A stretch of 64,000 nucleotides of DNA from Sphingomonas sp. LY54 (GTDB taxonomy: Bacteria > Pseudomonadota > Alphaproteobacteria > Sphingomonadales > Sphingomonadaceae): assembly GCF_035594035.1 (NCBI RefSeq), contig NZ_CP141588.1, positions 1,116,001 through 1,180,000 of the forward strand. The letters are read 5' to 3'. Shown one piece after another: positions 1 through 64,000 of this stretch (positions are counted from its first letter, which is position 1; every line of letters begins with the position of its first letter). Made by a program: the position numbers and the translations under genes. The notes under the pieces are model-generated. The model had not been told where the DNA came from. It did no database searches and saw only the letters and a program-made list of their open reading frames with translations.

Positions 1-50
1 GGTGGGCATGCAACAAAATAGATCAGTTCCGTTCTAGGGGTGCAACAGTT

Positions 51-75
51 GAAACCCCCTGCAACTCAAGGCGTT
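51..75 (+). promoter_or_regulatory. Candidate sigma-EcfG promoter of the second NepR-like gene
   Basis: GAAAC at 51-55, a 16-bp spacer, and CGTT at 72-75. This matches the EcfG consensus GGAAC-N16/17-CGTT with one mismatch in the -35. The start codon of the NepR-like gene follows 38 bp later. The match and spacing are seen directly; use by EcfG is inferred. Confidence 0.5.
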
Positions 76-113
76 CTATAGGCGTGAATACGCTCAACCC
101 TAGAAAAGAAGCG

Positions 114-263
114 ATGATGAAAGCTTCCCAGCGGCGCTTCGTGAAGGTGGCGCCGCCCACCGTTCACGCCGGTGTCGGCAACGCGTTGCGCGAGGCGTTT
201 GCGATGGACGGCGAAGCCCGTTCGCTCGACAGGTTCGAGGATCTGCTGGCCAGGCTCGACTGA
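114..263 (+). CDS. Second NepR-like anti-sigma factor (49 aa)
   Basis: A 49-residue ORF starting with two adjacent ATGs. Its C-terminal half (VGNALREAF at residues 21-29, then DRFEDLLARLD at the end) aligns with the two helices of the NepR anti-sigma family and with the NepR encoded at 2323-2529 (VGSALRSVY ... MLDLLGKLG). NepR proteins sequester EcfG and release it when phosphorylated PhyR binds them. The gene converges on ecfG, with only 7 bp between the two stop codons, and has an EcfG-like promoter 38 bp upstream. It lacks the PVPD-type linker seen in many NepRs. It may be a feedback inhibitor, or may bind another sigma factor or another PhyR-like partner. The similarity is seen by eye in a very short protein, so the family call is moderate. 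Confidence 0.7.
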   Translation: MMKASQRRFVKVAPPTVHAGVGNALREAFAMDGEARSLDRFEDLLARLD

Positions 264-270
264 GCCGCCA

Positions 271-924
271 TCACTTCCCGGCAGGGTCGCGATCGCGGCT
301 CAGTTCGTCCACTTCACCCATAATCGTCTGCAGCGCGGTCTTGTTGGTGTCGGTCACGTGCTCGCGCCGCGACGGCAGCTTGCCCTCGGCGAGCAGGTTT
401 TCGAGCGCGACGCGGCCGCGGGCGACGCGGCTCTTGATCGTGCCGACCGCGCAGCCGCAGATTTCGGCCGCTTCTTCATAGGCGAACCCGCCGGCACCGA
501 CCAGGATCAGCGCCTCGCGCTGCGGCTGCGGCAGGTGCATCAGCGCCCGCTGCATATCGCCCAACTCGACGTGGCGGTCCTGGCTCGCCGGCGCGGCGAG
601 CAACTTCGAGGCGGTGAGTTCGTCCCACTCACCCTTGAAGCGCGCACGGCGCATCTGGCTGAGGAAGAGGTTGCGCAGGATGATGAAGGTCCAGGCGCGC
701 ATGTTGGTGCCCGCCTGGAAGCGCTTGCGCGCCGCCCACGCCTTGAGCAGGGTTTCCTGGACGAGGTCGTCGGCGAGGTCGCGGCTACCCGAGAGCGAGC
801 GGCCGAATGCGCGCAGATGCGGGATCACTTGCGCAAGCTGGTCCTTGAACTCGTCGTCCGGGAGCGGCACCGGCTCGCTCCGGACTTCCTCTCCGTCGAT
901 CAACGCTGGCTGTTCGCCCGCCAT
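271..924 (-). CDS. ecfG: ECF sigma factor EcfG, general stress response
   Basis: RNA polymerase sigma factor of the EcfG (ECF15) group, the output of the alphaproteobacterial general stress response. Region 2 is at about residues 30-100 (LADDLVQETLLKAW, then an ILRNLFLSQMRR segment) and region 4 at about 130-185 (LPQPQREALILVGAGGFAYEEAA ... GTIKSRVARGR, the helix-turn-helix that reads the -35). I chose the ATG at 924 because AGGGG precedes it at a suitable distance and it gives 217 residues. The ATG at 963 would add 13 residues that fall inside a hairpin-rich leader. It lies downstream of a small membrane-protein gene, and the pair sits behind a perfect EcfG promoter match, implying autoregulation. 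Confidence 0.93.
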   Translation of the reverse strand: MAGEQPALIDGEEVRSEPVPLPDDEFKDQLAQVIPHLRAFGRSLSGSRDLADDLVQETLLKAWAARKRFQAGTNMRAWTFIILRNLFLSQMRRARFKGEWDELTASKLLAAPASQDRHVELGDMQRALMHLPQPQREALILVGAGGFAYEEAAEICGCAVGTIKSRVARGRVALENLLAEGKLPSRREHVTDTNKTALQTIMGEVDELSRDRDPAGK

Positions 925-965
925 CAAGCCGCCCCTAATAAGAAATTCGTGGATTGGACGCATGC

Positions 966-987
966 GGCCGGGCTTCTATGCCCGGCC
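966..987. other. Perfect hairpin in the ecfG leader
   Basis: GGCCGGGC (966-973), a 6-nt loop, then GCCCGGCC (980-987): a perfect 8-bp GC stem. It lies between the stop of the 45-aa membrane-protein gene and the ecfG start at 924. There is no T-run on either side, so it is not a classical intrinsic terminator. It could attenuate or stabilise the ecfG message. Confidence 0.6.
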
Positions 988-1014
988 ACGATATTATTTC
1001 GGGAATGTAAGAGC

Positions 1015-1152
1015 TTACTGCCAGACCAACAACAGAAGACCGAAAATAATCACCACCAGCACGAGCGAGATACCCAAGATGTAGCGCGTCATGTGGGGCG
1101 TGGTGCCCTGACGTGCCTCTGTCGTGCCGATATGCTGTTCCGGTTCGTCCAT
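1015..1152 (-). CDS. Small single-pass membrane protein between phyR and ecfG (45 aa)
   Basis: A 45-residue ORF: a polar N-terminus (MDEPEQHIGTTEARQ) and then one hydrophobic segment at about residues 25-44 ending LLLLVWQ, so an N-in or N-out single-pass membrane peptide. AAGGA lies about 13 bp upstream of the ATG, and an exact GGAAC-N16-CGTT promoter lies 40 bp upstream, so it is probably the first gene of the ecfG transcript. It is too short for routine gene finders. I recognise no family. A membrane tether or modulator of the stress response is possible but not shown. Confidence 0.7.
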   Translation of the reverse strand: MDEPEQHIGTTEARQGTTPHMTRYILGISLVLVVIIFGLLLLVWQ

Positions 1153-1191
1153 GGGCTAAGCCGCTTCCTTCTGAAACTCATTCAGACGGCT

Positions 1192-1216
1192 AACGCCCGC
1201 TGGCAGCAGCGGTTCC
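1192..1216 (-). promoter_or_regulatory. Perfect sigma-EcfG promoter upstream of the small ORF and ecfG
   Basis: On the minus strand: GGAAC (1216-1212), a 16-bp spacer, CGTT (1195-1192). This is an exact match to the consensus. The predicted transcript start is near 1185, about 33 bp before the ATG at 1152. It implies that EcfG drives its own gene as a positive loop. Confidence 0.8.
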
Positions 1217-1225
1217 CTGAATTGC

Positions 1226-2020
1226 TTACGCCGCCGGAACGGTAGCGGTGTCGAAAAACAGGGCTTGGGCGATCGCGGCCTTCACGGTCGAACGCTGGAA
1301 CGGCTTGGTGATCAGGAAGGTCGGCTCCGGCCGCTCGCCCGTCAGCAGACGCTCGGGGAAAGCGGTGATGAAGATGACCGGCACCTGAAATTCCTGCAGG
1401 ATGTCCTTCACCGCATCGATGCCCGAACTGTCGTCGGCAAGCTGGATGTCGGCCAGCACGAGGCCGGGCCGGCGCGCCAGCGCCTGGGACACCGCTTCGT
1501 CGCGGGTCACGGCCACGCCCGTGACATTGTGGCCGAGGTCGCGAACGATCGTCTCGATGTCCATCGCAATAATCGGCTCATCCTCAATGATCAGCACTTC
1601 GGCGCGGGTCTGGCGCTCGATCTCGGCGAGCGCTTCGGCGACGAGATTGTCCACCTCTTCGGCGCTGGCGCCGATCAGGAAGCCGGCGTCCTCGGGCGTG
1701 AAACCTTCCATCGCGGTAAGAAGCAAAGCCTGGCGCGACAGCGGCGTGATCCGGGCGAGACGCTTCTGGGCGATGCCCTCCGCGTCGTGAAGATCAACGT
1801 TGGTGTCTTCCTCGATATTGCTCGACGACCAGATGGCGTGGAAGGTGCGGTAGAGACCGAGCCGGGGATCGACGTCGCGCGGGAAGTCGGCCGGCGCGGC
1901 CACGATCGCCTCCAGCGTGGCCCGGACATAATTGTCACCGTGGCTTTGGCTGCCGGTGAGAGCGCGGGCATAGCGCCGCAGAAAAGGAAGGTGGGGCGCG
2001 AGGTCCTGACCGAGCGACAT
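1226..2020 (-). CDS. phyR: PhyR anti-anti-sigma response regulator
   Basis: Stress-response regulator of 264 residues. The N-terminal sigma-like domain (about 1-130) mimics EcfG: LPFLRRYARALTGSQ, then ITPLSRQALLLTAMEGF and a degenerate region 4. The C-terminal receiver domain (about 140-264) has the acidic pair in IIEDEP, the phosphoacceptor Asp191 in LVLADIQL and the conserved Lys in LITKPF. When phosphorylated, PhyR binds NepR and frees EcfG. The start at 2020 is set by GGAG at about 2025-2030 and by the family length; the open frame continues upstream to 2164 without homology. It is divergent from nepR and phyP. Confidence 0.95.
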   Translation of the reverse strand: MSLGQDLAPHLPFLRRYARALTGSQSHGDNYVRATLEAIVAAPADFPRDVDPRLGLYRTFHAIWSSSNIEEDTNVDLHDAEGIAQKRLARITPLSRQALLLTAMEGFTPEDAGFLIGASAEEVDNLVAEALAEIERQTRAEVLIIEDEPIIAMDIETIVRDLGHNVTGVAVTRDEAVSQALARRPGLVLADIQLADDSSGIDAVKDILQEFQVPVIFITAFPERLLTGERPEPTFLITKPFQRSTVKAAIAQALFFDTATVPAA

Positions 2021-2156
2021 GGGCGTTACGACTCCTACGGTAGAATTAATGCGGTGTTGTGATGACCAGCCCCGCGCAATGCAACCCCGCCGGAACGGCG
2101 TGCTGCGGACGCAGAACGTGCAGGAGTGAACGGCCCGCCCGCTGCTCCCGATGTGT

Positions 2157-2183
2157 GGAACCATTAAGCGACTTTTTTGTTTC
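2157..2183. promoter_or_regulatory. Divergent EcfG-like promoter pair between phyR and nepR
   Basis: Plus strand: GGAAC (2157-2161), N16, TGTT (2178-2181), one mismatch to consensus and directed at nepR. Minus strand: GAAAC (2183-2179), N16, GGTT (2162-2159), two mismatches and directed at phyR. The two reads overlap because the outer boxes form an imperfect palindrome (GGAACC ... GTTTCC). Leaders would be about 130 nt to each gene. The sequence match is seen; function is inferred. Confidence 0.5.
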
Positions 2184-2322
2184 CATGCCCACGCAGGCCG
2201 CTATGACGGTTCCTGTGCACGTGGGGTCTGTTCGGGGTTGATCGGCAGTAAAGTCGCTCGGCGGACAGGCATTTTTTGTTCGAAAACGCGGGCGCGGCGA
2301 CGGCCGTGAGGGGTAAACCGAA

Positions 2323-2529
2323 TTGACCTTTGCTAGTGAAAAGGATGGCGACCGCCGGCGCAAATCCGATCCCGTCTCCGACGTTGATAGTTCCATGCAG
2401 AAGCCACGCTCCTCGAAGCGAGCGAACGGGAATCCCGAAGTGGGATCGGCGCTGCGCTCCGTCTATCAGCGCACGATCGACGAAGACATTCCCCCCGAGA
2501 TGCTCGACCTGCTCGGAAAGCTTGGTTAA
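2323..2529 (+). CDS. nepR: NepR anti-sigma factor
   Basis: Canonical NepR: the conserved core is at the C-terminus (VGSALRSVYQRTIDEDIP, then PEMLDLLGKLG), preceded by a basic, disordered tail. It holds EcfG inactive until phospho-PhyR binds it. I chose the TTG at 2323 (68 aa) because GAGGGG sits 9 nt upstream. The in-frame ATG at 2395 (44 aa) has no Shine-Dalgarno and would leave an unusually short protein. The phyP-like kinase gene begins 27 bp downstream, so the two form an operon divergent from phyR. Confidence 0.9.
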   Translation: MTFASEKDGDRRRKSDPVSDVDSSMQKPRSSKRANGNPEVGSALRSVYQRTIDEDIPPEMLDLLGKLG

Positions 2530-2556
2530 CCGCGCGGCGTCCGGTACGAGCCGGCC

Positions 2557-4131
2557 ATGAGCCGCGACGACGCTAGCTGGTTTGCAACGCGCATCGGACG
2601 CCTCTCCACGGGCGTGAAGATGCTGCTCATCCTCAGTCTGGGCCTTTTCCCGCTCGGGCTGATTGCTATCCTCGCCTCGATCGAGAGCGCCCGCGACGGC
2701 CGCGAACGCCGCACCGAACAGACCCTGACCCGCCTCGAGATCAAGGCGGACAGCATCGAGACCCTGCTGTCCCACAGCGCCGCGACAGTGCGCGCGGCGA
2801 GCGGCGCGATCTCGCTCTCACCCGCCGATCCAGTTGTCTGCCGCAATACGCTCCAGCGGCTCGCTCGCGGCGAAGCGCGGCGAGCCCGTTACGCGCTTTA
2901 TGGTGAAGACGGTGGGTTGCGTTGCTCAACCCCCGGCTTCGCACCGCCGCCGTTCCCGCGCGTGGCAGCGCAGGATGCCATCGCCCAAATCACTCCGAAC
3001 GGCGAAAAGCTGCATTACGTGTTGTTCGGTACGAACGGTCGGATCGAGGGAGCCGCCGAATTCAGCCGCGCAAGCCTCGCCGACCTGACCCTCATCCCGG
3101 GAACGGCGGACAATTTCGATCTTGAACTGGTTCAGGGTCAAAGGCGCATGATGCTGCGCGACGGCTATGAGCCGGGGACCTTGGTTGAAACCGTGCGCGG
3201 GTCGAAGGTAATCGCACAGGGCACGTTGCAATTGCGCATCGTCTTGGGCGCGCCGCCCGTCAATGCGCTCGATGCGCTCATCGTCCTGATGCCGGTGATG
3301 ATGTGGATCTTCGCGGCCATCATCGGCTGGATTATCGTCGATCGCCTTCTCCTGCGTCCGCTGGTGCGGATGCAGCGCGCGGTCGCTGCCTACCAGCCCG
3401 GCGACGAGCATCTCGACCTGCCGACCTTGTCGACGCCGGCGCGCGAAATCAGCGACCTCGGCCGCGCCTTCGACCAGGTTACGCAGACCGTGGCCCGCCA
3501 CGAGGCCGAACTCGAGGCCGCCGTAGAGCGCCAGACCAAGCTCGTCCGCGAGGTCCACCATCGCGTGAAGAACAACCTCCAGGTGGTCGCCTCCTTGCTC
3601 AACCTCCACGCGCGCGGCGCCGCCAACGAGGAGGTCTCGGCCGCTTATGCGTCGATCCAGCGGCGCGTGGACGCGCTCGCGGTCGTCCATCGCAATCATT
3701 ATGCAGAGCTCGAGGAAAATCGCGGGGTGGCCGTGCGCTCGCTGATTTCGGAGCTCGGCGCCAACCTGCGCGGCACCGCCCCCCCGTCGGCGGCGCATAT
3801 GACGATCCGTCTCGACGTCGAGCCTTATTATGTGACCCAGGACGTGGCCGTATCGGTGGCGTTCCTGATCACCGAGATCGTCGAGTTCGCGATGTTCTGC
3901 GGCGCCAAGGCCGTCACCATTTCCCTGGACGGGGAAAATGATACGGGCGCGACGCTCAGGGTGGAGTCGGAGAGCCTGAAGGGCGGGGTGCCCTGCGACG
4001 AGAAGCTCACAGAGCGCTTTGACCGCATCGTCACCGGCCTGTCGCGCCAGCTCCGCTCGACGCTCGAACGCGACACCGACGAGGGCCGCTATTCGGTGCG
4101 GATCTCGGTTCTGGAAAAGGCCGAGCGCTAG
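2557..4131 (+). CDS. phyP: PhyP-like membrane sensor histidine kinase / PhyR phosphatase
   Basis: A 524-residue membrane protein: TM1 at about 24-45, a periplasmic sensor region, TM2 at about 245-268, a HAMP-like segment, then a HisKA_2-type dimerisation domain with His335 in HHRVKNNLQVV. The C-terminal ATPase region is degenerate. Where an ELVTNAL-type N-box is expected it reads ITEIVEFAM, with no Asn, and no clear G-boxes follow. This fits PhyP of Sphingomonas, a negative regulator at the phyR locus thought to dephosphorylate PhyR, better than an active kinase. It is the second gene of the nepR operon. The assignment rests on domain order, locus position and the missing Asn. Confidence 0.85.
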   Translation: MSRDDASWFATRIGRLSTGVKMLLILSLGLFPLGLIAILASIESARDGRERRTEQTLTRLEIKADSIETLLSHSAATVRAASGAISLSPADPVVCRNTLQRLARGEARRARYALYGEDGGLRCSTPGFAPPPFPRVAAQDAIAQITPNGEKLHYVLFGTNGRIEGAAEFSRASLADLTLIPGTADNFDLELVQGQRRMMLRDGYEPGTLVETVRGSKVIAQGTLQLRIVLGAPPVNALDALIVLMPVMMWIFAAIIGWIIVDRLLLRPLVRMQRAVAAYQPGDEHLDLPTLSTPAREISDLGRAFDQVTQTVARHEAELEAAVERQTKLVREVHHRVKNNLQVVASLLNLHARGAANEEVSAAYASIQRRVDALAVVHRNHYAELEENRGVAVRSLISELGANLRGTAPPSAAHMTIRLDVEPYYVTQDVAVSVAFLITEIVEFAMFCGAKAVTISLDGENDTGATLRVESESLKGGVPCDEKLTERFDRIVTGLSRQLRSTLERDTDEGRYSVRISVLEKAER

Positions 4132-4140
4132 GCCCGCGCC

Positions 4141-4326
4141 TCAGCCGGTGCGATCGTCGCGGCTCTTCTCATCGGAATAAGGCGGGCGCCCGACATTCTC
4201 CTGGCGGGCGCGTTCCAGGTCTCCGCCGGCCTGATCCAGAGCCGCCGCAACGTCGGTGTTGCGCTCCCCGTCCTCATGCACGCCGTCAATATCGGAATGT
4301 GGCGGCGTCTTCGGTGGTTTGCTCAT
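4141..4326 (-). CDS. Small hydrophilic protein of unknown function (61 aa)
   Basis: A 61-residue polar, probably disordered protein (MSKPPKTPPHSDIDGVHEDG ...) with a good AAGGAG site before the ATG at 4326; the frame's upstream extension to 4395 has no ribosome site. It converges on phyP with 9 bp between the stops. I recognise no domain. Its position at the edge of the stress locus suggests, but does not show, a stress-related role. Confidence 0.65.
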   Translation of the reverse strand: MSKPPKTPPHSDIDGVHEDGERNTDVAAALDQAGGDLERARQENVGRPPYSDEKSRDDRTG

Positions 4327-4432
4327 GTCATGCTCCTTTGGAGCCACAACCGGTGGCGGCGCGGCTCGGTTGCCTCCCCGGCTGTGGCGGTTCAACTTTC
4401 TCGCGCTTTCGGCAAAATTTTTGAGCGCTGCG

Positions 4433-4457
4433 GGAACCCGGTTCGACCTGCCACGTT
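4433..4457 (+). promoter_or_regulatory. Perfect sigma-EcfG promoter with no ORF immediately downstream
   Basis: GGAAC (4433-4437), N16, CGTT (4454-4457): an exact consensus match, oriented rightward. The nearest start codon downstream is 270 bp away, but two strong hairpins follow at once. It is best explained as the promoter of a small RNA. Confidence 0.75.
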
Positions 4458-4463
4458 CTGCTA

Positions 4464-4565
4464 TTCGGATAGTGACCTTTTGCCCCCCCGCTCTCGCTAT
4501 CCAGAAAATGAGCCCGGACGCGCCAACCTCCCCCCCCCGGTGGCGCCTCCGGGCTCAACATTTTT
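4464..4565 (+). ncRNA. Candidate EcfG-dependent small RNA with two C-rich hairpin loops (GsrN-like)
   Basis: Starting 6-8 nt after a perfect EcfG -10 box, the sequence can fold into two hairpins. Hairpin 1 pairs 4467-4475 (GGATAGTGA) with 4494-4502 over 9 bp including one G-U, leaving an 18-nt loop with seven Cs at 4483-4489. Hairpin 2 pairs 4510-4518 with 4548-4556 (9 bp, GAGCCCGGA/TCCGGGCTC) and, past a C-C mismatch, 4520-4525 with 4541-4546 (GCGCCA/TGGCGC). Its loop has CCTCC at 4527-4531 inside a run of nine Cs. TTTTT follows at 4561-4565. Promoter, about 100-nt size and CCUCC-type loops are the features of GsrN, the Caulobacter stress sRNA that pairs with G-rich mRNA leaders. No similarity search was possible, so the GsrN link is by architecture. 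Confidence 0.65.
4510..4565 (+). terminator. Intrinsic terminator of the candidate sRNA
   Basis: A 9-bp plus 6-bp stem (4510-4525 with 4541-4556) with one mismatch, followed after AACA by TTTTT at 4561-4565. It would end transcription from the EcfG promoter at 4433-4457, about 160 bp before the next gene. Confidence 0.65.
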
Positions 4566-4727
4566 GGGCTTTCTCCGGATATTTCCGCTCCTTCGGCCCC
4601 TTCCCCACCTTCCCCTCACCGTTCTCCGCGCACTGCTCGTGACGCCAGTGGAACCAACCTTGCGTCCAGAGGATTTACCCTCGCACCTCGTAAGCCGAGC
4701 GGGCGTGTCGAGTTGAGGAGAAACATC
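4566..4727 (+). other. Intergenic stretch before the entericidin-like genes
   Basis: Together with the sRNA region this is a 400-bp gap without a protein gene. The part after the sRNA terminator is pyrimidine-rich on the plus strand. It holds GGAAC at 4650-4654, but no CGTT lies at 16-17 bp, so I do not call it an EcfG promoter. It must contain the promoter of the gene at 4728; none stands out. Confidence 0.3.
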
Positions 4728-4862
4728 ATGGTTCGTAAGATTATCGCCATCATCGCCATTTCGAGCAGCCTGACGCTGGCCGCTTGCAACACGGTCCGCG
4801 GCGCCGCCAATGACGTCCAGTCTGCCGGCGACTGCGTCGATGGCCGTGAGGGCAATTGCTGA
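4728..4862 (+). CDS. Entericidin-like small lipoprotein 1 (44 aa)
   Basis: A 44-residue protein: lipoprotein signal peptide with lipobox LAAC (Cys20), then NTVRGAANDVQSAG, typical of the entericidin EcnA/EcnB family of small envelope lipoproteins. GAGGAG lies 8 bp upstream of the ATG. The tail has two extra cysteines (DCVDGREGNC). It is a paralogue of the gene at 5039, with its own terminator. The family's exact role in alphaproteobacteria is unknown to me. Confidence 0.85.
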   Translation: MVRKIIAIIAISSSLTLAACNTVRGAANDVQSAGDCVDGREGNC

Positions 4863-4887
4863 TCGGGCTCGCACGAATTTGAAATTC

Positions 4888-4913
4888 AAGGCGCCGCCTT
4901 CGGGCGGCGCCTT
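4888..4913 (+). terminator. Terminator after entericidin-like gene 1
   Basis: A perfect 11-bp stem (AAGGCGCCGCC / GGCGGCGCCTT) closed by a TTCG tetraloop, 25 bp after the stop codon. The T-run is weak (TT then CGACC). Confidence 0.75.
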
Positions 4914-4961
4914 CGACCTGACATTGATCTCCCCATCAGCTTCGGTAGATCGTTACGCTGC

Positions 4962-4987
4962 GGAACACTTTCCGCGGCGGACGCATT
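4962..4987 (+). promoter_or_regulatory. Weak EcfG-like promoter upstream of entericidin-like gene 2
   Basis: GGAAC (4962-4966), N17, CATT (4984-4987): one mismatch in the -10, 51 bp before the ATG at 5039. It is plausible because the neighbouring locus is EcfG-controlled, but weak by itself. Confidence 0.35.
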
Positions 4988-5038
4988 TAATCGACGCCTG
5001 TAACCAACCCCGCCTGCCCCTATCTCGGGAGAGAAAAC

Positions 5039-5167
5039 ATGATCCGTAAGGCCCTCAACATCGCCCTCATCTCGGGCGCCCTCGTGACCCTCGTCGCCTG
5101 CAACACCGTCCGTGGCGCGGGCGAGGATCTCCAGTCGGCCAGCAACGCCGTCGACAACAAGATGTAA
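5039..5167 (+). CDS. Entericidin-like small lipoprotein 2 (42 aa)
   Basis: A 42-residue lipoprotein with lipobox LVAC (Cys21) followed by NTVRGAGEDLQSASNAVD, the entericidin EcnA/EcnB pattern. It shares NTVRGA and the following D/LQSA with the gene at 4728, so the two are a tandem duplication. A GGAGAG ribosome site lies just upstream. It lacks the extra C-terminal cysteines of its neighbour. Confidence 0.85.
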   Translation: MIRKALNIALISGALVTLVACNTVRGAGEDLQSASNAVDNKM

Positions 5168-5189
5168 GCCAATCCGGCTCGCCGGAAAG

Positions 5190-5222
5190 AAGGCGCCGTC
5201 CCCTTGGGGGCGGCGCCTTTTT
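5190..5222 (+). terminator. Terminator after entericidin-like gene 2
   Basis: AAGGCGCCGTCCCC pairs with GGGGGCGGCGCCTT (one G-U) and is followed by a T-run. It lies between convergent genes and ends just before the phospholipase D stop at 5228. Confidence 0.85.
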
Positions 5223-5227
5223 CGTGG

Positions 5228-6961
5228 TCAGACGAGATCGTCGGGAATGAAGAAATAGGGGCGCGAGAAGCGCCGCGCCCGGCTAAGCTGATAAGGAACG
5301 ACGAAGCCCTGCCGATCCGCGGGTTCGGCGCTGCCATTGCGTCGCGCGATATCGCGCCACCCTTCGAGATCCATGCTTTCGGGCGGGGTGCCGCCGAACA
5401 ATTGCGACCAGAGCCGGCGCTTGAAGTCGCCGATCGCGGGCCCGGTTTCGTGCCAGATGAAGCCCAGTTCCGTGTCCCAATCGAAGCTGCGGCCGTTGAT
5501 ATTGGCCGACGAGAGCAGACAGGTCGCGTCGTCGGCGATCAGCAGCTTGGAATGGATGTGGATGAGGCCCGACCCGTAAGCCGTGCCGCGTGTGTCTTCG
5601 AACTGCTTCTCGTCCGCCTTGACCGGCTCCTGCTTGGCGAGCGTGAACAGCCCGATCCGGTCGGGCCCGGCCTTGCGCAGCAGCCTACCCAACGCCCGCG
5701 CCTGGAGATATTCGCCGTAGCGGTGGGCGAGATTGCCGGTCTGCCCCTCGAACGCTATCTCCTCGGGCGTGTTGGCGATCAGGATGATCACCTCCAGCGC
5801 GGGGCTGGCCCGCAGCGCCTCCTCGACCCACTCCGCGGCCTCGTCGGAGCGGAAGAATTGCGCTTCGATATAAAGCTGCCGGCGGGCGGCGAGGATCAGC
5901 TGGCGGTGGGCAGCCTTGAGTTCGCGAATGCCGTGCACCGGCCCCCTCGCGAACGCCGCGTCCGACTTGCGCGACAGGGTCCGTGCCAGCTGGACGCGCG
6001 CCTCGCCCTTGTTCGACTGCTCGGCAACGGAGGAAAGCGGGATTTCGGAGAGCGGGTCGAGCATCAGGGGCCGGTCGCAGCCGCTCGTCCATTCCTGGAC
6101 CGTCGCGCGGTAGCGCGGCAACTCGTGGTTCCAGAGCCGGGCGAAATGCCGCGCCGCATCCGCGACCACCGGACCTTCGACCAAAGCGGAGATATCGTGC
6201 CAGGTGCGGTCCGCGCGCTGCTTGTGGCGGCGGTCGTCCCAGCGCCGCTCGTTGAGATCGAGCCCGCCGATGATCGCATGTTCGCCGTCGATCACGACGA
6301 ATTTCTGGTGGTAGGTCGCGGGCCACAGCCGCGGCGGGGCGCCCGGCTTCCATTTTTTGGGCTTGTCCGCTTCCCAGGCAACGTAATTCCACAGGCCCGG
6401 ACGCGTCTTCAGCCCGCCATCCTCGGCGTCTTTCTTGTCGAGCAAACTCGCGACCAGCGACCGGATCTTGCGCCGGCTCGCCAGCCGCAGCAGCTGGCGC
6501 CATCCACGGCCGACCTCGCCCTCATGCTGGATCACGATCAGCTGCAGATGCTTGGCCCTGTCGTCGCCAAGGTCCTCGACCAGGGCTCTTACCGCGTGGA
6601 AGGTGCACCATGAGCCGGCATGGAGATAATCGGCAAGCACCGGTTCGAAGTCGGTGAGCAGGATGCGCACCTCCACGCCTCGCTGCGCCGCGTCGCGGAT
6701 CAAGGCGGCCCAGTCCTCCAGGCCGCGTTCCTTGGCCCTGTCCGAGCGAGTCTTGGTGGCCGGATCGAAGATGCGGAACGCCAGCCAGATCGACTTTTTT
6801 GCATCGAGCACGAGATGCTCGAGCGTCGGATACATGTCGGCGGCTTCGATGAGCGGTGTGACGCGGCAGCCGTCGCGCGGCGGGGCCGGGCGCGTCCAGT
6901 CCTGGCCGTTCTCTATCGCCAGCATGGCGTTCGCCGCATCGATAAACGGCGCCTCATACAT
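5228..6961 (-). CDS. Phospholipase D / cardiolipin synthase-like protein
   Basis: A 577-residue phospholipase D superfamily protein with both HKD motifs: H218-x-K220-x4-D225 (HQKFVVIDG, followed by GGLDLN) and H470-x-K472 (IHSKLLIADD, followed by SSANINGRSFDWD). Members make or break phosphodiester bonds in phospholipids. No signal peptide or membrane segment is obvious. The ATG at 6961 overlaps the tatC stop as TGATG, so it is translationally coupled to the tat genes. Large inserts around the first HKD (about 145-215) make it longer than a minimal PLD. The substrate is unknown. Confidence 0.88.
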   Translation of the reverse strand: MYEAPFIDAANAMLAIENGQDWTRPAPPRDGCRVTPLIEAADMYPTLEHLVLDAKKSIWLAFRIFDPATKTRSDRAKERGLEDWAALIRDAAQRGVEVRILLTDFEPVLADYLHAGSWCTFHAVRALVEDLGDDRAKHLQLIVIQHEGEVGRGWRQLLRLASRRKIRSLVASLLDKKDAEDGGLKTRPGLWNYVAWEADKPKKWKPGAPPRLWPATYHQKFVVIDGEHAIIGGLDLNERRWDDRRHKQRADRTWHDISALVEGPVVADAARHFARLWNHELPRYRATVQEWTSGCDRPLMLDPLSEIPLSSVAEQSNKGEARVQLARTLSRKSDAAFARGPVHGIRELKAAHRQLILAARRQLYIEAQFFRSDEAAEWVEEALRASPALEVIILIANTPEEIAFEGQTGNLAHRYGEYLQARALGRLLRKAGPDRIGLFTLAKQEPVKADEKQFEDTRGTAYGSGLIHIHSKLLIADDATCLLSSANINGRSFDWDTELGFIWHETGPAIGDFKRRLWSQLFGGTPPESMDLEGWRDIARRNGSAEPADRQGFVVPYQLSRARRFSRPYFFIPDDLV

Positions 6962-7734
6962 CAAAGAAGTTCGGATCCCGTCTTCTCGCGGCTGCGGCGG
7001 CGCTCGGTGAACCAGATCGCGATCAGCGAAATTTCATAAAGCAGGATCAGCGGGATCGCGAGCATGAACTGGGACAATACGTCGGGTGGCGTCGCCACCG
7101 CGGCCACGACGAAGGCGACCAGCACGGCATAGCGGCGGCCGCGCTTTAGCTGGTCGCGCGTCACCAGCCCGGCCCGTTCGACCAGCATCAGCAGCACCGG
7201 CAGTAGGAAGGCTATTCCGAAGGCGAGGATGAAGTGCATGACGAAGGACAGATATTCGCCCATCGCCGGCAGCGCTTCCTGCGCAATCCCCGGGATCTGG
7301 CCCTGATAGCCGAGGAAGAAGCGGATCGCCGTCGGCATCACGACGTAATAAGCAAGCGCGGCGCCGAGCAGGAACAGCACGGGCGTCGCGATCAGGAAGG
7401 GCAGGAAGGCTCTCTTTTCCTTGGCGTAGAGGCCGGGCGCGACGAACGCCCAAATCTGGTTGGCGATCACCGGGAAGGCGAGGAAGAAGGCGGCGAATAA
7501 CGCCACCCGCACCTCGACAAAGAAGGCCTCGTAGAGCTTCGTGTAGACCAGCCGCCCCTGCCCCGCGCCGAACCCGGCGATCAGCGGCTGCGCCAGGAAG
7601 GCGAAGATCTTGTCGGCGAAATAGAAGCACACGCCGAAGCACACGAACAAGGCCGCGGCCGACCAGATCAGCCGCCGGCGCAGCTCGATCAGATGGTCCA
7701 TCAAGGGCGCACGGCTCTCGTCGATCTCGCTCAT
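6961..7734 (-). CDS. tatC: Sec-independent translocase subunit TatC
   Basis: A 257-residue polytopic membrane protein, the twin-arginine signal receptor of the Tat exporter. It begins [20 protein letters not shown], the conserved N-terminal motif, and has six hydrophobic segments with the [18 protein letters not shown] loop after TM2. The start overlaps tatB by 4 bp (ATGA), and the stop overlaps the phospholipase D gene by 1 bp. Confidence 0.97.
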
Positions 7735-8075
7735 GGCAGCGCCCGGTCGTCGTCGCCGGCGCGCGGCGGCGGCATCTCGCCCTGAGGCGGGGTCACCGGC
7801 GGCGGATTCGTGTCCGGCAGCGGCGTCGGCTCCTGGGTGGCGGGGAATTCGCGCATGATCCGCTCATTCTCCTCGCGCCATTTCTTTTCCATTTCCTCGA
7901 GCTCGGCCTCGCGCATCATCGTATCGATGCCGGAGCGAAAATGGCGCGCCATTCCCCGGGCGCGCGCGACCCATTGGCCCACCGTCCGCATCACGCGCGG
8001 CAGGTCCTTAGGCCCGATCACCACGAGGGCGACCAGCGCTACGATCAGCAGCTCCGTCGGTGCGATATCGAACAT
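7731..8075 (-). CDS. tatB: Tat translocase subunit TatB
   Basis: A 114-residue protein: N-terminal membrane helix ([21 protein letters not shown]), the hinge [13 protein letters not shown] typical of TatB, an amphipathic helix, then a Pro-rich acidic tail. It works with TatC in binding twin-arginine substrates. It lies 20 bp after tatA and overlaps tatC. Confidence 0.95.
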
Positions 8076-8095
8076 GGGCCCGCGCCTTCAGGCGT

Positions 8096-8341
8096 TCAGG
8101 GCTCGCGCCGTTCTTCCGGCTCGACGACGGTGCGCGGCCGCTCCGGCGTGGCGTCGACCGTGCGATCGCCTTCGATGCGCTTCGGCGCGACCGGCTTCTC
8201 GTCCTCGTCGGCCATGCCCTTCTTGAAGCTCTTCAGGCCTTTCGCGACATCGCCCATCATGTCGGAGAAGCGGCCCTTGCCGAACAGCAGCAGGATGATG
8301 ATGCCGACGACGAGCCAATGCCAGAGGCTGAAACCGCCCAT
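8096..8341 (-). CDS. tatA: Tat translocase pore subunit TatA
   Basis: An 81-residue protein: N-terminal [20 protein letters not shown] membrane helix, then the [23 protein letters not shown] amphipathic helix with the hallmark FG and F residues, then a charged tail. It forms the Tat channel. It is placed after scpB with a 32-bp gap. Confidence 0.96.
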
Positions 8342-8373
8342 TCCAATTCTCCACGATACGCGTTGCAGGACAC

Positions 8374-8967
8374 CTAGTCCTCCTCGCGGCCACTTTCCAG
8401 TTCTAGCTGCTCGCCGGTTAATTGTTCGAGCGCGGCATCGATCGGATCAAGCAGACCGGCGGCCTTGAGATCGTCGATGCCCGGCAGGTCGCGGCGGCTG
8501 GCGAGCCCGAAATGGGCCAGGAATCCCGCCGTCGTCGCATAGGTGAGCGGCCGGCCCGGCACTTCGCGGCGCCCCGCCGGTCGGACCCAGCCCGCCTCCA
8601 TCAGCACGTCGAGCGTGCCCTTGGAAATCTGCACGCCGCGGATCGCCTCGATCTCGGCGCGGCTGACCGGCTCGTGATAGGCGATGATGGCGAGCGTCTC
8701 GACCGCGGCGCGGGAGAGCTTGCGCGCCTCGTCGCGCTCGCGCCGCAGCAGGTGGGCGAGGTCGGCCGCGGTCTGGAAATGCCAGCGCTTGCCGCGCTCG
8801 ACCAGTTCGATCCCGCGCCCGGCATAATGGCCGGCCAGCTCCTCGAGTGCGGCGCGGACGTCGATATGCACGCCGACATAGTCTCGTATCTCGTCGGCGC
8901 TCATCGGCGTTTCGGCGGCGAACAGGGTCGCCTCGACGGCGCGGACCGAATCGGGGAGCTCGTTCAT
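8374..8967 (-). CDS. scpB: Segregation and condensation protein ScpB
   Basis: A 197-residue winged-helix protein of the SMC-ScpAB complex, which compacts and segregates chromosomes. It has the family pattern [18 protein letters not shown] near the N-terminus, [25 protein letters not shown] in the middle, and the [18 protein letters not shown] segment. The ATG at 8967 overlaps the scpA stop (ATGA). The open frame extends far upstream to 9489, but that part is a shadow of scpA. Confidence 0.95.
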
Positions 8968-9725
8968 GCCGCGCGGATCCGGAGCGACGTGAACGGCGCG
9001 CCCTGATCGAGCTGGACCTTGCCCTGCTTGGCGAGTTCGAGCGCCGCGACGAAGCTGGACGCCAGCGCCGACTTGCGGAATTCCGGGTCGGGCGTGTCGG
9101 GCAGGAAGGATTCGAGCGTGGCCCATTCCATGCTCACCCCGATCAGCCGCTCGACCCGCAGCAGGGCCTCCTCCAGCGTCATCACCGGCCGCCGGTGGAC
9201 GACGTGGAAGGCCGGCTCGGTGCGGGCGCGGACCGTGCCGTAGGCGGCGATCAGGTCGTAGAGGTCCGCCTGCCACATCGCCTTGCGGATAACGCGCAGC
9301 CCCTCCGGAGCGCCGCGCACGAACACGTCCCGGCCCAGGCAGTCGCGGGCGAGCAGCCGCGCACCGGCCTCGCGCATCGCGCTCAGCCGCTGCAGCCGCA
9401 GCTGGAGCCGCAGCGCCAGTTCCTCGGGGCTCGGATCCTGCTCGGGATCCTTGGGCAGCAGCAGGCAGGATTTGAGGTAGGCCAGCCACGCCGCCATCAC
9501 GAGATAGTCGGCGGCGATTTCCAGCTTCAGCTTCTTCGCGTCGGTGATGAAGGCGAGATATTGCTCGACCAGGGCCAGGATCGAGATCTTGGCCAGATCG
9601 ACCTTCTGGTTGCGCGCCAGCGTCAGCAGCAGGTCGAGCGGCCCTTCCCAGCCGTCGAGGTCGAGCGTCAGCCGGTCGGCCTCGGCCACAGCCGGCCGGT
9701 CGTCGAAGGGCAGTTCGGATTCCAT
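8964..9725 (-). CDS. scpA: Segregation and condensation protein ScpA
   Basis: The 253-residue kleisin subunit of SMC-ScpAB. The N-terminal motif LDLDGWEGPLDLLLTLARNQKVDLAKI is diagnostic, followed by YLVMAAWLAYLKSCLLLP and a C-terminal winged helix. It is first gene of the probable operon scpA-scpB-tatA-tatB-tatC-phospholipase D. The start at 9725 is 53 bp downstream of the uvrB stop on the same strand. Confidence 0.95.
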   Translation of the reverse strand: MESELPFDDRPAVAEADRLTLDLDGWEGPLDLLLTLARNQKVDLAKISILALVEQYLAFITDAKKLKLEIAADYLVMAAWLAYLKSCLLLPKDPEQDPSPEELALRLQLRLQRLSAMREAGARLLARDCLGRDVFVRGAPEGLRVIRKAMWQADLYDLIAAYGTVRARTEPAFHVVHRRPVMTLEEALLRVERLIGVSMEWATLESFLPDTPDPEFRKSALASSFVAALELAKQGKVQLDQGAPFTSLRIRAA

Positions 9726-9777
9726 GGCGCGAGATTAGGGCGCGCTCGTCGCGATGCGAAGAGGAAATCCGCTCCGC

Positions 9778-11985
9778 TCAGCGGCCCCCGCCGCGCGCCC
9801 GTTTCTCCGCCCGCGCCGCCTTCTGCTTGCCGAAGCGGGTCGTGCGCGTGCCGGGGCGGCCGCTGATCGAATGACCCGCGACCGGCGCTTTCTTCTCGTG
9901 ATCGGGAATGCCGAGTTCGTCGGCCTCGAGCCGGCGAATCTCGTCGCGCAGGCGCCCGGCTTCCTCGAATTCGAGATCGGCGGCGGCCTTGCGCATCCGG
10001 CTTTCCAGATCCTCGATATAGGCGCGCAGATTGTGGCCGACGAGGTGCGGCCTGTCGTCGTCGCCGGTATCGATGATGACGCTGTCGCGCTGCGAAACGT
10101 CGGCGAGCAGGTCGGAAATGTTGCGCTTGATCGTGGTCGGCGTGATGCCGTGCGCCTCGTTATATTCCCTCTGGCGCTCGCGGCGGCGATCGGTTTCGCG
10201 TAGCGCGCGCTCCATCGATCCCGTCATGCGGTCGGCATAGAGGATGACCTTGCCTTCGACGTTGCGGGCGGCGCGGCCGATCGTCTGGATCAGCGACGTT
10301 TCGGAGCGCAGGAAGCCCTCCTTGTCCGCGTCGAGGATCGCGACCAGTCCGCATTCGGGGATGTCTAGTCCCTCACGCAGCAGGTTGATGCCGACCAGCA
10401 CGTCGTACACGCCGAGCCGCAGGTCGCGGATCAGCTCGATGCGCTCCAGCGTCTCGACGTCGGAGTGCATGTAGCGGACGCGAAGCCCGGCCTCGTGGAG
10501 GAATTCGGTGAGATCCTCGGCCATGCGCTTGGTGAGCGTGGTGACGAGCGTGCGATAGCCTTTGCGCGCCGTCTCCTTGGCCTCGTGGATGAGGTCGTCG
10601 ACCTGGTCCTCGACCGGCTTGATCTCGACCGGCGGGTCGATCAGGCCGGTGGGGCGGATGACCTGTTCGGAGAAGACGCCGCCGGTCTGCTCCATCTCCC
10701 ACGTGCCGGGCGTGGCCGAGACCGCGACCGATTGCGGGCGCATCGCATCCCATTCGTTGAAGCGCAGCGGACGGTTGTCGATGCACGAAGGCAGGCGGAA
10801 GCCATATTCGGCGAGCGTGATCTTGCGGCGGTGATCGCCGCGCGCCATCGCGCCGATCTGCGGAATCGTCTGGTGGCTCTCGTCGACGAACAAAAGCGCG
10901 TTTTCGGGCAAATATTCGAACAAGGTCGGCGGCGGCTCGCCGGGCAGGCGCCCGGTCAGGAATCGGCTGTAATTCTCGATGCCGGCGCAGGAGCCGGTCG
11001 CCGCGATCATCTCGAGGTCGAAATGGGTGCGCTGCTCGAGCCGCTGCGCCTCCAGCAACTTGCCCTCGCTCACCAGCTCCTTCAGCCGCTCGGCCAGCTC
11101 GTGCTTGATCGCCTCCATCGCCTGCTTGAGCGTCGGCCCGGGCGTGACGTGGTGCGAATTGGCGTAGACCTTCACGGATTCGAGGCTGGCGATCTTCTTG
11201 CCGGTGAGCGGATCGAACTCGACGATCTCCTCGATCTCGTCGCCGAAGAAATTGATCCGCCAGGCGGTGTCTTCATAGTGGGACGGGAAGATTTCGAGAT
11301 TGTCGCCGCGGACGCGGAAATTGCCGCGCGCGAACGCCTGGTCGTTGCGCTTATATTGGAGCGCGACGAGCTTGCGGATGATCTCGCGCTGGTCGACCGT
11401 CTCGCCCTTCTTGAGACTGAAGACCATCGCCGAATAGGTCTCGACCGAACCGATGCCGTAGAGGCACGAGACCGAGGCGACGATGATGACGTCGTCGCGC
11501 TCCAGGAGCGCCCGGGTCGCCGAGTGGCGCATCCGGTCGATCGCCTCGTTCACCGAGCTTTCCTTCTCGATGTAGGTGTCGGACCGGGCGACATAGGCTT
11601 CGGGCTGGTAATAATCGTAATAGCTGACGAAATATTCGACCGCATTGTCCGGGAAGAAGCTCTTGAACTCGCCGTAGAGCTGCGCCGCGAGGATCTTGTT
11701 GGGCGCGAGAATCAAGGCCGGCCGCTGCAGCTTCTCGATCACCTGGGCCATGGTGAATGTCTTGCCCGATCCGGTCACCCCGAGCAGCACCTGGGTCTGC
11801 TCGCCCTGCAGGATCTGCTCGGTGAGCTCGGCGATCGCCGTCGGCTGGTCGCCCGCCGGCTGATATTCCGAGACGAGCTTGAACGCCTTCCCGCCCTCGG
11901 ACTTCTCCGGACGCTGGGGGCGGTGCGGGACGAAATCTTTGCCGGTCTCGGGCTCTTCCAGACCGGTGCGAATGGCGATGGGCAT
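9778..11985 (-). CDS. uvrB: Excinuclease ABC subunit B
   Basis: The 735-residue DNA-damage recognition helicase of nucleotide excision repair. Walker [10 protein letters not shown] lies near residue 70, the beta-hairpin [10 protein letters not shown] near 125, the DESH box (FVDESHQ) near 365, and helicase motif VI (QTIGRAARN) near 575. A C-terminal UVR domain ([20 protein letters not shown]) binds UvrC. The extra 40-residue N-terminus and basic tail are usual in sphingomonads. I see no perfect LexA box in the 85 bp upstream (only GAAC-N7-GGAT at 12023). Confidence 0.97.
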
Positions 11986-12069
11986 GGCGCGAATATGGCG
12001 ATTATCGCCGGCACGACAATGGCTGGAACGAGGTCCGGATACATTCCTCGAATCTCACTGTGCCGCAGT

Positions 12070-12687
12070 TCAGTTCGCCCGGTAGATCACCGGCTTGTTC
12101 CCGAAGCGTCTCCTGACCGCCGCGTTGCGGCGATCTGATGCGTCATGCTTTGGATCGAGTTCCTCTGGGTAGATGAAGCGAACATCGAATTTGGTGCCCC
12201 GGACCTCATACTCGATAGCGACCCAACGTTTTGTCTCGTCCGGGCTCTCGAGCTCCCAGGCTTCGCCGATGAGGTCGGCAAGCTCGTCGGTAGGAGCGAA
12301 AACACGGACCCCATTCGGGTCTTCCTTGTACACCTCGGCATGGACAACGCCGCGTGCGGGCTCGGCGTAGATGTACAGTCCGTCTGGATCGCCGCCGACA
12401 ATCTCCGCGGCCACCCCGCCTATATCCGACATGATGGGACCTAACCTATCGAGCTTGTCCTCGGTCACCTTATCCGGCTCGCTTTTCGGTTGGACACCAT
12501 CGCCGGTTTCACTCCCGGCCAACAACCCATCGGCCAGCAAGACGGGCGCGCTCGCGTTTCTCGCATAGCTTGTTGAAGGGAGCAGAGACATGGCGACCGT
12601 TAAAGTCGTCAGAATGGCGAACCAGAACCGCCAAAGCCAGGGACTAGGTCGATCCTGGCAATTCAGCGTTGAGCATAATCGCTCCAT
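12070..12687 (-). CDS. Exported protein with a YezG/DUF600-like C-terminal region
   Basis: A 205-residue protein with an N-terminal hydrophobic segment (about 20-40, WFAILTTLTVAMSLL, then SYARNASA, a plausible signal cleavage). The C-terminal region (LYIYAEPARGVVHAEVYKED ... WVAIEYEVRGTKFDVRFIYPEE) resembles the YezG/DUF600 immunity-like fold by its pattern of Tyr-rich strands; this is my reading, not a database hit. I chose the ATG at 12687 because GAGAGG precedes it; another ATG is at 12702. Base composition is visibly less GC-rich than in uvrB or the M20 gene, which suggests acquisition by transfer. No toxin partner is adjacent. Confidence 0.6.
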   Translation of the reverse strand: MERLCSTLNCQDRPSPWLWRFWFAILTTLTVAMSLLPSTSYARNASAPVLLADGLLAGSETGDGVQPKSEPDKVTEDKLDRLGPIMSDIGGVAAEIVGGDPDGLYIYAEPARGVVHAEVYKEDPNGVRVFAPTDELADLIGEAWELESPDETKRWVAIEYEVRGTKFDVRFIYPEELDPKHDASDRRNAAVRRRFGNKPVIYRAN

Positions 12688-12927
12688 CGGCGCCTCTCGC
12701 ATTTCGAGAAGAACTGTTGGGTAAACTCGCCATCAATCCGGAAAAGATGTCCGGTCATAAACCATATGAATCCCCGTTCCGACTTCGCATCCGCATCGGA
12801 TCGACAAGAAGCAGACCGACGGATCTGCAGGAGAAAGAACGGCCCTAGTGAAGGTCTAAGCGAGGCCAATGGTCATTCGATTTGATCTGGTTTAGTCTTC
12901 GAACGGCAACAAGGGGGAGGAATAACG
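12688..12927. other. Lower-GC intergenic stretch (240 bp)
   Basis: Between divergent genes. It shares the lower GC of the gene at 12070-12687. It must hold promoters for both neighbours. A 68-codon minus-strand frame (12663-12869) is present but has no family signature. AGGGGGAGG at 12914-12922 is the ribosome site of the gene at 12928. Confidence 0.4.
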
Positions 12928-13422
12928 ATGCGTGCATGGATGCTGGTTCCGCTTTGCATTCTGGCGGGCTGTTCGGAGACGACCGACACCGCCAAGGCCG
13001 AGGAAGCGCCCGAGGCGACGATGCTCGATGCCGGGCAGTGGCAGGTGAGCCGCGAGGTCACCCGGCTCGCCCAGGCCGACAAGGGCAAGCCCGCGATCGA
13101 CACGCCGGCCGGCACGAAGAGCGCAAGCCAGGCCTGTATCGGCGAGGCCGAGCGCAAGAAGCCGGACCCGGCCTTGTTCGCCGAGGAAGGCGAGAGCTGC
13201 ACCTACAAGAATTTCTACATGGGCAACGGCCGGCTCAACGTCTCGCTCGCGTGCGAGCGTCCCAAGCTCAGCGGCTCGGTGCTGAAGACGGTCGAGGCGA
13301 CCTTCACCGCCGGCGGGATCGACGGCACCAGCCGCATCGACACCTATCTCGCGAGCGACGGCGACGTGAAGATCGACGAGAAGATCGTGGCTAAGCATAT
13401 CGGCGCCTGCGCGGCGGGATAG
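12928..13422 (+). CDS. DUF3617-type lipoprotein 1
   Basis: A 164-residue lipoprotein with lipobox LAGC (Cys15). The core begins LDAGQWQVSREV, the typical DUF3617 opening, with paired cysteines (QACIGEAE, ESCTYKNF, LACER, IGAC). Function of the family is unknown; it is a periplasmic or outer-membrane-anchored protein. It is a paralogue of the gene at 14833, the two flanking an M20 amidohydrolase on the same strand. Confidence 0.85.
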   Translation: MRAWMLVPLCILAGCSETTDTAKAEEAPEATMLDAGQWQVSREVTRLAQADKGKPAIDTPAGTKSASQACIGEAERKKPDPALFAEEGESCTYKNFYMGNGRLNVSLACERPKLSGSVLKTVEATFTAGGIDGTSRIDTYLASDGDVKIDEKIVAKHIGACAAG

Positions 13423-13475
13423 CCAGCGGCGCGGACAGGCGTTACCAATCATCCCAAAATAAGGGGGAGTGATCG

Positions 13476-14822
13476 ATGCGCCTGAAGCCGCTGTTCCTGG
13501 CCACTATCCTGTTGTCTGCGCCGGCCGCGGCCGCGGCCGCGGCCGACCTCGCGGGCGCGGTCAAGGCCGATTACGACAAGCATCTCGGCGCGCTCTTCGT
13601 CGATTTCCACAAGAACCCCGAGCTCAGCTATGTCGAGACGCGCACCGCGGCGATCATGGCGAAGGAATTGCGCGCGGCCGGGGCGACCGTGACCGAAGGC
13701 GTCGGCGGCACCGGCGTGGTCGGCGTCATGAAGAACGGCGCAGGCCCGACCATATTGTTGCGCGCCGACATGGACGGCCTGCCGGTCAAGGAAGCCAGCG
13801 GCCTTCCTTATGCGTCGACCGCCACCCAGAAGGGCATCGACGGGGTGCTGGCCCCGGTCATGCACGCCTGTGGCCACGACGTGCATATCACCGCGCTGGT
13901 CGGCGCAGCGCGGCGGCTGGCGGCGATGAAGGACCAGTGGAAGGGCACGATCCTGTTTGTCGTCCAGCCCGCCGAGGAGCGGATTGGCGGCGCTAAGAAG
14001 ATGCTCGACGACGGGCTCTACACGCGCTTCCCCAAGCCCGATTACGCGGTCGCCTTCCACGTCTCGGCCGACACGCCGGCCGGCAAGATCGTGCTAGAGC
14101 CCGGGCTCACCGCTTCGTCGTCGGACAGTATCGACATCATCATCCACGGCGTCGGCGCGCACGGCGCGAGCCCGCACACCGGCAAGGACCCGATCGTGAT
14201 GGGCGCCGAGATCATCATGGCGCTGCAGACTTTGGTCAGCCGCGAAATCTCGCCGCTGAAACCCGCCGTGGTGACGGTCGGCGCGTTCCACGGCGGCCTC
14301 AAGCACAACATCATCTCCGATCGCGCCGAGATGCAGCTCACCATCCGCTCCGACGACCAGGAGACGCGCAAGACATTGCTCGAGGGCGTGAAGCGGATCG
14401 CCGTCAATGTCGGCCGGATGAACGGCTTGCCCGAGGACAAATTGCCGGAGGTCAAATATTCCGCGGAATCCACCCCGCCGACGATGAACGACCCGGCACT
14501 CACCGGCCGCCTGCGCGCGGCGTTCCAGGACCGCTTCGGCAACGCCATCTTCCACAAGGAAGAGCGCGATGGAATGGGCGCGGAGGATTTCGCCTATTTC
14601 GTCCAGCCCGAGCTTGGCGTTCCCGGCGCCTATTTCTGGGTCGGCGGCACGCCCCAGGCGGTGCTCGACGCAGCCAAGGCGGACGGTCCGCCGGTGCCGT
14701 CGCACCATTCGCCTTTGTTCAAGATCACGCCCGAACCCTCGGTCCGCCTCGGCACCGAGGCGATGACGGCGGCCGTGCTCGACCTGCTGAAACCCGGAGC
14801 CGCACAGCCGGCCGACCGCTGA
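13476..14822 (+). CDS. M20 family amidohydrolase, exported
   Basis: A 448-residue M20D metallo-amidohydrolase (hippurate hydrolase / IAA-amino-acid hydrolase group). A signal peptide (residues 1-23) is followed by the catalytic domain with RADMDGLPV (about 91-99), the metal-binding MHACGHDVHI (about 130) and the glutamate pair in QPAEERIGGA. The dimerisation domain is at about 210-320, and the C-terminal metal ligand region reads GMGAEDFAYF. It hydrolyses amide bonds of N-acyl amino acids or peptides; the substrate is not evident. Export to the periplasm is unusual for strictly cytosolic members but common in sphingomonads. Confidence 0.92.
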   Translation: MRLKPLFLATILLSAPAAAAAAADLAGAVKADYDKHLGALFVDFHKNPELSYVETRTAAIMAKELRAAGATVTEGVGGTGVVGVMKNGAGPTILLRADMDGLPVKEASGLPYASTATQKGIDGVLAPVMHACGHDVHITALVGAARRLAAMKDQWKGTILFVVQPAEERIGGAKKMLDDGLYTRFPKPDYAVAFHVSADTPAGKIVLEPGLTASSSDSIDIIIHGVGAHGASPHTGKDPIVMGAEIIMALQTLVSREISPLKPAVVTVGAFHGGLKHNIISDRAEMQLTIRSDDQETRKTLLEGVKRIAVNVGRMNGLPEDKLPEVKYSAESTPPTMNDPALTGRLRAAFQDRFGNAIFHKEERDGMGAEDFAYFVQPELGVPGAYFWVGGTPQAVLDAAKADGPPVPSHHSPLFKITPEPSVRLGTEAMTAAVLDLLKPGAAQPADR

Positions 14823-14832
14823 GGAGAGAAGG

Positions 14833-15354
14833 ATGACCCGCACGATAGTCTGTACCGCCGCTTTGCTCGCCCTCGCCGGCTGCGGCGGATCGGCCGACGA
14901 GCCCAAGGGCAACATGACGGCCGCCGAAGTGGCCGACGAAGTCGGCGCAGTGATGCTGAAGCCCGGCCAGTGGGAAGTGACCAACGAGATCGTCTCCGCC
15001 ACCGCCAAGGGCCTTCCGGCCGAGGCGCTGAAGGCGATGACCGACCAGAAGACGACCGTGCGCAACTGCGTGACGCCCGAACAGGCGGCCAAGCCCCAGG
15101 GCGACTTCCTGACCGCGCAGAAGGACGCCAATTGCACCTACCAGGATTGGTCGATGGACGGCGGCCGGATGCGCGGCACCATGACCTGCGCTGGCGGCGA
15201 AGGCGGCGCCGGCAAGGTCGTGATGAAGATGGATGGCGCTTATGCGCCCGAAAACTACGATCTCACCATGGACATGGAGACCAGCGGCGGCGAGGGCATG
15301 ACCATGGCCTTCAAGGCCCGCGTCAACGGCAAGCGCATCGGCGATTGCCCCTGA
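14833..15354 (+). CDS. DUF3617-type lipoprotein 2
   Basis: A 173-residue lipoprotein with lipobox LAGC (Cys17) and the DUF3617 opening LKPGQWEVTNEIV, then NCVTPEQA, NCTYQDWSMDGGRM and a final IGDC. It lies 10 bp after the M20 gene with a GAGGAGAG ribosome site and is probably in one operon with it. It is related to the gene at 12928 but clearly diverged. Confidence 0.85.
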   Translation: MTRTIVCTAALLALAGCGGSADEPKGNMTAAEVADEVGAVMLKPGQWEVTNEIVSATAKGLPAEALKAMTDQKTTVRNCVTPEQAAKPQGDFLTAQKDANCTYQDWSMDGGRMRGTMTCAGGEGGAGKVVMKMDGAYAPENYDLTMDMETSGGEGMTMAFKARVNGKRIGDCP

Positions 15355-15367
15355 GGAGAATAAGGCA

Positions 15368-15766
15368 GTGATCGGATATGCGACCGTCGGCACCAACGAC
15401 ATCGACAAGGCGCGGGCCTTTTACGACGCCTTGTTCGGCTCGATCGGCGCCAGGCGGATCATGGAGTTCGCGGAGAACGGCTTCACCATGTACGGCACCA
15501 GCCTCGGCCGCCCGGCGGTCGCGGTGACCCGCCCGTACAATGGCGAGCCCGCCACGATCGGCAACGGGACGATGGTGGCGATCGTGCTCGACGGCCGCGA
15601 CAAGGTCGACGCCTTCTACGCCAAGGCGCTGGAACTGGGCGGAACCGACGAGGGCGCTCCGGGCCTGCGCAGCCCCGAGGGCGAAGGCGCCTTCTACGGC
15701 GCCTATTTCCGCGATCTCGACGGCAACAAATTCTGCGCCTTCCGGATCGGTCCGTCCGCGGCCTGA
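15368..15766 (+). CDS. VOC (glyoxalase-fold) family protein
   Basis: A 132-residue vicinal oxygen chelate protein: IGYATVGTNDIDKARAFYDALFG at the N-terminus and YFRDLDGNKFCAFRIG at the end. The usual first metal ligand (His/Gln after the first strand) is not obvious, so catalysis is uncertain. It starts with GTG at 15368, with GAGGAG 10 bp upstream, and follows the DUF3617 gene by 13 bp. Confidence 0.85.
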   Translation: MIGYATVGTNDIDKARAFYDALFGSIGARRIMEFAENGFTMYGTSLGRPAVAVTRPYNGEPATIGNGTMVAIVLDGRDKVDAFYAKALELGGTDEGAPGLRSPEGEGAFYGAYFRDLDGNKFCAFRIGPSAA

Positions 15767-15771
15767 GCGGC

Positions 15772-15791
15772 GCCCCGGCGCAGGCCGGGGC
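15772..15791. terminator. Hairpin between convergent genes
   Basis: GCCCCGGC / GCCGGGGC, an 8-bp perfect stem with a 4-nt loop, in the 26 bp between the stop codons of the VOC gene and the metallo-hydrolase gene. There is no T-run, but it is well placed as a shared bidirectional terminator. Confidence 0.6.
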
Positions 15792-15792
15792 C

Positions 15793-16914
15793 TCAGCGAG
15801 AGCGGGTGCGATCGCGTCCTGAGATGCCGGCCTCCGCCGGCAGGGCAGCCGGCACGTCGAACCCCTGGCCTGCCTCGACCGCGACGAAGCGGTCGCGGGC
15901 GATGCCGCGCGCGCGCTTCAGCGCCTCCAGCCGCTCGCGCGGCTCGTCGATCGGCTCGAAGGTGAGCTGGAACGTACCCCAGTGCATGGCGAGCGCGCGC
16001 GTCGGATGGAGGGCCTCGAAGATCCGCACCGATTCCTCGGGATCGATGTGGTTGTCCTTCATGAAGTCGCGCGGCTCGTAGGCGCCGATCGGGAGGATGG
16101 CGAGGCGGTAGGGCCCGCGCGCCGCCGCTTCCTTCACCCAGCTGCCGTCGCCGAAGCCGGTGTCGCCGGCATAGAAGATGCTGCCGCCGGGCAGCTTCAC
16201 CGTGAAGGCCGACCAGAGCGCGCGGTTGCGGTCGCTGCCCCAGCGCGAGCCCCAATGGTGGTTGCGCTCGACGATCACCTCGACGCCGGGCCGGACCGTG
16301 CGCCGGCCAGTCCAGTCGAGCGCCACCGATTCGACGCCCGCGCCGCGCAGGATGGTGTCGTTACCGAGGCTGGTGACGATCAAGGGCCGGTCGCGGCGCC
16401 ACAGACGCTGCAGCGTCGGCAGGTCGAGATGGTCGTAATGATTGTGGCTGATCAGCACCACGTCGATTTTGGGCAGGTCTTCGAAGCGCACGCCGGGTGC
16501 ACGCACCCGCTTGGGCCCCGCGAACGAGAAAGGCGAGGCGCGTTCCGACCAGATCGGATCGGTGAGGATGTTGAGGCCCTGCGTCTGGATGAGCGTCGTG
16601 GCGTGACCGATCCAGGTGACGCGCATGGCGTCGCCCGCGACCCGCGCCGCGGGAACGGTCGTGGCGACGGGGACCTGGGCCGGCCATTCAGCGCGCTCGT
16701 CGCTGCCGATCACCCGGTTCATGAAGCTTTTGGGGTTGCCGTGGCGCACCGCACGCGGGCCGGGATTGAAGAAGCGCTCGCCGTCGAAATGATCGCTGAC
16801 CGGGCCGCGATAATAAATGCGGTCGAGGAAGGGCGGCACCAGGGTCGGCGCGAAGCAGATGGCCACAGTGAGGAACAGCAGTGCCGTGCCGAGGCGCTTC
16901 AACCAGATACGCAT
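15793..16914 (-). CDS. Metallo-beta-lactamase-fold hydrolase (UlaG / NAPE-PLD-like)
   Basis: A 373-residue protein with an N-terminal membrane anchor or signal (about 8-28). The MBL fold begins WIGHATTLIQTQGLNILTDP; the metal-binding motif HNHYDHLD is at about 157-164, with further ligands in YAGDTGFGDG and MHWGTFQLTFEP. This arrangement matches the NAPE-hydrolysing phospholipase D / UlaG-like subgroup. The substrate is unknown. It sits 17 bp after the stop of the gene at 16932 on the same strand. Confidence 0.88.
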   Translation of the reverse strand: MRIWLKRLGTALLFLTVAICFAPTLVPPFLDRIYYRGPVSDHFDGERFFNPGPRAVRHGNPKSFMNRVIGSDERAEWPAQVPVATTVPAARVAGDAMRVTWIGHATTLIQTQGLNILTDPIWSERASPFSFAGPKRVRAPGVRFEDLPKIDVVLISHNHYDHLDLPTLQRLWRRDRPLIVTSLGNDTILRGAGVESVALDWTGRRTVRPGVEVIVERNHHWGSRWGSDRNRALWSAFTVKLPGGSIFYAGDTGFGDGSWVKEAAARGPYRLAILPIGAYEPRDFMKDNHIDPEESVRIFEALHPTRALAMHWGTFQLTFEPIDEPRERLEALKRARGIARDRFVAVEAGQGFDVPAALPAEAGISGRDRTRSR

Positions 16915-16931
16915 CTGCTCTTACCGGGCGA

Positions 16932-17369
16932 TCAGCGCGGTTCGATCCGGAAGCCGGACGGCGCGCGCTGTTCGACATGTTCCTGATGGTAGATGTCGAA
17001 GGCGAGGCTGACCGAACCCGGAGCCGCGGGGCTGCAGTCCACCGCGAAGCTGTCGACCACCGAGCCATAGGCGCCGACCCCGCCGGCTTTCTTGCCGCCG
17101 ACTTTCGGCGCCGAACCGTCGCCGCAACGCAGCCGGGCGAGATAGGCCTGCTCGCCGTCCGGCCCACCGACCCGCACCGGATTCTGCAGCGAACCCAGCG
17201 GATGAGCGGCGGCGGCAGCGATGGCGGCCTGGAGTTCAGCGTCGCTATTGCCTGCGCCGACCGCGGCGAGAAGGTCCTTCGGAGCGGGCGATTGTTCGCG
17301 CGGGGGCGTGGCGAAGGCGGGAGCGGCGACAAGAAGGACGGACGAGAGAATCGGCACGAAAAGACGCAT
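16932..17369 (-). CDS. Exported protein of unknown function (145 aa)
   Basis: Signal peptide (residues 1-20, ending AFA), an Ala-rich helical stretch, then a compact region with two cysteines (RCGDGSAP and VDCSPAAPG) and IYHQEHVE near the C-terminus. I recognise no family. It is probably periplasmic. It is in an apparent operon with the metallo-hydrolase downstream. Confidence 0.7.
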   Translation of the reverse strand: MRLFVPILSSVLLVAAPAFATPPREQSPAPKDLLAAVGAGNSDAELQAAIAAAAAHPLGSLQNPVRVGGPDGEQAYLARLRCGDGSAPKVGGKKAGGVGAYGSVVDSFAVDCSPAAPGSVSLAFDIYHQEHVEQRAPSGFRIEPR

Positions 17370-17468
17370 GGGAAAATCCTGAAGTTCGGCGCCATCTTAG
17401 GGGGCGGGGCCGCCAAGTATAGCCCGGTTGATCGCGTATCCGGGAGGCTTGGACGCGGGCGCTGGCCG

Positions 17469-20400
17469 TCAGTGGAAATCGCGGCTCTTGATCGGGATGA
17501 CGTTTTCAGGATCGGGGCGGGCGGAAAGCAATGCGTGGGTGTCTTGCCGCGGGCGCGGCCTGCCGCCCTCTCCCCGGTCCGGCCCGCCGCCATGGGTGGC
17601 GCCGTCACCGCGGCCGGTGCGATGCGTGAAATCCATGTCGCCGACGCGGCGGAGCATCGGCGTCCTGTCCTCAAGCCGGTCGGCGATGACGTGGATGACG
17701 TCGCCCTCGCGCTGCAGCGTCCCCTTCACCGATATCATCGCCGACGCCATCACCACCCGCCGCTGCGCCTCGAAATTGCGCTGCCACAATATGATGTTGG
17801 CGATGCCGGTCTCGTCCTCGATGGTGATGAAGGTGACGTTGCCCTTGCCCGGCCGCTGGCGAACCAGGATGATGCCGGCGACTTCGACCTTGCGGCCGTC
17901 CTTGATGCCGGCGAGTGCGGCGCAGGGCAGGACCCGCATCGCCTCCAGCTCGCCGCGCAGGAAGGCGAGCGGATGATCGCGCAGCGAGAGCTGGGTGTGG
18001 CGATAATCCTCGACCACCTCCCGGCCCTCGGTCATCGGCCGCAGCGATACCGCCGGTTCGCGCTCCGATTCCCGCAATCGAGCGGCGGCGAACAAGGGCA
18101 GTTCGACATCCCGTAGGCCGCGCACCTGCCACAAGGCTTGCCGCCGGCTGAAGCCGAGACCCTGAAAGCCGTCGGCATTGGCGATCCGCTCCAGCGCTGC
18201 GCGCGGCACGCCCGAACGGCGCCAGACGTCCTCGACCGAAGCGAACGGGCCCGCGGCGCGCGCGGCGAGGATGCGATCGACATCGGCCTCGCTGAGGCCG
18301 GACACCATGCGCATTCCCAGCCTCAACGGGATCAGCGCCTTACCGTCGGTAGGCACCGAGCCCTCCAACGTGCAGTCCCAAAGGCTTTGGTTGACGCAGA
18401 CCGGCCGCACCTCGACGCCGTGGTCGCGTGCATCGCGCACGATCTGGGCGGGCGCATAGAAGCCCATCGGCTGGGCGTTGAGCAGGGCCGCGCAGAAGAT
18501 GTCGGGATGATGGCACTTCATCCAGGACGATGCGTAGGCGATCTTGGCGAAGCTGGCGGCGTGGCTCTCCGGAAAGCCGTAGCTGCCGAACCCCTCGATC
18601 TGCCTGAAGGTCCGCTCGGCGAAGTCCTGCGTATAGCCGTTGGCGAGCATGCCGTTGACGAGCTTGTCGCGGAAGGCGCCGACGCCGCCGGTATATTTGA
18701 ACGTCGCCATCGAGCGGCGCAGGCCGTCCGCCTCGGCCGGCGTGAAGCCGGCGCCGACGATCGCGACCTTCATCGCCTGTTCCTGGAAGAGCGGCACGCC
18801 CTTCGTCTTCTGCAGCACGGCGCGCAATTCGTCCGACGGATAATCCTCTTTCTCCTTCCCTTCGCGCCGGCGGAGATAGGGATGGACCATGTCGCCCTGG
18901 ATCGGCCCCGGCCGCACGATCGCGACCTGGATGACGATGTCGTAAAATTCCCTCGGCTTCAGCCGCGGCAGCATCGACATCTGGGCGCGGCTCTCTATCT
19001 GGAACACGCCCAAAGTGTCGGCCTTGCAGATCATGTCGTAGACGAGCGGATCGTCCTCCTGCATCTGATCGGAGGCGAGCGTGAGCCGCAGCCCCTTGTG
19101 GGCGTCGAGCAGGTCGAAGGCGCGGCGCATGCATCCCAGCATGCCGAGGCCGAGCACGTCGACCTTCATGAACTTCAGCGCGTCGATATCGTCTTTGTCC
19201 CATTCGATGACGCGGCGATCCTCCATCGTCGCTGGCGCGATCGGGACGAGATCGTCGAGCCGGTCCTGGGTCAGCACGAACCCGCCGGGATGCTGGGACA
19301 AATGGCGCGGCGTGCCGATCAGCTCACGCGCGAGCTGCAGCGTCAGCGCGAGGCGCGGTTCGGACCGGTCGAGGTTGAGCTCTTCGACGTGGCGCTCATT
19401 CACCCCTTCGCTCGACCAGCCCCAGATCTGCCCGGCGAGCGCGCCGGTGACATCCTCAGAGAGGCCCAGGGCTTTGCCGACGTCTCGCACCGCGCCGCGC
19501 GCGCGGTAGCGGGTGACGACAGCAGTCAGCGCCGCCCGCTCGCGGCCATAATGTTCGTAGATCCACTGGATCACCTCCTCACGCCGCTCATGTTCGAAAT
19601 CGACATCGATATCGGGCGGTTCGTTGCGCTCGCCCGATACGAAACGCTCGAATAGAAGCTCATGCTTGATCGGATCGATCGAGGTGATTCCGAGCAGGAA
19701 GCAGACCACCGAATTGGCGGCCGATCCCCGTCCCTGGCAGAGAATATGCTTTGAGCGCGCATATTCGACGATCGCATGGACGGTGAGGAAATAGGGCGCA
19801 TAGCGCAGCCGCTCGATCAGGGCGAGCTCGTGGCGAAGCTGCTTCTCGTAAGGCGGCGGTAGACCGTCCGGAAAGGTCTTGGCAGCAGCAGCCCGCACCC
19901 TCTCCTCGAGCGTCGCCTGGGGGCTCTGCCCGTCTTCGGCCTCGCTCGGATATTGGTAGGATAGATCCCCAAGGTCGAAACGACAGCGCGCGACGATCTC
20001 GCGGCTCGCCGCGATCATATGCGGCCAGCGCTGGAACAGGCGTTCCATCTCGGCCGCGCTTTTCAGGTGACGGTCGGCATAACGCTCGCGACGAAAGCCG
20101 AGATCGTCGATCGTGCAATTGTGGCGGGTGGCGGTGAGCACGTCCTGCAGCATGCGCCGTTCGGGCGCGTGATAGAGGACGTCGCCGGTGGCGAGCGGCG
20201 CCACCCCGGCCGCTCGCGCCATCCGATCGAGCGTGTCGATCCGGGCCACGTCGCCCGGGCGGCGGCGGTAGGAGATGGCGGCATAAGCCCGGTCGCCAAA
20301 CAGGCCACGCAGCCGGGCCAAGGCTTCGCCCGTCCGTTGGTCCGCATCCTCCGCGACCAGCGCCGCGATCATCCCCTCGCTCCATCGGGCGACGTCATCC

Positions 20401-20747
20401 CAGTCGAGGCGGCACTCGCTTTTGCCGAGCCACTTGCCTTCGACCCGCGCGAGCGGCCGTCCCGCCGACAGCAGCCGCGTCAGCCGCGACCAGGCTCGCC
20501 GGTCCTGAGGGTAGAGAAGCAGGCTGTCGCCCGAAACGAGATCGATCCGGCATCCCGGCACGAGCCGGACGCCGGTTGCCTTCGCCGCTTCCCAGCAACG
20601 CACCATGCCCGCCACCGAATTGCGGTCGACGATGCCGAGCGCGCCGATGCTGAGATGGGCGGCGGTCGAGAACAACTCCTCCGCGCTCGAAGCCCCTCGC
20701 AAAAAGCTGAAATGGCTCGAAACCTCGAGCTCGACATAGACCGTCAT
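17469..20747 (-). CDS. dnaE2: Error-prone DNA polymerase DnaE2
   Basis: A 1092-residue C-family polymerase: N-terminal PHP domain ([18 protein letters not shown]), palm with catalytic acidics in [16 protein letters not shown], finger segment and helix-hairpin-helix, and a C-terminal OB fold ([28 protein letters not shown]). DnaE2 does lesion bypass together with ImuA and ImuB in SOS mutagenesis. The ATG overlaps the stop of a 50-codon ORF by 4 bp, and that ORF overlaps imuB, so it is the last gene of the mutasome operon driven from the LexA box at 23397. Confidence 0.97.
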
Positions 20748-20896
20748 TGCCCCGCCCCGCGGATCCGGCCGATCGTCTCATCATTGCGACGGCGCGGACG
20801 CTCGACTGTCCGTTGTTGACCGCCGATCATCAGATCATCGCTTACGGTGCGGAAGGGCATGTCGGCACGATCGACGCGCGTCTTTAACCCGCTCAT
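20744..20896 (-). CDS. Small basic protein inside the imuB-dnaE2 operon (50 aa)
   Basis: A 50-residue ORF ([15 protein letters not shown] at the start, GRIRGAGQ at the end) with net positive charge and an [12 protein letters not shown] stretch; no Cys, no membrane segment. The ATG overlaps the imuB stop as ATGA (20896-20893), and its TGA overlaps the dnaE2 start as ATGA (20747-20744). These two coupling junctions are strong evidence that it is translated. It fills exactly the gap between imuB and dnaE2. I recognise no family. It may be a mutasome accessory or only a coupling leader for dnaE2. Confidence 0.75.
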
Positions 20897-22695
20897 CCGA
20901 ACATCCCCTGCAGATGCCAGCTGAGATCGCCGGTGCGGCCGTCCGCGGCATCGCCGCGGCGGTAAAGCCAGAAGCGGCGCCCTTCCTCGTCCTCGACCTG
21001 GAAATAATCGCGCACCGCCTCCTGCTCGCCGCCGCGCTTCCACCATTCGCCGTAGATGCGTTCGGGCCCGTCGGCGCGGCGGACGAGATGCGGTTTGCCG
21101 CGCCAGGTGAAGCGCCGCGGCGGCCCGTCCGGAAGCAAAGCGACGACATTCTCGACCCGTTCGGCCGGAGACAGGAAGCGGACGGGGCGCGGCCAGCGCG
21201 GCCAATCCTGCACGGCGTCCAGCGGGGCAATGCGGGAGACGCTGCGTTCCGGGACGTCGCTTTCGATCGCGCCGTAGCGATAGAGCCGGCGCTGGCCGAG
21301 ACGGCCGGCAAGGCGATCAATCAGCGGCACGAGATCGGGCAGCGCATCCGTGTCGTCGAGCGTTGCGGCCAAGGCCTGCGGCCCGAGCGGTTCGCAGCGC
21401 CGGGCGACGAGACGCATCGCCTCGATCCCGTAGCCAGGATCGATCGTCTCGATTTTCATCTGGAAGAGCCGGAGCAGATGCGCTCCATCGCGGGTGGCGC
21501 GGGCAGTGCCGACCGTCAGGCTCTGCTCGCTGCCGTCGACCCGCAGGCAGACAAGCGTCAGCATCCGCGCCGCCAGCCCTTGCTCCTCCAGCGTCCGCAC
21601 CAGGACCGCCAACAAGTCGGAAAGCACCTGGCCGATCGCCTCGGCGGTGACGATCGGCTCGAGCAGGCGAAGCAAGGCTTCGGGCGGCTCCGACGGCACG
21701 ATCGGCTCGAATGCCTCGGCAGCACGGCCCAATGCCTGGTGGAGGCGCGTGAGCAGTTCCTGGCCGAAGCGACGCGCCAGCGGCGCGGCGGGCATGGCCA
21801 TGACGTCGCCGACCCGCTCGATGCCCAGCCTGCGCGCAGGCGCGATCACATCTTCGCCGACGCGCAACGCCGCCAGCGGCAGAAGGGCAAGGGCCACTTC
21901 CGTCTCCCCGGTCGGGCAAAGCAGGATCCGCTCGCCGCCATGGCGGGCCAGGGCCCAGGCAGCGGCATGGCTCTCGGCGATCGCAATTCGCGCGGTCAGC
22001 CCCAGTCGGGCGCAGAAGCGCAAGATGCGCACGCACATTGCGCGCTCGCCGCCGAACAAATGGGTGACGCCGGTGAGATCGAGCACCAGCCCGTCCGTCC
22101 CGGCAACGGCGGCCCGCGGCGTCCAGCGGCGCGCCGCGAACAGCGCCAGGCGCATCAGCCATGCGGCATCCGCTTCCGGCTCGGCGTCGCGGACGTCGAG
22201 GCCGGGAGTGGTCACCCGCGCCTGAGTCAGCGGCATGCCCGGCTCGATGCCGATCGCCTGCGCCTCCGGCGAAGCGGCGGCGATGACGACGCGCTGGCCG
22301 AGACGATGTGTCGTCACCATCGGAGCCGCACCTTGCTCCGGGCCTATCCCGCCTCGCAGAGGTCGTGACCGAGACTGGCGAAAGACCACAGGCGCTCCTT
22401 CGGTGCGGCGGCCAAGCTCACGCATCGGAGGATGTTGATGGGATGGCAGGGCGGCGATCTCGGCCTGCACTTTCTCGCCCCGCGCCCAGCGGGCGCCGGG
22501 ACGCCAACCGCCGCCGCGCGGACAGGAGCAATCGCCGATGCGGGCTCCGATCTTCGCCTCGCCCTCCGCCGCGTTCAGCAATGGCGCCGGCGCGCGGACC
22601 GGATCAGGCTGCTTGCCGGCCCTCGCTCCGTCGAGCCGGCGCAACCGGTCGATGGGCAGGTTCGGCAGGTAGAGCGAGGCGACCCTCGGCATCAT
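20893..22695 (-). CDS. imuB: ImuB, Y-family polymerase homologue of the SOS mutasome
   Basis: A 600-residue protein beginning PRVASLYLPNLPIDRLRR, the ImuB/DinP-like start. The fingers/palm region has GLVLDLTGVTHLFGGE (the Y-family motif without catalytic acids), then LARRFGQELLTRLHQALG (helix-hairpin-helix). The C-terminal ImuB region includes PVRFLSPAERVENVV and GEWWKRGGEQEAVRDYFQVE. ImuB is catalytically dead and links DnaE2 to the sliding clamp. The first 92 bp overlap the 3' end of imuA in another frame. Two adjacent ATGs occur; GGAGGG is better spaced for the second (22692). Confidence 0.93.
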   Translation of the reverse strand: MMPRVASLYLPNLPIDRLRRLDGARAGKQPDPVRAPAPLLNAAEGEAKIGARIGDCSCPRGGGWRPGARWARGEKVQAEIAALPSHQHPPMRELGRRTEGAPVVFRQSRSRPLRGGIGPEQGAAPMVTTHRLGQRVVIAAASPEAQAIGIEPGMPLTQARVTTPGLDVRDAEPEADAAWLMRLALFAARRWTPRAAVAGTDGLVLDLTGVTHLFGGERAMCVRILRFCARLGLTARIAIAESHAAAWALARHGGERILLCPTGETEVALALLPLAALRVGEDVIAPARRLGIERVGDVMAMPAAPLARRFGQELLTRLHQALGRAAEAFEPIVPSEPPEALLRLLEPIVTAEAIGQVLSDLLAVLVRTLEEQGLAARMLTLVCLRVDGSEQSLTVGTARATRDGAHLLRLFQMKIETIDPGYGIEAMRLVARRCEPLGPQALAATLDDTDALPDLVPLIDRLAGRLGQRRLYRYGAIESDVPERSVSRIAPLDAVQDWPRWPRPVRFLSPAERVENVVALLPDGPPRRFTWRGKPHLVRRADGPERIYGEWWKRGGEQEAVRDYFQVEDEEGRRFWLYRRGDAADGRTGDLSWHLQGMFG

Positions 22696-23374
22696 TGCCC
22701 TCCATGATCCAGTTGTGGGGCTCGCCGCCGCGCTGGCGGGCGAGTTCGAGGCGCCAGCGCGGCCGGCCGACGCCTTCGACGAGCAGATCGACCGAGGGGG
22801 CGCAGGCGATGCGCCATCGGGTGACGGCGGCGGACGGGATGGCGAGCGGGTCCTCGCCGGCTTTCCGCCAGCGCTTGAGCATCAAGGCGGTGGTGCCGCT
22901 CTCCTCGGCGGCGAGCTGGAGCCGGCGGGTGGAAGCCATGGTCACGCGCGCGACTTCGCCGATCACCGCGCCGAGGCCGCCATGGCGCAACCCCTCCTCC
23001 ATCACCGCCAGCACGTCCTCGTCGCTCCCAGCCTCGGCATAGAGGACGCGATCGGGCGCGAGGCCGCCGGCGGCAAGACCGGGCGCGAACAGGTCTCGCC
23101 GGGCGAGCGCCCACAGGATCGGGCCGGGGCGGCGGGCGGCGATACCGGCGACGAACAAGGTGGCGGCGGCATCGTCCGAAAGGCCGGGGCGGGCGCCGAC
23201 CATTTCGTGCAAGGCCGCGGTCGCTAGCCCGCCGCCGTCGAGCCGGCGGTCGATCGACTCGACGCCGAACGGAAGGCATGGACGCGTCTCCGCCGGCGCC
23301 GACGATTCGAGCGCGCGCACCTCCGCCCGCAAGGCGGCGAGACGCGCGATCCGGGCTGGCGAAAGAGAGGACAT
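22604..23374 (-). CDS. imuA: ImuA, SOS mutagenesis protein
   Basis: A 256-residue ImuA (SulA/RecA-like) protein: RPCLPFGVESIDRRLDGGGLATAALHEMVG near the start, PILWALARRDLFAPGLAAGGL, then MASTRRLQLAAEESGTTALML. It is a RecA-related fold without a proper Walker A, which helps assemble the ImuB-DnaE2 complex. It is first gene of the operon, 22 bp downstream of a perfect LexA box. Its 3' end overlaps imuB by 92 bp. Confidence 0.93.
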   Translation of the reverse strand: MSSLSPARIARLAALRAEVRALESSAPAETRPCLPFGVESIDRRLDGGGLATAALHEMVGARPGLSDDAAATLFVAGIAARRPGPILWALARRDLFAPGLAAGGLAPDRVLYAEAGSDEDVLAVMEEGLRHGGLGAVIGEVARVTMASTRRLQLAAEESGTTALMLKRWRKAGEDPLAIPSAAVTRWRIACAPSVDLLVEGVGRPRWRLELARQRGGEPHNWIMEGNDAEGRLALPAEPAHRPVAPARRSEGRQAA

Positions 23375-23396
23375 GACGACTCCGTAAGACTCACTT

Positions 23397-23411
23397 GTTC
23401 TCTTTATGTTC
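23397..23411. promoter_or_regulatory. LexA (SOS) box upstream of imuA
   Basis: GTTC (23397-23400), a 7-bp spacer, GTTC (23408-23411): an exact match to the alphaproteobacterial LexA operator GTTC-N7-GTTC. It lies 22 bp from the imuA start, where bound LexA would block the promoter of the imuA-imuB-ORF-dnaE2 cassette. Confidence 0.9.
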
Positions 23412-23549
23412 CCGGTGCCCGGACGGAGTCAATCGGGAGAGTCCGCAACACCTGCCGCCCGTCGGGGCCGTTCATCCGCGGGCAAGCCATTGAGCGCGAT
23501 GGCAGTTGGCCGTTTGCAAAGCGGCCCGTGCCCACTAGCTAGGAGCCCC

Positions 23550-26375
23550 ATGACCTTCCTCCGCCGCTGCCTCCTCGCCCTGCTTCTCCTCGCCGCCGGT
23601 CCGCTCCACGCCGCGATCGGCGACGGCAGCTGGTTCTATCGCGGCAGCGACATCCCGGCCGATCCCGCCTGGACCTTCGGCACCCTGCCCAACGGCCTGC
23701 GCTATGCGGTCCGGCGCAACGCGCTGCCGGCCGAGCAGGTCTCGATCCGCGTCCGCATCGACGCCGGATCGATGCACGAGGCCGACCAGGAGCGCGGCTG
23801 GGCCCATCTCGTCGAGCATATGGCGTTCCGCGGCACCAAGGGCTTCGCCGATCGCGAGGCGCGGCACATCTGGCAGAAACTGGGCGCGAGCTTCGGCAGC
23901 GACACCAACGCTTCGACCACCCCCACCCAGACCGTCTACCAGCTCGATTTGCCGGACGCCGACGCTTCCGAAGTCGATCTCAGCCTCCGCGTCATCTCCG
24001 AAATGGTCGACAGCGCCCTGTTCGATCCGGCCGCGGTCGACGCCGAGCGCAAGATCGTACTCGCCGAGAAAGGCCGTCGTCCGGAACTCGCCAACCGCTT
24101 CCAGGAAGCGAGCTGGCCGCTGGTCTATGCCGGCCTCCGCCTCGGCCAGCGCGATCCGATCGGCACCGAGGCCACGCTGAAAGCCGCCGATGCCGCCGGC
24201 CTGCGCGCCTTCTACGAGCGCTGGTACCGGCCGGACCGCGCCACCGTGATCGTCGTCGGCGATGCCGATCCGGCCGAGCTGGAAAAGCTGATCGCCAAGA
24301 ATTTCGGCGGCTGGCAGCCCTCGGGCCCGGCCCCGCAGGAGCCCGATTACGGCAGCATCGCCAAGGTCGAGCGCCGCACCGCCGCTTTGGTCTATCCGGG
24401 CGCCCCCCATTCCGCCTCGCTCACCTGGCTCCGCCCCTATGTCGAGCACCCCAACACCCGCGCCCGCGAACAGGCCGACATGGCGCGCACGCTGGCCGCG
24501 CGCATCCTCAACCGCCGGCTCGAGGCCAAGGCGCGCGGCGAGGCCGCCTATGTCAGCGCCTTCGTCGGCGAGAGCCGGCAGACCGACGTCGCCGACATGA
24601 CCCAGGCCGCGATCACCGCGCGCGAAGGCAAATGGCAGGAGGCACTTGCCGAGACCTTCGCCATCATCAGCGACGCGCTGCGCAGCCCGCCGAGCAAGGC
24701 CGAGATCGCGCGCGAGATCCAGAACATGCAGACGGTGGCCTCCTCGGCCGTCACCGGCGAAACGACCGTCAAGTCTCCGCAGCGCGCCCAGCAGATGGTC
24801 GCCGCGATCGACGGCAACAGCGTCGTCGCGACCGCCGCTACCTCGTTCGCCCTGCTTAACGAATTCGCCCCGCAGATGACGCCAGAAGCGGTGCAGGCGG
24901 CGATGCACGAACTGTTCAGCGGCGAAGGCCCGCGCATGGTCCAGCTCAGCCCAACCCCGATCGCCGAAGGCGCCGTCGAGACAGCGCTCGCCACTGCAGA
25001 GAAGACTGCGCCAGCCACCCGCATGGCCGACCGGATCGTGACGATGGACAGCCTGCCCAAGCTCGGCAAGCCGGGCAAGGAGGTCTCGCGCCAGCAGATC
25101 GCCGACATGGGCGTCACCATCGTGCGCTTCGCCAACGGATCGACCCTCACCTTCAAGCAGACCGACTTCGAGAAGGGCCGGGTGAACGTGCAGCTGCGCT
25201 TCGGCGAGGGCCTGTCCGGGCTGCCGGCGGACCGGCCGGTGCCGCACTGGTTCAGCAGCATCGTCGGGCCTTCGGGCCTGGCCGACCTCGATCTCGACGC
25301 GATGGAGCGTCTGCTGACCGGCCGGAAGATGACTTTGAGCTTCGGCATCGTCGAGGATGCATTCGTCCTGCGCGGCGTCACCAACGGCAACGACCTCCCC
25401 GACCAGCTCCGCCTGCTCGCCACCAAGCTTGCCAAGCCGCGCTGGGACCCGGCTTTGTTCGCGCGTTACAAGACCGGAGCGCTGGAAAGCTACGATCTCG
25501 CCTTCGCCTCGGCCACCGCGCGCGGTGGCCGCGAATTCGGCGGCTTCGCGCGCGGCGGCGACGCGCGCTGGATGCCGGCCGAGAAGGAGCAGATCGCCGC
25601 GACCAGTCTCGCCGAGGTGCAGGCTTTGTTCGATCCCCTGCTCGCGCAAGGCCCGGTCGAAGCGATCATCGTCGGCGACGTGGATCTCGAGACCGCCGTC
25701 AACGCGATGAAGAAGACGATCGCGGCCTTGCCCGTTCGCCCGGCGACCTCGGCTCCGGAGGCGTCGCGCCGGGTGCAGGCGCCCAAGCCGGATCCCAAGC
25801 CCGTGACCTTCACCCACCAGGGCGACAAGGACCAGGCCTATGCGCTGATCGGCTGGACGACCTTCGGCGGCGTCGACCGCACCAAGGAGCGGCGCGCGCT
25901 CTCGCTGGCTGCCAAAATGTTCGGCGTGCGCCTGTTCGACGAGCTGCGCGAAGTCGAAGGCGCCAGCTACGCGCCCAGCGCGACCTCGGTCACCGCGGAG
26001 GAATATCCGGACTGGGGCATTTTCTACGCGGCCTCCGAATTGCGGCCGGAAAGCGTCGATACCTTCTTCCGCATCGCTCGGCGCATCGTCGCCGACATGG
26101 CCGCCAAGGCGGCCGAGGCGGACGAGTTCGCGCGCGCCCAGAATCCGACGGTCAGCACGCTCCAGCGCCAGCTCAAGACCAACGCTTACTGGCTGAGCTC
26201 GCTGGAGGCATGGCCGTCCGATCCGCAGCGGATCGAGCGCATCCGCACGATCGTCTCCGATTATGCCGGGCTGACGGCGGAGGACGTGCGCGCCGCGCTC
26301 GCCCGGCACGTGACCGAAGCCGGCGACTGGTCGATGGTGGTTTTGCCCGCTAAAGCGAACGGCGGTGGCCACTGA
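23550..26375 (+). CDS. M16 family zinc peptidase (insulinase-like), exported
   Basis: A 941-residue periplasmic protease. Signal peptide (FLRRCLLALLLLAAGPLHA), then the M16 domain opening TLPNGLRYAVRRN. The inverted zinc motif HLVEH lies at about residue 85, with the downstream Glu ligand region (VDAERKIVLAEKGRR). A second M16-like half begins at about residue 540. The ATG at 23550 is chosen for AGGAG 6 bp upstream and the signal peptide; the frame stays open to 23406. The stop overlaps the next gene by 11 bp. Confidence 0.93.
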   Translation: MTFLRRCLLALLLLAAGPLHAAIGDGSWFYRGSDIPADPAWTFGTLPNGLRYAVRRNALPAEQVSIRVRIDAGSMHEADQERGWAHLVEHMAFRGTKGFADREARHIWQKLGASFGSDTNASTTPTQTVYQLDLPDADASEVDLSLRVISEMVDSALFDPAAVDAERKIVLAEKGRRPELANRFQEASWPLVYAGLRLGQRDPIGTEATLKAADAAGLRAFYERWYRPDRATVIVVGDADPAELEKLIAKNFGGWQPSGPAPQEPDYGSIAKVERRTAALVYPGAPHSASLTWLRPYVEHPNTRAREQADMARTLAARILNRRLEAKARGEAAYVSAFVGESRQTDVADMTQAAITAREGKWQEALAETFAIISDALRSPPSKAEIAREIQNMQTVASSAVTGETTVKSPQRAQQMVAAIDGNSVVATAATSFALLNEFAPQMTPEAVQAAMHELFSGEGPRMVQLSPTPIAEGAVETALATAEKTAPATRMADRIVTMDSLPKLGKPGKEVSRQQIADMGVTIVRFANGSTLTFKQTDFEKGRVNVQLRFGEGLSGLPADRPVPHWFSSIVGPSGLADLDLDAMERLLTGRKMTLSFGIVEDAFVLRGVTNGNDLPDQLRLLATKLAKPRWDPALFARYKTGALESYDLAFASATARGGREFGGFARGGDARWMPAEKEQIAATSLAEVQALFDPLLAQGPVEAIIVGDVDLETAVNAMKKTIAALPVRPATSAPEASRRVQAPKPDPKPVTFTHQGDKDQAYALIGWTTFGGVDRTKERRALSLAAKMFGVRLFDELREVEGASYAPSATSVTAEEYPDWGIFYAASELRPESVDTFFRIARRIVADMAAKAAEADEFARAQNPTVSTLQRQLKTNAYWLSSLEAWPSDPQRIERIRTIVSDYAGLTAEDVRAALARHVTEAGDWSMVVLPAKANGGGH

Positions 26376-27516
26376 TCCGCTCATCCTGACCGCGCCTCCG
26401 GGCGTCGAAGCGCGCCCCCGCCGCACGCCGTTCCGGCTGCGGCAGGAACCCTTTTTCGACGACAAGAACCGCGCCTTCTGGATCCTGCAGTCGGTCGGCT
26501 GGGCGGGCTATTTCGTGCTGCGAACGCTGTCCGGCATCGCCAATGCGATGGGCTGGACCTTCGTCGTCCACACCGCGCTGCTGACCGCCACCGGCTATTC
26601 GATCACCTTGCTGATGGCGGCTCTATACCGCCGCCTGATCAAGATGCGGCCGATCATCACCTGGGCGATCTCGATCGTCATCGTGCTGCTCGCATCGGCC
26701 TCCTTTTCGGCGATCGAGACCTGGAGCCACGCGACCTTCGTCCGGCCAGGACTGCGGCCGCAGGGGCTCGAATTCTTCAGCGCGATCCTGCTCGATTTCT
26801 CGCTGCTCGCCGCCTGGTCGTCGCTCTATTACGGCATCAATTATTACCTGCTGCTGGAGCAGCAGAGCGACCAGCTGCTGCGCCTCGAGCACCAGGCGAG
26901 CAATGCCCAGCTCGCGATGCTGCGCTACCAGCTCAATCCGCACTTCCTGTTCAATACGCTGAACTCGATCTCGACCCTGGTTTTGCTGAAGCAGACCGAG
27001 CGGGCCAACGCCATGCTATCGCGCCTCTCGTCCTTCCTGCGCTATACGCTGGTGAACGAGCCGACCGCACAGGTGACGGTCGAGCAGGAGGTTGAAACGC
27101 TCAAGCTCTATCTCGAAATTGAGAAGATGCGTTTCGAGGAACGACTGCGGCCGCGCTTCCATATCGATCCGGCCGTGGCCCACGCCCGTCTGCCGTCGCT
27201 TCTTCTCCAGCCTTTGGTCGAGAATGCGATCAAATATGCGGTGACGCCGCAGGAGGAAGGCGCAGAGATCGCGGTCGAGGCGAGGAAGATCGGCGAGCGG
27301 GTGATGATCACCGTCGCCGACACCGGTCCGGGGGCCGACGGGCAGGCGCTGCAGCCCGGCCAAACGTCCACCGCCGTCGGTCTGGCGAATATTCGCGACC
27401 GTCTGGCGCAGGCCTATGGCGCCGAACATCGTTTTGAGACTCAAACGAACATAAGCGGGGGATTTAGCGTTATCATCGAAATTCCATACCAGCTCCAATC
27501 CGAGGACAGTAAATGA
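26365..27516 (+). CDS. LytS-type sensor histidine kinase
   Basis: A 383-residue kinase with a GTG start inside the end of the M16 gene. Four hydrophobic segments (about 35-175) form the sensor. The His_kinase (PF06580-type) domain has the phosphoacceptor His in RYQLNPHFLFNTLNSIS at about residue 193. The ATPase domain has the N-box LLQPLVENAIKYAV and VADTGPGADG, then TAVGLANIRDRL. It forms a two-component pair with the LytTR regulator, which starts by ATGA overlap. The input signal is unknown. Confidence 0.92.
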   Translation: MATDPLILTAPPGVEARPRRTPFRLRQEPFFDDKNRAFWILQSVGWAGYFVLRTLSGIANAMGWTFVVHTALLTATGYSITLLMAALYRRLIKMRPIITWAISIVIVLLASASFSAIETWSHATFVRPGLRPQGLEFFSAILLDFSLLAAWSSLYYGINYYLLLEQQSDQLLRLEHQASNAQLAMLRYQLNPHFLFNTLNSISTLVLLKQTERANAMLSRLSSFLRYTLVNEPTAQVTVEQEVETLKLYLEIEKMRFEERLRPRFHIDPAVAHARLPSLLLQPLVENAIKYAVTPQEEGAEIAVEARKIGERVMITVADTGPGADGQALQPGQTSTAVGLANIRDRLAQAYGAEHRFETQTNISGGFSVIIEIPYQLQSEDSK

Positions 27517-28316
27517 CCATTCGCACGATCCTGGTCGACGACGAACCGCTTGCCATCCAGGGCCTGCAACTCCGCCTCGAGAAGTTCGACGACGTCGAAA
27601 TCGTCGACACCTGCTCGAACGGCCGCGAGGCGATCCGCGCGATCAAGACCCACAAGCCGGACCTGGTCTTCCTCGATATCCAGATGCCCGGTTTCGACGG
27701 CTTCTCGGTGATCCAGGGGCTGATGGAAGTCGAACCGCCTTTGTTCGTGTTCGTCACCGCCTATAGCGACCACGCCATCCGCGCGTTCGAGGCGCAAGCG
27801 GTCGATTATCTGATGAAGCCGGTCGAGGAGGAGCGCCTCGCCGACACGCTGGACCGCGTGCGCCAGAGGCTGACCGAGAAGCGCAGCGCCGAGGAAGCGG
27901 GCAAGCTCAAGGAAGTGCTCGCCGAAGTGGCGCCCGAGGCGGCGGAGGAGATGGGCAGCAGCTCCGACGATTCCCACGCCTCCAACCGCTACGAGAAGCT
28001 GATCAACATCAAGGACCGCGGTCAGATTTTCCGCGTCGACGTCGACACGATCGAGAAGATCGATGCCGCCGGCGATTATATGTGCATCTATACCGGCGAC
28101 AACACGCTCATCCTGCGCGAGACGATGAAGGATCTGGAGAAAAGGCTCGACCCGCGCCGTTTCCAGCGCGTCCACCGCAGTTGCATCGTCAATCTCGACC
28201 TCGTCCGCCAGGTGAAGCCGCATACCAACGGCGAATGCTTCCTAGTGCTGGACAGCGGCAGCCAGGTGAAGGTCAGCCGCAGCTACAGGGACGTCGTCGC
28301 CCGCTTCGTCCATTAA
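27513..28316 (+). CDS. LytTR family response regulator
   Basis: A 267-residue regulator. The receiver domain has DDEP at residues 9-12 and the phosphoacceptor Asp in LVFLDIQMPG (about 54). A Glu-rich linker (about 120-155) leads to a C-terminal LytTR DNA-binding domain (YEKLINIKDRGQIFRVD ... RRFQRVHRSCIVNLDLVRQV). The ATG overlaps the kinase stop by 4 bp. Targets are unknown; the two exported genes downstream are candidates. Confidence 0.94.
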   Translation: MTIRTILVDDEPLAIQGLQLRLEKFDDVEIVDTCSNGREAIRAIKTHKPDLVFLDIQMPGFDGFSVIQGLMEVEPPLFVFVTAYSDHAIRAFEAQAVDYLMKPVEEERLADTLDRVRQRLTEKRSAEEAGKLKEVLAEVAPEAAEEMGSSSDDSHASNRYEKLINIKDRGQIFRVDVDTIEKIDAAGDYMCIYTGDNTLILRETMKDLEKRLDPRRFQRVHRSCIVNLDLVRQVKPHTNGECFLVLDSGSQVKVSRSYRDVVARFVH

Positions 28317-28327
28317 GAGGAGTCGCC

Positions 28328-28624
28328 ATGCTGCTTGCCCTGCTCCTCTTCCAGGCCACCGGATCGCCGCCGGATATCGAACTCAACGCGCATGTCCGTG
28401 CGCGATCGCTGACGATCGAGAAGAAAGGCGACGCTGCGCTCACGCTCACCACCAGCCCCGACAGCGGCGAGAATGTCGTCGATGTGCGCGCGCCCAAGGC
28501 GAACGGGCGCAAGACGATGCGCAACGTGGAGGTGACGGTGGACGCAAAGGCGCATATTGCGGACCCGCAACGATCGGCCATGGCGGCCGCTCCCGAAGGG
28601 AGTGCAACCACACCGCGGCAATGA
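28328..28624 (+). CDS. Small exported protein of unknown function (98 aa)
   Basis: A 98-residue protein with a short hydrophobic N-terminus (LLALLLFQATG) and then a polar region (RARSLTIEKKGDAALTLTTSP, VEVTVDAKAHIA) that looks like a beta-rich periplasmic domain. GAGGAG lies 6 bp before the ATG, and the gene follows the LytTR regulator by 11 bp, suggesting the same operon. I recognise no family. Confidence 0.7.
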   Translation: MLLALLLFQATGSPPDIELNAHVRARSLTIEKKGDAALTLTTSPDSGENVVDVRAPKANGRKTMRNVEVTVDAKAHIADPQRSAMAAAPEGSATTPRQ

Positions 28625-28653
28625 CGTTGTGAGGGCGTAACAGGGAGACAGAC

Positions 28654-29328
28654 ATGCGCCATCTTGCAGCCGCCGTCGCGGCCACAGCTTTGTTCGCCTT
28701 CGCCGCCCCCGCGGATGCCCAGAGCAACCGCAATCGCCAGATCCAGCCGGGCCAGAATTCCGAGCTCGCTATGCAGGCGACGCAGGGCAGCGACCAGCCC
28801 GACGTCGTGCTCGACATCCCCAATCTCTCGGTCGACGAGATCAACCTCGAGGTGAGCAACCTCCAGGTCCATATCGCGCTCGACGCGCGGCTCGCCAATC
28901 TGCTGAAGCTGACGGCGGGCGCCGATGCCTCGATCGACCAGGTCAAGATCGGCATCAAGGGCGTGCAGGCGCAGGCGACTTTGATTGTCCGGCTCGACAA
29001 CGTCCGCGCGATCATCGAGCGCACGCTGCAGACGCTCGACAACAATCCCCAGCTCGTGACGCAGCTGCTCTCGACCGTCGACAACACGGTCAACACCGTC
29101 GGCGGCGTCGCCAACAACACGGTCGGTACGGTCGGCAGCATCGCCGGCACGGCGCTGCGCAACGGCCAGTTGCTCGATCTCGCCGCCGCCGGCCTCAGCC
29201 AGGTTTCGCAGACCGTGAACAGCACCGGTCAGACCGTGCGCCGGGTGCGCGACCGCAGCGGGCAATTGCTCGAAGTGGTTACCGACAGCGCCAACCGCAT
29301 CGTCTCGTCGCGACGCGTCAACCCATGA
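28654..29328 (+). CDS. Exported low-complexity protein of unknown function (224 aa)
   Basis: Signal peptide (1-22, ending ADA), a Gln/Asn-rich stretch, then a domain with PDVVLDIPNLSVDEINLEV and ISN/VDN-type repeats. A Val/Asn/Thr-rich run from about 140 to 185 (VDNTVNTVGGVANNTVGTVG) could form a beta-repeat surface. No cysteines. It follows the previous gene by 29 bp. No family is recognised. Confidence 0.72.
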   Translation: MRHLAAAVAATALFAFAAPADAQSNRNRQIQPGQNSELAMQATQGSDQPDVVLDIPNLSVDEINLEVSNLQVHIALDARLANLLKLTAGADASIDQVKIGIKGVQAQATLIVRLDNVRAIIERTLQTLDNNPQLVTQLLSTVDNTVNTVGGVANNTVGTVGSIAGTALRNGQLLDLAAAGLSQVSQTVNSTGQTVRRVRDRSGQLLEVVTDSANRIVSSRRVNP

Positions 29329-29400
29329 CCATTTGATCGCAAGCGCCGGGAAGACACCGGCGCGAAGCCTCGGCATCATGGCTTCCTCATCCAGGGAGCC

Positions 29401-30165
29401 ATGATGTCGAACGAACTTTTCTCCGCCTTCGCCGCGCTGCACCGGCCCGGCGATCCCGTGGTCCTGTTCAATGCTTGGGATCCAGGCAGCGCCAAGGCCG
29501 TCGGCGCCGCCGGAGCCCGGGCGATCGCGACCGGCAGTTGGTCGGTCGCGGCCGCCTTCGGTTTCAGCGACGGCGAGGAACTGCCGCTCGAGCTCGCGCT
29601 CGACAACCTCCGCCGCATCGTTGCGGCAGTCGATCTGCCGGTTACGCTCGATTTCGAGGGCGGCTACGCCTCCGATCCCGCCACGGTAGCGGCCAACGCG
29701 CGGCGGGTCCGCGAGGCCGGCGCGGTCGGCTGCAATTTCGAAGACCGCGTGGTCGGTGGCGACGGGCTCTACCCGATCGACGAGCAATGCGCCCGCATCG
29801 GCGCGATGCGCGAGGCGGTCGGCGAGGCCTTCGTCATCAATGCCCGTACCGATCTGTTCCTGGCGTCGAAGCCGAATGAGCATGGCGCACTGGTGGATCA
29901 GGCACTGGAGCGTGCGCAGGCTTATGCCGCGGCCGGAGCGAGCGGCCTGTTCGTGCCTGGCCTCGTCGACGAGGGCCTGATCTGCGCCGCCTGCGCGGCG
30001 AGTCCGCTGCCCGTCAATGTGATGGCGATGCCGGGAACGCCCCCTGCCCGCCGCCTTGCCGAGCTTGGGGTCGCGCGGATCAGCCATGGCGCTGGACCCT
30101 ATCGAGCGGCGATGGACGCGCTGGCGCAGGCGGCCCGGACGGCGCATAACTGGCGCGACACCTGA
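29401..30165 (+). CDS. Isocitrate lyase / PEP mutase family protein
   Basis: A 254-residue protein with the PEP mutase / isocitrate lyase TIM barrel: NAWDPGSAKAVGAAGARAIATGSWSVA at about 24-50, VTLDFEGGYASDP (metal-binding acidics) at about 82, NARTDLFLA at about 143 and RISHGAGPYRAAM near the end. Members cleave or form C-C or C-P bonds in 2-oxo or phosphono acids. The catalytic-loop Cys of true lyases is not evident, so the reaction is open. Confidence 0.88.
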   Translation: MMSNELFSAFAALHRPGDPVVLFNAWDPGSAKAVGAAGARAIATGSWSVAAAFGFSDGEELPLELALDNLRRIVAAVDLPVTLDFEGGYASDPATVAANARRVREAGAVGCNFEDRVVGGDGLYPIDEQCARIGAMREAVGEAFVINARTDLFLASKPNEHGALVDQALERAQAYAAAGASGLFVPGLVDEGLICAACAASPLPVNVMAMPGTPPARRLAELGVARISHGAGPYRAAMDALAQAARTAHNWRDT

Positions 30166-30177
30166 AGGAGATGGGTC

Positions 30178-30555
30178 ATGGCGCGCATCACGGGGCTCGG
30201 CGGAATCTTCTACAAAGTCGAAGACCCCGAGCGCACGCGAGCCTGGTATCAGGAGAATCTGGGGATAGGCGGCGAATGGGGCGCGATGTTCCCGTGGAGC
30301 CAGGAACCGAACGAGGCTCCGTACAGCCTCTCCTCGCCATTCAAGGCGACGACCGACTATTTCGATCCGAGCGGTTCGTCGTTCATGATCAACTATCGCG
30401 TCGATGATCTCACCGTCTTCCTCGAGGAACTGCAGGGCAAGGGCATCGAGATATTGGGCCGGCAGGACGAGGATTATGGCAGCTTCGCCTGGATTCTCGA
30501 CTGCGACGGCATCAAACTGGAGCTCTGGGAGCAGAAGGGCCCTGCCCCCGCCTGA
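30178..30555 (+). CDS. VOC (glyoxalase/bleomycin-resistance fold) protein
   Basis: A 125-residue protein: GIFYKVEDPERTRAWYQENLGI at the N-terminus, a bound-substrate region in the middle, and GSFAWILDCDGIKLELWEQ at the end with the Glu metal ligand. It lies 12 bp after the PEP-mutase-family gene with a GAAGGAG site, so it is probably co-transcribed. The substrate is unknown. Confidence 0.87.
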   Translation: MARITGLGGIFYKVEDPERTRAWYQENLGIGGEWGAMFPWSQEPNEAPYSLSSPFKATTDYFDPSGSSFMINYRVDDLTVFLEELQGKGIEILGRQDEDYGSFAWILDCDGIKLELWEQKGPAPA

Positions 30556-30627
30556 TTGGCGAAGCGCGGGTCAGGAAACCATATTGCGCCTCCCCTGCGG
30601 CTCTGGATGTGATAGCGGCACCCCGCG

Positions 30628-31683
30628 ATGACCGGCGATGCGACCCTGTTGAAACGGCTGGAGGCGGAGGCCCGCGCCTTGGGCTTCTCCGCCTTCGGAG
30701 TCGCGCCCGCCGACGCGACGCCGCGCACCGCCGAGCGGCTGCGCGCCTGGCTGGACGATGGCGCGCACGGCGACATGATCTGGATGGAGGAGACGGCCGA
30801 GCGCCGCGGCTCGCCGGCCGGCCTCTGGCCCGAGGTGCGGTCGGTGATCTCGCTCGGCATGAGCTACGCCCCCGCCGTCGATCCGCTCACGCTCGCCGCG
30901 GAAGGCGAGGTTGGCCGCATCTCGGTCTATGCTCAGGGCCAGGATTATCACGACGTGGTCAAGAAGGCGCTAAAGGCGCTCGCCCGCTGGCTCGTTGCCG
31001 AGGCAGGATGCGAACTGAAGGTCTTCGTAGACACCGCTCCAGTGATGGAAAAGCCGCTCGCCGAGGCCGCCGGGCTCGGCTGGCAGGGCAAGCACACCAA
31101 TCTCGTCAGCCGCGCCGACGGCAGCTGGCTGTTCCTCGGCGCGATCTACACCACGCTGGAGCTGGAGAGCGCGCCGCCGCCGCCGCGCGTCCATTGCGGC
31201 AGCTGCACCGCCTGCCTGGACGCCTGCCCGACCAAGGCGTTCCCGGCCCCGTTCCGACTCGATGCGCGACGCTGCATCTCCTATCTCACGATCGAACATA
31301 AAGGCCCGATCCCGGAGGAATTCCGCGCCGCGATGGGCAATCGAATCTATGGTTGCGACGATTGCCTGGCCGTCTGCCCCTGGAACCGGTTCGCCGATGC
31401 GGCGCGGCGCCACCAGGCATTCGTGCCGCGCGCGGAGCTAGTCTCCCCCGCCCTTGCCGACCTGCTCGCGCTCGACGACGCCGCTTTCCGCCAGGTCTTT
31501 TCCGGCTCGCCGATCAAGCGGATCGGCCGCAACCGGATGGTGCGCAACGCCGCCATCGCCGCGGGGAATAGCGGCAGCGCGGCATTGGTCGAGCCGCTAC
31601 GAAGATTGGTCCACGACGACGATCCGGTCGTGGCCGAAGCCGCGCAATGGGCCTTGGGGAGGCTGGCAGCCGCACCCGTCTGA
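30628..31683 (+). CDS. queG: Epoxyqueuosine reductase QueG
   Basis: A 351-residue cobalamin- and Fe-S-dependent enzyme that performs the last step of queuosine synthesis in tRNA. Two 4Fe-4S motifs are seen: [16 protein letters not shown] (about 190) and [13 protein letters not shown] (about 243). The N-terminal substrate domain ([12 protein letters not shown]) and a C-terminal HEAT-like repeat ([25 protein letters not shown]) complete the full-length form. Confidence 0.96.
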
Positions 31684-32064
31684 TCAGTGACCCTCATGCT
31701 CCTTGTGGAGCGCAGCGACGCAGCTGGCGCGGTCCATGTCGCGCCCGTCGGGAAGCCGTGCATCGACGTGGGTGACGATCGGGTCCGCGCCGCGCTCGGC
31801 CGGATAGAGATAGGCATCGAGCACGCAGGCCGGGCCGGAAAATTGCAGCTTGCGGGCGGAGCCTTCGCGTATGTCCAGGTCGGGTTCTCCGAACTCGCCT
31901 TCGAGATAGCGGGTGGTGCGGCCCATCACCGTCTCGAGACCGATCAAACTGTAGCTCGGCGGCACCTGCTGCACGCGGCGCGGCGCATCGGCCACGGGCG
32001 CGACGCAGCCGGCGACGAACAGGGAGCCGGAAAGGATGGCGGCGGAAGTCGAAAAGCGCGTCAT
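31684..32064 (-). CDS. Small lipoprotein of unknown function (126 aa)
   Basis: Lipobox VAGC (Cys19). The body (SLIGLETVMGRTTRYLEGEFGEPDLDIREG ... LQFSGPACVLDAYLYP) has the length and strand pattern of small BamE/SmpA-like domains, but no certain assignment. Its stop abuts the queG stop, so the two genes converge without a gap or visible terminator. Confidence 0.75.
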   Translation of the reverse strand: MTRFSTSAAILSGSLFVAGCVAPVADAPRRVQQVPPSYSLIGLETVMGRTTRYLEGEFGEPDLDIREGSARKLQFSGPACVLDAYLYPAERGADPIVTHVDARLPDGRDMDRASCVAALHKEHEGH

Positions 32065-32163
32065 CGCCCCTGCTTCGCGGAAGGCGGCGGCAGCGTCAAC
32101 GATTGATCCGCCGCGGCCGGGCGGCTAGGCCGAGCCATCTTCCACGAAGCCCAAGGATCCCAC

Positions 32164-33159
32164 GTGACCGAAGCCCGCCTCGACGTCCTCGCCATCGGCA
32201 ACGCCATCGTCGACGTGATCGCCGCCACCGACGACGCCTTCCTTGCGTCCGAGCAGCTCGACAAGGGTTCGATGCGGCTGATCGACGCCGACGAGGCCAC
32301 CCGCCTCTACGACCGGATGTCCGCGGGCCGCGAGACAAGCGGCGGATCGGCCGCCAACACTGCCGCCGGCGTCGCTGCCTTGGGGGGTCGCGCCGGCTTC
32401 ATCGGCCAGGTCGCGAACGACCAGCTGGGGCAGGTCTTCAGCCACGACATCCGCGCGCTCGGCGTCGAATTCGCCACCCCGGCTTCGGACGGCGGCGTCC
32501 CGACCGCGCGTTGCCTGATCCTCGTCACGCCCGACGCGCAGCGCACCATGAACACCTTCCTCGGCGCGTCGCAGCACCTGCCCGCCACCGCGCTCGACGA
32601 ACAGCAGATCCGCGACTCCGCGATCCTCTACCTCGAAGGCTACCTCTGGGATCCGCAGGAGCCGCGCTGGGCGATGATCAAGGCGATCGACATCGCGCGC
32701 AGCGCCGGCCGCAAGGTCGCCTTCACGCTCTCCGACAGCTTCTGCATCGCGCGTCACCGCGAGGGCTTCCTGCAGCTGATCGACGGCGGCAAGGTCGACA
32801 TCCTGTTCGCCAACGAGGACGAGATCAAAGCGCTGGCCGGCGAGCCCGACTTCGAGCGCGCCGTCGCGGCAACCGCCTCCAAAGTCGAGACCCTGGTGGT
32901 CACGCGCAGCGAGAAGGGCGCCGTCGCCATCCGCGGCGACGAGCGCGTCGCCGTCCCGGCCGAGCCGGTCGCGCAGGTCGTGGACACGACCGGCGCGGGC
33001 GACCTCTTCGCCGCCGGCTTCCTCGCCGGGCAGGCGCAGGGCCGCAACCTCGAGCACAGCCTGCGCATGGGCGCGATCGCCGCGGCCGAGGTCATCTCGC
33101 ATTATGGCGCACGGCCCGAAACGGACCTGAAGGCCTTGGTCGCCCAGAAGCTGGGCTGA
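32164..33159 (+). CDS. PfkB family sugar/nucleoside kinase (adenosine kinase-like)
   Basis: A 331-residue ribokinase-fold enzyme. The N-terminal GNAIVDVIA, the GGSAANTAAGVAALGG substrate motif (about 60) and the anion-hole motif DTTGAGDLFAAGFLAG (about 278, catalytic Asp) are all present. It most resembles the adenosine kinase-like PfkB members of alphaproteobacteria. The start is GTG at 32164. A strong terminator follows at 33197. Confidence 0.92.
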   Translation: MTEARLDVLAIGNAIVDVIAATDDAFLASEQLDKGSMRLIDADEATRLYDRMSAGRETSGGSAANTAAGVAALGGRAGFIGQVANDQLGQVFSHDIRALGVEFATPASDGGVPTARCLILVTPDAQRTMNTFLGASQHLPATALDEQQIRDSAILYLEGYLWDPQEPRWAMIKAIDIARSAGRKVAFTLSDSFCIARHREGFLQLIDGGKVDILFANEDEIKALAGEPDFERAVAATASKVETLVVTRSEKGAVAIRGDERVAVPAEPVAQVVDTTGAGDLFAAGFLAGQAQGRNLEHSLRMGAIAAAEVISHYGARPETDLKALVAQKLG

Positions 33160-33196
33160 CAAAGGGGGCGGATCGCCCCCTCGCCGCCGCACCAAC

Positions 33197-33225
33197 AAAA
33201 AGGGAGGCCTCCGGCCTCCCTTTTT
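33197..33225. terminator. Bidirectional intrinsic terminator
   Basis: AAAAAGGGAGGCC (33197-33209), a TCC loop, GGCCTCCCTTTTT (33213-33225): a perfect stem with A-run and T-run on opposite sides, so it can end transcription from both the PfkB kinase gene and the permease gene. Confidence 0.9.
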
Positions 33226-33237
33226 CATTTGCCGACT

Positions 33238-33264
33238 CCCCTCTCCCGCCGGGCGAGAGAGGGG
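33238..33264. repeat. Inverted repeat hairpin near the permease stop
   Basis: CCCCTCTC (33238-33245) pairs with GAGAGGGG (33257-33264) around a GC-rich core. It resembles the short intergenic hairpins that often recur in GC-rich genomes, but only one copy is seen here. Confidence 0.5.
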
Positions 33265-33272
33265 CGGTGCGA

Positions 33273-34859
33273 TCAGCGGACCGTCGGGCGTTCCTCGTCG
33301 ATGCCGGGGATCGGCGGCTCGATATCGTGAATATCGCTCTCGTGCACCTCGACGTGGCCGCGGCCGAGATGGCTGTTGCGATAGCCGTAGACAAAGTAGA
33401 GCACGAAGCCGATCGCGGCCCAGGCGGGCAGCACGATCATCGCCTCGAACGGCAGGTTGAAGAACAGGAACAGGCAGCCCGCGATCGTGAGCGGACCGAC
33501 GAGCCACAGGGCCGGGGTCCGGAACGGACGCGGCCTGTTCGGTTCCCTCCGACGCAGCATCATGACCGCAACCGCGACCATGAAGAAGGCGTAGAGCGTG
33601 CCGGCATTGGCGACGTCCGCGAGCTGACCCACCGGCAGGAAGGCGGCTGTGAACGCGACCACCGCGCCGGTAATCGCGGTCACGACATACGGCGTCTTCC
33701 ACTTCGGGTGGATCTTCGACAGACCCTCCGGCAGCAGTCCATCGCGCGACATCACGAAGAAGATGCGGGTCTGACCGAACAGCAGGATCAGGATCACCGA
33801 CGGCAGCGCCACGAACGCCGCGATGCCCAGCATGTTGCCGATGCCGCTGAAGCCGATCTCGCGCAGCACATGTGCCAGCGCCTCGTTCGAGCAGACCAGC
33901 ATGCCGGCAAATTCGGGCAACGCGCACTGGCGCGCGAGCTCTTCCGAACCGGCCGGGAAGGGGATGCCGTTCGGCCCCATGATCGGCTGGCCTCCGACCG
34001 AGCCGATCGCGCCCGCCGCGACCAGGATGTAGAAGACGGTGCAGAAGAGCAGCGAGCCGATGAGACCGATCGGGACGTTGCGCTGCGGGTTCTTAGTCTC
34101 TTCGGCCGCGGTGGAAACCGCGTCGAAGCCGACATAGGCGAAGAACATCGTCGCCGCGGCGCCGACGGCGCCGATGCCCGAGCCGAACCCGCCGAACACG
34201 CCGGCCGGCAGGAACGGGTTGAAATTATCGAGATCCGACCGCGGCAGCGTCAGCACGATGAACGCCGTGAGCGCCGCGACCTTGATCGCCACCAGCACGG
34301 CGTTGACGCGCGCGCTCTCGGTGGTGCCGATCATCAGCAGCCACGTGACGAGCAGGGCGATGGCGACCGCCGGCAGATTGATGAAGCCGCCCGGAGCGCC
34401 GCCCAGCGCGAGCGGGCCGGCGCTGAGGAACGCGGGAAGCTGAACCCCCAGGAACTGGTTGAGTATGGTCCCTGTGAAATAGCCGGACCACCCGACCGAC
34501 ACGGCCGACGCGGCCACTGCATATTCGAGAACCAGGGCCCATCCCACCGACCAGGCGAGCAATTCGCCCATGACCGAATAGGTGTAAGTGTAAGCCGAGC
34601 CCGCCACCGGGATCATTGCCGCGATCTCAGCATAGCAGAGCGCCGCGACGATGCAGATCGCGCCGGCGATGGCGAAGGCCAGCATGAGCCCCGGACCGGC
34701 TTTCTGCGCGCCGGCCGAAGTCAATACGAAGATGCCCGTGCCAATGACGCAGCCGATGCCGAACAAGGTCAGTTGCAGCGCGCCCAGCGTGCGGTGCAGC
34801 GATTTCTTTTCGGCGGTAGCAAGAATGGCATCGAGAGGCTTTACGCGCCCGAATATCAT
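33273..34859 (-). CDS. APC family amino-acid permease (cationic amino-acid transporter-like)
   Basis: A 528-residue membrane protein with about 12 to 14 hydrophobic helices. TM1 carries GIGCVIGTGIFVLTSAGA, the APC-family substrate-binding motif, and FFAYVGFDAVSTAAEETKNPQRNVPIG is the TM6-7 consensus of cationic amino-acid transporters. The ATG at 34859 is chosen because AAGGGGG precedes it; the frame extends to 34880. A long loop near residues 290-330 with cysteines is notable. The substrate is probably an amino acid. Confidence 0.92.
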   Translation of the reverse strand: MIFGRVKPLDAILATAEKKSLHRTLGALQLTLFGIGCVIGTGIFVLTSAGAQKAGPGLMLAFAIAGAICIVAALCYAEIAAMIPVAGSAYTYTYSVMGELLAWSVGWALVLEYAVAASAVSVGWSGYFTGTILNQFLGVQLPAFLSAGPLALGGAPGGFINLPAVAIALLVTWLLMIGTTESARVNAVLVAIKVAALTAFIVLTLPRSDLDNFNPFLPAGVFGGFGSGIGAVGAAATMFFAYVGFDAVSTAAEETKNPQRNVPIGLIGSLLFCTVFYILVAAGAIGSVGGQPIMGPNGIPFPAGSEELARQCALPEFAGMLVCSNEALAHVLREIGFSGIGNMLGIAAFVALPSVILILLFGQTRIFFVMSRDGLLPEGLSKIHPKWKTPYVVTAITGAVVAFTAAFLPVGQLADVANAGTLYAFFMVAVAVMMLRRREPNRPRPFRTPALWLVGPLTIAGCLFLFFNLPFEAMIVLPAWAAIGFVLYFVYGYRNSHLGRGHVEVHESDIHDIEPPIPGIDEERPTVR

Positions 34860-34989
34860 GTCCGTCCCCCTTGGGAGCACGGCGTCACTGCGCCGTGCCT
34901 GGTTGTTATCGGCGCGGAACCTAGCGGCTTATTCCAGGCCCGCCTAGATAAAATGCCGCCTATTCACGTGAAGGAAAAGTGAATGGGTT

Positions 34990-35367
34990 CTAGCGGGACA
35001 GCATCGGCCCGAGCGGCCGTCCGGCGAAGATATGGACATGGAGATGCGGCACTTCCTGGCCGCTGTCCGGCCCGGCATTGGCGAGCAGGCGATAGCCGGG
35101 CTCCAGCAGCCCCGCTTCACGGGCAATGCGACCGACGGCGCGGACGAAGCCGGCTATCTCCTCGTTCGATGCGCGCCCAGAAAAGTCATCCCACGACACG
35201 TAGGCGCCCCTGGGAATGACGAGGATGTGGGTCGGCGCCTGCGGGTTGATGTCGTTGAAGGCGAGCGCATGCTCGTCCTCATAGACCTTCGAGCAGGGAA
35301 TCTCGCCGCGCAGGATGCGGGCGAAGATATTGTTTGTATCGTAGGGCTTGGTCGCATCGATCGGCAT
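34990..35367 (-). CDS. HIT family protein (HinT-like nucleotide hydrolase)
   Basis: A 125-residue histidine-triad protein with the HxHxH motif HLHVH near residue 110 and the N-terminal NIFARILRGEIPCSKVYEDE consensus. It is probably a purine nucleoside phosphoramidase. It diverges from sspB. Confidence 0.94.
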   Translation of the reverse strand: MPIDATKPYDTNNIFARILRGEIPCSKVYEDEHALAFNDINPQAPTHILVIPRGAYVSWDDFSGRASNEEIAGFVRAVGRIAREAGLLEPGYRLLANAGPDSGQEVPHLHVHIFAGRPLGPMLSR

Positions 35368-35462
35368 CGGCAGGGTCCTTCGGGAACGGCGGAATCAAAC
35401 AAGCACGCATGTTAGGAGCAACGCGCTTGACCCGTCACGGGGCTTCGTTACCAGATGCCAAA

Positions 35463-35945
35463 ATGAGTGACGACACGCCCGATAGCCTGATTCCCTACGA
35501 CGAAATCGTGCAGGAGGCCCTGCGCGCGGTCGTCGGCCGTGTGCTTGGCGAAGTCGAAGCGACCGGCACGCTGCCGGGCGAGCACCATTTCTACATCACC
35601 TTCAAGACCGCCGCCCCGGGCGTCGACATCCCCAAGCACCTTTCCGAGCGGTTCCCGGACGAGATGACGATCGTCATCCAGAACCGCTTCTGGGATTTGA
35701 AGGTAGGCGAGGACGGCTTCGAGGTCGGCCTTAGCTTCAACCAGTCGCCGGCGCGTCTGGTCATTCCGTTCGCGGCGATCACCGGCTTCGTCGATCCGGC
35801 GGTCAACTTCGCGCTCCAGTTCCAGGCGCAGGCCGAGGAAGCCCCGCAGGAGCATGAGGAAGCCGAGAACGACCATCCGCCTGCGCCGCAGCCGGCCGGG
35901 GACGGATCGAATGTCGTTTCCGTGGATTTCAGCCGCAAGAAATAG
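35463..35945 (+). CDS. sspB: SspB-type ClpXP adaptor
   Basis: A 160-residue protein matching the alphaproteobacterial SspB (SspB-alpha) family: LIPYDEIVQEALRAVVGRVL, HHFYITFKTAAPGVDIP, FWDLKVGEDGFEVGLSFN and IPFAAITGFVDPAVNFAL, then an acidic/Pro linker and a basic C-terminal tail (VVSVDFSRKK) that docks on ClpX. It delivers ssrA-tagged proteins for degradation. The ATG at 35463 is chosen from family length. Confidence 0.93.
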   Translation: MSDDTPDSLIPYDEIVQEALRAVVGRVLGEVEATGTLPGEHHFYITFKTAAPGVDIPKHLSERFPDEMTIVIQNRFWDLKVGEDGFEVGLSFNQSPARLVIPFAAITGFVDPAVNFALQFQAQAEEAPQEHEEAENDHPPAPQPAGDGSNVVSVDFSRKK

Positions 35946-36004
35946 GGGCGTTCGCGGCCGGCCGTCCGGGCCGAGCCTGTCGAGCCCCTTAAACGGGGGA
36001 GCCG

Positions 36005-37399
36005 ATGACGAGCGAGATGCGCACCGAGAGTGACAGCTTCGGCCCGATCGAAGTGCCGGCCGACGCTTATTGGGGCGCGCAGACGCAGCGCTCGATCGAC
36101 AATTTCCCGTTCGGCCCGCGCGAGCAGATGCCGCCCGAGATCCTCCATGCGCTCGGCTTCGTGAAGCAGGCGGCGGCGCGGGTGAACGCCCGGATCGCCG
36201 GCCTCGACGCCGGGCTCGCCGAGGCGATCCAGCAGGCCGCGGCCGAAGTCGCAGCCGGCGGGCATGACGACCAGTTCCCGCTGGTCATCTGGCAGACCGG
36301 TTCCGGCACGCAATCGAACATGAACGCCAACGAGGTGATCGCCGGGCGCGCCAACGAGGTGCTGACCGGCCGCCGCGGCGGCAAAGAGCCGGTCCATCCC
36401 AACGACCATGTCAACAAGAGCCAGTCCTCCAACGACAGCTTCCCGACCGCGATGCACGTGGCGGCGGCTCGGGCCGTCCGACGGCGGCTGATCCCGGCGC
36501 TGACGCGGATGCGCGATCGCCTTGCCGCCCAGGCCGAGGCCTGGGACCGGATCGTCAAGATCGGCCGCACCCACCTCCAGGACGCGACGCCGTTGACGCT
36601 CGGCCAGGAATTTTCCGGTTACGCCCAGCAGCTCACCGACGGCATCGCGCGGGTGGAGGCGGTCCTGCCGCGCCTTTATCGCCTTGCCCAGGGCGGCACC
36701 GCCGTCGGCACGGGCCTCAACGCGCCGGACGGCTTTGCCCAGGCCTTCGCCGCGGAGATGGCGAAGCTTACCCAGCTTCCGTTCGAGACGGCGCCCAACA
36801 AGTTCGAGGCGCTGGCGACCCACGACACGCTGGTGGAGCTTTCGGGCGTGCTCAACGTGCTGGCCGTGTCGCTGAGCAAGATCGCCAACGACATCCGCCT
36901 GCTCGGCTCCGGCCCGCGCTGCGGCCTTGGCGAGCTGAGGCTGCCCGAGAACGAGCCAGGCAGCTCGATCATGCCGGGCAAGGTCAACCCGACCCAGGCC
37001 GAGATGCTGACGATGGTGGCGGCGCAGGTGATGGGAAACCATGTCGCCGTGACGGTCGGCGGACTGCAGGGCCATCTCGAGCTCAACGTGTTCAAGCCGC
37101 TGATCGGCGCCAATGTGCTGCGCTCGATCGACCTGCTCTCAACCGGCATGGAGAGCTTCACCGAGCGGACGCTCGACGGACTCGCTCCCGACGAGGCCCG
37201 CATCGCGGCGTTGCTGGAACGCTCGCTGATGCTGGTGACGGCGCTGGCGCCCGAAATCGGCTACGACAACGCGGCGAAGATCGCCAAGCACGCCCACGAA
37301 CAGGGGCTGACGCTGCGCGAAGCGGGGCTCGCCCTCGGCCTCGTCGACGCCGAGACGTTCGATAGAATTGTCCGCCCGGAAGCGATGCTCGGCCGCTGA
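36005..37399 (+). CDS. fumC: Class II fumarate hydratase
   Basis: A 464-residue TCA-cycle enzyme converting fumarate to malate. It has the N-terminal [51 protein letters not shown] and the signature loop [13 protein letters not shown] near residue 319. Full length, no Fe-S motif. Confidence 0.97.
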
Positions 37400-37424
37400 A
37401 CTGATCGAGATCAGCCACTTCTAC

Positions 37425-37450
37425 GGAACCGCGCGCACGGTTGCTTGGTT
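37425..37450 (+). promoter_or_regulatory. EcfG-like promoter upstream of the amidinotransferase-family gene
   Basis: GGAAC (37425-37429), N17, GGTT (37447-37450): one mismatch to consensus, 50 bp before the ATG at 37501. It would place this gene in the stress regulon. Single matches with one mismatch can arise by chance. Confidence 0.4.
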
Positions 37451-37500
37451 TAGCTCCCGTAACCAACCGCCGATCTTTCTGGCCAAAAGCAGAGACTTGC

Positions 37501-38424
37501 ATGCTGTTCGACTTTACGCCGGCCGAGCCCGCGATCGGCGACGGCCTGGTCCTCTCCGAGGTTCGTCCCCGCTGGGGTGTCGATTCCGAATATGGCCGCC
37601 TCACCGACGTGATGGTGTCGCCGCCGCCGCATCTCGAGATCGTGCCGTGCAACAGCGTCGCCATCGACGCGCTCGCGCAAGGCTTGGTCTGCTGCGCCGA
37701 GACCGCGGAACGCCAGCACCAGGCCCTGGTCCGGGCACTCGATGACGAAGGCGTGCGTTGCCACGTCGTGCCGGCGGCGAGCGACATGCCCGATCTGTCG
37801 TTCACACGCGATTCGACGCTGATGACGCCGTGGGGTCTGCTCGCGCTTCGGCCTGCCCTCGGCCATCGGGCGCGCGAAGTCTGCCATGTTCTGGCAGAGG
37901 CGCAGGCCTCGGGCGTCCCCTATCTCGGCGCGATCGAGGAAGGGAGCATCGAAGGCGGCGACATCTGCCTGCTGCGGCCGGGCACGATCGTGATCGGCTA
38001 CTCGGGCGAACGCACCGACAGGATCGGCGCGCAGGCGCTCGCGCGATTGTTCGAGCGGCGCGGGTGGGACGCTATCGTCACCCGCTTCGCGCCCGAGCAT
38101 CTGCATCTCGATACCTTGTTCACGATGCTCGATCGCGACCGCGCGGTGGCTTGCATCGAAGCGCTGGAGCCGGCTTTCGTCGAGCGAATCCGCAAGCTCG
38201 GCGTCGAGCTGATCCCCGTCACCCTCGACGAGGTCCGCCAGCTCGGCGCCAATCTGGTCAGCCTCGGCGGCGGCCGGATCCTGTCGTCGGCGGGCTGCAG
38301 CCGCATCAACCTGAAGCTCGCCGAGTTCGGCTATCGCGTGATTGCCGTGGAGATCGACCAGTTCGTGCGATGCGGCGGCGGCGTCCATTGTCTGACGATG
38401 CCGCTGGCGCGCCGGCCGGGCTGA
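37501..38424 (+). CDS. Amidinotransferase / dimethylarginine dimethylaminohydrolase family protein
   Basis: A 307-residue protein of the guanidino-group modifying superfamily. Motifs: FTRDSTLMTPWGLLALRP (about 103), EGGDICLL (about 143), HLHLDTLFTML with the catalytic His (about 201), and RCGGGVHCLTMPL with the nucleophilic Cys near the C-terminus. It likely hydrolyses or transfers an amidino group of arginine or a derivative; DDAH or arginine deiminase activity is plausible. The ATG at 37501 is preferred because the residues encoded upstream in the frame have no homology pattern. Confidence 0.88.
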   Translation: MLFDFTPAEPAIGDGLVLSEVRPRWGVDSEYGRLTDVMVSPPPHLEIVPCNSVAIDALAQGLVCCAETAERQHQALVRALDDEGVRCHVVPAASDMPDLSFTRDSTLMTPWGLLALRPALGHRAREVCHVLAEAQASGVPYLGAIEEGSIEGGDICLLRPGTIVIGYSGERTDRIGAQALARLFERRGWDAIVTRFAPEHLHLDTLFTMLDRDRAVACIEALEPAFVERIRKLGVELIPVTLDEVRQLGANLVSLGGGRILSSAGCSRINLKLAEFGYRVIAVEIDQFVRCGGGVHCLTMPLARRPG

Positions 38425-38427
38425 CGC

Positions 38428-38988
38428 TCAGCCGGCCTGCCAGACGCGGATCGCGTCGACCGGCGCGACCAGCATCAGGACGTTAAGCGTCAGATTGTCG
38501 CGGATCGTCCACAAGGTCAGCAGCTCGAATGCGATTGCGATCGCAACGGTCGCCCAGACCGGCAGGCGGCGCGCCAGCAGGAAGCCGAGCGTCATCCAGC
38601 CGATGTCGGCCACTGAATTCAGCACGCTGTCGCCGTTATAGCCGAAGGCGAAGGTCGCCTCGCGATAGCGGTCGATAATGAACTGGCTGTTCTCCAGCAG
38701 TTCCCAGGCGGCCTCGATCGCCACCGCGGCGAGCCAGCGTTCGCCGAATGGGTTGCGGCGGAGGAAAAGCCAGCCGAACCAGTAGAAGAGAAATCCGTGG
38801 ATGATGTGGCTGGGCGTGTACCAGTCCGCGATATGCTGGCTGTTGTCGGCGCTCTGCACCGCGCCGGTCCACAATTTGACGTCGCCGCAGGTGCAGATCG
38901 GCGGACGGCCCATGGCCAGCAATACGATTATCGTCAGCGCGACCATCAAGGCCGCGATCAGCCAGTGGCGCCGCTCGATCGCCCTCAT
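38428..38988 (-). CDS. DUF2585 (UPF0314) family membrane protein
   Basis: A 186-residue membrane protein with about five helices. The conserved core is LWTGAVQSADNSQHIADWYTPSHIIHGFLFYW and WELLENSQFIIDRYREATFAFGYNGDSVLNS, the hallmark of the DUF2585 family. Function is unknown. The ATG overlaps the stop of the DUF1697 gene (ATGA). Confidence 0.88.
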   Translation of the reverse strand: MRAIERRHWLIAALMVALTIIVLLAMGRPPICTCGDVKLWTGAVQSADNSQHIADWYTPSHIIHGFLFYWFGWLFLRRNPFGERWLAAVAIEAAWELLENSQFIIDRYREATFAFGYNGDSVLNSVADIGWMTLGFLLARRLPVWATVAIAIAFELLTLWTIRDNLTLNVLMLVAPVDAIRVWQAG

Positions 38989-39521
38989 TGCGCGAGCATT
39001 TCGCAGAGCGCCTGCACCGTCCGCCAGTTGCGGCTGGTGGCGGGCGAGCCGATGGCGCGATCGATCAGGGTCGGCGTCAGCTTCGATCGGCCCGAACCGG
39101 CGGGATAATCGATCCACAGCGCGCCACCGGCCTCAGCCACCCTTTCGGCGTCGGCCGCGCGCCTCTCAAGGGCGGCAGCGGCCCCGACCGCGGGCGGCGC
39201 CTTCGAGACGAGCAGCATGACGAGGTTGGGGCGTGCGGCAGATGCGTCCGCGAAGGGGTTGGCCGCGGCGTGCGCCGCCCATTGCGCTGCCGACCTGACG
39301 ACGACGTCGACGGCGATGCCGAACCGCTCCGCCGACGCTTTCTCGAGCTGCGCCTCGAGCCCTTCCGGTTCGCCCTGAGCCGAGAAAACGACGTTGCCGC
39401 TCTGGATGTAGGTGGCGACGTCGGTCCAGCCGATCGCGTCGCAAAGATCGCGCAATTCCGCCATGGGGACCTTGCGGCCGCCGACATTGACGGCTCTCAG
39501 AAGCGCGACGAACCGTAACAT
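38985..39521 (-). CDS. DUF1697 family protein
   Basis: A 178-residue protein with the DUF1697 pattern: FVALLRAVNVGGRKVPMAELRDL, TYIQSGNVVFSA, NPFADAS and KLTPTLIDRAIGSPATSRNWRTV. Function is unknown. It is coupled to the downstream DUF2585 gene by a 4-bp overlap. Confidence 0.92.
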   Translation of the reverse strand: MLRFVALLRAVNVGGRKVPMAELRDLCDAIGWTDVATYIQSGNVVFSAQGEPEGLEAQLEKASAERFGIAVDVVVRSAAQWAAHAAANPFADASAARPNLVMLLVSKAPPAVGAAAALERRAADAERVAEAGGALWIDYPAGSGRSKLTPTLIDRAIGSPATSRNWRTVQALCEMLAQ

Positions 39522-39712
39522 TGCCGTACCGATAGCACTTGAATTCGCCCCCGCCTCCCATATTTTGAAGGAGCGGACCGGGCCCCTCTGGCGGCTGTCC
39601 CTGCGACAGTCGTGATGTCGGACCGCATCGGGTTAGCTCGATGCAGGTTCAATTGCCCCTGTCTCTGCATCAGCTAGCCCGATCGATTTCACATCGATTG
39701 AGGAAGCTGAAC

Positions 39713-39886
39713 ATGAACCCCATCATCGCCCGTATGGCCTCCGTCCACCGCAAGCTGGACGACGAGATACGCCGCGAGCGCAAGCGCCGCGCGCCGGACG
39801 TCTTCCGGATGCAGCGGCTCAAGAAACTGAAGCTGGCGATCAAGGACCGGCTGTACCGCCGCGCGGGACACCTTCTTCCCGCCTGA
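39713..39886 (+). CDS. YdcH family (DUF465) small protein
   Basis: A 57-residue helical protein: ARMASVHRKLDDEIRRERKRRAPDVFRMQRLKKLKLAIKDRL, the typical DUF465 helical hairpin. The ATG at 39713 is internal to a longer frame but fits the family length. Function is unknown. Confidence 0.85.
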   Translation: MNPIIARMASVHRKLDDEIRRERKRRAPDVFRMQRLKKLKLAIKDRLYRRAGHLLPA

Positions 39887-39994
39887 AGCGCAGGCGTACC
39901 GGCGGCCCGCATGCCCCCGCGGAGCGCCGGCCTTTTCCTCGCCGGCCATGGCCGGCGGCTTGACGGGCACCCTTGCCCCACGCCACTAGCGCGC

Positions 39995-40627
39995 ATGGCC
40001 ACCAGTCAGAATCTCCGGCGGCGCGGGCTGCTGTTCGTCCTTTCCAGCCCCAGCGGCGCGGGCAAATCCACCATCGCCAAGATGCTGCTGGCGCGCGACC
40101 AGGACATTTCACTGTCTGTCTCGGCGACGACGCGGCCGATCCGCGACGGCGAGATCGACGGCCGCGACTATCATTTCGTGACCGACGCGGACTTCGATCG
40201 CATGGTCGAGAGCGGCTCGTTCCTCGAATGGGCGCACGTCTTCGGACGGCGCTACGGCACTTTGATCTCCGAAGTCAGCCAGTCGATCCAGGACGGCTGC
40301 GACGTGCTGCTCGACATCGACTGGCAGGGCACCCAGCAATTGAAGCAGGTCGACCCTGACATCGTCCGCGTCTTCATCCTCCCGCCCTCGATGGACGAGC
40401 TCGAGCGCCGCCTGCGCGCGCGCGGCACCGACAGCGAGGAAGTCATACACGGACGGATGGAACGCGCCGCTGCCGAGATCAGCCACTGGGCTGAATATGA
40501 TTATGTGCTGATCAACGAGGATGCCGGGGTCTGCCTCGACAAGGTGCATTCGATCCTCGAAGCCGAGCGGATGAAGCGCTCGCGCCGCATCGGCCTCACC
40601 GATTTCGTCCGCGGCCTGATCGGCTGA
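39995..40627 (+). CDS. gmk: Guanylate kinase
   Basis: A 210-residue kinase converting GMP to GDP. P-loop LSSPSGAGKSTIAK at about 16, SVSATTRPIRDGEIDGRDYHFV, EWAHVFGRRYGT, and the lid IFILPPSMDELERRLRARGTD. The start at 39995 (MATSQN) is chosen from the family; upstream residues in the frame are non-homologous. Confidence 0.97.
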   Translation: MATSQNLRRRGLLFVLSSPSGAGKSTIAKMLLARDQDISLSVSATTRPIRDGEIDGRDYHFVTDADFDRMVESGSFLEWAHVFGRRYGTLISEVSQSIQDGCDVLLDIDWQGTQQLKQVDPDIVRVFILPPSMDELERRLRARGTDSEEVIHGRMERAAAEISHWAEYDYVLINEDAGVCLDKVHSILEAERMKRSRRIGLTDFVRGLIG

Positions 40628-40691
40628 CGCGTCTTTTTCCGTTCCGCCGCGTTTCGATACTGTTTCGCAGGCAGAATAAGGGGAGGAACGC

Positions 40692-41270
40692 ATGGGACGC
40701 ATCATCATCGGCGCCATGGCCGCGGCCGTCGCCATGTTCATCATCGGCTTCATCTTCTTCGCCACGCCGCTGATGAAGCTCGGCACGGGCAGCATCGACA
40801 ATGCCCAGGCCGCGACCGTGCAGCGCGCATTGGCCGCCAACCTCCCTGCCACGGGTACTTATTTCATCCCCGGCGCCGACACGCCCGAGCAGACCGTGAT
40901 GTACGGCCAGGGGCCGATCGCCACCGTCCATTACAATGTCGGCGGCTTCTCGGTCGCGGATCCGGGCGCCATCGTGGGCGGACTGATCTTCAACTTCGTC
41001 GTGGCACTGCTGATCGGCGCGGCACTGATGGCCGTGGCCGGACGTGTGACCGATTTCCCCTCGCAGGCCCGGCTGATCATCCTGTTCGCGGTCGCCGGCG
41101 CGGCCTACACCCATCTCGGAGAGCCGATCTGGTATCACCACGACTGGGGCCACTTCATCTACCTGTTCATCGCCGACGCGCTCGCGCTCGCGGTCGCGGG
41201 ACTGGTGATCGCGCGCTGGTTCCTGGGCGGGGTCCGCCGCGTGCCGACGGACGCGCCTAGCGAGGTTTGA
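40692..41270 (+). CDS. Membrane protein of unknown function (192 aa)
   Basis: Four hydrophobic segments: TM1 at about 4-26, then a periplasmic region of about 70 residues (TGTYFIPGADTPEQTVMYG), TM2 at about 98-118, TM3 at about 128-145, and TM4 at about 155-178. It carries HLGEPIWYHHDWGHF, a His-rich stretch before the last helix. AGGGGAGG lies before the ATG. It converges on the ATP12 gene and overlaps it by 14 bp. No family is recognised. Confidence 0.75.
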   Translation: MGRIIIGAMAAAVAMFIIGFIFFATPLMKLGTGSIDNAQAATVQRALAANLPATGTYFIPGADTPEQTVMYGQGPIATVHYNVGGFSVADPGAIVGGLIFNFVVALLIGAALMAVAGRVTDFPSQARLIILFAVAGAAYTHLGEPIWYHHDWGHFIYLFIADALALAVAGLVIARWFLGGVRRVPTDAPSEV

Positions 41271-41955
41271 GCAGGGTCAGGAAGCGGTAGCCGGCCTCGA
41301 AGTCGCGGCGACGGTTGTCGAGCATGGCTGTGGCCTCGGCATCCTCGCCCCAGTGCTCGGCCTGGAAGGCTTCGTCGACGGTGGCAGCGGTCCAGGCGCG
41401 GCCGAGATCGACGGCCTCCTCGGCCAGCGCCAGCGCGATCACCAGCGAGCCGGTGATCGTCACCAAAGGCGCCAGGGCCGCCAGCTCGAACGGGTCGCGC
41501 GTGGCGATGGCCTGATCGAGCTGCTTCAGCGTCATTTCGTGCTGGGCCTTGTGCATGACGCCGCACACGATCTCGAAATCGATATCGAACCGGCGCCGCG
41601 CCCAAGCCAGGATCGGGTCCCAATGCTCGGCCTGGCGCTCGACGAGAGCATTGGGGTGCTCGGCGCGGTAGCAGAGCAAATCGCTCTCGCCGTAGGACGC
41701 GAGGCCGCGGGCGAATGTCTCCCGATCGGTCGCGACGCGGTCGATCGCCGCATTGGCGAGGCCGGTCAGCGGCATCGAGCGCGGATCGACCTTCTCGCCC
41801 TGCGCATCCCATTCGGCCGCAATCGCCCGGCCGAGCGCCTCGGTCGGCACGACAAGCGGGTTGCGCGCCGGCGTCTTTACCGGGCGGTCGTCGAGGAAGA
41901 TCTGCCAGGCGCCGTCGAGCGGACGGGCCGACGCCTGCGTATAAAAGCGCTTCAA
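41257..41955 (-). CDS. ATP12 family F1-ATPase assembly chaperone
   Basis: A 232-residue ATP12 chaperone, which protects the alpha subunit of F1-ATPase during assembly. It has KRFYTQASARPLDGAWQIFLDDRPVKTPARNPL, the conserved AEWDAQGEKVDPRSMPLTGLANAAID and the ESDLLCYRAEHP motif. I chose TTG at 41955 because most homologues begin M-KRFY and because TTGA overlaps the upstream stop. A GTG at 41973 is the alternative. It is last in a five-gene overlapping chain. Confidence 0.9.
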   Translation of the reverse strand: MKRFYTQASARPLDGAWQIFLDDRPVKTPARNPLVVPTEALGRAIAAEWDAQGEKVDPRSMPLTGLANAAIDRVATDRETFARGLASYGESDLLCYRAEHPNALVERQAEHWDPILAWARRRFDIDFEIVCGVMHKAQHEMTLKQLDQAIATRDPFELAALAPLVTITGSLVIALALAEEAVDLGRAWTAATVDEAFQAEHWGEDAEATAMLDNRRRDFEAGYRFLTLLKPR

Positions 41956-42182
41956 GGCTCGGGCGTCCGCCACTTGCGCGCCAGATATTTCGGCGCGCCG
42001 AAGCTGGCGACGAGGCCGATCAGCGCCATCGGAAGGCCGATCTCGGGCGCTCCACCTTCGCGAACCATGCCGGTCTGCCAGATGAGCAGGCCGATCAGCA
42101 CCACGACCGTGGCGGCAATCCGCACCACGTTCATCATGATGAAGCGGTTCCGCCACATCGCCTGTTCCTGCTCAGGGGTCAT
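41952..42182 (-). CDS. Small membrane protein between HAD and ATP12 genes (76 aa)
   Basis: A 76-residue protein with two hydrophobic segments (about 19-36 and 48-63) and a basic C-terminus (KYLARKWRTPEP). The ATG overlaps the HAD stop, and its stop overlaps the ATP12 start, so translation is coupled on both sides. No family is recognised beyond its usual position before ATP12. Confidence 0.8.
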   Translation of the reverse strand: MTPEQEQAMWRNRFIMMNVVRIAATVVVLIGLLIWQTGMVREGGAPEIGLPMALIGLVASFGAPKYLARKWRTPEP

Positions 42183-42838
42183 GCAAGCGCCTTTGCGAGT
42201 TCGAGGATGTCCAACGGATGGGCGACGATATGGTCCGCCCCGGCCGCCACCAATTCTTCCGCGTCGTGATAGCCCCAGGTGACCCCGATCGCGGTGACAC
42301 CGGCGGCGCGCGCCATCGCCATGTCGAAGCTGGTGTCGCCGATCATCAGCGTCGTCCCGGGCGCGGCCCCGGCCTCGGCCATCGCCTGCTCGACCATCGA
42401 GGGATGCGGCTTGGACGGGTGACGGTCGGCGGTCTGCAGCGTCACGAAGCGCGGCTTCAGGCCGTGATGGTCGAGGCAGATGCGGAGGCCGCGATCCGAT
42501 TTGCCGGTGGCGACGCCGAGCAGCCAGCCATCCAGGTCGAGCTGCTCGATCAGCGCGGCAATACCCTCGTACAGCGGCTCGTCGACCAGGCCCTTGCCGC
42601 GCAGGCGGTGGAAGGCCAGCTTGTAATCCTCGGCAAGGCGCACGTGGAATTCAGGCTCATGCTCGGGAAGCATCACCTGCATCGCCTCGACCAGGCTGAG
42701 GCCGACGACGCGGCGCGTGCGCTCGCGCTCGGGCGCATCGAGCCCGGCGCGGGCGAAGCAGTCCTCCATCGCCAGGCAGATGTTGATCTGGCTGTCGACC
42801 AAAGTCCCGTCGCAATCGAAGATGGCGAGCCGGTTCAC
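42179..42838 (-). CDS. HAD hydrolase, phosphoglycolate-phosphatase-like
   Basis: A 219-residue HAD phosphatase: motif I FDCDGTLVDSQ at about 6-16, motif II GVATGKSDRG, the Lys in SKPHPSM, and motif IV MIGDTSFDMAMARAAG. Cap domain C1 type. The start is GTG at 42838, overlapping the pseudouridine-synthase stop (GTGA). The exact substrate is not readable from sequence. Confidence 0.9.
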   Translation of the reverse strand: MNRLAIFDCDGTLVDSQINICLAMEDCFARAGLDAPERERTRRVVGLSLVEAMQVMLPEHEPEFHVRLAEDYKLAFHRLRGKGLVDEPLYEGIAALIEQLDLDGWLLGVATGKSDRGLRICLDHHGLKPRFVTLQTADRHPSKPHPSMVEQAMAEAGAAPGTTLMIGDTSFDMAMARAAGVTAIGVTWGYHDAEELVAAGADHIVAHPLDILELAKALA

Positions 42839-43953
42839 GCGCGTCCGCGTCCCCTGCGCTCGCCCTTGCGGTCCTTGCGGCGCGCCTTGGCGGCGGCCGA
42901 CGCCGCCTTGCGCTTGCCCTCCGCGGTTTCGGAGAATTTGATCTCGTCGAGCGGCAGGTCGCCCTGCTCGATCTCGAAGCCCAAGGACGCCAGGCTCTCG
43001 GCGAAGTGGGTGGGCAGCTCGGCGGTGACGTCGACCTGGCCGCCGTCGGGATGGTCGATGCGGATGCGACGCGCGTGGAGATGCAGCTTGCGGCTGATCG
43101 CACCGGTCAGAAAGGCGTCCTGGCCGCCATATTTGCCGTCGCCGACGATCGGGTAGCCGATCGCCGCCATATGGACGCGAAGCTGGTGGGTGCGCCCGGT
43201 ATGGGGCTGCAGTTCGACCCACGCCGTACGGTTGCCGGCGCGTTCGATCACCCGGTAGCGCGTCCGCGAGGGCAAGCCCTCTTCCTCGTCGACATGCATC
43301 TTCTCGCCGCCGGTGCCCGGCTGCTTCGCGAGCGGCAGGTCGATGAAGCCGTCGCGGATCTCGGGAACGCCCACGACCAGGGCCCAATAGACCTTGCGCG
43401 CGGTGCGGCTCGAGAAGCTCTTGGAGAAAGCGGCGGCCGCGCGGGCGCTGCGCGCCAGCAGAAGCGCGCCCGACGTGTCCTTATCGAGCCGGTGGACCAG
43501 CTTGGGGCGCTCGCCGCGCTCGTCGGCGAGTCCGTCGAGCAGCCCGTCGAGATGGGTGCTGGTCTTGGTGCCGCCCTGGGTGGCGAGGCCCGGGGGCTTG
43601 TTGACGACGAAAGCGGCCTTGTCGCGGTGGATCACCATCTCGTTGACATAGGCGATCTCGTCTTCGCTCAGCGCCTGGCGCTGGACGGTCGGGCGCGCCT
43701 TTTCGGGCGCGGGCGCCTCGGCCGGCGGGACGCGGATGACCTGCCCCGCCTCGATCCGGTCGCCCGGCGCGGCACGCTTGCCATCGACGCGCAATTGCCC
43801 GGTGCGCGACCATCGCGACACGAGGTTGAAGGTCGCATCGGGCAGGTTGCGCTTGAACCAGCGGTCGAGGCGGATGCCGTCATCGTCGGGTGCGACTTTG
43901 AACTGGCGGACCTGATCGGAGGCGGCGGTTTTGGAGGTATCGGACTTGGTCAT
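42835..43953 (-). CDS. RluC/RluD-type pseudouridine synthase
   Basis: A 372-residue enzyme. The S4 RNA-binding domain (about 20-75, GIRLDRWFKRNLPDATFNLV) is followed by the catalytic domain with HRLDKDTSGALLLARS (catalytic Asp, about 165) and QPHTGRTHQLRVHMAAIGYPIVGD. It isomerises specific uridines in 23S rRNA. The C-terminal tail is long and Lys/Arg-rich (GKRKAASAAAKARRKDRKG). The ATG overlaps the crcB stop. Confidence 0.92.
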   Translation of the reverse strand: MTKSDTSKTAASDQVRQFKVAPDDDGIRLDRWFKRNLPDATFNLVSRWSRTGQLRVDGKRAAPGDRIEAGQVIRVPPAEAPAPEKARPTVQRQALSEDEIAYVNEMVIHRDKAAFVVNKPPGLATQGGTKTSTHLDGLLDGLADERGERPKLVHRLDKDTSGALLLARSARAAAAFSKSFSSRTARKVYWALVVGVPEIRDGFIDLPLAKQPGTGGEKMHVDEEEGLPSRTRYRVIERAGNRTAWVELQPHTGRTHQLRVHMAAIGYPIVGDGKYGGQDAFLTGAISRKLHLHARRIRIDHPDGGQVDVTAELPTHFAESLASLGFEIEQGDLPLDEIKFSETAEGKRKAASAAAKARRKDRKGERRGRGRA

Positions 43954-44327
43954 GCGGGAGCCTTGGCGAGCCAGAGGCCCAAAATGAGGAGCATCACCGA
44001 ACCGGCGACGGAAGAAACGGCGTAGGCGGCGGCGAGCACGGCCTCCCCGCGCTGGAGCATCTGCACCATCTCCAGGCTGAAGCCCGAAAAGGTGGTGAAG
44101 CCGCCGAGCAGGCCAACGCCCGCGAACAGGAGAAGCGGCTCGCCCGGCGCGCCCTGGCGCAGGACGATTCCTGCGAGGAGGCCCATCATCAGGCTGCCGC
44201 CGAGATTGATCAGCCAGGTTCCCCACGGGAAGGCGGGGCCGAGCAGGTGCAGCGCCAGCCTGCCGACATGATAGCGCAGGCCGGCGCCGAGCGCGCCGCC
44301 GAGCATGATGAGAAGCAGGTTGGGCAT
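43950..44327 (-). CDS. crcB: Fluoride channel CrcB (Fluc)
   Basis: A 125-residue membrane protein with four helices and the family motifs GGALGAGLRYHVGR, PWGTWLINLGGSLMMG (TLxVN region) and GLLGGFTTFSGFSLE (Phe box). It exports fluoride as a dual-topology dimer. No fluoride riboswitch is visible in the 60 bp upstream. It is first of the five-gene overlapping chain. Confidence 0.94.
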   Translation of the reverse strand: MPNLLLIMLGGALGAGLRYHVGRLALHLLGPAFPWGTWLINLGGSLMMGLLAGIVLRQGAPGEPLLLFAGVGLLGGFTTFSGFSLEMVQMLQRGEAVLAAAYAVSSVAGSVMLLILGLWLAKAPA

Positions 44328-44387
44328 GGCCGGCGATGTAGCGAGGCCGGACCCGATCCGCCAGTACCCAGGCCGCCTGTCGGCGCG

Positions 44388-45062
44388 TCAGCCGCTATTG
44401 GCGATCAAGGCGACGTCGGTGCCGCCGCCATCGAGCGGAGTCAGGATCAGGAAATAAGCGGCGCCCGCCGCATTGGTGCCGGCGAGGACGAGGTCGGTGC
44501 CGCGCTGCTGCTGCTCGGACGAATAGCCGGCGCCGATCGCGCGCGCCCGATACCAGTCGCGCAACCGGCCCGGCGCCTCGCCGCTCGTGAACGTCACCAC
44601 CCGCAAGCGGCAGTCGGCGGCGTCGCGACCCGCGGCCTCGGTGACCCGGCCGCCGGGATAGACCGTGAAGGGGGCCGGCAGTCGCCGGGCCCAGGCGGCA
44701 TCGTAATCGAGACGATCCTCGCCGCAGCGCGTGGCTTCAGCGGCGAGGCCGGCACCCGGCCGGCCGGCGGTCGCCGGTGCAGACGCGGACCGGCCGGCGC
44801 TCTCCGCGCCGACGGGATATTGCGCCTGGACCGGCGTTTCGGGCGGACGAACCGCATTGCGATTGGACTGCTGGACCAGATCGCGGTCGACCAGGATCTG
44901 GTCCTCGAGCGCGCTGGTCAGCGCCGGATCGGTGTCGTTGGCGGCGATCTGGTTGTCGAGATCGGCGAGCTCGGCCTCGTCCGAGCCGCGGCCACAGGCA
45001 GCGAGCATCACCAAAGCAGCGAAGGTCGCGAAATGGAAAAGCCGGGCGAGACGCTTGATCAT
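44388..45062 (-). CDS. Lipoprotein of unknown function (224 aa)
   Basis: Lipobox LAAC (Cys23). A helical, acidic N-terminal part (DEAELADLDNQIAANDTDPALTSALEDQIL) leads to a C-terminal domain (APFTVYPGGRVTEAAGRD ... GRLRDWYRARAIGAGYSSEQQQRGTDLVLAG). The latter resembles the C-terminal half of the lipoprotein at 45499 (YPGAKVSG ... VAAWYRD), so they may be distant paralogues. Function is unknown. Confidence 0.75.
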   Translation of the reverse strand: MIKRLARLFHFATFAALVMLAACGRGSDEAELADLDNQIAANDTDPALTSALEDQILVDRDLVQQSNRNAVRPPETPVQAQYPVGAESAGRSASAPATAGRPGAGLAAEATRCGEDRLDYDAAWARRLPAPFTVYPGGRVTEAAGRDAADCRLRVVTFTSGEAPGRLRDWYRARAIGAGYSSEQQQRGTDLVLAGTNAAGAAYFLILTPLDGGGTDVALIANSG

Positions 45063-45142
45063 CGCCTGTCCTATGCCACGATTCGCCCGGTAAATGGGTG
45101 AGCGGACGTAGTTAATCCGGCAGCTTTACATGCGCTGTCCTA

Positions 45143-45496
45143 TTATCGGACTTTCCAATATTCAAAGGTTTCGGCCTGGACCGAGGCTATGAAGCGCTCG
45201 GCTTCCGGCCCCTCCCACGGCCCTTCATAGCCGCGACTGCGCGCCCCGCCCGCAACCCACCAGCCCTGGCCCGGGATGCCGTCGCTCTGGCGGACGACGA
45301 GCACCGCCAGTTCGGGCTCGCCGCGCGCTTCCGCCTCCTCGTCGACCGTGCCGAGCACGGCGCAGAGCTGGCGCATCTTGGGCCGCGAAAAATGATAGCC
45401 GAGCCGCTCCAGCATCTCCGAATAAGTGAGGGCGTGGCCGGCGCGCGCGGCGGCGACGAGATGCATGCGCACCTCCTCCGGATCCGCGAGCGCCAT
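45143..45496 (-). CDS. Conserved protein of unknown function (117 aa)
   Basis: Helical N-terminal part (DPEEVRMHLVAAARAGHALTYSEMLERLGYHF) that looks like a winged-helix or helical bundle, then LAVLVVRQSDGIPGQGWWVAGG and a C-terminal ERFIASVQAETFEYWKVR. No enzyme motif is visible. It follows the lipoprotein gene at 45499 by 2 bp, so they form one operon. Confidence 0.75.
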   Translation of the reverse strand: MALADPEEVRMHLVAAARAGHALTYSEMLERLGYHFSRPKMRQLCAVLGTVDEEAEARGEPELAVLVVRQSDGIPGQGWWVAGGARSRGYEGPWEGPEAERFIASVQAETFEYWKVR

Positions 45497-45498
45497 CG

Positions 45499-46002
45499 TC
45501 AGTTGCGGTCGCGGAAGATCAGGCGGCCGTCGGTGCCGGTGCCGCGCGGCGCGATCTTCACCGTGAACGGGTCGCCGTCGTCCTTCTGCGTCGCCTCGAT
45601 CCGGTAACCGGCGCCCTCGCGAACGTCGGAGGCGACGGCGAAGGCCTGGGCCCGTGCCGGATCGCGATACCAGGCCGCGACCTTGTCGGGCGCGTCGGCC
45701 GTGGTGAAGGCAAGCTCGACGCCGCCCCCGCCACTTCTGCCCTCGATATGGAGGCCGCTCACCTTGGCGCCCGGATAGAAAAGCTCGCTATCCGTGTCGG
45801 TATCGGCATTGATCTCGTCGGGGATGTCGAGCTTCAGATCGAAGCCCGGCGCCTTGATCGAGACTTGCCCCTCCTCCGCCTTGCCCTCGGGCGAAACCTC
45901 GGCGGCGGAATTGGTATCGGCGGCGGCATCGTCCTTGCCGATCCGCGCCTCGCAGGCGGCGAGCAGAGCGAGCGTGGCGATCAAGGCAACAGGCGTCTTC
46001 AT
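45499..46002 (-). CDS. Lipoprotein of unknown function (167 aa)
   Basis: Lipobox LAAC (Cys16). The acidic linker is followed by VSIKAPGFDLKLDIPDEINADTDTDSELFYPGAKVSG and a C-terminal domain with DAPDKVAAWYRDPA and EGAGYRIEATQKDDGDPF. The ATG at 46002 is chosen for the signal peptide and a GGGGGAGACGG site; the frame is open to 46179. Function is unknown. Confidence 0.78.
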   Translation of the reverse strand: MKTPVALIATLALLAACEARIGKDDAAADTNSAAEVSPEGKAEEGQVSIKAPGFDLKLDIPDEINADTDTDSELFYPGAKVSGLHIEGRSGGGGVELAFTTADAPDKVAAWYRDPARAQAFAVASDVREGAGYRIEATQKDDGDPFTVKIAPRGTGTDGRLIFRDRN

Positions 46003-46039
46003 GTCCGTCTCCCCCGGCATTGAGAAGGCCATGTTTAGC

Positions 46040-46681
46040 CTATTGGACGGCGGGCACCAGTTCGAACACTTCGAGGATCGCGCCTGACTGCGGCCACGGC
46101 ATGACCAGCCGCCAGCGGAACGGCCCGACCCGCTCGACCACCCCGACGAGATCGCGCTTCTCGTCGTCGCCATAAGCAAGCGGGCTGGTCTCGTCGCCGA
46201 GCGCCACCGAGCCTAGAAAGATGTGGCGATCGTCGCGGTCGGGATAGATGAAGCCGGCGGGGCGCTGCGAGCCCGTCTGCTTGACGATGGTGAGCGTGTC
46301 GCCATCGACGTCGACATAGCAGAAGAAGGGCTTGTAGGCGGCGAAGGCCGCGCCGCGCCCGCTTTGCTGGCCCAGCTTGATCACCCGGCAATGATAGGAG
46401 CCCGGCGACGGCGCTGCGCGCGGCAGGGCGGCGTCCGGTTCGAGCAAGGTGCCTTCGCCCTCGATCGCGCGACGGAAGCCGCGGCTGCGCGCCTGCCGCA
46501 AACCTTCCTGCCAGGCCTCGCCGAGACGGTGGATCCGGTCGATGTCGGCGGGCGCGGCGGCCGTCATCCATTCCGGCTGGCGCTCCTCGGTGATCTGGAC
46601 GGTCGCCGGGGGACGGGTGAGTGTCGTGCAAGCTGCGCAGGCCAGCAAGGCCGCGAGCGCCAAATACCGCAATCCTGTCAT
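46040..46681 (-). CDS. DUF4893-type exported lipoprotein
   Basis: A 213-residue protein with a signal peptide and lipobox CAAC (Cys18). The core SPGSYHCRVIKLGQQSG, YKPFFCYVDVDGDTLTIVKQTGSQRPAGFIYPDRDDRHIFLGSVALGDE and WRLVMPWPQSGAILEVFELVPA fits my memory of the DUF4893 family. Function is unknown; probably in the outer membrane. Confidence 0.75.
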   Translation of the reverse strand: MTGLRYLALAALLACAACTTLTRPPATVQITEERQPEWMTAAAPADIDRIHRLGEAWQEGLRQARSRGFRRAIEGEGTLLEPDAALPRAAPSPGSYHCRVIKLGQQSGRGAAFAAYKPFFCYVDVDGDTLTIVKQTGSQRPAGFIYPDRDDRHIFLGSVALGDETSPLAYGDDEKRDLVGVVERVGPFRWRLVMPWPQSGAILEVFELVPAVQ

Positions 46682-46847
46682 AGTGCCGCCTCCCCCACGA
46701 AGGCCCCCCGGACCTCAGGAGGTGGACGCTCAAGGTTAATTTTGTGTTAAAGTGATGCCAATCAGGGCGGGAGCGCAAGGATCGGCTGGGGCCGATTGCG
46801 GCTGGCCCGCGCTTGTTTGCTCTCCTGCCCTGCTCTAGGCGCCCACC

Positions 46848-47798
46848 ATGACCGACGAGCATGCGCGCGGCCGCGCCGGATTATTCCTGGGCCTTGGCGC
46901 CTATTTCCTGTGGGGCTTCCTGCCGCTCTACTTCAAGCTGCTCGCAAACCTGCTGCCGACCGAGATCGTCGCCCACCGCATCCTGTGGTCGCTGGTCTTC
47001 CTGGGCGTGCTGGTGACGGTGTGGAAGCGCTGGGGCACGATCCGCGAGGCGCTGCGCACTCCGCGCTTGATGGCGATGCTGCTCGCCACGTCGGTGCTGA
47101 TCGCGGGCAACTGGCTCGTCTATATCTGGGCGGTGCTCAACGGCCACGTTCTGGAGGGCAGCCTCGGTTATTATCTCAATCCCCTGGTCAACGTCCTGCT
47201 CGGCGTCGTGCTGCTCAAGGAGAAACTGAGCCGCGCCCAGATTTTCGCGGTCGGGCTGGCCTCGGCCGGCGTGGCGGTGCTTGCGGTCGGCGCCGGCAGC
47301 GGATTGTGGATCAGCCTCACCCTCGCCTGCACCTTCGCGGCCTACGGCTTCATCCGCAAGGTCGCGCCGGTCGACTCGCTCGAGGGGCTGTCGATCGAAA
47401 CGGTTTTGCTCGCGCCGGTCGCGCTCGCTTGGCTGTTCTGGCTCGAGCAGGAGGGCAGCGGCGCGATGCCGATGGACCTTGCCACGACCTTGCTGGTGAT
47501 GGGCGCCGGATTGGTGACGGCGGTGCCGCTGCTATTGTTCGCCGCGGCCGCCAAGCGCCTGCCTTATTCGACGCTCGGCTTCCTCCAATATGTTGCGCCG
47601 ACCATCCAGTTTCTGCTCGCGGTTTCGCTGTTCGGCGAAAAATTGACGACGGCGCACATGATCTGCTTCGGCGCGATCTGGAGCGCGCTCGTCATCTTCG
47701 CGGTCGACGGCATCCGCTCAGGGCGGCGCGCGTCGCGGGCGCGGCGGGCGGCGTCGGACAAGGCTGCGGCTTGCGTCGAGCCCTGCTCGGTCCCATGA
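46848..47798 (+). CDS. rarD: RarD / EamA family transporter
   Basis: A 316-residue ten-helix membrane protein of the drug/metabolite transporter superfamily. RarD-type start GLFLGLGAYFLWGFLPLYFKLL, then HRILWSLVFL, NWLVYIWAVLNGHVLEGSLGYYLNPL and the second repeat with LGFLQYVAPTIQFLLAV. The substrate is unknown. It is divergent from the DUF4893 gene, with 166 bp between them. Confidence 0.93.
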   Translation: MTDEHARGRAGLFLGLGAYFLWGFLPLYFKLLANLLPTEIVAHRILWSLVFLGVLVTVWKRWGTIREALRTPRLMAMLLATSVLIAGNWLVYIWAVLNGHVLEGSLGYYLNPLVNVLLGVVLLKEKLSRAQIFAVGLASAGVAVLAVGAGSGLWISLTLACTFAAYGFIRKVAPVDSLEGLSIETVLLAPVALAWLFWLEQEGSGAMPMDLATTLLVMGAGLVTAVPLLLFAAAAKRLPYSTLGFLQYVAPTIQFLLAVSLFGEKLTTAHMICFGAIWSALVIFAVDGIRSGRRASRARRAASDKAAACVEPCSVP

Positions 47799-47805
47799 TC
47801 GGGTG

Positions 47806-48027
47806 ATGCTGAACCTCGTCTCGCTTGTCATCGGCGCGGTCGCCCTGGTCCTCACGGCGGTTGCCTTCCTCCCCCTGCTCGGCTGGATGAACTGGTTCTT
47901 CCTGCCGATCGCCGTCGTCGGCCTCGCGGTCGGCGCGATCTCGGACGGCAAGAGCGGCCGCAACCTCAACCTAGTCGTGCTCGTGATCGGCGTGCTGCGC
48001 CTGATGCTGGGCGGCGGGATCTTCTAG
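47806..48027 (+). CDS. Small membrane protein (73 aa)
   Basis: Two hydrophobic segments (about 3-32 and 37-52, then 60-72) in a 73-residue protein ending LMLGGGIF. It starts 7 bp after rarD (GTG at 47803 directly before the ATG at 47806), with no clear ribosome site, so it is probably translated by coupling to rarD. It overlaps the convergent DUF2188 gene by 4 bp. No family is recognised. Confidence 0.6.
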   Translation: MLNLVSLVIGAVALVLTAVAFLPLLGWMNWFFLPIAVVGLAVGAISDGKSGRNLNLVVLVIGVLRLMLGGGIF

Positions 48028-48248
48028 ATCTTGATGTCGCGCGGAAGCGCGCCGAACCATTCGCGCTTGCAGAGCTCGCCGTCATCGGCGGTGAGGAAGG
48101 CCTCGCCGCCCATCGCCTCGGCGCGGGAGCGGGCTTCGGCCCAGGCTTCCTGCGGGGTGGCGTGGGCGCTCGCCTGACCGGGCAGCCCCTCCTCGCGGAC
48201 GATCCAGCTCTCGCCGCTCTTCATCGCCCAGAAATTGCGTCCGGTCAT
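48024..48248 (-). CDS. DUF2188-like protein (74 aa)
   Basis: A 74-residue protein with the DUF2188 layout: a Trp-containing first strand (ESWIVREEGLP), a helix TPQEAWAEARSRAEAMGGEAFL, then DDGELCKREWFG. Function is unknown. Good GGGGGAG-type site upstream. Confidence 0.75.
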   Translation of the reverse strand: MTGRNFWAMKSGESWIVREEGLPGQASAHATPQEAWAEARSRAEAMGGEAFLTADDGELCKREWFGALPRDIKI

Positions 48249-48304
48249 CGATCCGCTCTCCCCCAGTTATTTTTGGGGGAGCGTAACCGATGTTTTTCGA
48301 CGCG

Positions 48305-50044
48305 TCACGCCATGCGCGCGGACATCGCCTCGTCGAGCGCGGTGGCGATGGTTTCCAACCGGTAGGGCTTGTAGACGACCGGCAATCCGCCGGTGCCCGA
48401 GGTCGCGATCCGGTCGCTGAAGCCGGTGGTGAGCACGATCGGCAAATCGGGCCGCTCGGCGCGCAACTGGTCGGCCAGTTCGAGCCCGCTCATGCCCGGC
48501 ATCACCACGTCGGTGAAAACGGCGTCGAGCTCGTGCTCGCCGGCAAGGCTCAGCGCCTCCTCGCCCGAGTGGGCGCGCAGCACCGTGTGGCCGAGTTCGC
48601 CGAGCAGCGCTTCGGCAAAGGCGCCGACTTCCTCATTGTCGTCGACCACGAGGATCCGGCCGGTGATACCAGACGCCGTGACCCGGCCCAGCGCCGTGAC
48701 CGGAACGGCAACTGCCTCCTCGCTGCACGGCAGGATCAGGGTGACCGTGGTGCCTTCGCCGACGACGCTGTCGATCGAGACGTCCCCGCCCGACTGGGCA
48801 GCGAAGCCATAGACCTGGCTGAGGCCGAGGCCGGTCCCCTTGCCGACATCCTTGGTGGTGAAGAAGGGCTCGAACACGCGCGCCAGCGTGTCGGCATCGA
48901 TGCCCGTCCCGCTGTCGGTGATAGCGAGCCCGGCTCGGGGCCCGCCTGCTTCGGTCGCGGGAATATCGAGCGTGCGGATGGTGAGCGCGCCGGCCTCGTC
49001 CATCGCGTCGCGCGCATTGACCGCGATGTTGAGGACGGCCGCTTCGAGCTGGGTCGGATCGACTTTCACGGCGCACAGATCGGGCGAAAGCTCGATCTGC
49101 ACATTCATCCGCTCCCCAAGCGTTCGGTCGAGCAGTTCCGCCATGCCCAGGATATGGGCATTGAGATCCAGCACTTCCGGCTTCAGCGGCTGGCGCCGCG
49201 CGAAGGCGAGCAGCTGGCTGGTCAACGAGGCCGCACGCCGCGCCGTCTGTGCGATCGCGTCGGCGAAGCGGATGCGCTTTTCCTCGCTGAGGTTCGGCCG
49301 CTGGAGGATGTCGGCGGAGCCTTGGATCACGGTCAGCAGATTGTTGAAATCGTGGGCGATGCCGCCGGTGAGCTGGCCCAGCGCCTGCATCTTCTGCGCC
49401 TGGCGGAGTTGCTCCTCGGCCTTGGCGCGCTCCTCGATCTGGATTTGCAGCTCGCGATTGGCCTCTGCCAAAGCGCCGGCGCGAAGCTCGAGCTCGCGAT
49501 TGACGCGCCGCAGGACATTCTGGGCGAGGCCGAGAATGATCGCGATCACCGCGGCCATCAGGATGAACAAGGAGACCAACGCATAGCGCGTCACCCGACG
49601 CCCTAGGCCTTCGCGGGCGATGGCGAGATGAACCGAGCCGATCCGCTCTCCGTCGCGCAGCACCGGGACCGTCGCGGCAATGTCGCGCTGCCCGGGAGCC
49701 GCTATCGCCGCCGTCGATGGCGGCACGACCTGGCCGTTGCGCTCGAAGCCCGCAACCAGGCGGTCCGACTGATTGTAGATCGCCGCGAACTGGACCTGCG
49801 GATTGGCCCGCAACGCATTGACCGATTCCTGCGCGGCGGCAGCATCGCCGAAATCGAGCGCGGCCGTCACGCTCGCCGCAAGGATTTCAGCCTGGACCCT
49901 GGTTTCGCTTAGCTTCTGGCGCTGATGCGAGGCCTCGTTCTGGAAGATGACGCCGAGGCCGGCCAGCAGCAGCAAGGCCGCCAGCAGGATCGCGGCGGCC
50001 GGCATGTTCCTTGGCCGAGATTGAAGTCGCGGCAACCGGATCAT
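48305..50044 (-). CDS. Hybrid sensor histidine kinase with CHASE8-like sensor
   Basis: A 579-residue kinase: TM1 at about 14-33, a periplasmic sensor (ETRVQAEILAASVTAALDFGD, CHASE8-like) up to about 145, and TM2 at about 150-172. A coiled coil (RELELRAGALAEANRELQIQIEERAKAEEQL) leads to HisKA with His in GGIAHDFNNLLTV (about 228). The ATPase has N-box LNIAVNARDAM and GTGLGLSQVYGF, and a C-terminal receiver has Asp in DAVFTDVVMPGMSG. The ATG overlaps the yfiR stop; it is last gene of the receptor-YfiR operon. The frame upstream to 50809 is a shadow. Confidence 0.92.
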   Translation of the reverse strand: MIRLPRLQSRPRNMPAAAILLAALLLLAGLGVIFQNEASHQRQKLSETRVQAEILAASVTAALDFGDAAAAQESVNALRANPQVQFAAIYNQSDRLVAGFERNGQVVPPSTAAIAAPGQRDIAATVPVLRDGERIGSVHLAIAREGLGRRVTRYALVSLFILMAAVIAIILGLAQNVLRRVNRELELRAGALAEANRELQIQIEERAKAEEQLRQAQKMQALGQLTGGIAHDFNNLLTVIQGSADILQRPNLSEEKRIRFADAIAQTARRAASLTSQLLAFARRQPLKPEVLDLNAHILGMAELLDRTLGERMNVQIELSPDLCAVKVDPTQLEAAVLNIAVNARDAMDEAGALTIRTLDIPATEAGGPRAGLAITDSGTGIDADTLARVFEPFFTTKDVGKGTGLGLSQVYGFAAQSGGDVSIDSVVGEGTTVTLILPCSEEAVAVPVTALGRVTASGITGRILVVDDNEEVGAFAEALLGELGHTVLRAHSGEEALSLAGEHELDAVFTDVVMPGMSGLELADQLRAERPDLPIVLTTGFSDRIATSGTGGLPVVYKPYRLETIATALDEAMSARMA

Positions 50045-50592
50045 ACGCGCCGCTGCTTCACGCTCAGCGCCACGCCGAGCAAGCGCGAGCTGATGTCGAG
50101 CCGGCTGCGCGCGGCCAGCGCGTCGTTGACGTGGAAGCTGACGCGGCCCTTCTCGACCGCGAAATGGATCATGCCGCGCACCCCGCCATCGCGGGAATCG
50201 GTGATGGTAAGCACCGGCCTGTTCGCCAAGGCCGCCAGGATCTGGCCCGTGGATTGATCGTGGGTGCCGCGCACGAAGGCCAGATGACAGCCCTCGGCAT
50301 CGGCCGCCGTCCGCATCCGCCGGAGCGCCACCGGATTCTGCTCGACGCGCTGGCCGGCGACGGCCTCGTCGAGCAACTTGCCGAACGGATCGCTGCCGAT
50401 GACGCAAATCTGCAGGGGCTTGCCGGCCGGCGGCTGCGCCTGCGGCGGCCAGTTCACGTAGCGGGCGAACTTCGGCAGGAACGCCGCCTTGACCGAATAT
50501 TCGGTGGGCTGCTGCGCCGCCGCCGGCTGGGCGAAGCCGATCAGCAGCAGCATGGCCAGACAGCGGTCGCGCATGGAGAAGGACCGGGCCAT
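50041..50592 (-). CDS. YfiR family periplasmic protein
   Basis: A 183-residue protein with a signal peptide (residues 7-26, ending AAAQ). The core TEYSVKAAFLPKFARYVNWP, LQICVIGSDPFGKLLDEAVAG, CHLAFVRGTHDQS and ISSRLLGVALSVKQRRV is the YfiR (DUF4154) signature. YfiR proteins inhibit membrane signalling partners in response to redox or envelope cues. Here the downstream hybrid kinase is the likely partner. Its ATG overlaps the receptor stop by 1 bp (TGATG). Confidence 0.92.
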   Translation of the reverse strand: MARSFSMRDRCLAMLLLIGFAQPAAAQQPTEYSVKAAFLPKFARYVNWPPQAQPPAGKPLQICVIGSDPFGKLLDEAVAGQRVEQNPVALRRMRTAADAEGCHLAFVRGTHDQSTGQILAALANRPVLTITDSRDGGVRGMIHFAVEKGRVSFHVNDALAARSRLDISSRLLGVALSVKQRRV

Positions 50593-52490
50593 CAGAAACG
50601 CAGCCTCGTGCCGGCGTGGATGCTGCGCTCGATGCGCTGGGCGCGAGCGGGTTCGCCATTCTCCTCGTGGGTGGCGCGGAGCAGATTGTTGCCGGCGACG
50701 AAGAATTCGACCGCAGGAGTGACCCGCCAGCCGAGGCGCGCCTGCGCCTCCACGTAGGAATCGACCTCGGGCCGTTCGAGATCATCGATGACGCGGACGC
50801 CGAGGTCAAGATCGACGTTCGAAGCCAGGTTCATCTGCGACCGCACCGTCAGCTTGAAATCGGGATCGTTGCCCGCCGAGGCGCCGTCCGCGATGTCGGC
50901 ATGGCCGCCGTCGACGGCGAAGCTCTTGCCGAGCGTCGAGAGGCCGAGGCGCAGGCGCCACCAAGAGGTGAGCTGCTGCGTCGCCCACGCCTCCACGCCC
51001 CAGGTTTCGCCGCCGAGGCCGTTGGCGAGCCGGATCGGCAGGCCGCCGCCGGACGCGAACTCGGTCGTGCGCAGATCGTCGTAGAGATTGTAGAAAATCG
51101 AGACGGAGAGCGTCGTGCTGTCCGTCGGCCGGCCGCGATAGCCGGCCTCGATCGCGGTCACCTTTTCGGAAGCGAAGTCGTCCGCCTGGGCCAGGATCGG
51201 CAGGAAATTGAGGTCGCGGTCGATCCGCGAGGGAGTGCGCACCGCCCGCGACACCGCCGACCACAGCAGCGTACGGTCGCTGGGCTGCCAGGCGAGTCGC
51301 AGGTTCGGCAGGATCTCCCATCCGCTGAACGACGAGCGCTCGAACTTGACGCCCGCTGTCAGCGAAAGCCGGTCGCTGAGCGCATAGCGATCCTGCACGA
51401 ACATGTTCAGCGTCCACAGCCGGTCGCTCTCCGGATCGAGCACGAAGGGATTAAGATCGTTTTCGAACAGATCCTTGGTCGTGCGCGCGCCCGCGCCGAC
51501 GACGACGTCGTGCCGGCCGATCGAACTGGTAAACTGCCCCTCCACGTCGAACGTCTCGAGCGAGTCGCGCACCAGCAGGAACTGGCGTTCGAACTTGTCG
51601 TAATAAGCCTGGAGCTGGACATTGCTGTCTTCGCCGACTCGGCCGGTCCAGCGCGCCAGGATATTGTGCCCCTGCTCGCCGTCGGCCGCGGTGGTCGCGA
51701 CTTCGGTGTCGAACAGATCGCCCTGCAGCGTGAAGCTGCTGTCGTCCGAGCCGAGGTCCATCCGGAAGCCGGCCTGATAGCCGCGATAGCGGTCGTTGAT
51801 ATCGCCGGCTGGACCCGCAGGCTGGTCCGAGCGATCGAAATAATTGCCGTAGACACGCACCGCGCCGGTTTCGCCGATCGGCATCCCGTATCGCAGCGCC
51901 GCCGTGCGCTCGTTGGCCGCCACGGTCGCGCGCGCCAAGCCGCCGAGCGTATCGCGCGCATCCTTGGTGCTGATGTTGATGACGCCGTTCACCGCGTTCG
52001 GTCCGTAGAGCGTGCCGCCCGGGCCGCTCACGACCTCGATCTGCTGGACATCCTCCAGGACCGGCGCGTGCAGCTCCCAGAATATCGCCGAGAAGAGCGG
52101 CGTATAGATGCTGCGGCCATCGATCAGCGCCAGCATCTTGTTGGCCGTTTCATAGCCGTTGAAGCCGCGCGCGCTCACCGCATATTGCCGCGCGTCGATG
52201 CGCTGTGCCTGCAGATTTGGGGCGAGCCGCAGTGCTTCGGGCAGCGAGGTCGCGGTCGCGCGCATCAGATCCTCGTTGCTGATCACGTAGATCGCCGCCG
52301 GCGCCCCGCTGAGCGGCTCGGCCCGCTTGGAAACCGATGTCACCTGGACCTGCGCGAGTTCCTCGATCGAAAGGTCGCCAAGCTCGGCCGGCGATTGCGC
52401 GTGCGAGGGCGAAGGAAGCAGGACGAGTACCGCTCCGGCCAGCCCGAACGCCGAAGCGCCGCGCTTCCAAACCGAAGAATCCGAACCCAT
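50592..52490 (-). CDS. TonB-dependent receptor
   Basis: A 632-residue outer-membrane receptor: signal peptide, TonB-box-like LSIEELAQVQVTSVSKR, plug domain (AAIYVISNEDLMRATATSLPEALRLAPNL ... GFNGYETANKMLALIDGRSIYTPLF, VEVVSGPGGTLYGPNAVNGVINI), then a 22-strand barrel ending in an aromatic residue (AGTRLRF). It is of the compact type often linked with YfiR and a signalling protein. The ligand is unknown. It is first gene of the operon. Confidence 0.94.
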   Translation of the reverse strand: MGSDSSVWKRGASAFGLAGAVLVLLPSPSHAQSPAELGDLSIEELAQVQVTSVSKRAEPLSGAPAAIYVISNEDLMRATATSLPEALRLAPNLQAQRIDARQYAVSARGFNGYETANKMLALIDGRSIYTPLFSAIFWELHAPVLEDVQQIEVVSGPGGTLYGPNAVNGVINISTKDARDTLGGLARATVAANERTAALRYGMPIGETGAVRVYGNYFDRSDQPAGPAGDINDRYRGYQAGFRMDLGSDDSSFTLQGDLFDTEVATTAADGEQGHNILARWTGRVGEDSNVQLQAYYDKFERQFLLVRDSLETFDVEGQFTSSIGRHDVVVGAGARTTKDLFENDLNPFVLDPESDRLWTLNMFVQDRYALSDRLSLTAGVKFERSSFSGWEILPNLRLAWQPSDRTLLWSAVSRAVRTPSRIDRDLNFLPILAQADDFASEKVTAIEAGYRGRPTDSTTLSVSIFYNLYDDLRTTEFASGGGLPIRLANGLGGETWGVEAWATQQLTSWWRLRLGLSTLGKSFAVDGGHADIADGASAGNDPDFKLTVRSQMNLASNVDLDLGVRVIDDLERPEVDSYVEAQARLGWRVTPAVEFFVAGNNLLRATHEENGEPARAQRIERSIHAGTRLRF

Positions 52491-52668
52491 TCACGCCCCC
52501 TGACCGGTACTGCAACAGGCCACGCGAACAGGCATGGCGCGAGGGGCTTAGCAAAAAACCAATTCATTGCGAACATGTTGGATTTACAGCCTGCCCGTGT
52601 GGTCCGGCTCGCGCTTGCGCCGCTGCGGCCCGAGGGACATGATCGCCCTCCAAGCCAGGGAGAGGGCC

Positions 52669-53265
52669 ATGCCTCGCGACGCACGCATCGACGACTATAT
52701 CGACCGGCAGGCCGACTTCGCCAAACCCATTCTGCGCCATCTGCGCGCGGCAGTGCACGCCGCGTGCCCGGAGGCCGAGGAAACGCTCAAGTGGAGCATG
52801 CCGACCTTCCTATACAAGGGCGAGCAGCTGGCCGGCATGGCCGCCTTCAAGGCGCATACCAGCTTCGGTTTCTGGCGCGGCAGCCTGGTCCTTGGCGACG
52901 AGGCCAAATCCGACGAGGGCATGGGCCAGTTCGGCCGTATCACCTCGGTCGACGACCTGCCCGAGCCGGCTGCGCTCGCGGGGCTGATCCGCAAGGCGAT
53001 GGAACTCACCGACGCGGGCGTGAAGCCGGTGCGCAACAAGACCACCAAAGCGCCGCTCCCGATGCCCGACGATCTCCGCGCGGCGCTTGACACGGAACCG
53101 GCGGCGGCGCGGACGTTCGATGCGTTCAGCCCAAGCAGCCAGCGCGAATATGTGGAATGGGTGACGACCGCCAAACAGGCCGCCACGCGGGAGAAAAGAA
53201 TAGCCCAGACGGTCGAGTGGGTCTCCGAAGGCAAGAAGCGCAACTGGAAGTACGAGAATTGCTGA
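52669..53265 (+). CDS. YdeI / DUF1801 family protein
   Basis: A 198-residue protein. The DUF1801 domain (about 5-115) contains ILRHLRAAVHAACPEAEETLKWSMPTFLYKGEQLAGMAAFKAHTSFGFW, followed by a YdeI-type C-terminal helix region (TFDAFSPSSQREYVEWVTTAKQAATREKRIAQTVEWV). Function is unknown. The ATG at 52669 has GAGAGGG upstream and fits the family; the frame is open to 52567. Confidence 0.9.
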   Translation: MPRDARIDDYIDRQADFAKPILRHLRAAVHAACPEAEETLKWSMPTFLYKGEQLAGMAAFKAHTSFGFWRGSLVLGDEAKSDEGMGQFGRITSVDDLPEPAALAGLIRKAMELTDAGVKPVRNKTTKAPLPMPDDLRAALDTEPAAARTFDAFSPSSQREYVEWVTTAKQAATREKRIAQTVEWVSEGKKRNWKYENC

Positions 53266-53316
53266 ACGGCGCACCTGCGGGCGTTCGCACTTGATCCACG
53301 GGGGGCGCGGGGCCAA

Positions 53317-53895
53317 ATGGGATTCATGCTGATCCAGACCGAAACCACGCCCAATCCGGCGACGCTCAAGTTCCTGCCCGGCGAGACCGTGATGCCGAGC
53401 GGCACGCGCGATTTCGCGACTCCGGAGGAAGCCGAGGCTTCGCCGCTCGCCGAGGCGATTTTCTCGACGGGCGACGTCGAAGGCGTGTTCTTCGGCCGCG
53501 ACTTCATTTCCGTCACTGCCGCGCCCGGTGTCGAATGGCTGCACTTGAAGCCCGAAGTCCTGACGGTGCTGCTCGATCATTTCTCGAGCGGCGCGCCGCT
53601 GTTCAAGCCCGGCAGCGCGTCGGGAATCGCGGTGCCGCTCGACGCGGTGGCCGAGGACCCGGCCGATGCCGACATCGTCGCGCAGATCAAGGAGCTGATC
53701 GAGACGCGGGTGCGGCCGGCGGTGGCCCAGGACGGTGGCGACATCGTCTATCGCGGCTTCCAGAAAGGGACCGTCTATCTCGCCCTGCACGGTGCCTGCT
53801 CCGGCTGCCCGTCCTCGACGATGACGCTGAAGAACGGGATCGAGGGACTGCTGAAACATTATGTTCCCGAGGTCGAGACGGTCGAGGCCGTCTGA
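53317..53895 (+). CDS. NifU/NfuA-type Fe-S cluster scaffold
   Basis: A 192-residue protein: N-terminal Nfu domain (IQTETTPNPATLKFLPGETVMPSG) and C-terminal NifU domain (RPAVAQDGGDIVYRGFQKGTVYLALHGACSGCPSSTMTLKNGIE) with the CxxC cluster ligand pair. It carries 4Fe-4S clusters to target enzymes. The ATG at 53317 has GGGG at good spacing; the ATG at 53326 is also possible. It opens the conserved order nfuA-tsaB-rimI. Confidence 0.94.
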   Translation: MGFMLIQTETTPNPATLKFLPGETVMPSGTRDFATPEEAEASPLAEAIFSTGDVEGVFFGRDFISVTAAPGVEWLHLKPEVLTVLLDHFSSGAPLFKPGSASGIAVPLDAVAEDPADADIVAQIKELIETRVRPAVAQDGGDIVYRGFQKGTVYLALHGACSGCPSSTMTLKNGIEGLLKHYVPEVETVEAV

Positions 53896-53917
53896 CGCCG
53901 CTCCCCGGATCGCTGAC

Positions 53918-54520
53918 ATGCTGCTGGTAATCGACAGCGCGACCGCCGCCTGCTCGGTCGCCTTGATCGACGGCGATCGCCTGCTCGACGAGCGCCACGA
54001 GGTGGTCGGTCGGGGCCATGCGGAGCGCCTCGTGCCGATGATCGCCGAAATATTGGGCGGGCGCCGGCCGACCGCGATCCTCGTCGATTGCGGTCCGGGC
54101 AGCTTCACCGGTGTGCGCGTCGGCCTCGCCGCTGCGCACGGGCTGGCGATCGGCTGGGGCGTGCCGCTGTCCGGTTACTCCTCGACCGCTTTGATCGCCG
54201 CATCGGCCGCTGGGAACGAAATCGCGGTTGCGTTGATTGGCGGTCATGGACAGATTTTCGTCCAACGGTACGGAGGCGATCCCCTGCTGCCCCTGGACGA
54301 GCTTCGTTCGCTGGTTCCCGAAGAAGCCGCGGCCCTGATCGCGACGCCGGACGTATATGGCAGCGGCGCCGAACTGCTGGTCGGCGCTCGCGGCCATGGC
54401 AGCGCTCATGACGCTCTGCCGCGCGCCGCCGATGCGCGACTGCTCCCCGCGGGCCTCAGATCGCTGCCGCCGCGGCCGATCTACGGGCGCGCGCCCGACG
54501 CGAAGCCGATGCCTTTATGA
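53918..54520 (+). CDS. tsaB: tRNA threonylcarbamoyladenosine protein TsaB
   Basis: A 200-residue ASKHA-fold protein: LLVIDSATAACSVALIDG, HAERLVPMIAEIL, VDCGPGSFTGVRVGLAAAHGLAIG. It partners TsaD in making t6A at position 37 of ANN-decoding tRNAs. The start at 53918 matches the family. Its stop overlaps rimI by 4 bp. Confidence 0.94.
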   Translation: MLLVIDSATAACSVALIDGDRLLDERHEVVGRGHAERLVPMIAEILGGRRPTAILVDCGPGSFTGVRVGLAAAHGLAIGWGVPLSGYSSTALIAASAAGNEIAVALIGGHGQIFVQRYGGDPLLPLDELRSLVPEEAAALIATPDVYGSGAELLVGARGHGSAHDALPRAADARLLPAGLRSLPPRPIYGRAPDAKPMPL

Positions 54521-54984
54521 GCGGCATCAGCGTCAGCGAAGGAAGCGTTCTCGATCTCGCCGCCGTGATGGACGTGATGGAATCGGCGTTCGATCCCGCC
54601 TTCGGAGAAGCTTGGACGGCGCCACAATGTGCCGGCCTTCTGCCAATGCCCGGCGTGTGGCTCAGCCTGGCGCGCGACGGCGACGAAGTACTCGGCTTCG
54701 CGCTCGGCCGAGTCGTCCTGCGCGAGGCCGAACTGTTACTGCTCGCCGTGAAGCGCGAAGGTCGCGGCCGCGGCATCGGCCAGTTGCTGCTCGACCGTTT
54801 CATCCAGGTTGCAGCAACGCGCGGCGCGCACGACCTCCATTTGGAGGTGCGGGAAGGAAACAGCGCGATAAACCTTTACGCGAAAACGGGCTTTTCCGAA
54901 GTTGGACGTCGCCGCAACTATTATAGCGGCCGTGACGGCCAGGTTTACGACGCACTAACGCTCGCGAAGAGCATTACCGTGTAA
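54517..54984 (+). CDS. rimI: GNAT N-acetyltransferase RimI-like
   Basis: A 155-residue GNAT protein with the acetyl-CoA loop VKREGRGRGIGQLLLDRFI (about 82) and HLEVREGNSAINLYAKTGFSEVGRRRNYY. It is probably the ribosomal-protein or tRNA-modification linked acetyltransferase next to tsaB. It is coupled to tsaB by ATGA. Confidence 0.9.
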   Translation: MSGISVSEGSVLDLAAVMDVMESAFDPAFGEAWTAPQCAGLLPMPGVWLSLARDGDEVLGFALGRVVLREAELLLLAVKREGRGRGIGQLLLDRFIQVAATRGAHDLHLEVREGNSAINLYAKTGFSEVGRRRNYYSGRDGQVYDALTLAKSITV

Positions 54985-55033
54985 ACCGCGTAAAGAAGCT
55001 TTCTGCCGAAAATCTCTTGTAAATCACGCGGTG

Positions 55034-55065
55034 GGGGACCATTTGCCGCGCAGGACCAGGTCCCC
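55034..55065. other. Inverted repeat in the mucR leader
   Basis: GGGGACC (55034-55040) and GGTCCCC (55059-55065), a perfect 7-bp inverted repeat with an 18-bp spacer, followed by TCCTTTTATT. It may act as a rimI terminator or an operator or leader hairpin for mucR, which begins 30 bp later. An overlapping GGACC/GGTCC pair offers a competing small hairpin. Confidence 0.45.
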
Positions 55066-55095
55066 TCCTTTTATTCGAGAGAGCTTAAGCCTCCC

Positions 55096-55524
55096 ATGGA
55101 AAACGTCGACAATTTGAATGAAGCCCTGATCACGCTCACCGCCGACATCGTGTCCGCGCATGTCAGCAACAACAGCGTTGCTGTTAACGATCTTCCGCTG
55201 CTCATCGAGAACGTCCACGGCGCGCTGACCGGTCTCGGCACCGGCCAGGCCGAGCCCGAAGTGAAGCAGGAGCCGGCTGTGTCGGTCCGCTCGTCGGTGA
55301 AGCCGGACTACATCGTCTGCCTCGAAGACGGCAAGAAGCTGAAGATGCTGAAGCGTCACCTGATGACGCACTACAACATGACGCCCGACGAATATCGTCA
55401 GAAGTGGGGCCTCAACGCCGACTATCCGATGGTCGCGCCGAACTATGCCGAACAGCGCCGCGCGCTGGCCAAGAAGATCGGCCTCGGCACCAAGCGCCGC
55501 CGCCCGGCTGCACCGAAGAAGTAA
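55096..55524 (+). CDS. mucR: MucR/Ros family transcriptional regulator
   Basis: A 142-residue DNA-binding protein. N-terminal oligomerisation region (ALITLTADIVSAHVSNNSV), then the zinc-finger-like domain DYIVCLEDGKKLKMLKRHLMTHYNMTPDEYRQKWGL and the C-terminal YAEQRRALAKKIGLG. The second Cys of the classical finger is Asp (CLED), as in MucR-type members. It is an H-NS-like regulator of envelope, cell-cycle and virulence or symbiosis genes in alphaproteobacteria, and is often autoregulated. Confidence 0.94.
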   Translation: MENVDNLNEALITLTADIVSAHVSNNSVAVNDLPLLIENVHGALTGLGTGQAEPEVKQEPAVSVRSSVKPDYIVCLEDGKKLKMLKRHLMTHYNMTPDEYRQKWGLNADYPMVAPNYAEQRRALAKKIGLGTKRRRPAAPKK

Positions 55525-55532
55525 CGAAGACC

Positions 55533-55555
55533 GGCCGGGACCCCGCGTCCCGGCC
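55533..55555 (+). terminator. Terminator after mucR
   Basis: GGCCGGGAC / GTCCCGGCC, a perfect 9-bp stem with a 5-nt loop, 8 bp after the mucR stop, followed by ACTTT. Confidence 0.75.
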
Positions 55556-55612
55556 ACTTTGGCCTTCCGGGTCCTTTGCCCCGGCTGCGTTATTGGCTAA
55601 GCTGAGCGGGCA

Positions 55613-56032
55613 ATGACACGTAAGATCGACATCGAGACCCTCTGCGCGGAAAAGGGCCTGCGCATCACCGAGCAAAGGCGGGTGATCGCCCGCGTCCTCT
55701 CCGAGGCCGACGACCATCCCGACGTGGAGGCGCTGCACGCCCGCGCATCGGCGGTGGACCCCGGCATCTCGATCGCGACCGTCTACCGCACTCTGCGCCT
55801 CTTCGAGGAAGCGGGCATCCTCGAGCGCCACGATTTCGGCGACGGCCGCGCCCGCTACGAAGCGGCGAGCGAGGCGCATCACGACCATCTGATCGACGTC
55901 GAGACCGGCCAGGTGCTCGAGTTCGTCGACGACGAGCTGGAGGCGCTCCAGCGCCGAATCGCGGAGAAGCTCGGCTTCCGCCTCGTCGACCACCGCATGG
56001 AATTGTACGGCGTCGCGCTCAACCGCAAATAG
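55613..56032 (+). CDS. fur: Fur family transcriptional regulator
   Basis: A 139-residue Fur protein: winged helix with GLRITEQRRVIARVLSEADDHPDVEAL and ISIATVYRTLRLFEEAGILERHDF, then the metal-binding EAHHDHLIDVETGQVLEF. The CxxC structural-zinc pair of E. coli Fur is absent (DVET in that place), which is usual in several alphaproteobacterial Fur/Mur proteins. It regulates iron or manganese homeostasis. It is 4 bp ahead of plsC. Confidence 0.92.
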   Translation: MTRKIDIETLCAEKGLRITEQRRVIARVLSEADDHPDVEALHARASAVDPGISIATVYRTLRLFEEAGILERHDFGDGRARYEAASEAHHDHLIDVETGQVLEFVDDELEALQRRIAEKLGFRLVDHRMELYGVALNRK

Positions 56033-56035
56033 ACG

Positions 56036-56773
56036 ATGCGGCTGACGCTGCGCCTTGTCGCCATTGCCGGCGGTCTGCTCGTCTATGTACCGCTCCATTA
56101 TCTGTGGAAGCTGCTGGGGTGGCGTTCGCCTTGGCCGCGCCATTTCCTCGCCTGGGCGGCCCGCGCCGCCGGCATGCGCGTCCGCACGACCGGCCGGCCG
56201 CTGCCCGGCAACGTGCTGTTCGTCTCGAACCACCTGAGCTGGCTCGACATATTGATCGTCGCCGGCGCGACCGGGGCGGCCTTCGTCTCGCGCGACGACA
56301 TCGCCCGCTGGCCGGTGATCGGCTGGCTGGCCCGGCTCAACAACACTATCTTCGTCGCACGCAGCCAGCGCGGCGCCGTCCGTGATCAGGCGGACGCGCT
56401 GCGCGACGCCCTAGCCAGCGGCCAGCCGGTCGCGCTCTTCCCGGAAGGCACGACCGAAGGGGGGCACGAAGTGCTGCCGTTCCGCGCCAGCCTGTTCTCC
56501 TCGCTCCTCCCGCCGCTCCCCGGCGTGAAGGTGCAGCCGATCGCGATCGACTATGGCGCAGCCGCTCGAGAGATCGCTTGGGTCGGCCAGGAGCCGGCCG
56601 CGGCCAATGCCGGGCGCGTCCTGTCACGGCGCGGCAGCACGGAGGTGACGCTGCATTTCCTGGAGCCGGTCGATCCCGAGACGGTGGGCGACCGCAAGGC
56701 GTTGGCCGAGATGAGCCGGGCCGAAGTGGTCGACGCGCTCTTCCCTTCCGCCGCCGCCCGCCTTCCACTATAG
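56036..56773 (+). CDS. 1-acyl-sn-glycerol-3-phosphate acyltransferase (PlsC-like)
   Basis: A 245-residue lysophospholipid acyltransferase: N-terminal membrane helix, catalytic NHLSWLDI (HX4D, about residue 68) and [21 protein letters not shown] (motif III). It makes phosphatidic acid in the inner membrane. It follows fur by 3 bp and precedes miaB by 8 bp. Confidence 0.93.
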
Positions 56774-56781
56774 GCGCTGCG

Positions 56782-58113
56782 ATGAACGAGCGGAATCCAA
56801 AGACTTTTCACGTCAAGTCCTTCGGCTGCCAGATGAATGTCTATGACGGCGCCCGGATGACCGAGCTGCTGGAGTCGCAGGGCCTGACCGCCGCCGCGGA
56901 CGGCAGCGACGCCGACCTCGTCGTGCTCAACACCTGCCACATCCGCGAGAAAGCGGCGGAAAAGGTCTATTCGGACATTGGCCGGCTGAAGCGCGAGGAC
57001 GGATCGCGGCCGATGATCGCGGTCGCCGGCTGCGTCGCGCAGGCCGAAGGCGCCGAGATCCCGCGCCGCGCGCCCGCCGTCGACATCGTCGTCGGCCCGC
57101 AGGCCTATCACCGCCTGCCCGAACTGCTCGAACAGGCCAAGGGCGGACGCCGCGCGCTCGACACCGACATGCCGGTCGAGTCGAAGTTCGGCGCCCTCCC
57201 CGCCCGGCGCAAGCAGGGCCCGACCGCTTTCCTCACCGTGCAGGAAGGCTGCGACAAATTCTGCACCTATTGCGTCGTGCCCTATACGCGCGGCGCCGAA
57301 GTCTCGCGGAGCTGGGCCGCCATCGTCGACGAGGCCAAGGCGTTGGTCGACCGCGGCGCGCGCGAGATCACCTTGCTCGGCCAGAACGTCAACGCCTGGA
57401 CCGGCGAGGACGATAAGGGCCACATGCAGGGTCTGGACGGGCTCGCCCGCGCGCTCGACGCGCTGCCAGGGCTGGAGCGGATCCGCTATACGACCAGCCA
57501 TCCCAACGACATGACCGATGGCCTGATCCGCGCCCATGCCGAGGTGGAGAAGCTGATGCCCTTCCTGCACCTGCCGGTGCAATCGGGCAGCGACCGCGTA
57601 CTGAAGGCGATGAACCGCAGCCACACGACATCGAGCTACATCGCCATCATCGATCGCGTCCGCGCGGCACGGCGGGATATCGCGCTTTCGGGCGACTTCA
57701 TCGTCGGCTTCCCCGGCGAAACCGACGCCGAGTTCGAAGACACGCTGAAAATCGTCGAGGCCGTGAACTACGCGCAGGCTTACTCGTTCAAATATTCTCC
57801 GCGGCCGGGTACCCCCGCCGCGACGATGGAAGGTCAGGTGCCGGCCGAAGTGATGGACGAGAGGCTGCAGAGACTGCAGGCGCTGATCAACATTCAGCAG
57901 ATCGCCTTCAACGAGGCGACGGTCGGCCGCCAGACGTCGCTGCTGCTCGAGCGGCGCGGCAAGAAACCTGGCCAGCTGATTGGCAAGTCGCCCTGGCTGC
58001 AATCTGTGCATTTGGAAACCAGCGCCGAACTGGGTGATCTGATCGAGGTCGAAATCGTCTCGGCCGGGCCGAACAGCCTGGCCGGCGCCCAATTGATGAG
58101 GAATGCGGCCTGA
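56782..58113 (+). CDS. miaB: tRNA-2-methylthio-N6-dimethylallyladenosine synthase MiaB
   Basis: A 443-residue radical-SAM methylthiotransferase. The N-terminal cluster ligands are in [17 protein letters not shown] and [10 protein letters not shown]; the radical-SAM motif is [15 protein letters not shown] (CxxxCxxC). A C-terminal TRAM domain ([25 protein letters not shown]) follows. It modifies i6A37 to ms2i6A37. Stop and phoH start overlap as TGATG. Confidence 0.97.
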
Positions 58114-59108
58114 TGGCGCAGAAGAAGGCCACCGAATCCACTGCGCCGCGTGCCCGCGTCGAGATCGAATTTGCCGAGCCCCATTTGCTCGGCCCGCTGT
58201 TCGGTGAGTTCGACCGCAATCTCGTCGCCATCGAGGACCGGCTCGGCGTCTACATCGCCGCGCGCGGTGCGCGCGTCCAGATAGAGGGCGAGCCTGAGGC
58301 CGCGGCCCGCGCCCGCGACGTGCTGAACGGGCTCTACAACCGCCTCGACGAGGGCCAGGACATCGACGCCGGCATGGTCGACGCCGTGATCGCCATGTCG
58401 GGCCAGCCGACGCTGGAAGGCATCATCGCTCCGGATGCAGCGGAGCTGCCAAAGGTGATGATCCGCACCCGCAAGAAGACGATCGTGCCGCGTTCCAAGA
58501 CCCAGGCGGTCTACATGGAGGCGCTGAACCGCGACGACATGATCTTCGCGCTGGGGCCGGCAGGCACCGGCAAGACCTATCTCGCGGTCGCGCAGGCGGT
58601 CCAGCAGCTGATCGGCGGCTCGGTAGACCGGCTCATCCTTTCGCGCCCCGCGGTCGAGGCGGGCGAACGGCTGGGCTTCCTGCCCGGCGACATGAAGGAG
58701 AAGGTCGATCCCTATCTCCGCCCGCTCTACGACGCGCTCTACGACATGCTGCCGACCGAGCAGGTGGAACGGCGCATCGCCAGCGGCGAGATCGAGATCG
58801 CGCCGATCGCGTTCATGCGCGGCCGCACGCTCTCCGACGCCTTCATCATCCTCGACGAGGCGCAGAACACCACGCCCGCGCAGATGAAGATGTTCTTGAC
58901 CCGCTTCGGCATGCGCAGCCGCATGGTCATTTGCGGCGACCCCAAGCAGGTCGACCTGCCCAATCCGGGCCAGTCAGGCCTTGCCGACGCGGTGTCGAAG
59001 CTGGAAGGAATCCCCAAGCTCGCCACGGTCCGCTTCGGCGCCGGCGACGTCGTTCGCCATCCGCTCGTCGGCAAGATCGTCGATGCCTATGAGGGGCCGC
59101 TCGAATGA
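58113..59108 (+). CDS. PhoH family ATPase
   Basis: A 331-residue PhoH-like (YbeZ) NTPase: Walker [21 protein letters not shown] (about 148), [20 protein letters not shown], Walker [22 protein letters not shown] and [12 protein letters not shown]. It is partner of YbeY in ribosome/RNA quality control. It is coupled to miaB by 1 bp and to ybeY by 4 bp. Confidence 0.95.
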
Positions 59109-59635
59109 TCCTGGTCGAAGCCGATTCCGGGGAGGAATGGGACAGTCGCATCGACTGGGAAGAGCTTGCCGAGCGCGCCGTCCTCACCGCCGTCTCGAGC
59201 AGCAGTCACGCGCGGCTGATCAACAGCGACCTCTCGGTGGAAGTCTCGATCAAGTTCACCGATGACGACGAGGTGAAGGCGCTCAACGCCGGCTACCGCG
59301 ACAAGGACAAGCCGACCAACGTCCTCTCCTTCCCGATGATCGAGGGCGACTTGCTCGATTCGATCGCCGCCGCTGACGCCGGCGAGGTCCTGCTCGGAGA
59401 CATCGTGCTGGCTTATGGCGTGTGCGCGCGCGAAGCGGCCGAAAAGGGCATCCCGACTGAGACGCATGCGGCCCATCTGGTCGTGCATGGGACGCTCCAT
59501 CTGCTCGGCTACGACCACGAGACCAACGACGAGGACGCCGAGGCGATGGAGGCGGTCGAACGCCACGCCCTCGCCGCCATCGGCATATCCGATCCCTACG
59601 CAGTGACAGAGGTGCAAACTCAACTCGATGCCTGA
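59105..59635 (+). CDS. ybeY: Endoribonuclease YbeY
   Basis: A 176-residue metallo-endonuclease with the zinc motif HLVVHGTLHLLGYDHE (HX3HX5H) near residue 122 and the NVLSFPM loop. It matures 16S rRNA 3' ends. Overlaps phoH (ATGA) and corC (8 bp). Confidence 0.96.
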   Translation: MILVEADSGEEWDSRIDWEELAERAVLTAVSSSSHARLINSDLSVEVSIKFTDDDEVKALNAGYRDKDKPTNVLSFPMIEGDLLDSIAAADAGEVLLGDIVLAYGVCAREAAEKGIPTETHAAHLVVHGTLHLLGYDHETNDEDAEAMEAVERHALAAIGISDPYAVTEVQTQLDA

Positions 59636-60521
59636 CGACAGCAGTAGCAGCGCCCAGCATAACGGGCGTACATTCTGGCAAGGTCTTCGGACCATGATCT
59701 TCGGCGACGAGGGAGAAGCGACTCTCCGCGATCAGATCGAGGAGGCGATCGAGAATCACGAAGGCGAGGTGCCGCGGGTCGGCGACCTTTCGAGCGTCGA
59801 GCGGCAGATGCTGCGCAACCTCCTCCATTTCGGCGAAAGCACGGTCGGCGACATCGCCGTCACGCGCGGCGACATGATCGCCGTTCCGGATACGGTCAGC
59901 TTTCCCGATCTGGTCGCCGCCTTTGCCGAAGCCGGCCACAGCCGCCTGCCCGTCTATCGCGAGGACCTCGATAGCGTCGTCGGGATGGTCCACATCAAGG
60001 ACGTGTTCACGGTCCATGTCGCGACCGGCGAACCGCCCGCCACGATCGAGGGGCTTATCCGCACGCCCCTCTTCGTGCCGGAATCGATGGGCGTGCTCGA
60101 CCTGCTCGCGCGCATGCGCGCCCAGCGTGTCCACCTCGCCATCGTCGTCGACGAGTTCGGCGGCACCGAGGGCCTGGTCACGATCGAGGACGTGGTCGAG
60201 GAGATCGTCGGCGATATCGAGGATGAGCATGACGAGCATGCGCCGGGCATGCTGATCCTGCTCGAGGAGGGCCTGTGGGATGCCGACGCCCGCGCCGAAC
60301 TCGAGGACGTGGCCGAGATGATCGACGCCCGCCTCGCCCAGGTCGAGGAGGATGTGGAGACGCTGGGCGGCCTTGCCTCGGTGCTCGCGGGCCATGTGCC
60401 GCAGCTGGGCGAAATCGTCACGCATCCGAGCGGCTGGCGGCTCGAAGTGACCGACAGCGACAGCCGCCGCGTCAACCGCCTGCGCCTCCACGCGCCGCAG
60501 GAAGGCGCGCTGTCCGAATAA
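59628..60521 (+). CDS. CorC-type CBS-domain protein
   Basis: A 297-residue soluble protein: two CBS domains (SFPDLVAAFAEAGHSRLPVYREDLDSVVGMVHIKDVF and VLDLLARMRAQRVHLAIVVDEFGGTEGLVTIEDVVEEIVGDI) and a transporter-associated C-terminal domain (VETLGGLASVLAGHVPQLGEIV). It belongs to the magnesium/cobalt efflux (CorC/hemolysin C) group. It closes the miaB-phoH-ybeY operon. The apolipoprotein N-acyltransferase gene (lnt), which often follows, is not here. Confidence 0.93.
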   Translation: MPDDSSSSAQHNGRTFWQGLRTMIFGDEGEATLRDQIEEAIENHEGEVPRVGDLSSVERQMLRNLLHFGESTVGDIAVTRGDMIAVPDTVSFPDLVAAFAEAGHSRLPVYREDLDSVVGMVHIKDVFTVHVATGEPPATIEGLIRTPLFVPESMGVLDLLARMRAQRVHLAIVVDEFGGTEGLVTIEDVVEEIVGDIEDEHDEHAPGMLILLEEGLWDADARAELEDVAEMIDARLAQVEEDVETLGGLASVLAGHVPQLGEIVTHPSGWRLEVTDSDSRRVNRLRLHAPQEGALSE

Positions 60522-60530
60522 GGGTCGCGC

Positions 60531-61955
60531 CTACGCGAAGCTGTACGGCACCACCGCGCGGTAATTGGGATCGACGCGGATGGCCCTGCCCGCCGGCGGG
60601 AAGGCGCGCTGCTCGCAATTCTCGCGCGGGCAGATGCGGCAGGAGACGCCGATCGGGGTGGCGCTGGTCGCGCCCCGAAGGTCGAGCTGGTCGCTGTAGA
60701 TGAAGTCGGCGGCGTGCGTGACCTCGCAGCCCAAAGCGACGGCGTAGCGCCGGCTCGGCCGCGCGTAGCTGCCCGACGGCTTCACCAGCCCCTTCGCCAT
60801 CGAGACGTAGCGCACCCCGTCCGGCGTCTCGGCCAATTGGACCAGGATCCGGTCGGGAATCGCCACCGCCTCGTGCACCATCCAGAGCGGACAGGCGCCG
60901 CCGAAACGGGCGAACTGGAGCCGAGTGGCCGAATGGCGCTTGGTGATGTTCCCGGCCATGTCGACGCGGCAGAAATAGAAGGGGATGCCGGCCGCGCCGG
61001 GCCGCTGGAGCGTCGAGAGGCGGTGGCAGGCCTGCTCGAAGCTGACGCCGAAACACTGGCGGAGGGCGTCGATATCGTGCCGCGTCCGCCGAGCCTCGGC
61101 GCGGAACGCGGCATACGGCATCAGGAACGCGCCCGCCGCATAATTGGCGAGGCCCACCGACAGCAATTGGAACGCCTCCTCTGACCGGAGAGGCGCGGCC
61201 TGCACCACCGTCGCGATGATATCGGCAAGCTCCAGTCGCATTAATTGATGGGCGAGGAGGAAGGCGTCGCTCTCCGGCGGCAATGAGCGGTCGATGTCCA
61301 GCACGCGCCGCTCCGCATCGAAGCGGCGCAGCGCCGACCCCGACCCTTCCGCGGAACGCCGGATGGTGACGCTGTGTCGCTCGCGCAGCAGCTTTTCGAT
61401 CCCGGCGGCCAGCGGCCCCGACGCCCTGTCCATCCCGGTCGCGGCAACCTCCGCCGCCCGGTCGATCGCATCGACATAATTGCCTTCGTTGTGAAACCAG
61501 TCGCGCACCTCGTCCCACGGCAGCGGCACGCCGCCCGAAGGACCGCGCTCGAAGGCGTCGTCGAGGGTCCGCAGTTGGTTCTGCGACCGGCGAAAAGCCG
61601 CATGGACCGCGACCAGCCGCTCGGCGAGCAAGGGCTGGCGCTTGACCGCGCGGCGCAACGCCTCCTCGGGGAGCGGCGGCGCGCCCACGGTCGGATCGAG
61701 CGCCGCCTCGGTCGCCTGGGCCAGCAGCGCAATATCCTCGTCGGCATGGATCTCCGCCCAGTCGGCGGGAAAGGCGCGGGCGAAGGCCATCAGCACCGTC
61801 TCGGTCATCGGCCGGTCGTCGCTCTCGAGCTGCGACAAATAGCTGACCGATATTCCGACGCGCGCGGCCATCGCCGCCTGGCTGAGCCCGAGCCGCACGC
61901 GCAGCGCGCGGGCGCGGGTTCCGACGAAGATGCGGCGGGCGGTTGCGTCCGACAA
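60531..61955 (-). CDS. ScfR/RamB-type XRE-family regulator of short-chain acyl metabolism
   Basis: A 474-residue regulator. N-terminal helix-turn-helix (RALRVRLGLSQAAMAARVGISVSYLSQLESDDRPM, about 14-50), a central degenerate ImmA/IrrE-like region (FLLAHQLMRLELADII), then the C-terminal DUF2083 part with ATRLQFARFGGACPLW and CRICPRENCEQRAFPP (CxxCPxxxC). ScfR/RamB/PrpR proteins control propionate and acetate genes in response to acyl-CoA. I chose TTG at 61955 because AAAGGAG lies 8 nt upstream; the ATG at 61988 is the alternative. It is divergent from pccB. Confidence 0.9.
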   Translation of the reverse strand: MSDATARRIFVGTRARALRVRLGLSQAAMAARVGISVSYLSQLESDDRPMTETVLMAFARAFPADWAEIHADEDIALLAQATEAALDPTVGAPPLPEEALRRAVKRQPLLAERLVAVHAAFRRSQNQLRTLDDAFERGPSGGVPLPWDEVRDWFHNEGNYVDAIDRAAEVAATGMDRASGPLAAGIEKLLRERHSVTIRRSAEGSGSALRRFDAERRVLDIDRSLPPESDAFLLAHQLMRLELADIIATVVQAAPLRSEEAFQLLSVGLANYAAGAFLMPYAAFRAEARRTRHDIDALRQCFGVSFEQACHRLSTLQRPGAAGIPFYFCRVDMAGNITKRHSATRLQFARFGGACPLWMVHEAVAIPDRILVQLAETPDGVRYVSMAKGLVKPSGSYARPSRRYAVALGCEVTHAADFIYSDQLDLRGATSATPIGVSCRICPRENCEQRAFPPAGRAIRVDPNYRAVVPYSFA

Positions 61956-61965
61956 TGAGCGACTC

Positions 61966-62010
61966 CTTTGCAAAGTCCCTATACACATTTTCGCAAGTTT
62001 ACATTTGCGC
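61966..62010. promoter_or_regulatory. Candidate ScfR/RamB operators between the regulator and pccB
   Basis: A 10-bp palindrome CTTTGCAAAG at 61966-61975, then TTTTCGCAAGTTT at 61988-62000 and TTTGCGC at 62004-62010. RamB-type regulators of actinobacteria read AAACTTTGCAAA-like sites, so these repeats in a 108-bp divergent region are good operator candidates. Binding is inferred. Confidence 0.5.
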
Positions 62011-62063
62011 TTGGGCGGCAAGGCTGGAAGGGCACAATCTGCGAAACTGTCTTGAGGGCGAGC

Positions 62064-63596
62064 ATGTCGGCCAATCTGGAAACACTCGAAGCACGCCGCA
62101 CCCAGGCGCGGCTCGGCGGCGGCGAGAAGCGTATCGAGGCGCAGCACGCCAAGGGGCGGCTGACCGCACGCGAGCGGCTCGACGTGCTGCTCGATGAGGG
62201 CAGCTTCGAAGAATATGACATGTTCGTCGAGCACAATTGCGCCGATTTCGGCATGGAGAGCCAGAAATTCCCCGGCGACGGCGTCGTCACCGGATCGGGC
62301 ACGATCAACGGCCGCCTCGTCTATGTCTTCGCGCAGGATTTCACCGTGTTCGGCGGCTCATTGAGCGAGCGGCACGCGCAGAAGATCTGCAAGGTGATGG
62401 ACATGGCGATGAAGGTCGGCGCGCCCGTCATCGGTTTGAACGACAGCGGCGGCGCTCGCATCCAGGAAGGCGTCGCCTCATTGGGCGGCTATGCCGAGGT
62501 GTTCCAGCGCAACGTCCTCGCTTCCGGCGTGGTGCCGCAACTGAGCCTGATCATGGGCCCGTGCGCGGGCGGCGCAGTCTACAGCCCGGCGATGACCGAC
62601 TTCATCTTCATGGTGAAGGACAGCTCCTACATGTTCGTCACCGGCCCCGACGTGGTGAAGACCGTCACCAACGAGGTCGTGACCCAGGAGGAGCTGGGCG
62701 GCGCAATCACCCACACGACCAAGTCGGGCGTCGCCGATGTCGCGTTCGAGAACGATATCGAAGCCCTGCTCGCGACCCGCGACTTCTTCGACTTCCTGCC
62801 GCTTTCCAATCGCCACCCTTTGCCGCAGCGGCCGACGAACGATCCATGGGACCGGATCGAGGACAGCCTCGACACATTGATCCCGGACAGCGCCAACAAG
62901 CCCTACGACATGCACGAGCTCATCCGGAAGACGCTCGACGAGGGCGACTTCTTCGAGGTGCAGCCGACCCATGCCGGCAACATCCTCACCGGCTTCGGGC
63001 GGATCGAGGGCCGCACCGTGGGCGTCGTCGCCAACCAGCCGATGGTGCTGGCCGGCGTGCTCGACATCAAATCGTCGAAGAAGGCCGCGCGCTTCGTCCG
63101 CTTCTGCGATGCCTTCGACATCCCGATCATCACCTTCGTCGACGTGCCCGGATTCCTCCCCGGCGTCGCCCAGGAGCATGACGGCATCATCAAGCACGGC
63201 GCCAAATTGCTGTTCGCTTATGCCGAGGCGACCGTGCCCAAGATCACTGTCATCACGCGCAAGGCCTATGGCGGCGCTTATGACGTGATGGCGAGCAAGC
63301 ATCTGCGCGGCGACTTGAACTACGCCTGGCCGTCGGCCGAGATTGCGGTGATGGGCGCCAAGGGCGCCGTCGAGATCATCTTCCGCAAGGACATTGGCGA
63401 TCCGGAGAAGATCGCGGCCCGCACCAAGGAATATGAGGACCAGTTCGCGAACCCCTTCGTGGCCGCATCCAAAGGCTTCATCGACGAGGTGATCATGCCG
63501 CATTCGACGCGCCGCCGGATCGCGCTCGGCCTCCGCAAGCTGCGCGACAAGCAGCTCGAAAATCCGTGGAAGAAGCATGACAATATTCCGCTCTAA
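62064..63596 (+). CDS. pccB: Propionyl-CoA carboxylase beta subunit
   Basis: A 510-residue acyl-CoA carboxyltransferase: [34 protein letters not shown], oxyanion motifs [14 protein letters not shown] and [13 protein letters not shown], and [17 protein letters not shown]. It carboxylates propionyl-CoA to methylmalonyl-CoA together with a biotin-carrying alpha subunit (not in the window). The ATG at 62064 has GAGGG upstream and gives the standard length. It is followed by the epimerase gene. Confidence 0.95.
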
Positions 63597-63614
63597 TGCC
63601 GCTGAGGTGAGAGC

Positions 63615-64000
63615 ATGAAGCTCGGCCGCCTCAACCATGTCGGGGTCGCGACCCCGTCGATCGAGAAGAGCATCGCCTTCTATCGCGACGTGATGGGCGC
63701 GGAGGTGATCCACGCGCCGTTCGATCTGCCCGCGCAGGGCGTGAAGGTGTGCTTCGTCGATACGCCCAATACGCAGATCGAGCTGATCGAGCCTCTGGGC
63801 GAAGCCTCGCCGATCCACGGCTTTCTCGCCAAGAACCCGGCCGGAGGACAGCACCACCTCTGCTACGAAGTGCCCGACATCCGCGCGGCGAAAGCCTGGT
63901 TCGAGGCCAAGGGCGCCAAGGTGCTCGGCGAGCCGCGCATCGGCGCCCACGGCACTTTGATCTTCTTCGTCCATCCCAAAGACATGGGCGGCGTGCTGAC
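63615..64000 (+). CDS. mce: Methylmalonyl-CoA epimerase, partial (cut by window end)
   Basis: The first 128 codons of a VOC-fold epimerase: LGRLNHVGVATPSIEKSIAFYRDVMGAEV with the metal-binding His, QIELIEPLGEASPI, GGQHHLCYEVPDIRAA and LIFFVHPKDMGGVLT. It converts (S)- to (R)-methylmalonyl-CoA for the mutase. It lies 18 bp after pccB. The last residues and stop lie beyond the window. Confidence 0.93.
   Translation, partial: MKLGRLNHVGVATPSIEKSIAFYRDVMGAEVIHAPFDLPAQGVKVCFVDTPNTQIELIEPLGEASPIHGFLAKNPAGGQHHLCYEVPDIRAAKAWFEAKGAKVLGEPRIGAHGTLIFFVHPKDMGGVL

Follow-up and report, generated by a model that had tools for sequence, protein, structure and literature searches.

On the evidence of sequence comparison, the general stress locus of Sphingomonas sp. 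LY54 contains a real, conserved RNA gene, recognised by its structure, its EcfG-type promoter box and its locus. It lies in the window, the whole 64-kb stretch of DNA that was analysed, and appears to represent an RNA family that is new but of a familiar type, the EcfG-linked C-loop small RNAs (sRNAs), whose action probably resembles that of GsrN and 6C/B11. The full proposal, an EcfG-driven trans-acting sRNA whose C-loops pair with G-rich leaders, is considered likely; within it, we infer the transcription under stress, the pairing by the loops, the targets and the sign of regulation. The features of the gene and of its neighbours are collected in Table 1.

Table 1. Features of the candidate sRNA gene and its stress locus (positions in the window)
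Feature	Position	Strand	Details
EcfG-type promoter GGAAC-N16-CGTT of the sRNA	4433..4457	+	GGAAC 4433-4437, 16 nt, CGTT 4454-4457
sRNA gene (model span)	4463..4562	+	predicted 5' end ~4464, predicted 3' end ~4562-4566
Hairpin 1	4467..4502	+	stem 4467-4475/4494-4502, 9 bp; loop 4476-4493 CCTTTTGCCCCCCCGCTC, C7 at 4483-4489
Hairpin 2	4510..4556	+	outer stem 4510-4518/4548-4556 (9 bp), inner stem 4520-4525/4541-4546 (6 bp); in the loop, CCT 4527-4529 and C9 4530-4538
T5 tract TTTTT, possible terminator tail	4561..4565	+	4 nt beyond the stem
ecfG, general stress sigma factor	271..963	-	ORF; ECF sigma families; EcfG identity from gene neighbourhood
phyR, anti-anti-sigma response regulator	1226..2164	-	NF006623 at 377 bits, above cut-off; actual start probably around 2014
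nepR, anti-sigma factor	2323..2529	+	ORF; presumed NepR, judged by position and typical NepR features
phyP, kinase-like regulator preceding the sRNA	2557..4131	+	ORF; PhyK-like match below cut-off
tatC, usual convergent downstream gene in relatives	6961..7734	-	here entericidin-like genes and a PLD-like gene intervene

An earlier note on this DNA described an exact EcfG box followed by two C-loop hairpins, and this description is borne out by the sequence and by fold statistics. The predicted fold of 4464-4570 has a minimum free energy (MFE) of -48 kcal/mol (z -5.4), and equal stability was reached in 0 of 200 shuffles. The covariance model R1, which counts the window among its building sequences, matches the model span at 112.8 bits. 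GGAAC-N15..18-CGTT occurs six times in the 64 kb compared with 1.55 expected, and 1 of 100 shuffles contained as many. Hairpin 1 presents the likely pairing site in its loop; hairpin 2 probably serves both as a second pairing site and as the stem of the terminator. The T5 tract is 4 nt off the stem, a strict terminator scan (loops of 3-8 only) reported no terminator there, and the T-tract is uneven in relatives, so that hairpin 2 with the T5 tract is no more than a plausible terminator. Thus, of the complete sRNA gene once proposed, the promoter, stems and C-loops stand as conserved elements, while the terminator is to be called plausible.

The interval had also been described as a region without an ORF, which was loosely worded. 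It is crossed by open frames at 4256-4642 (+), 4276-4716 (+) and 4328-4561 (-). Among relatives, 33 of 36 rows keep one forward frame open (one row was empty), so the count of open frames alone is insufficient to exclude a protein. The C-runs, however, differ by single nucleotides among relatives, and the covarying stems change by compensation; the protein-coding reading is therefore rejected.

BLAST detected a single copy in the genome itself. Within the genus, a match was present in all 26 genomes, 25 of them clear and the last (G019) a 27-nt match with E 0.005; across the family, 53 of 199 genomes were matched. R1, a first covariance model built from 49 sequences, detected the RNA at E 0.01 in 156 of 397 genomes from the family, spread over 44 of 96 genera. 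A second model, R2, built from 40 sequences that are mostly one per genus, detected it at E 0.001 in 79 of 199 genomes and 41 of 96 genera. Large covariance-model searches were run with strict filters, under which R1 found only two matches in a class-wide sample of 385 genomes, both in Sphingomonadaceae. Alignment A1, drawn from 54 BLAST loci, left out two short chance matches (L026, L027), the locus that is the window itself (L028) and two near copies (L008, L011); alignment A3 left out L087. A further set of copies was selected solely on a 21-nt stretch of loop and stem 1. Its listing holds at least 120 stretches, the best 80 of which are all from sphingomonads or from unclassified Alphaproteobacteria or Sphingomonadales bins. 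This set and the loci taken from the surveyed genomes are not independent, since 35 of the at least 120 listed stretches are identical to loci of the latter.

The family counts are lower bounds, because copies too diverged for the models may exist elsewhere in those genomes; some genera without model detection do have such a copy, for example g25. In genera lacking a clear match, 30 genomes were inspected: an exact EcfG box was found near tatC in nine, but only in g25 (L300) could a C-loop RNA be seen by eye behind such a box. Run over these 30 loci, R2 gave 25.5 bits for L300 (E 0.0011) and otherwise only the chance-level L278 (13.7 bits, E 0.42). The g25 copies (L300/L338 in G049 and L337 in G193, in genomes of ~2.1 Mb) form a divergent homologue with an EcfG box and two C-loops, which may be a known but unplaced sRNA of that genus. 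Most genera where the model finds no RNA still have PhyR; the stress response can therefore do without it.

Covariation supports the stems. In the 49-sequence alignment, made by sequence alone with the structure predicted from the same sequences, two-sided changes were observed in 18 of 26 pairs; in the 40-sequence alignment, fitted to the model in a way that favours covariation, they were observed in 24 of 26. In both cases, 0 of 500 shuffles were as high. The helix of hairpin 2 showed changes on both sides in 13 of its 15 pairs, and sliding the stem partner by 1-3 columns abolished the covariation signal.

The promoter box is similarly conserved. Among the matches listed, 119 distinct loop-chosen copies had enough upstream sequence, and GGAAC-N16/17-NGTT precedes 117 of them, compared with 0.67 expected from dinucleotide shuffles; the two copies that lack it carry GGAAC together with an ATT. 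The distance from the end of the box to the 21-nt core is exactly 20 nt for 113 of these 117, again among the matches listed, and 19 or 21 nt for the others. Elsewhere in the same loci, 68 of 5649 windows of 90 nt contained such a box. An EcfG box is present in 37 of the 40 model-chosen representatives; in L093 and L100 the -35 element is altered, and L087 has no box. Three genomes checked in genus g21 were without a real PhyR, and six genomes checked for EcfG comprised three with none, one with a distant relative and two with a relative at 50-53%. G357, a member of g21 with a 53% EcfG relative, has three model matches of the RNA: L093 with its altered -35, and L339 and L340 without a canonical box in the 60 nt upstream. 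Conservation of the promoter, stems and C-loops in relatives, on which the earlier note had staked its case, is thus found by BLAST, covariance models, covariation and box counts alike.

The locus is conserved as well. In the window, the gene order is ecfG(-), phyR(-), nepR(+), phyP(+), RNA(+), and an EcfG box on the minus strand between phyR and ecfG (1216-1192) precedes a small frame and ecfG. In the testable loop-chosen loci among the matches listed, phyP is upstream in 98 of 103, EcfG is present in 46 of 49, and a convergent tatC is downstream in 53 of 55, in agreement with the suggested placement just outside phyP. In the stretches fetched for the 40 representatives, EcfG was found in 27 and tatC in 35, with tatC but no EcfG in 10 (including the short contig L100). 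The order phyP - RNA - tatC is usually kept among relatives.

Several neighbouring features were also observed. Two tandem small lipoprotein genes (4728-4862 and 5039-5167, +), which from their N-termini we take to be entericidin-like, are each preceded by GGAAC-N17-xATT, as seen by eye. An entericidin-like gene is also located 3' of the RNA in g25 (L300), and in g30 (L280) an EcfG box leads straight into one. A 61-aa gene at 4141-4326 (-), between phyP and the RNA, has relatives in 3 of the 40 loci and gave no NCBIfam match. Farther away, a terC RNA (RF03067) is present at 39570-39630 (+) with 61.1 bits, over the gathering score, and a second ECF sigma gene with 39% identity to EcfG is found in the same genome at G000:C1:3033192-3033662.

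In the 49-sequence set, loop 1 is nearly invariant and conserved well beyond the C-run, including UUUU and GCUC, while stem 2 varies through compensatory changes. Of the 40 representatives, 13 keep the 21-nt loop/stem core letter for letter, which indicates that conservation concerns the C-run and the structure more than every letter. The longest C-run of the 5' part is 6-8 in 36 representatives, 9 in L088, 5 in L120, 4 in L100 and 3 in L087. A natural stem-swap experiment is provided by a paralogue in G247 (L343, 3316-3440), in which stem 1 and the second hairpin are largely different and the 22-nt loop GACCTTTTGCCCCCCCGCTCTC is identical. Because this loop and an EcfG box are retained with a largely different stem, loop 1 is probably the working part of the RNA. 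Another divergent EcfG-linked copy (L344) was observed in G030.

When the window interval and seven related loci were searched for known RNAs, no Rfam 15 family came up at gathering score. The 6C RNA has two hairpins with a run of at least 6 C in each loop. The present RNA has the same two-hairpin, C-run layout (4483-4489 and 4530-4538), although the 5'-part run is shorter than 6 in 3 of the 40 representatives. The 6C family itself gave no match at gathering score, and none up to E 5 on 4380-4740. The 6C RNA and B11 sRNA of Actinobacteria belong to another phylum and another promoter class; their likeness is architectural and probably convergent. Streptomyces Scr3202 (RF02833) shares the two-hairpin layout and C6 loops and aligns over its full length, but at 25.2 bits, below its gathering score of 52, and it too is from another phylum. 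The alphaproteobacterial ar14 (RF02344) shares the C-rich loop motifs CCUCCUCCC, but scores 17.9 bits against a gathering score of 58.8 and has three hairpins in its model. Rhizobium etli ReC64 and other GsrN-like RNAs are, in the accessible text, EcfG-dependent non-coding RNAs adjoining the phyR locus; ReC64, compared by description, differs in its length of 88 nt and its gene order (PMC3892343). No description of the RNA was found in open-licence literature without supplements, where a supplementary transcript table could still list it, nor did a term search of the accessible portions of Sphingomonas and Sphingopyxis stress-regulon papers find such an RNA.

The closest comparison in kind is with GsrN of Caulobacter crescentus, which shares the EcfG-type promoter, the length of ~100 nt, the exposed C-run near the 5' end and the tie to the general stress response. 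The GsrN-type features found here are the EcfG-type promoter directly upstream and the C-rich loop in the 5' hairpin; GsrN itself is further marked by its pairing with the katG leader, its cleavage to a 5' isoform and an Hfq effect. By analogy with the description of GsrN, the RNA probably acts like it. We count Erythrobacter litoralis as a sphingomonad. In the available text of the GsrN study, this species is an outgroup with no apparent gsrN-like gene, BLAST matches of GsrN are confined to Caulobacteraceae, the C. crescentus gsrN is away from the general stress response (GSR) locus, and one C-rich 5' loop is described, in contrast to the two C-loops of the present RNA (PMC5869019).

A true orthologue of GsrN, that is, an ancestral EcfG-dependent alphaproteobacterial sRNA diverged beyond sequence recognition, would also have the same promoter class, a similar length and a C-rich 5' loop, and gsrN-like genes of other groups are likewise near the GSR locus according to the same available text (PMC5869019). 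Such an ancestry seems possible but rather doubtful. R1, under strict filters, found none outside the family in the 385 class genomes, and 28 EcfG-like loci of the class (L309-L336, with ~1.5-kb flanks; L309 is of this family) showed no C-loop hairpin behind an EcfG box with a spacer of 14-16. R2 was empty in 27 of these 28, although the flanks are short and many of the sigma factors may not be true EcfG. The idea of a sphingomonad counterpart to GsrN accordingly holds for promoter class and 5' C-loop; a common origin of the two would be a further claim.

In the proposed mechanism, an sRNA of ~100 nt would be transcribed by EcfG-RNA polymerase once PhyR releases EcfG from NepR, a prediction from the promoter sequence. 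Its two hairpins would display the C-rich loops CCUUUUGCCCCCCCGCUC and ACCUCCCCCCCCC. These would pair in trans with G-rich stretches in the leaders of mRNAs, probably within or close to the ribosome-binding site, and alter the translation or stability of the paired mRNAs. The available texts report that the GsrN C-loop pairs with a G-tract of the katG leader (PMC5869019) and that B11 represses via either loop, with a G6 tract in a target leader (eccB4) (PMC10470900); by analogy with these two, pairing with G-rich leaders is the most likely role of the C-loops.

Prediction of G-rich mRNA targets, which had been suggested as a check, established none. G6-N3..11-RTG occurs 162 times in the genome, compared with 85 for the reversed pattern. 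Among 30 of the 162 listed loci (27 distinct sites), the candidate proteins behind the leaders were inspected by their N-termini, and we take them to include ZapA-like, TonB-receptor-like and HprK-like proteins and an ABC ATPase. G6-N3..11-ATG was enriched alike in 38 genomes with and 54 genomes without detected RNA (median ratio 4.9 versus 4.4, p 0.14); the latter group may include missed copies. No target is therefore claimed. These 92 of the 199 genomes comprise the first of most genera and the LY54 genome itself; left out were G032, which had no matches, and G106, which is incomplete. In a duplex scan of 51 window ORFs, the PhyR, PhyP and TatC leaders had no G6 site and ordinary duplex energies and were thus poor partners; the ecfG and nepR leaders lie outside the scored set.

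That the placement of G-tracts is independent of the presence of the RNA would also agree with a role mainly as sponge or ligand in place of a pairing sRNA, the partner being a protein, such as a C-run-binding regulator, or a second RNA. The conservation of loop 1 beyond the C-run in the 49-sequence set (UUUU, GCUC), unneeded for loose G-tract pairing, points the same way. This role is judged improbable, since both characterised C-loop sRNAs, GsrN and B11, act through base pairing in the available texts (PMC5869019, PMC10470900). A slightly slimmer chance is given to a decoy role in which the loops imitate the 16S anti-Shine-Dalgarno tail, by which an abundant RNA would cover G-rich ribosome-binding sites under stress and shift the whole proteome, with the 22-nt loop 1 locking one dominant conserved mRNA or protein partner. 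The view of the hairpins as the mere 3' end of the nepR-phyP transcript, or as a terminator against the convergent tatC operon without trans activity, fits the site between phyP and tatC in most relatives and the little that g4 (L087/L341) retains there beyond hairpin 2, but is very hard to reconcile with an EcfG box of its own (117 of 119 among the matches listed), with conserved loops that a terminator does not need, and with the occurrence of the RNA at loci away from ecfG.

As a pairing C-loop sRNA, the RNA would give the general stress response of sphingomonads a post-transcriptional arm and, by analogy with GsrN and B11, probably tunes protein output during stress. The stem-swap paralogue offers a ready hypothesis on which nucleotides matter. 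A family-wide RNA gene in the core stress locus would make this arm testable in the sphingomonads, a group that includes genetic models.
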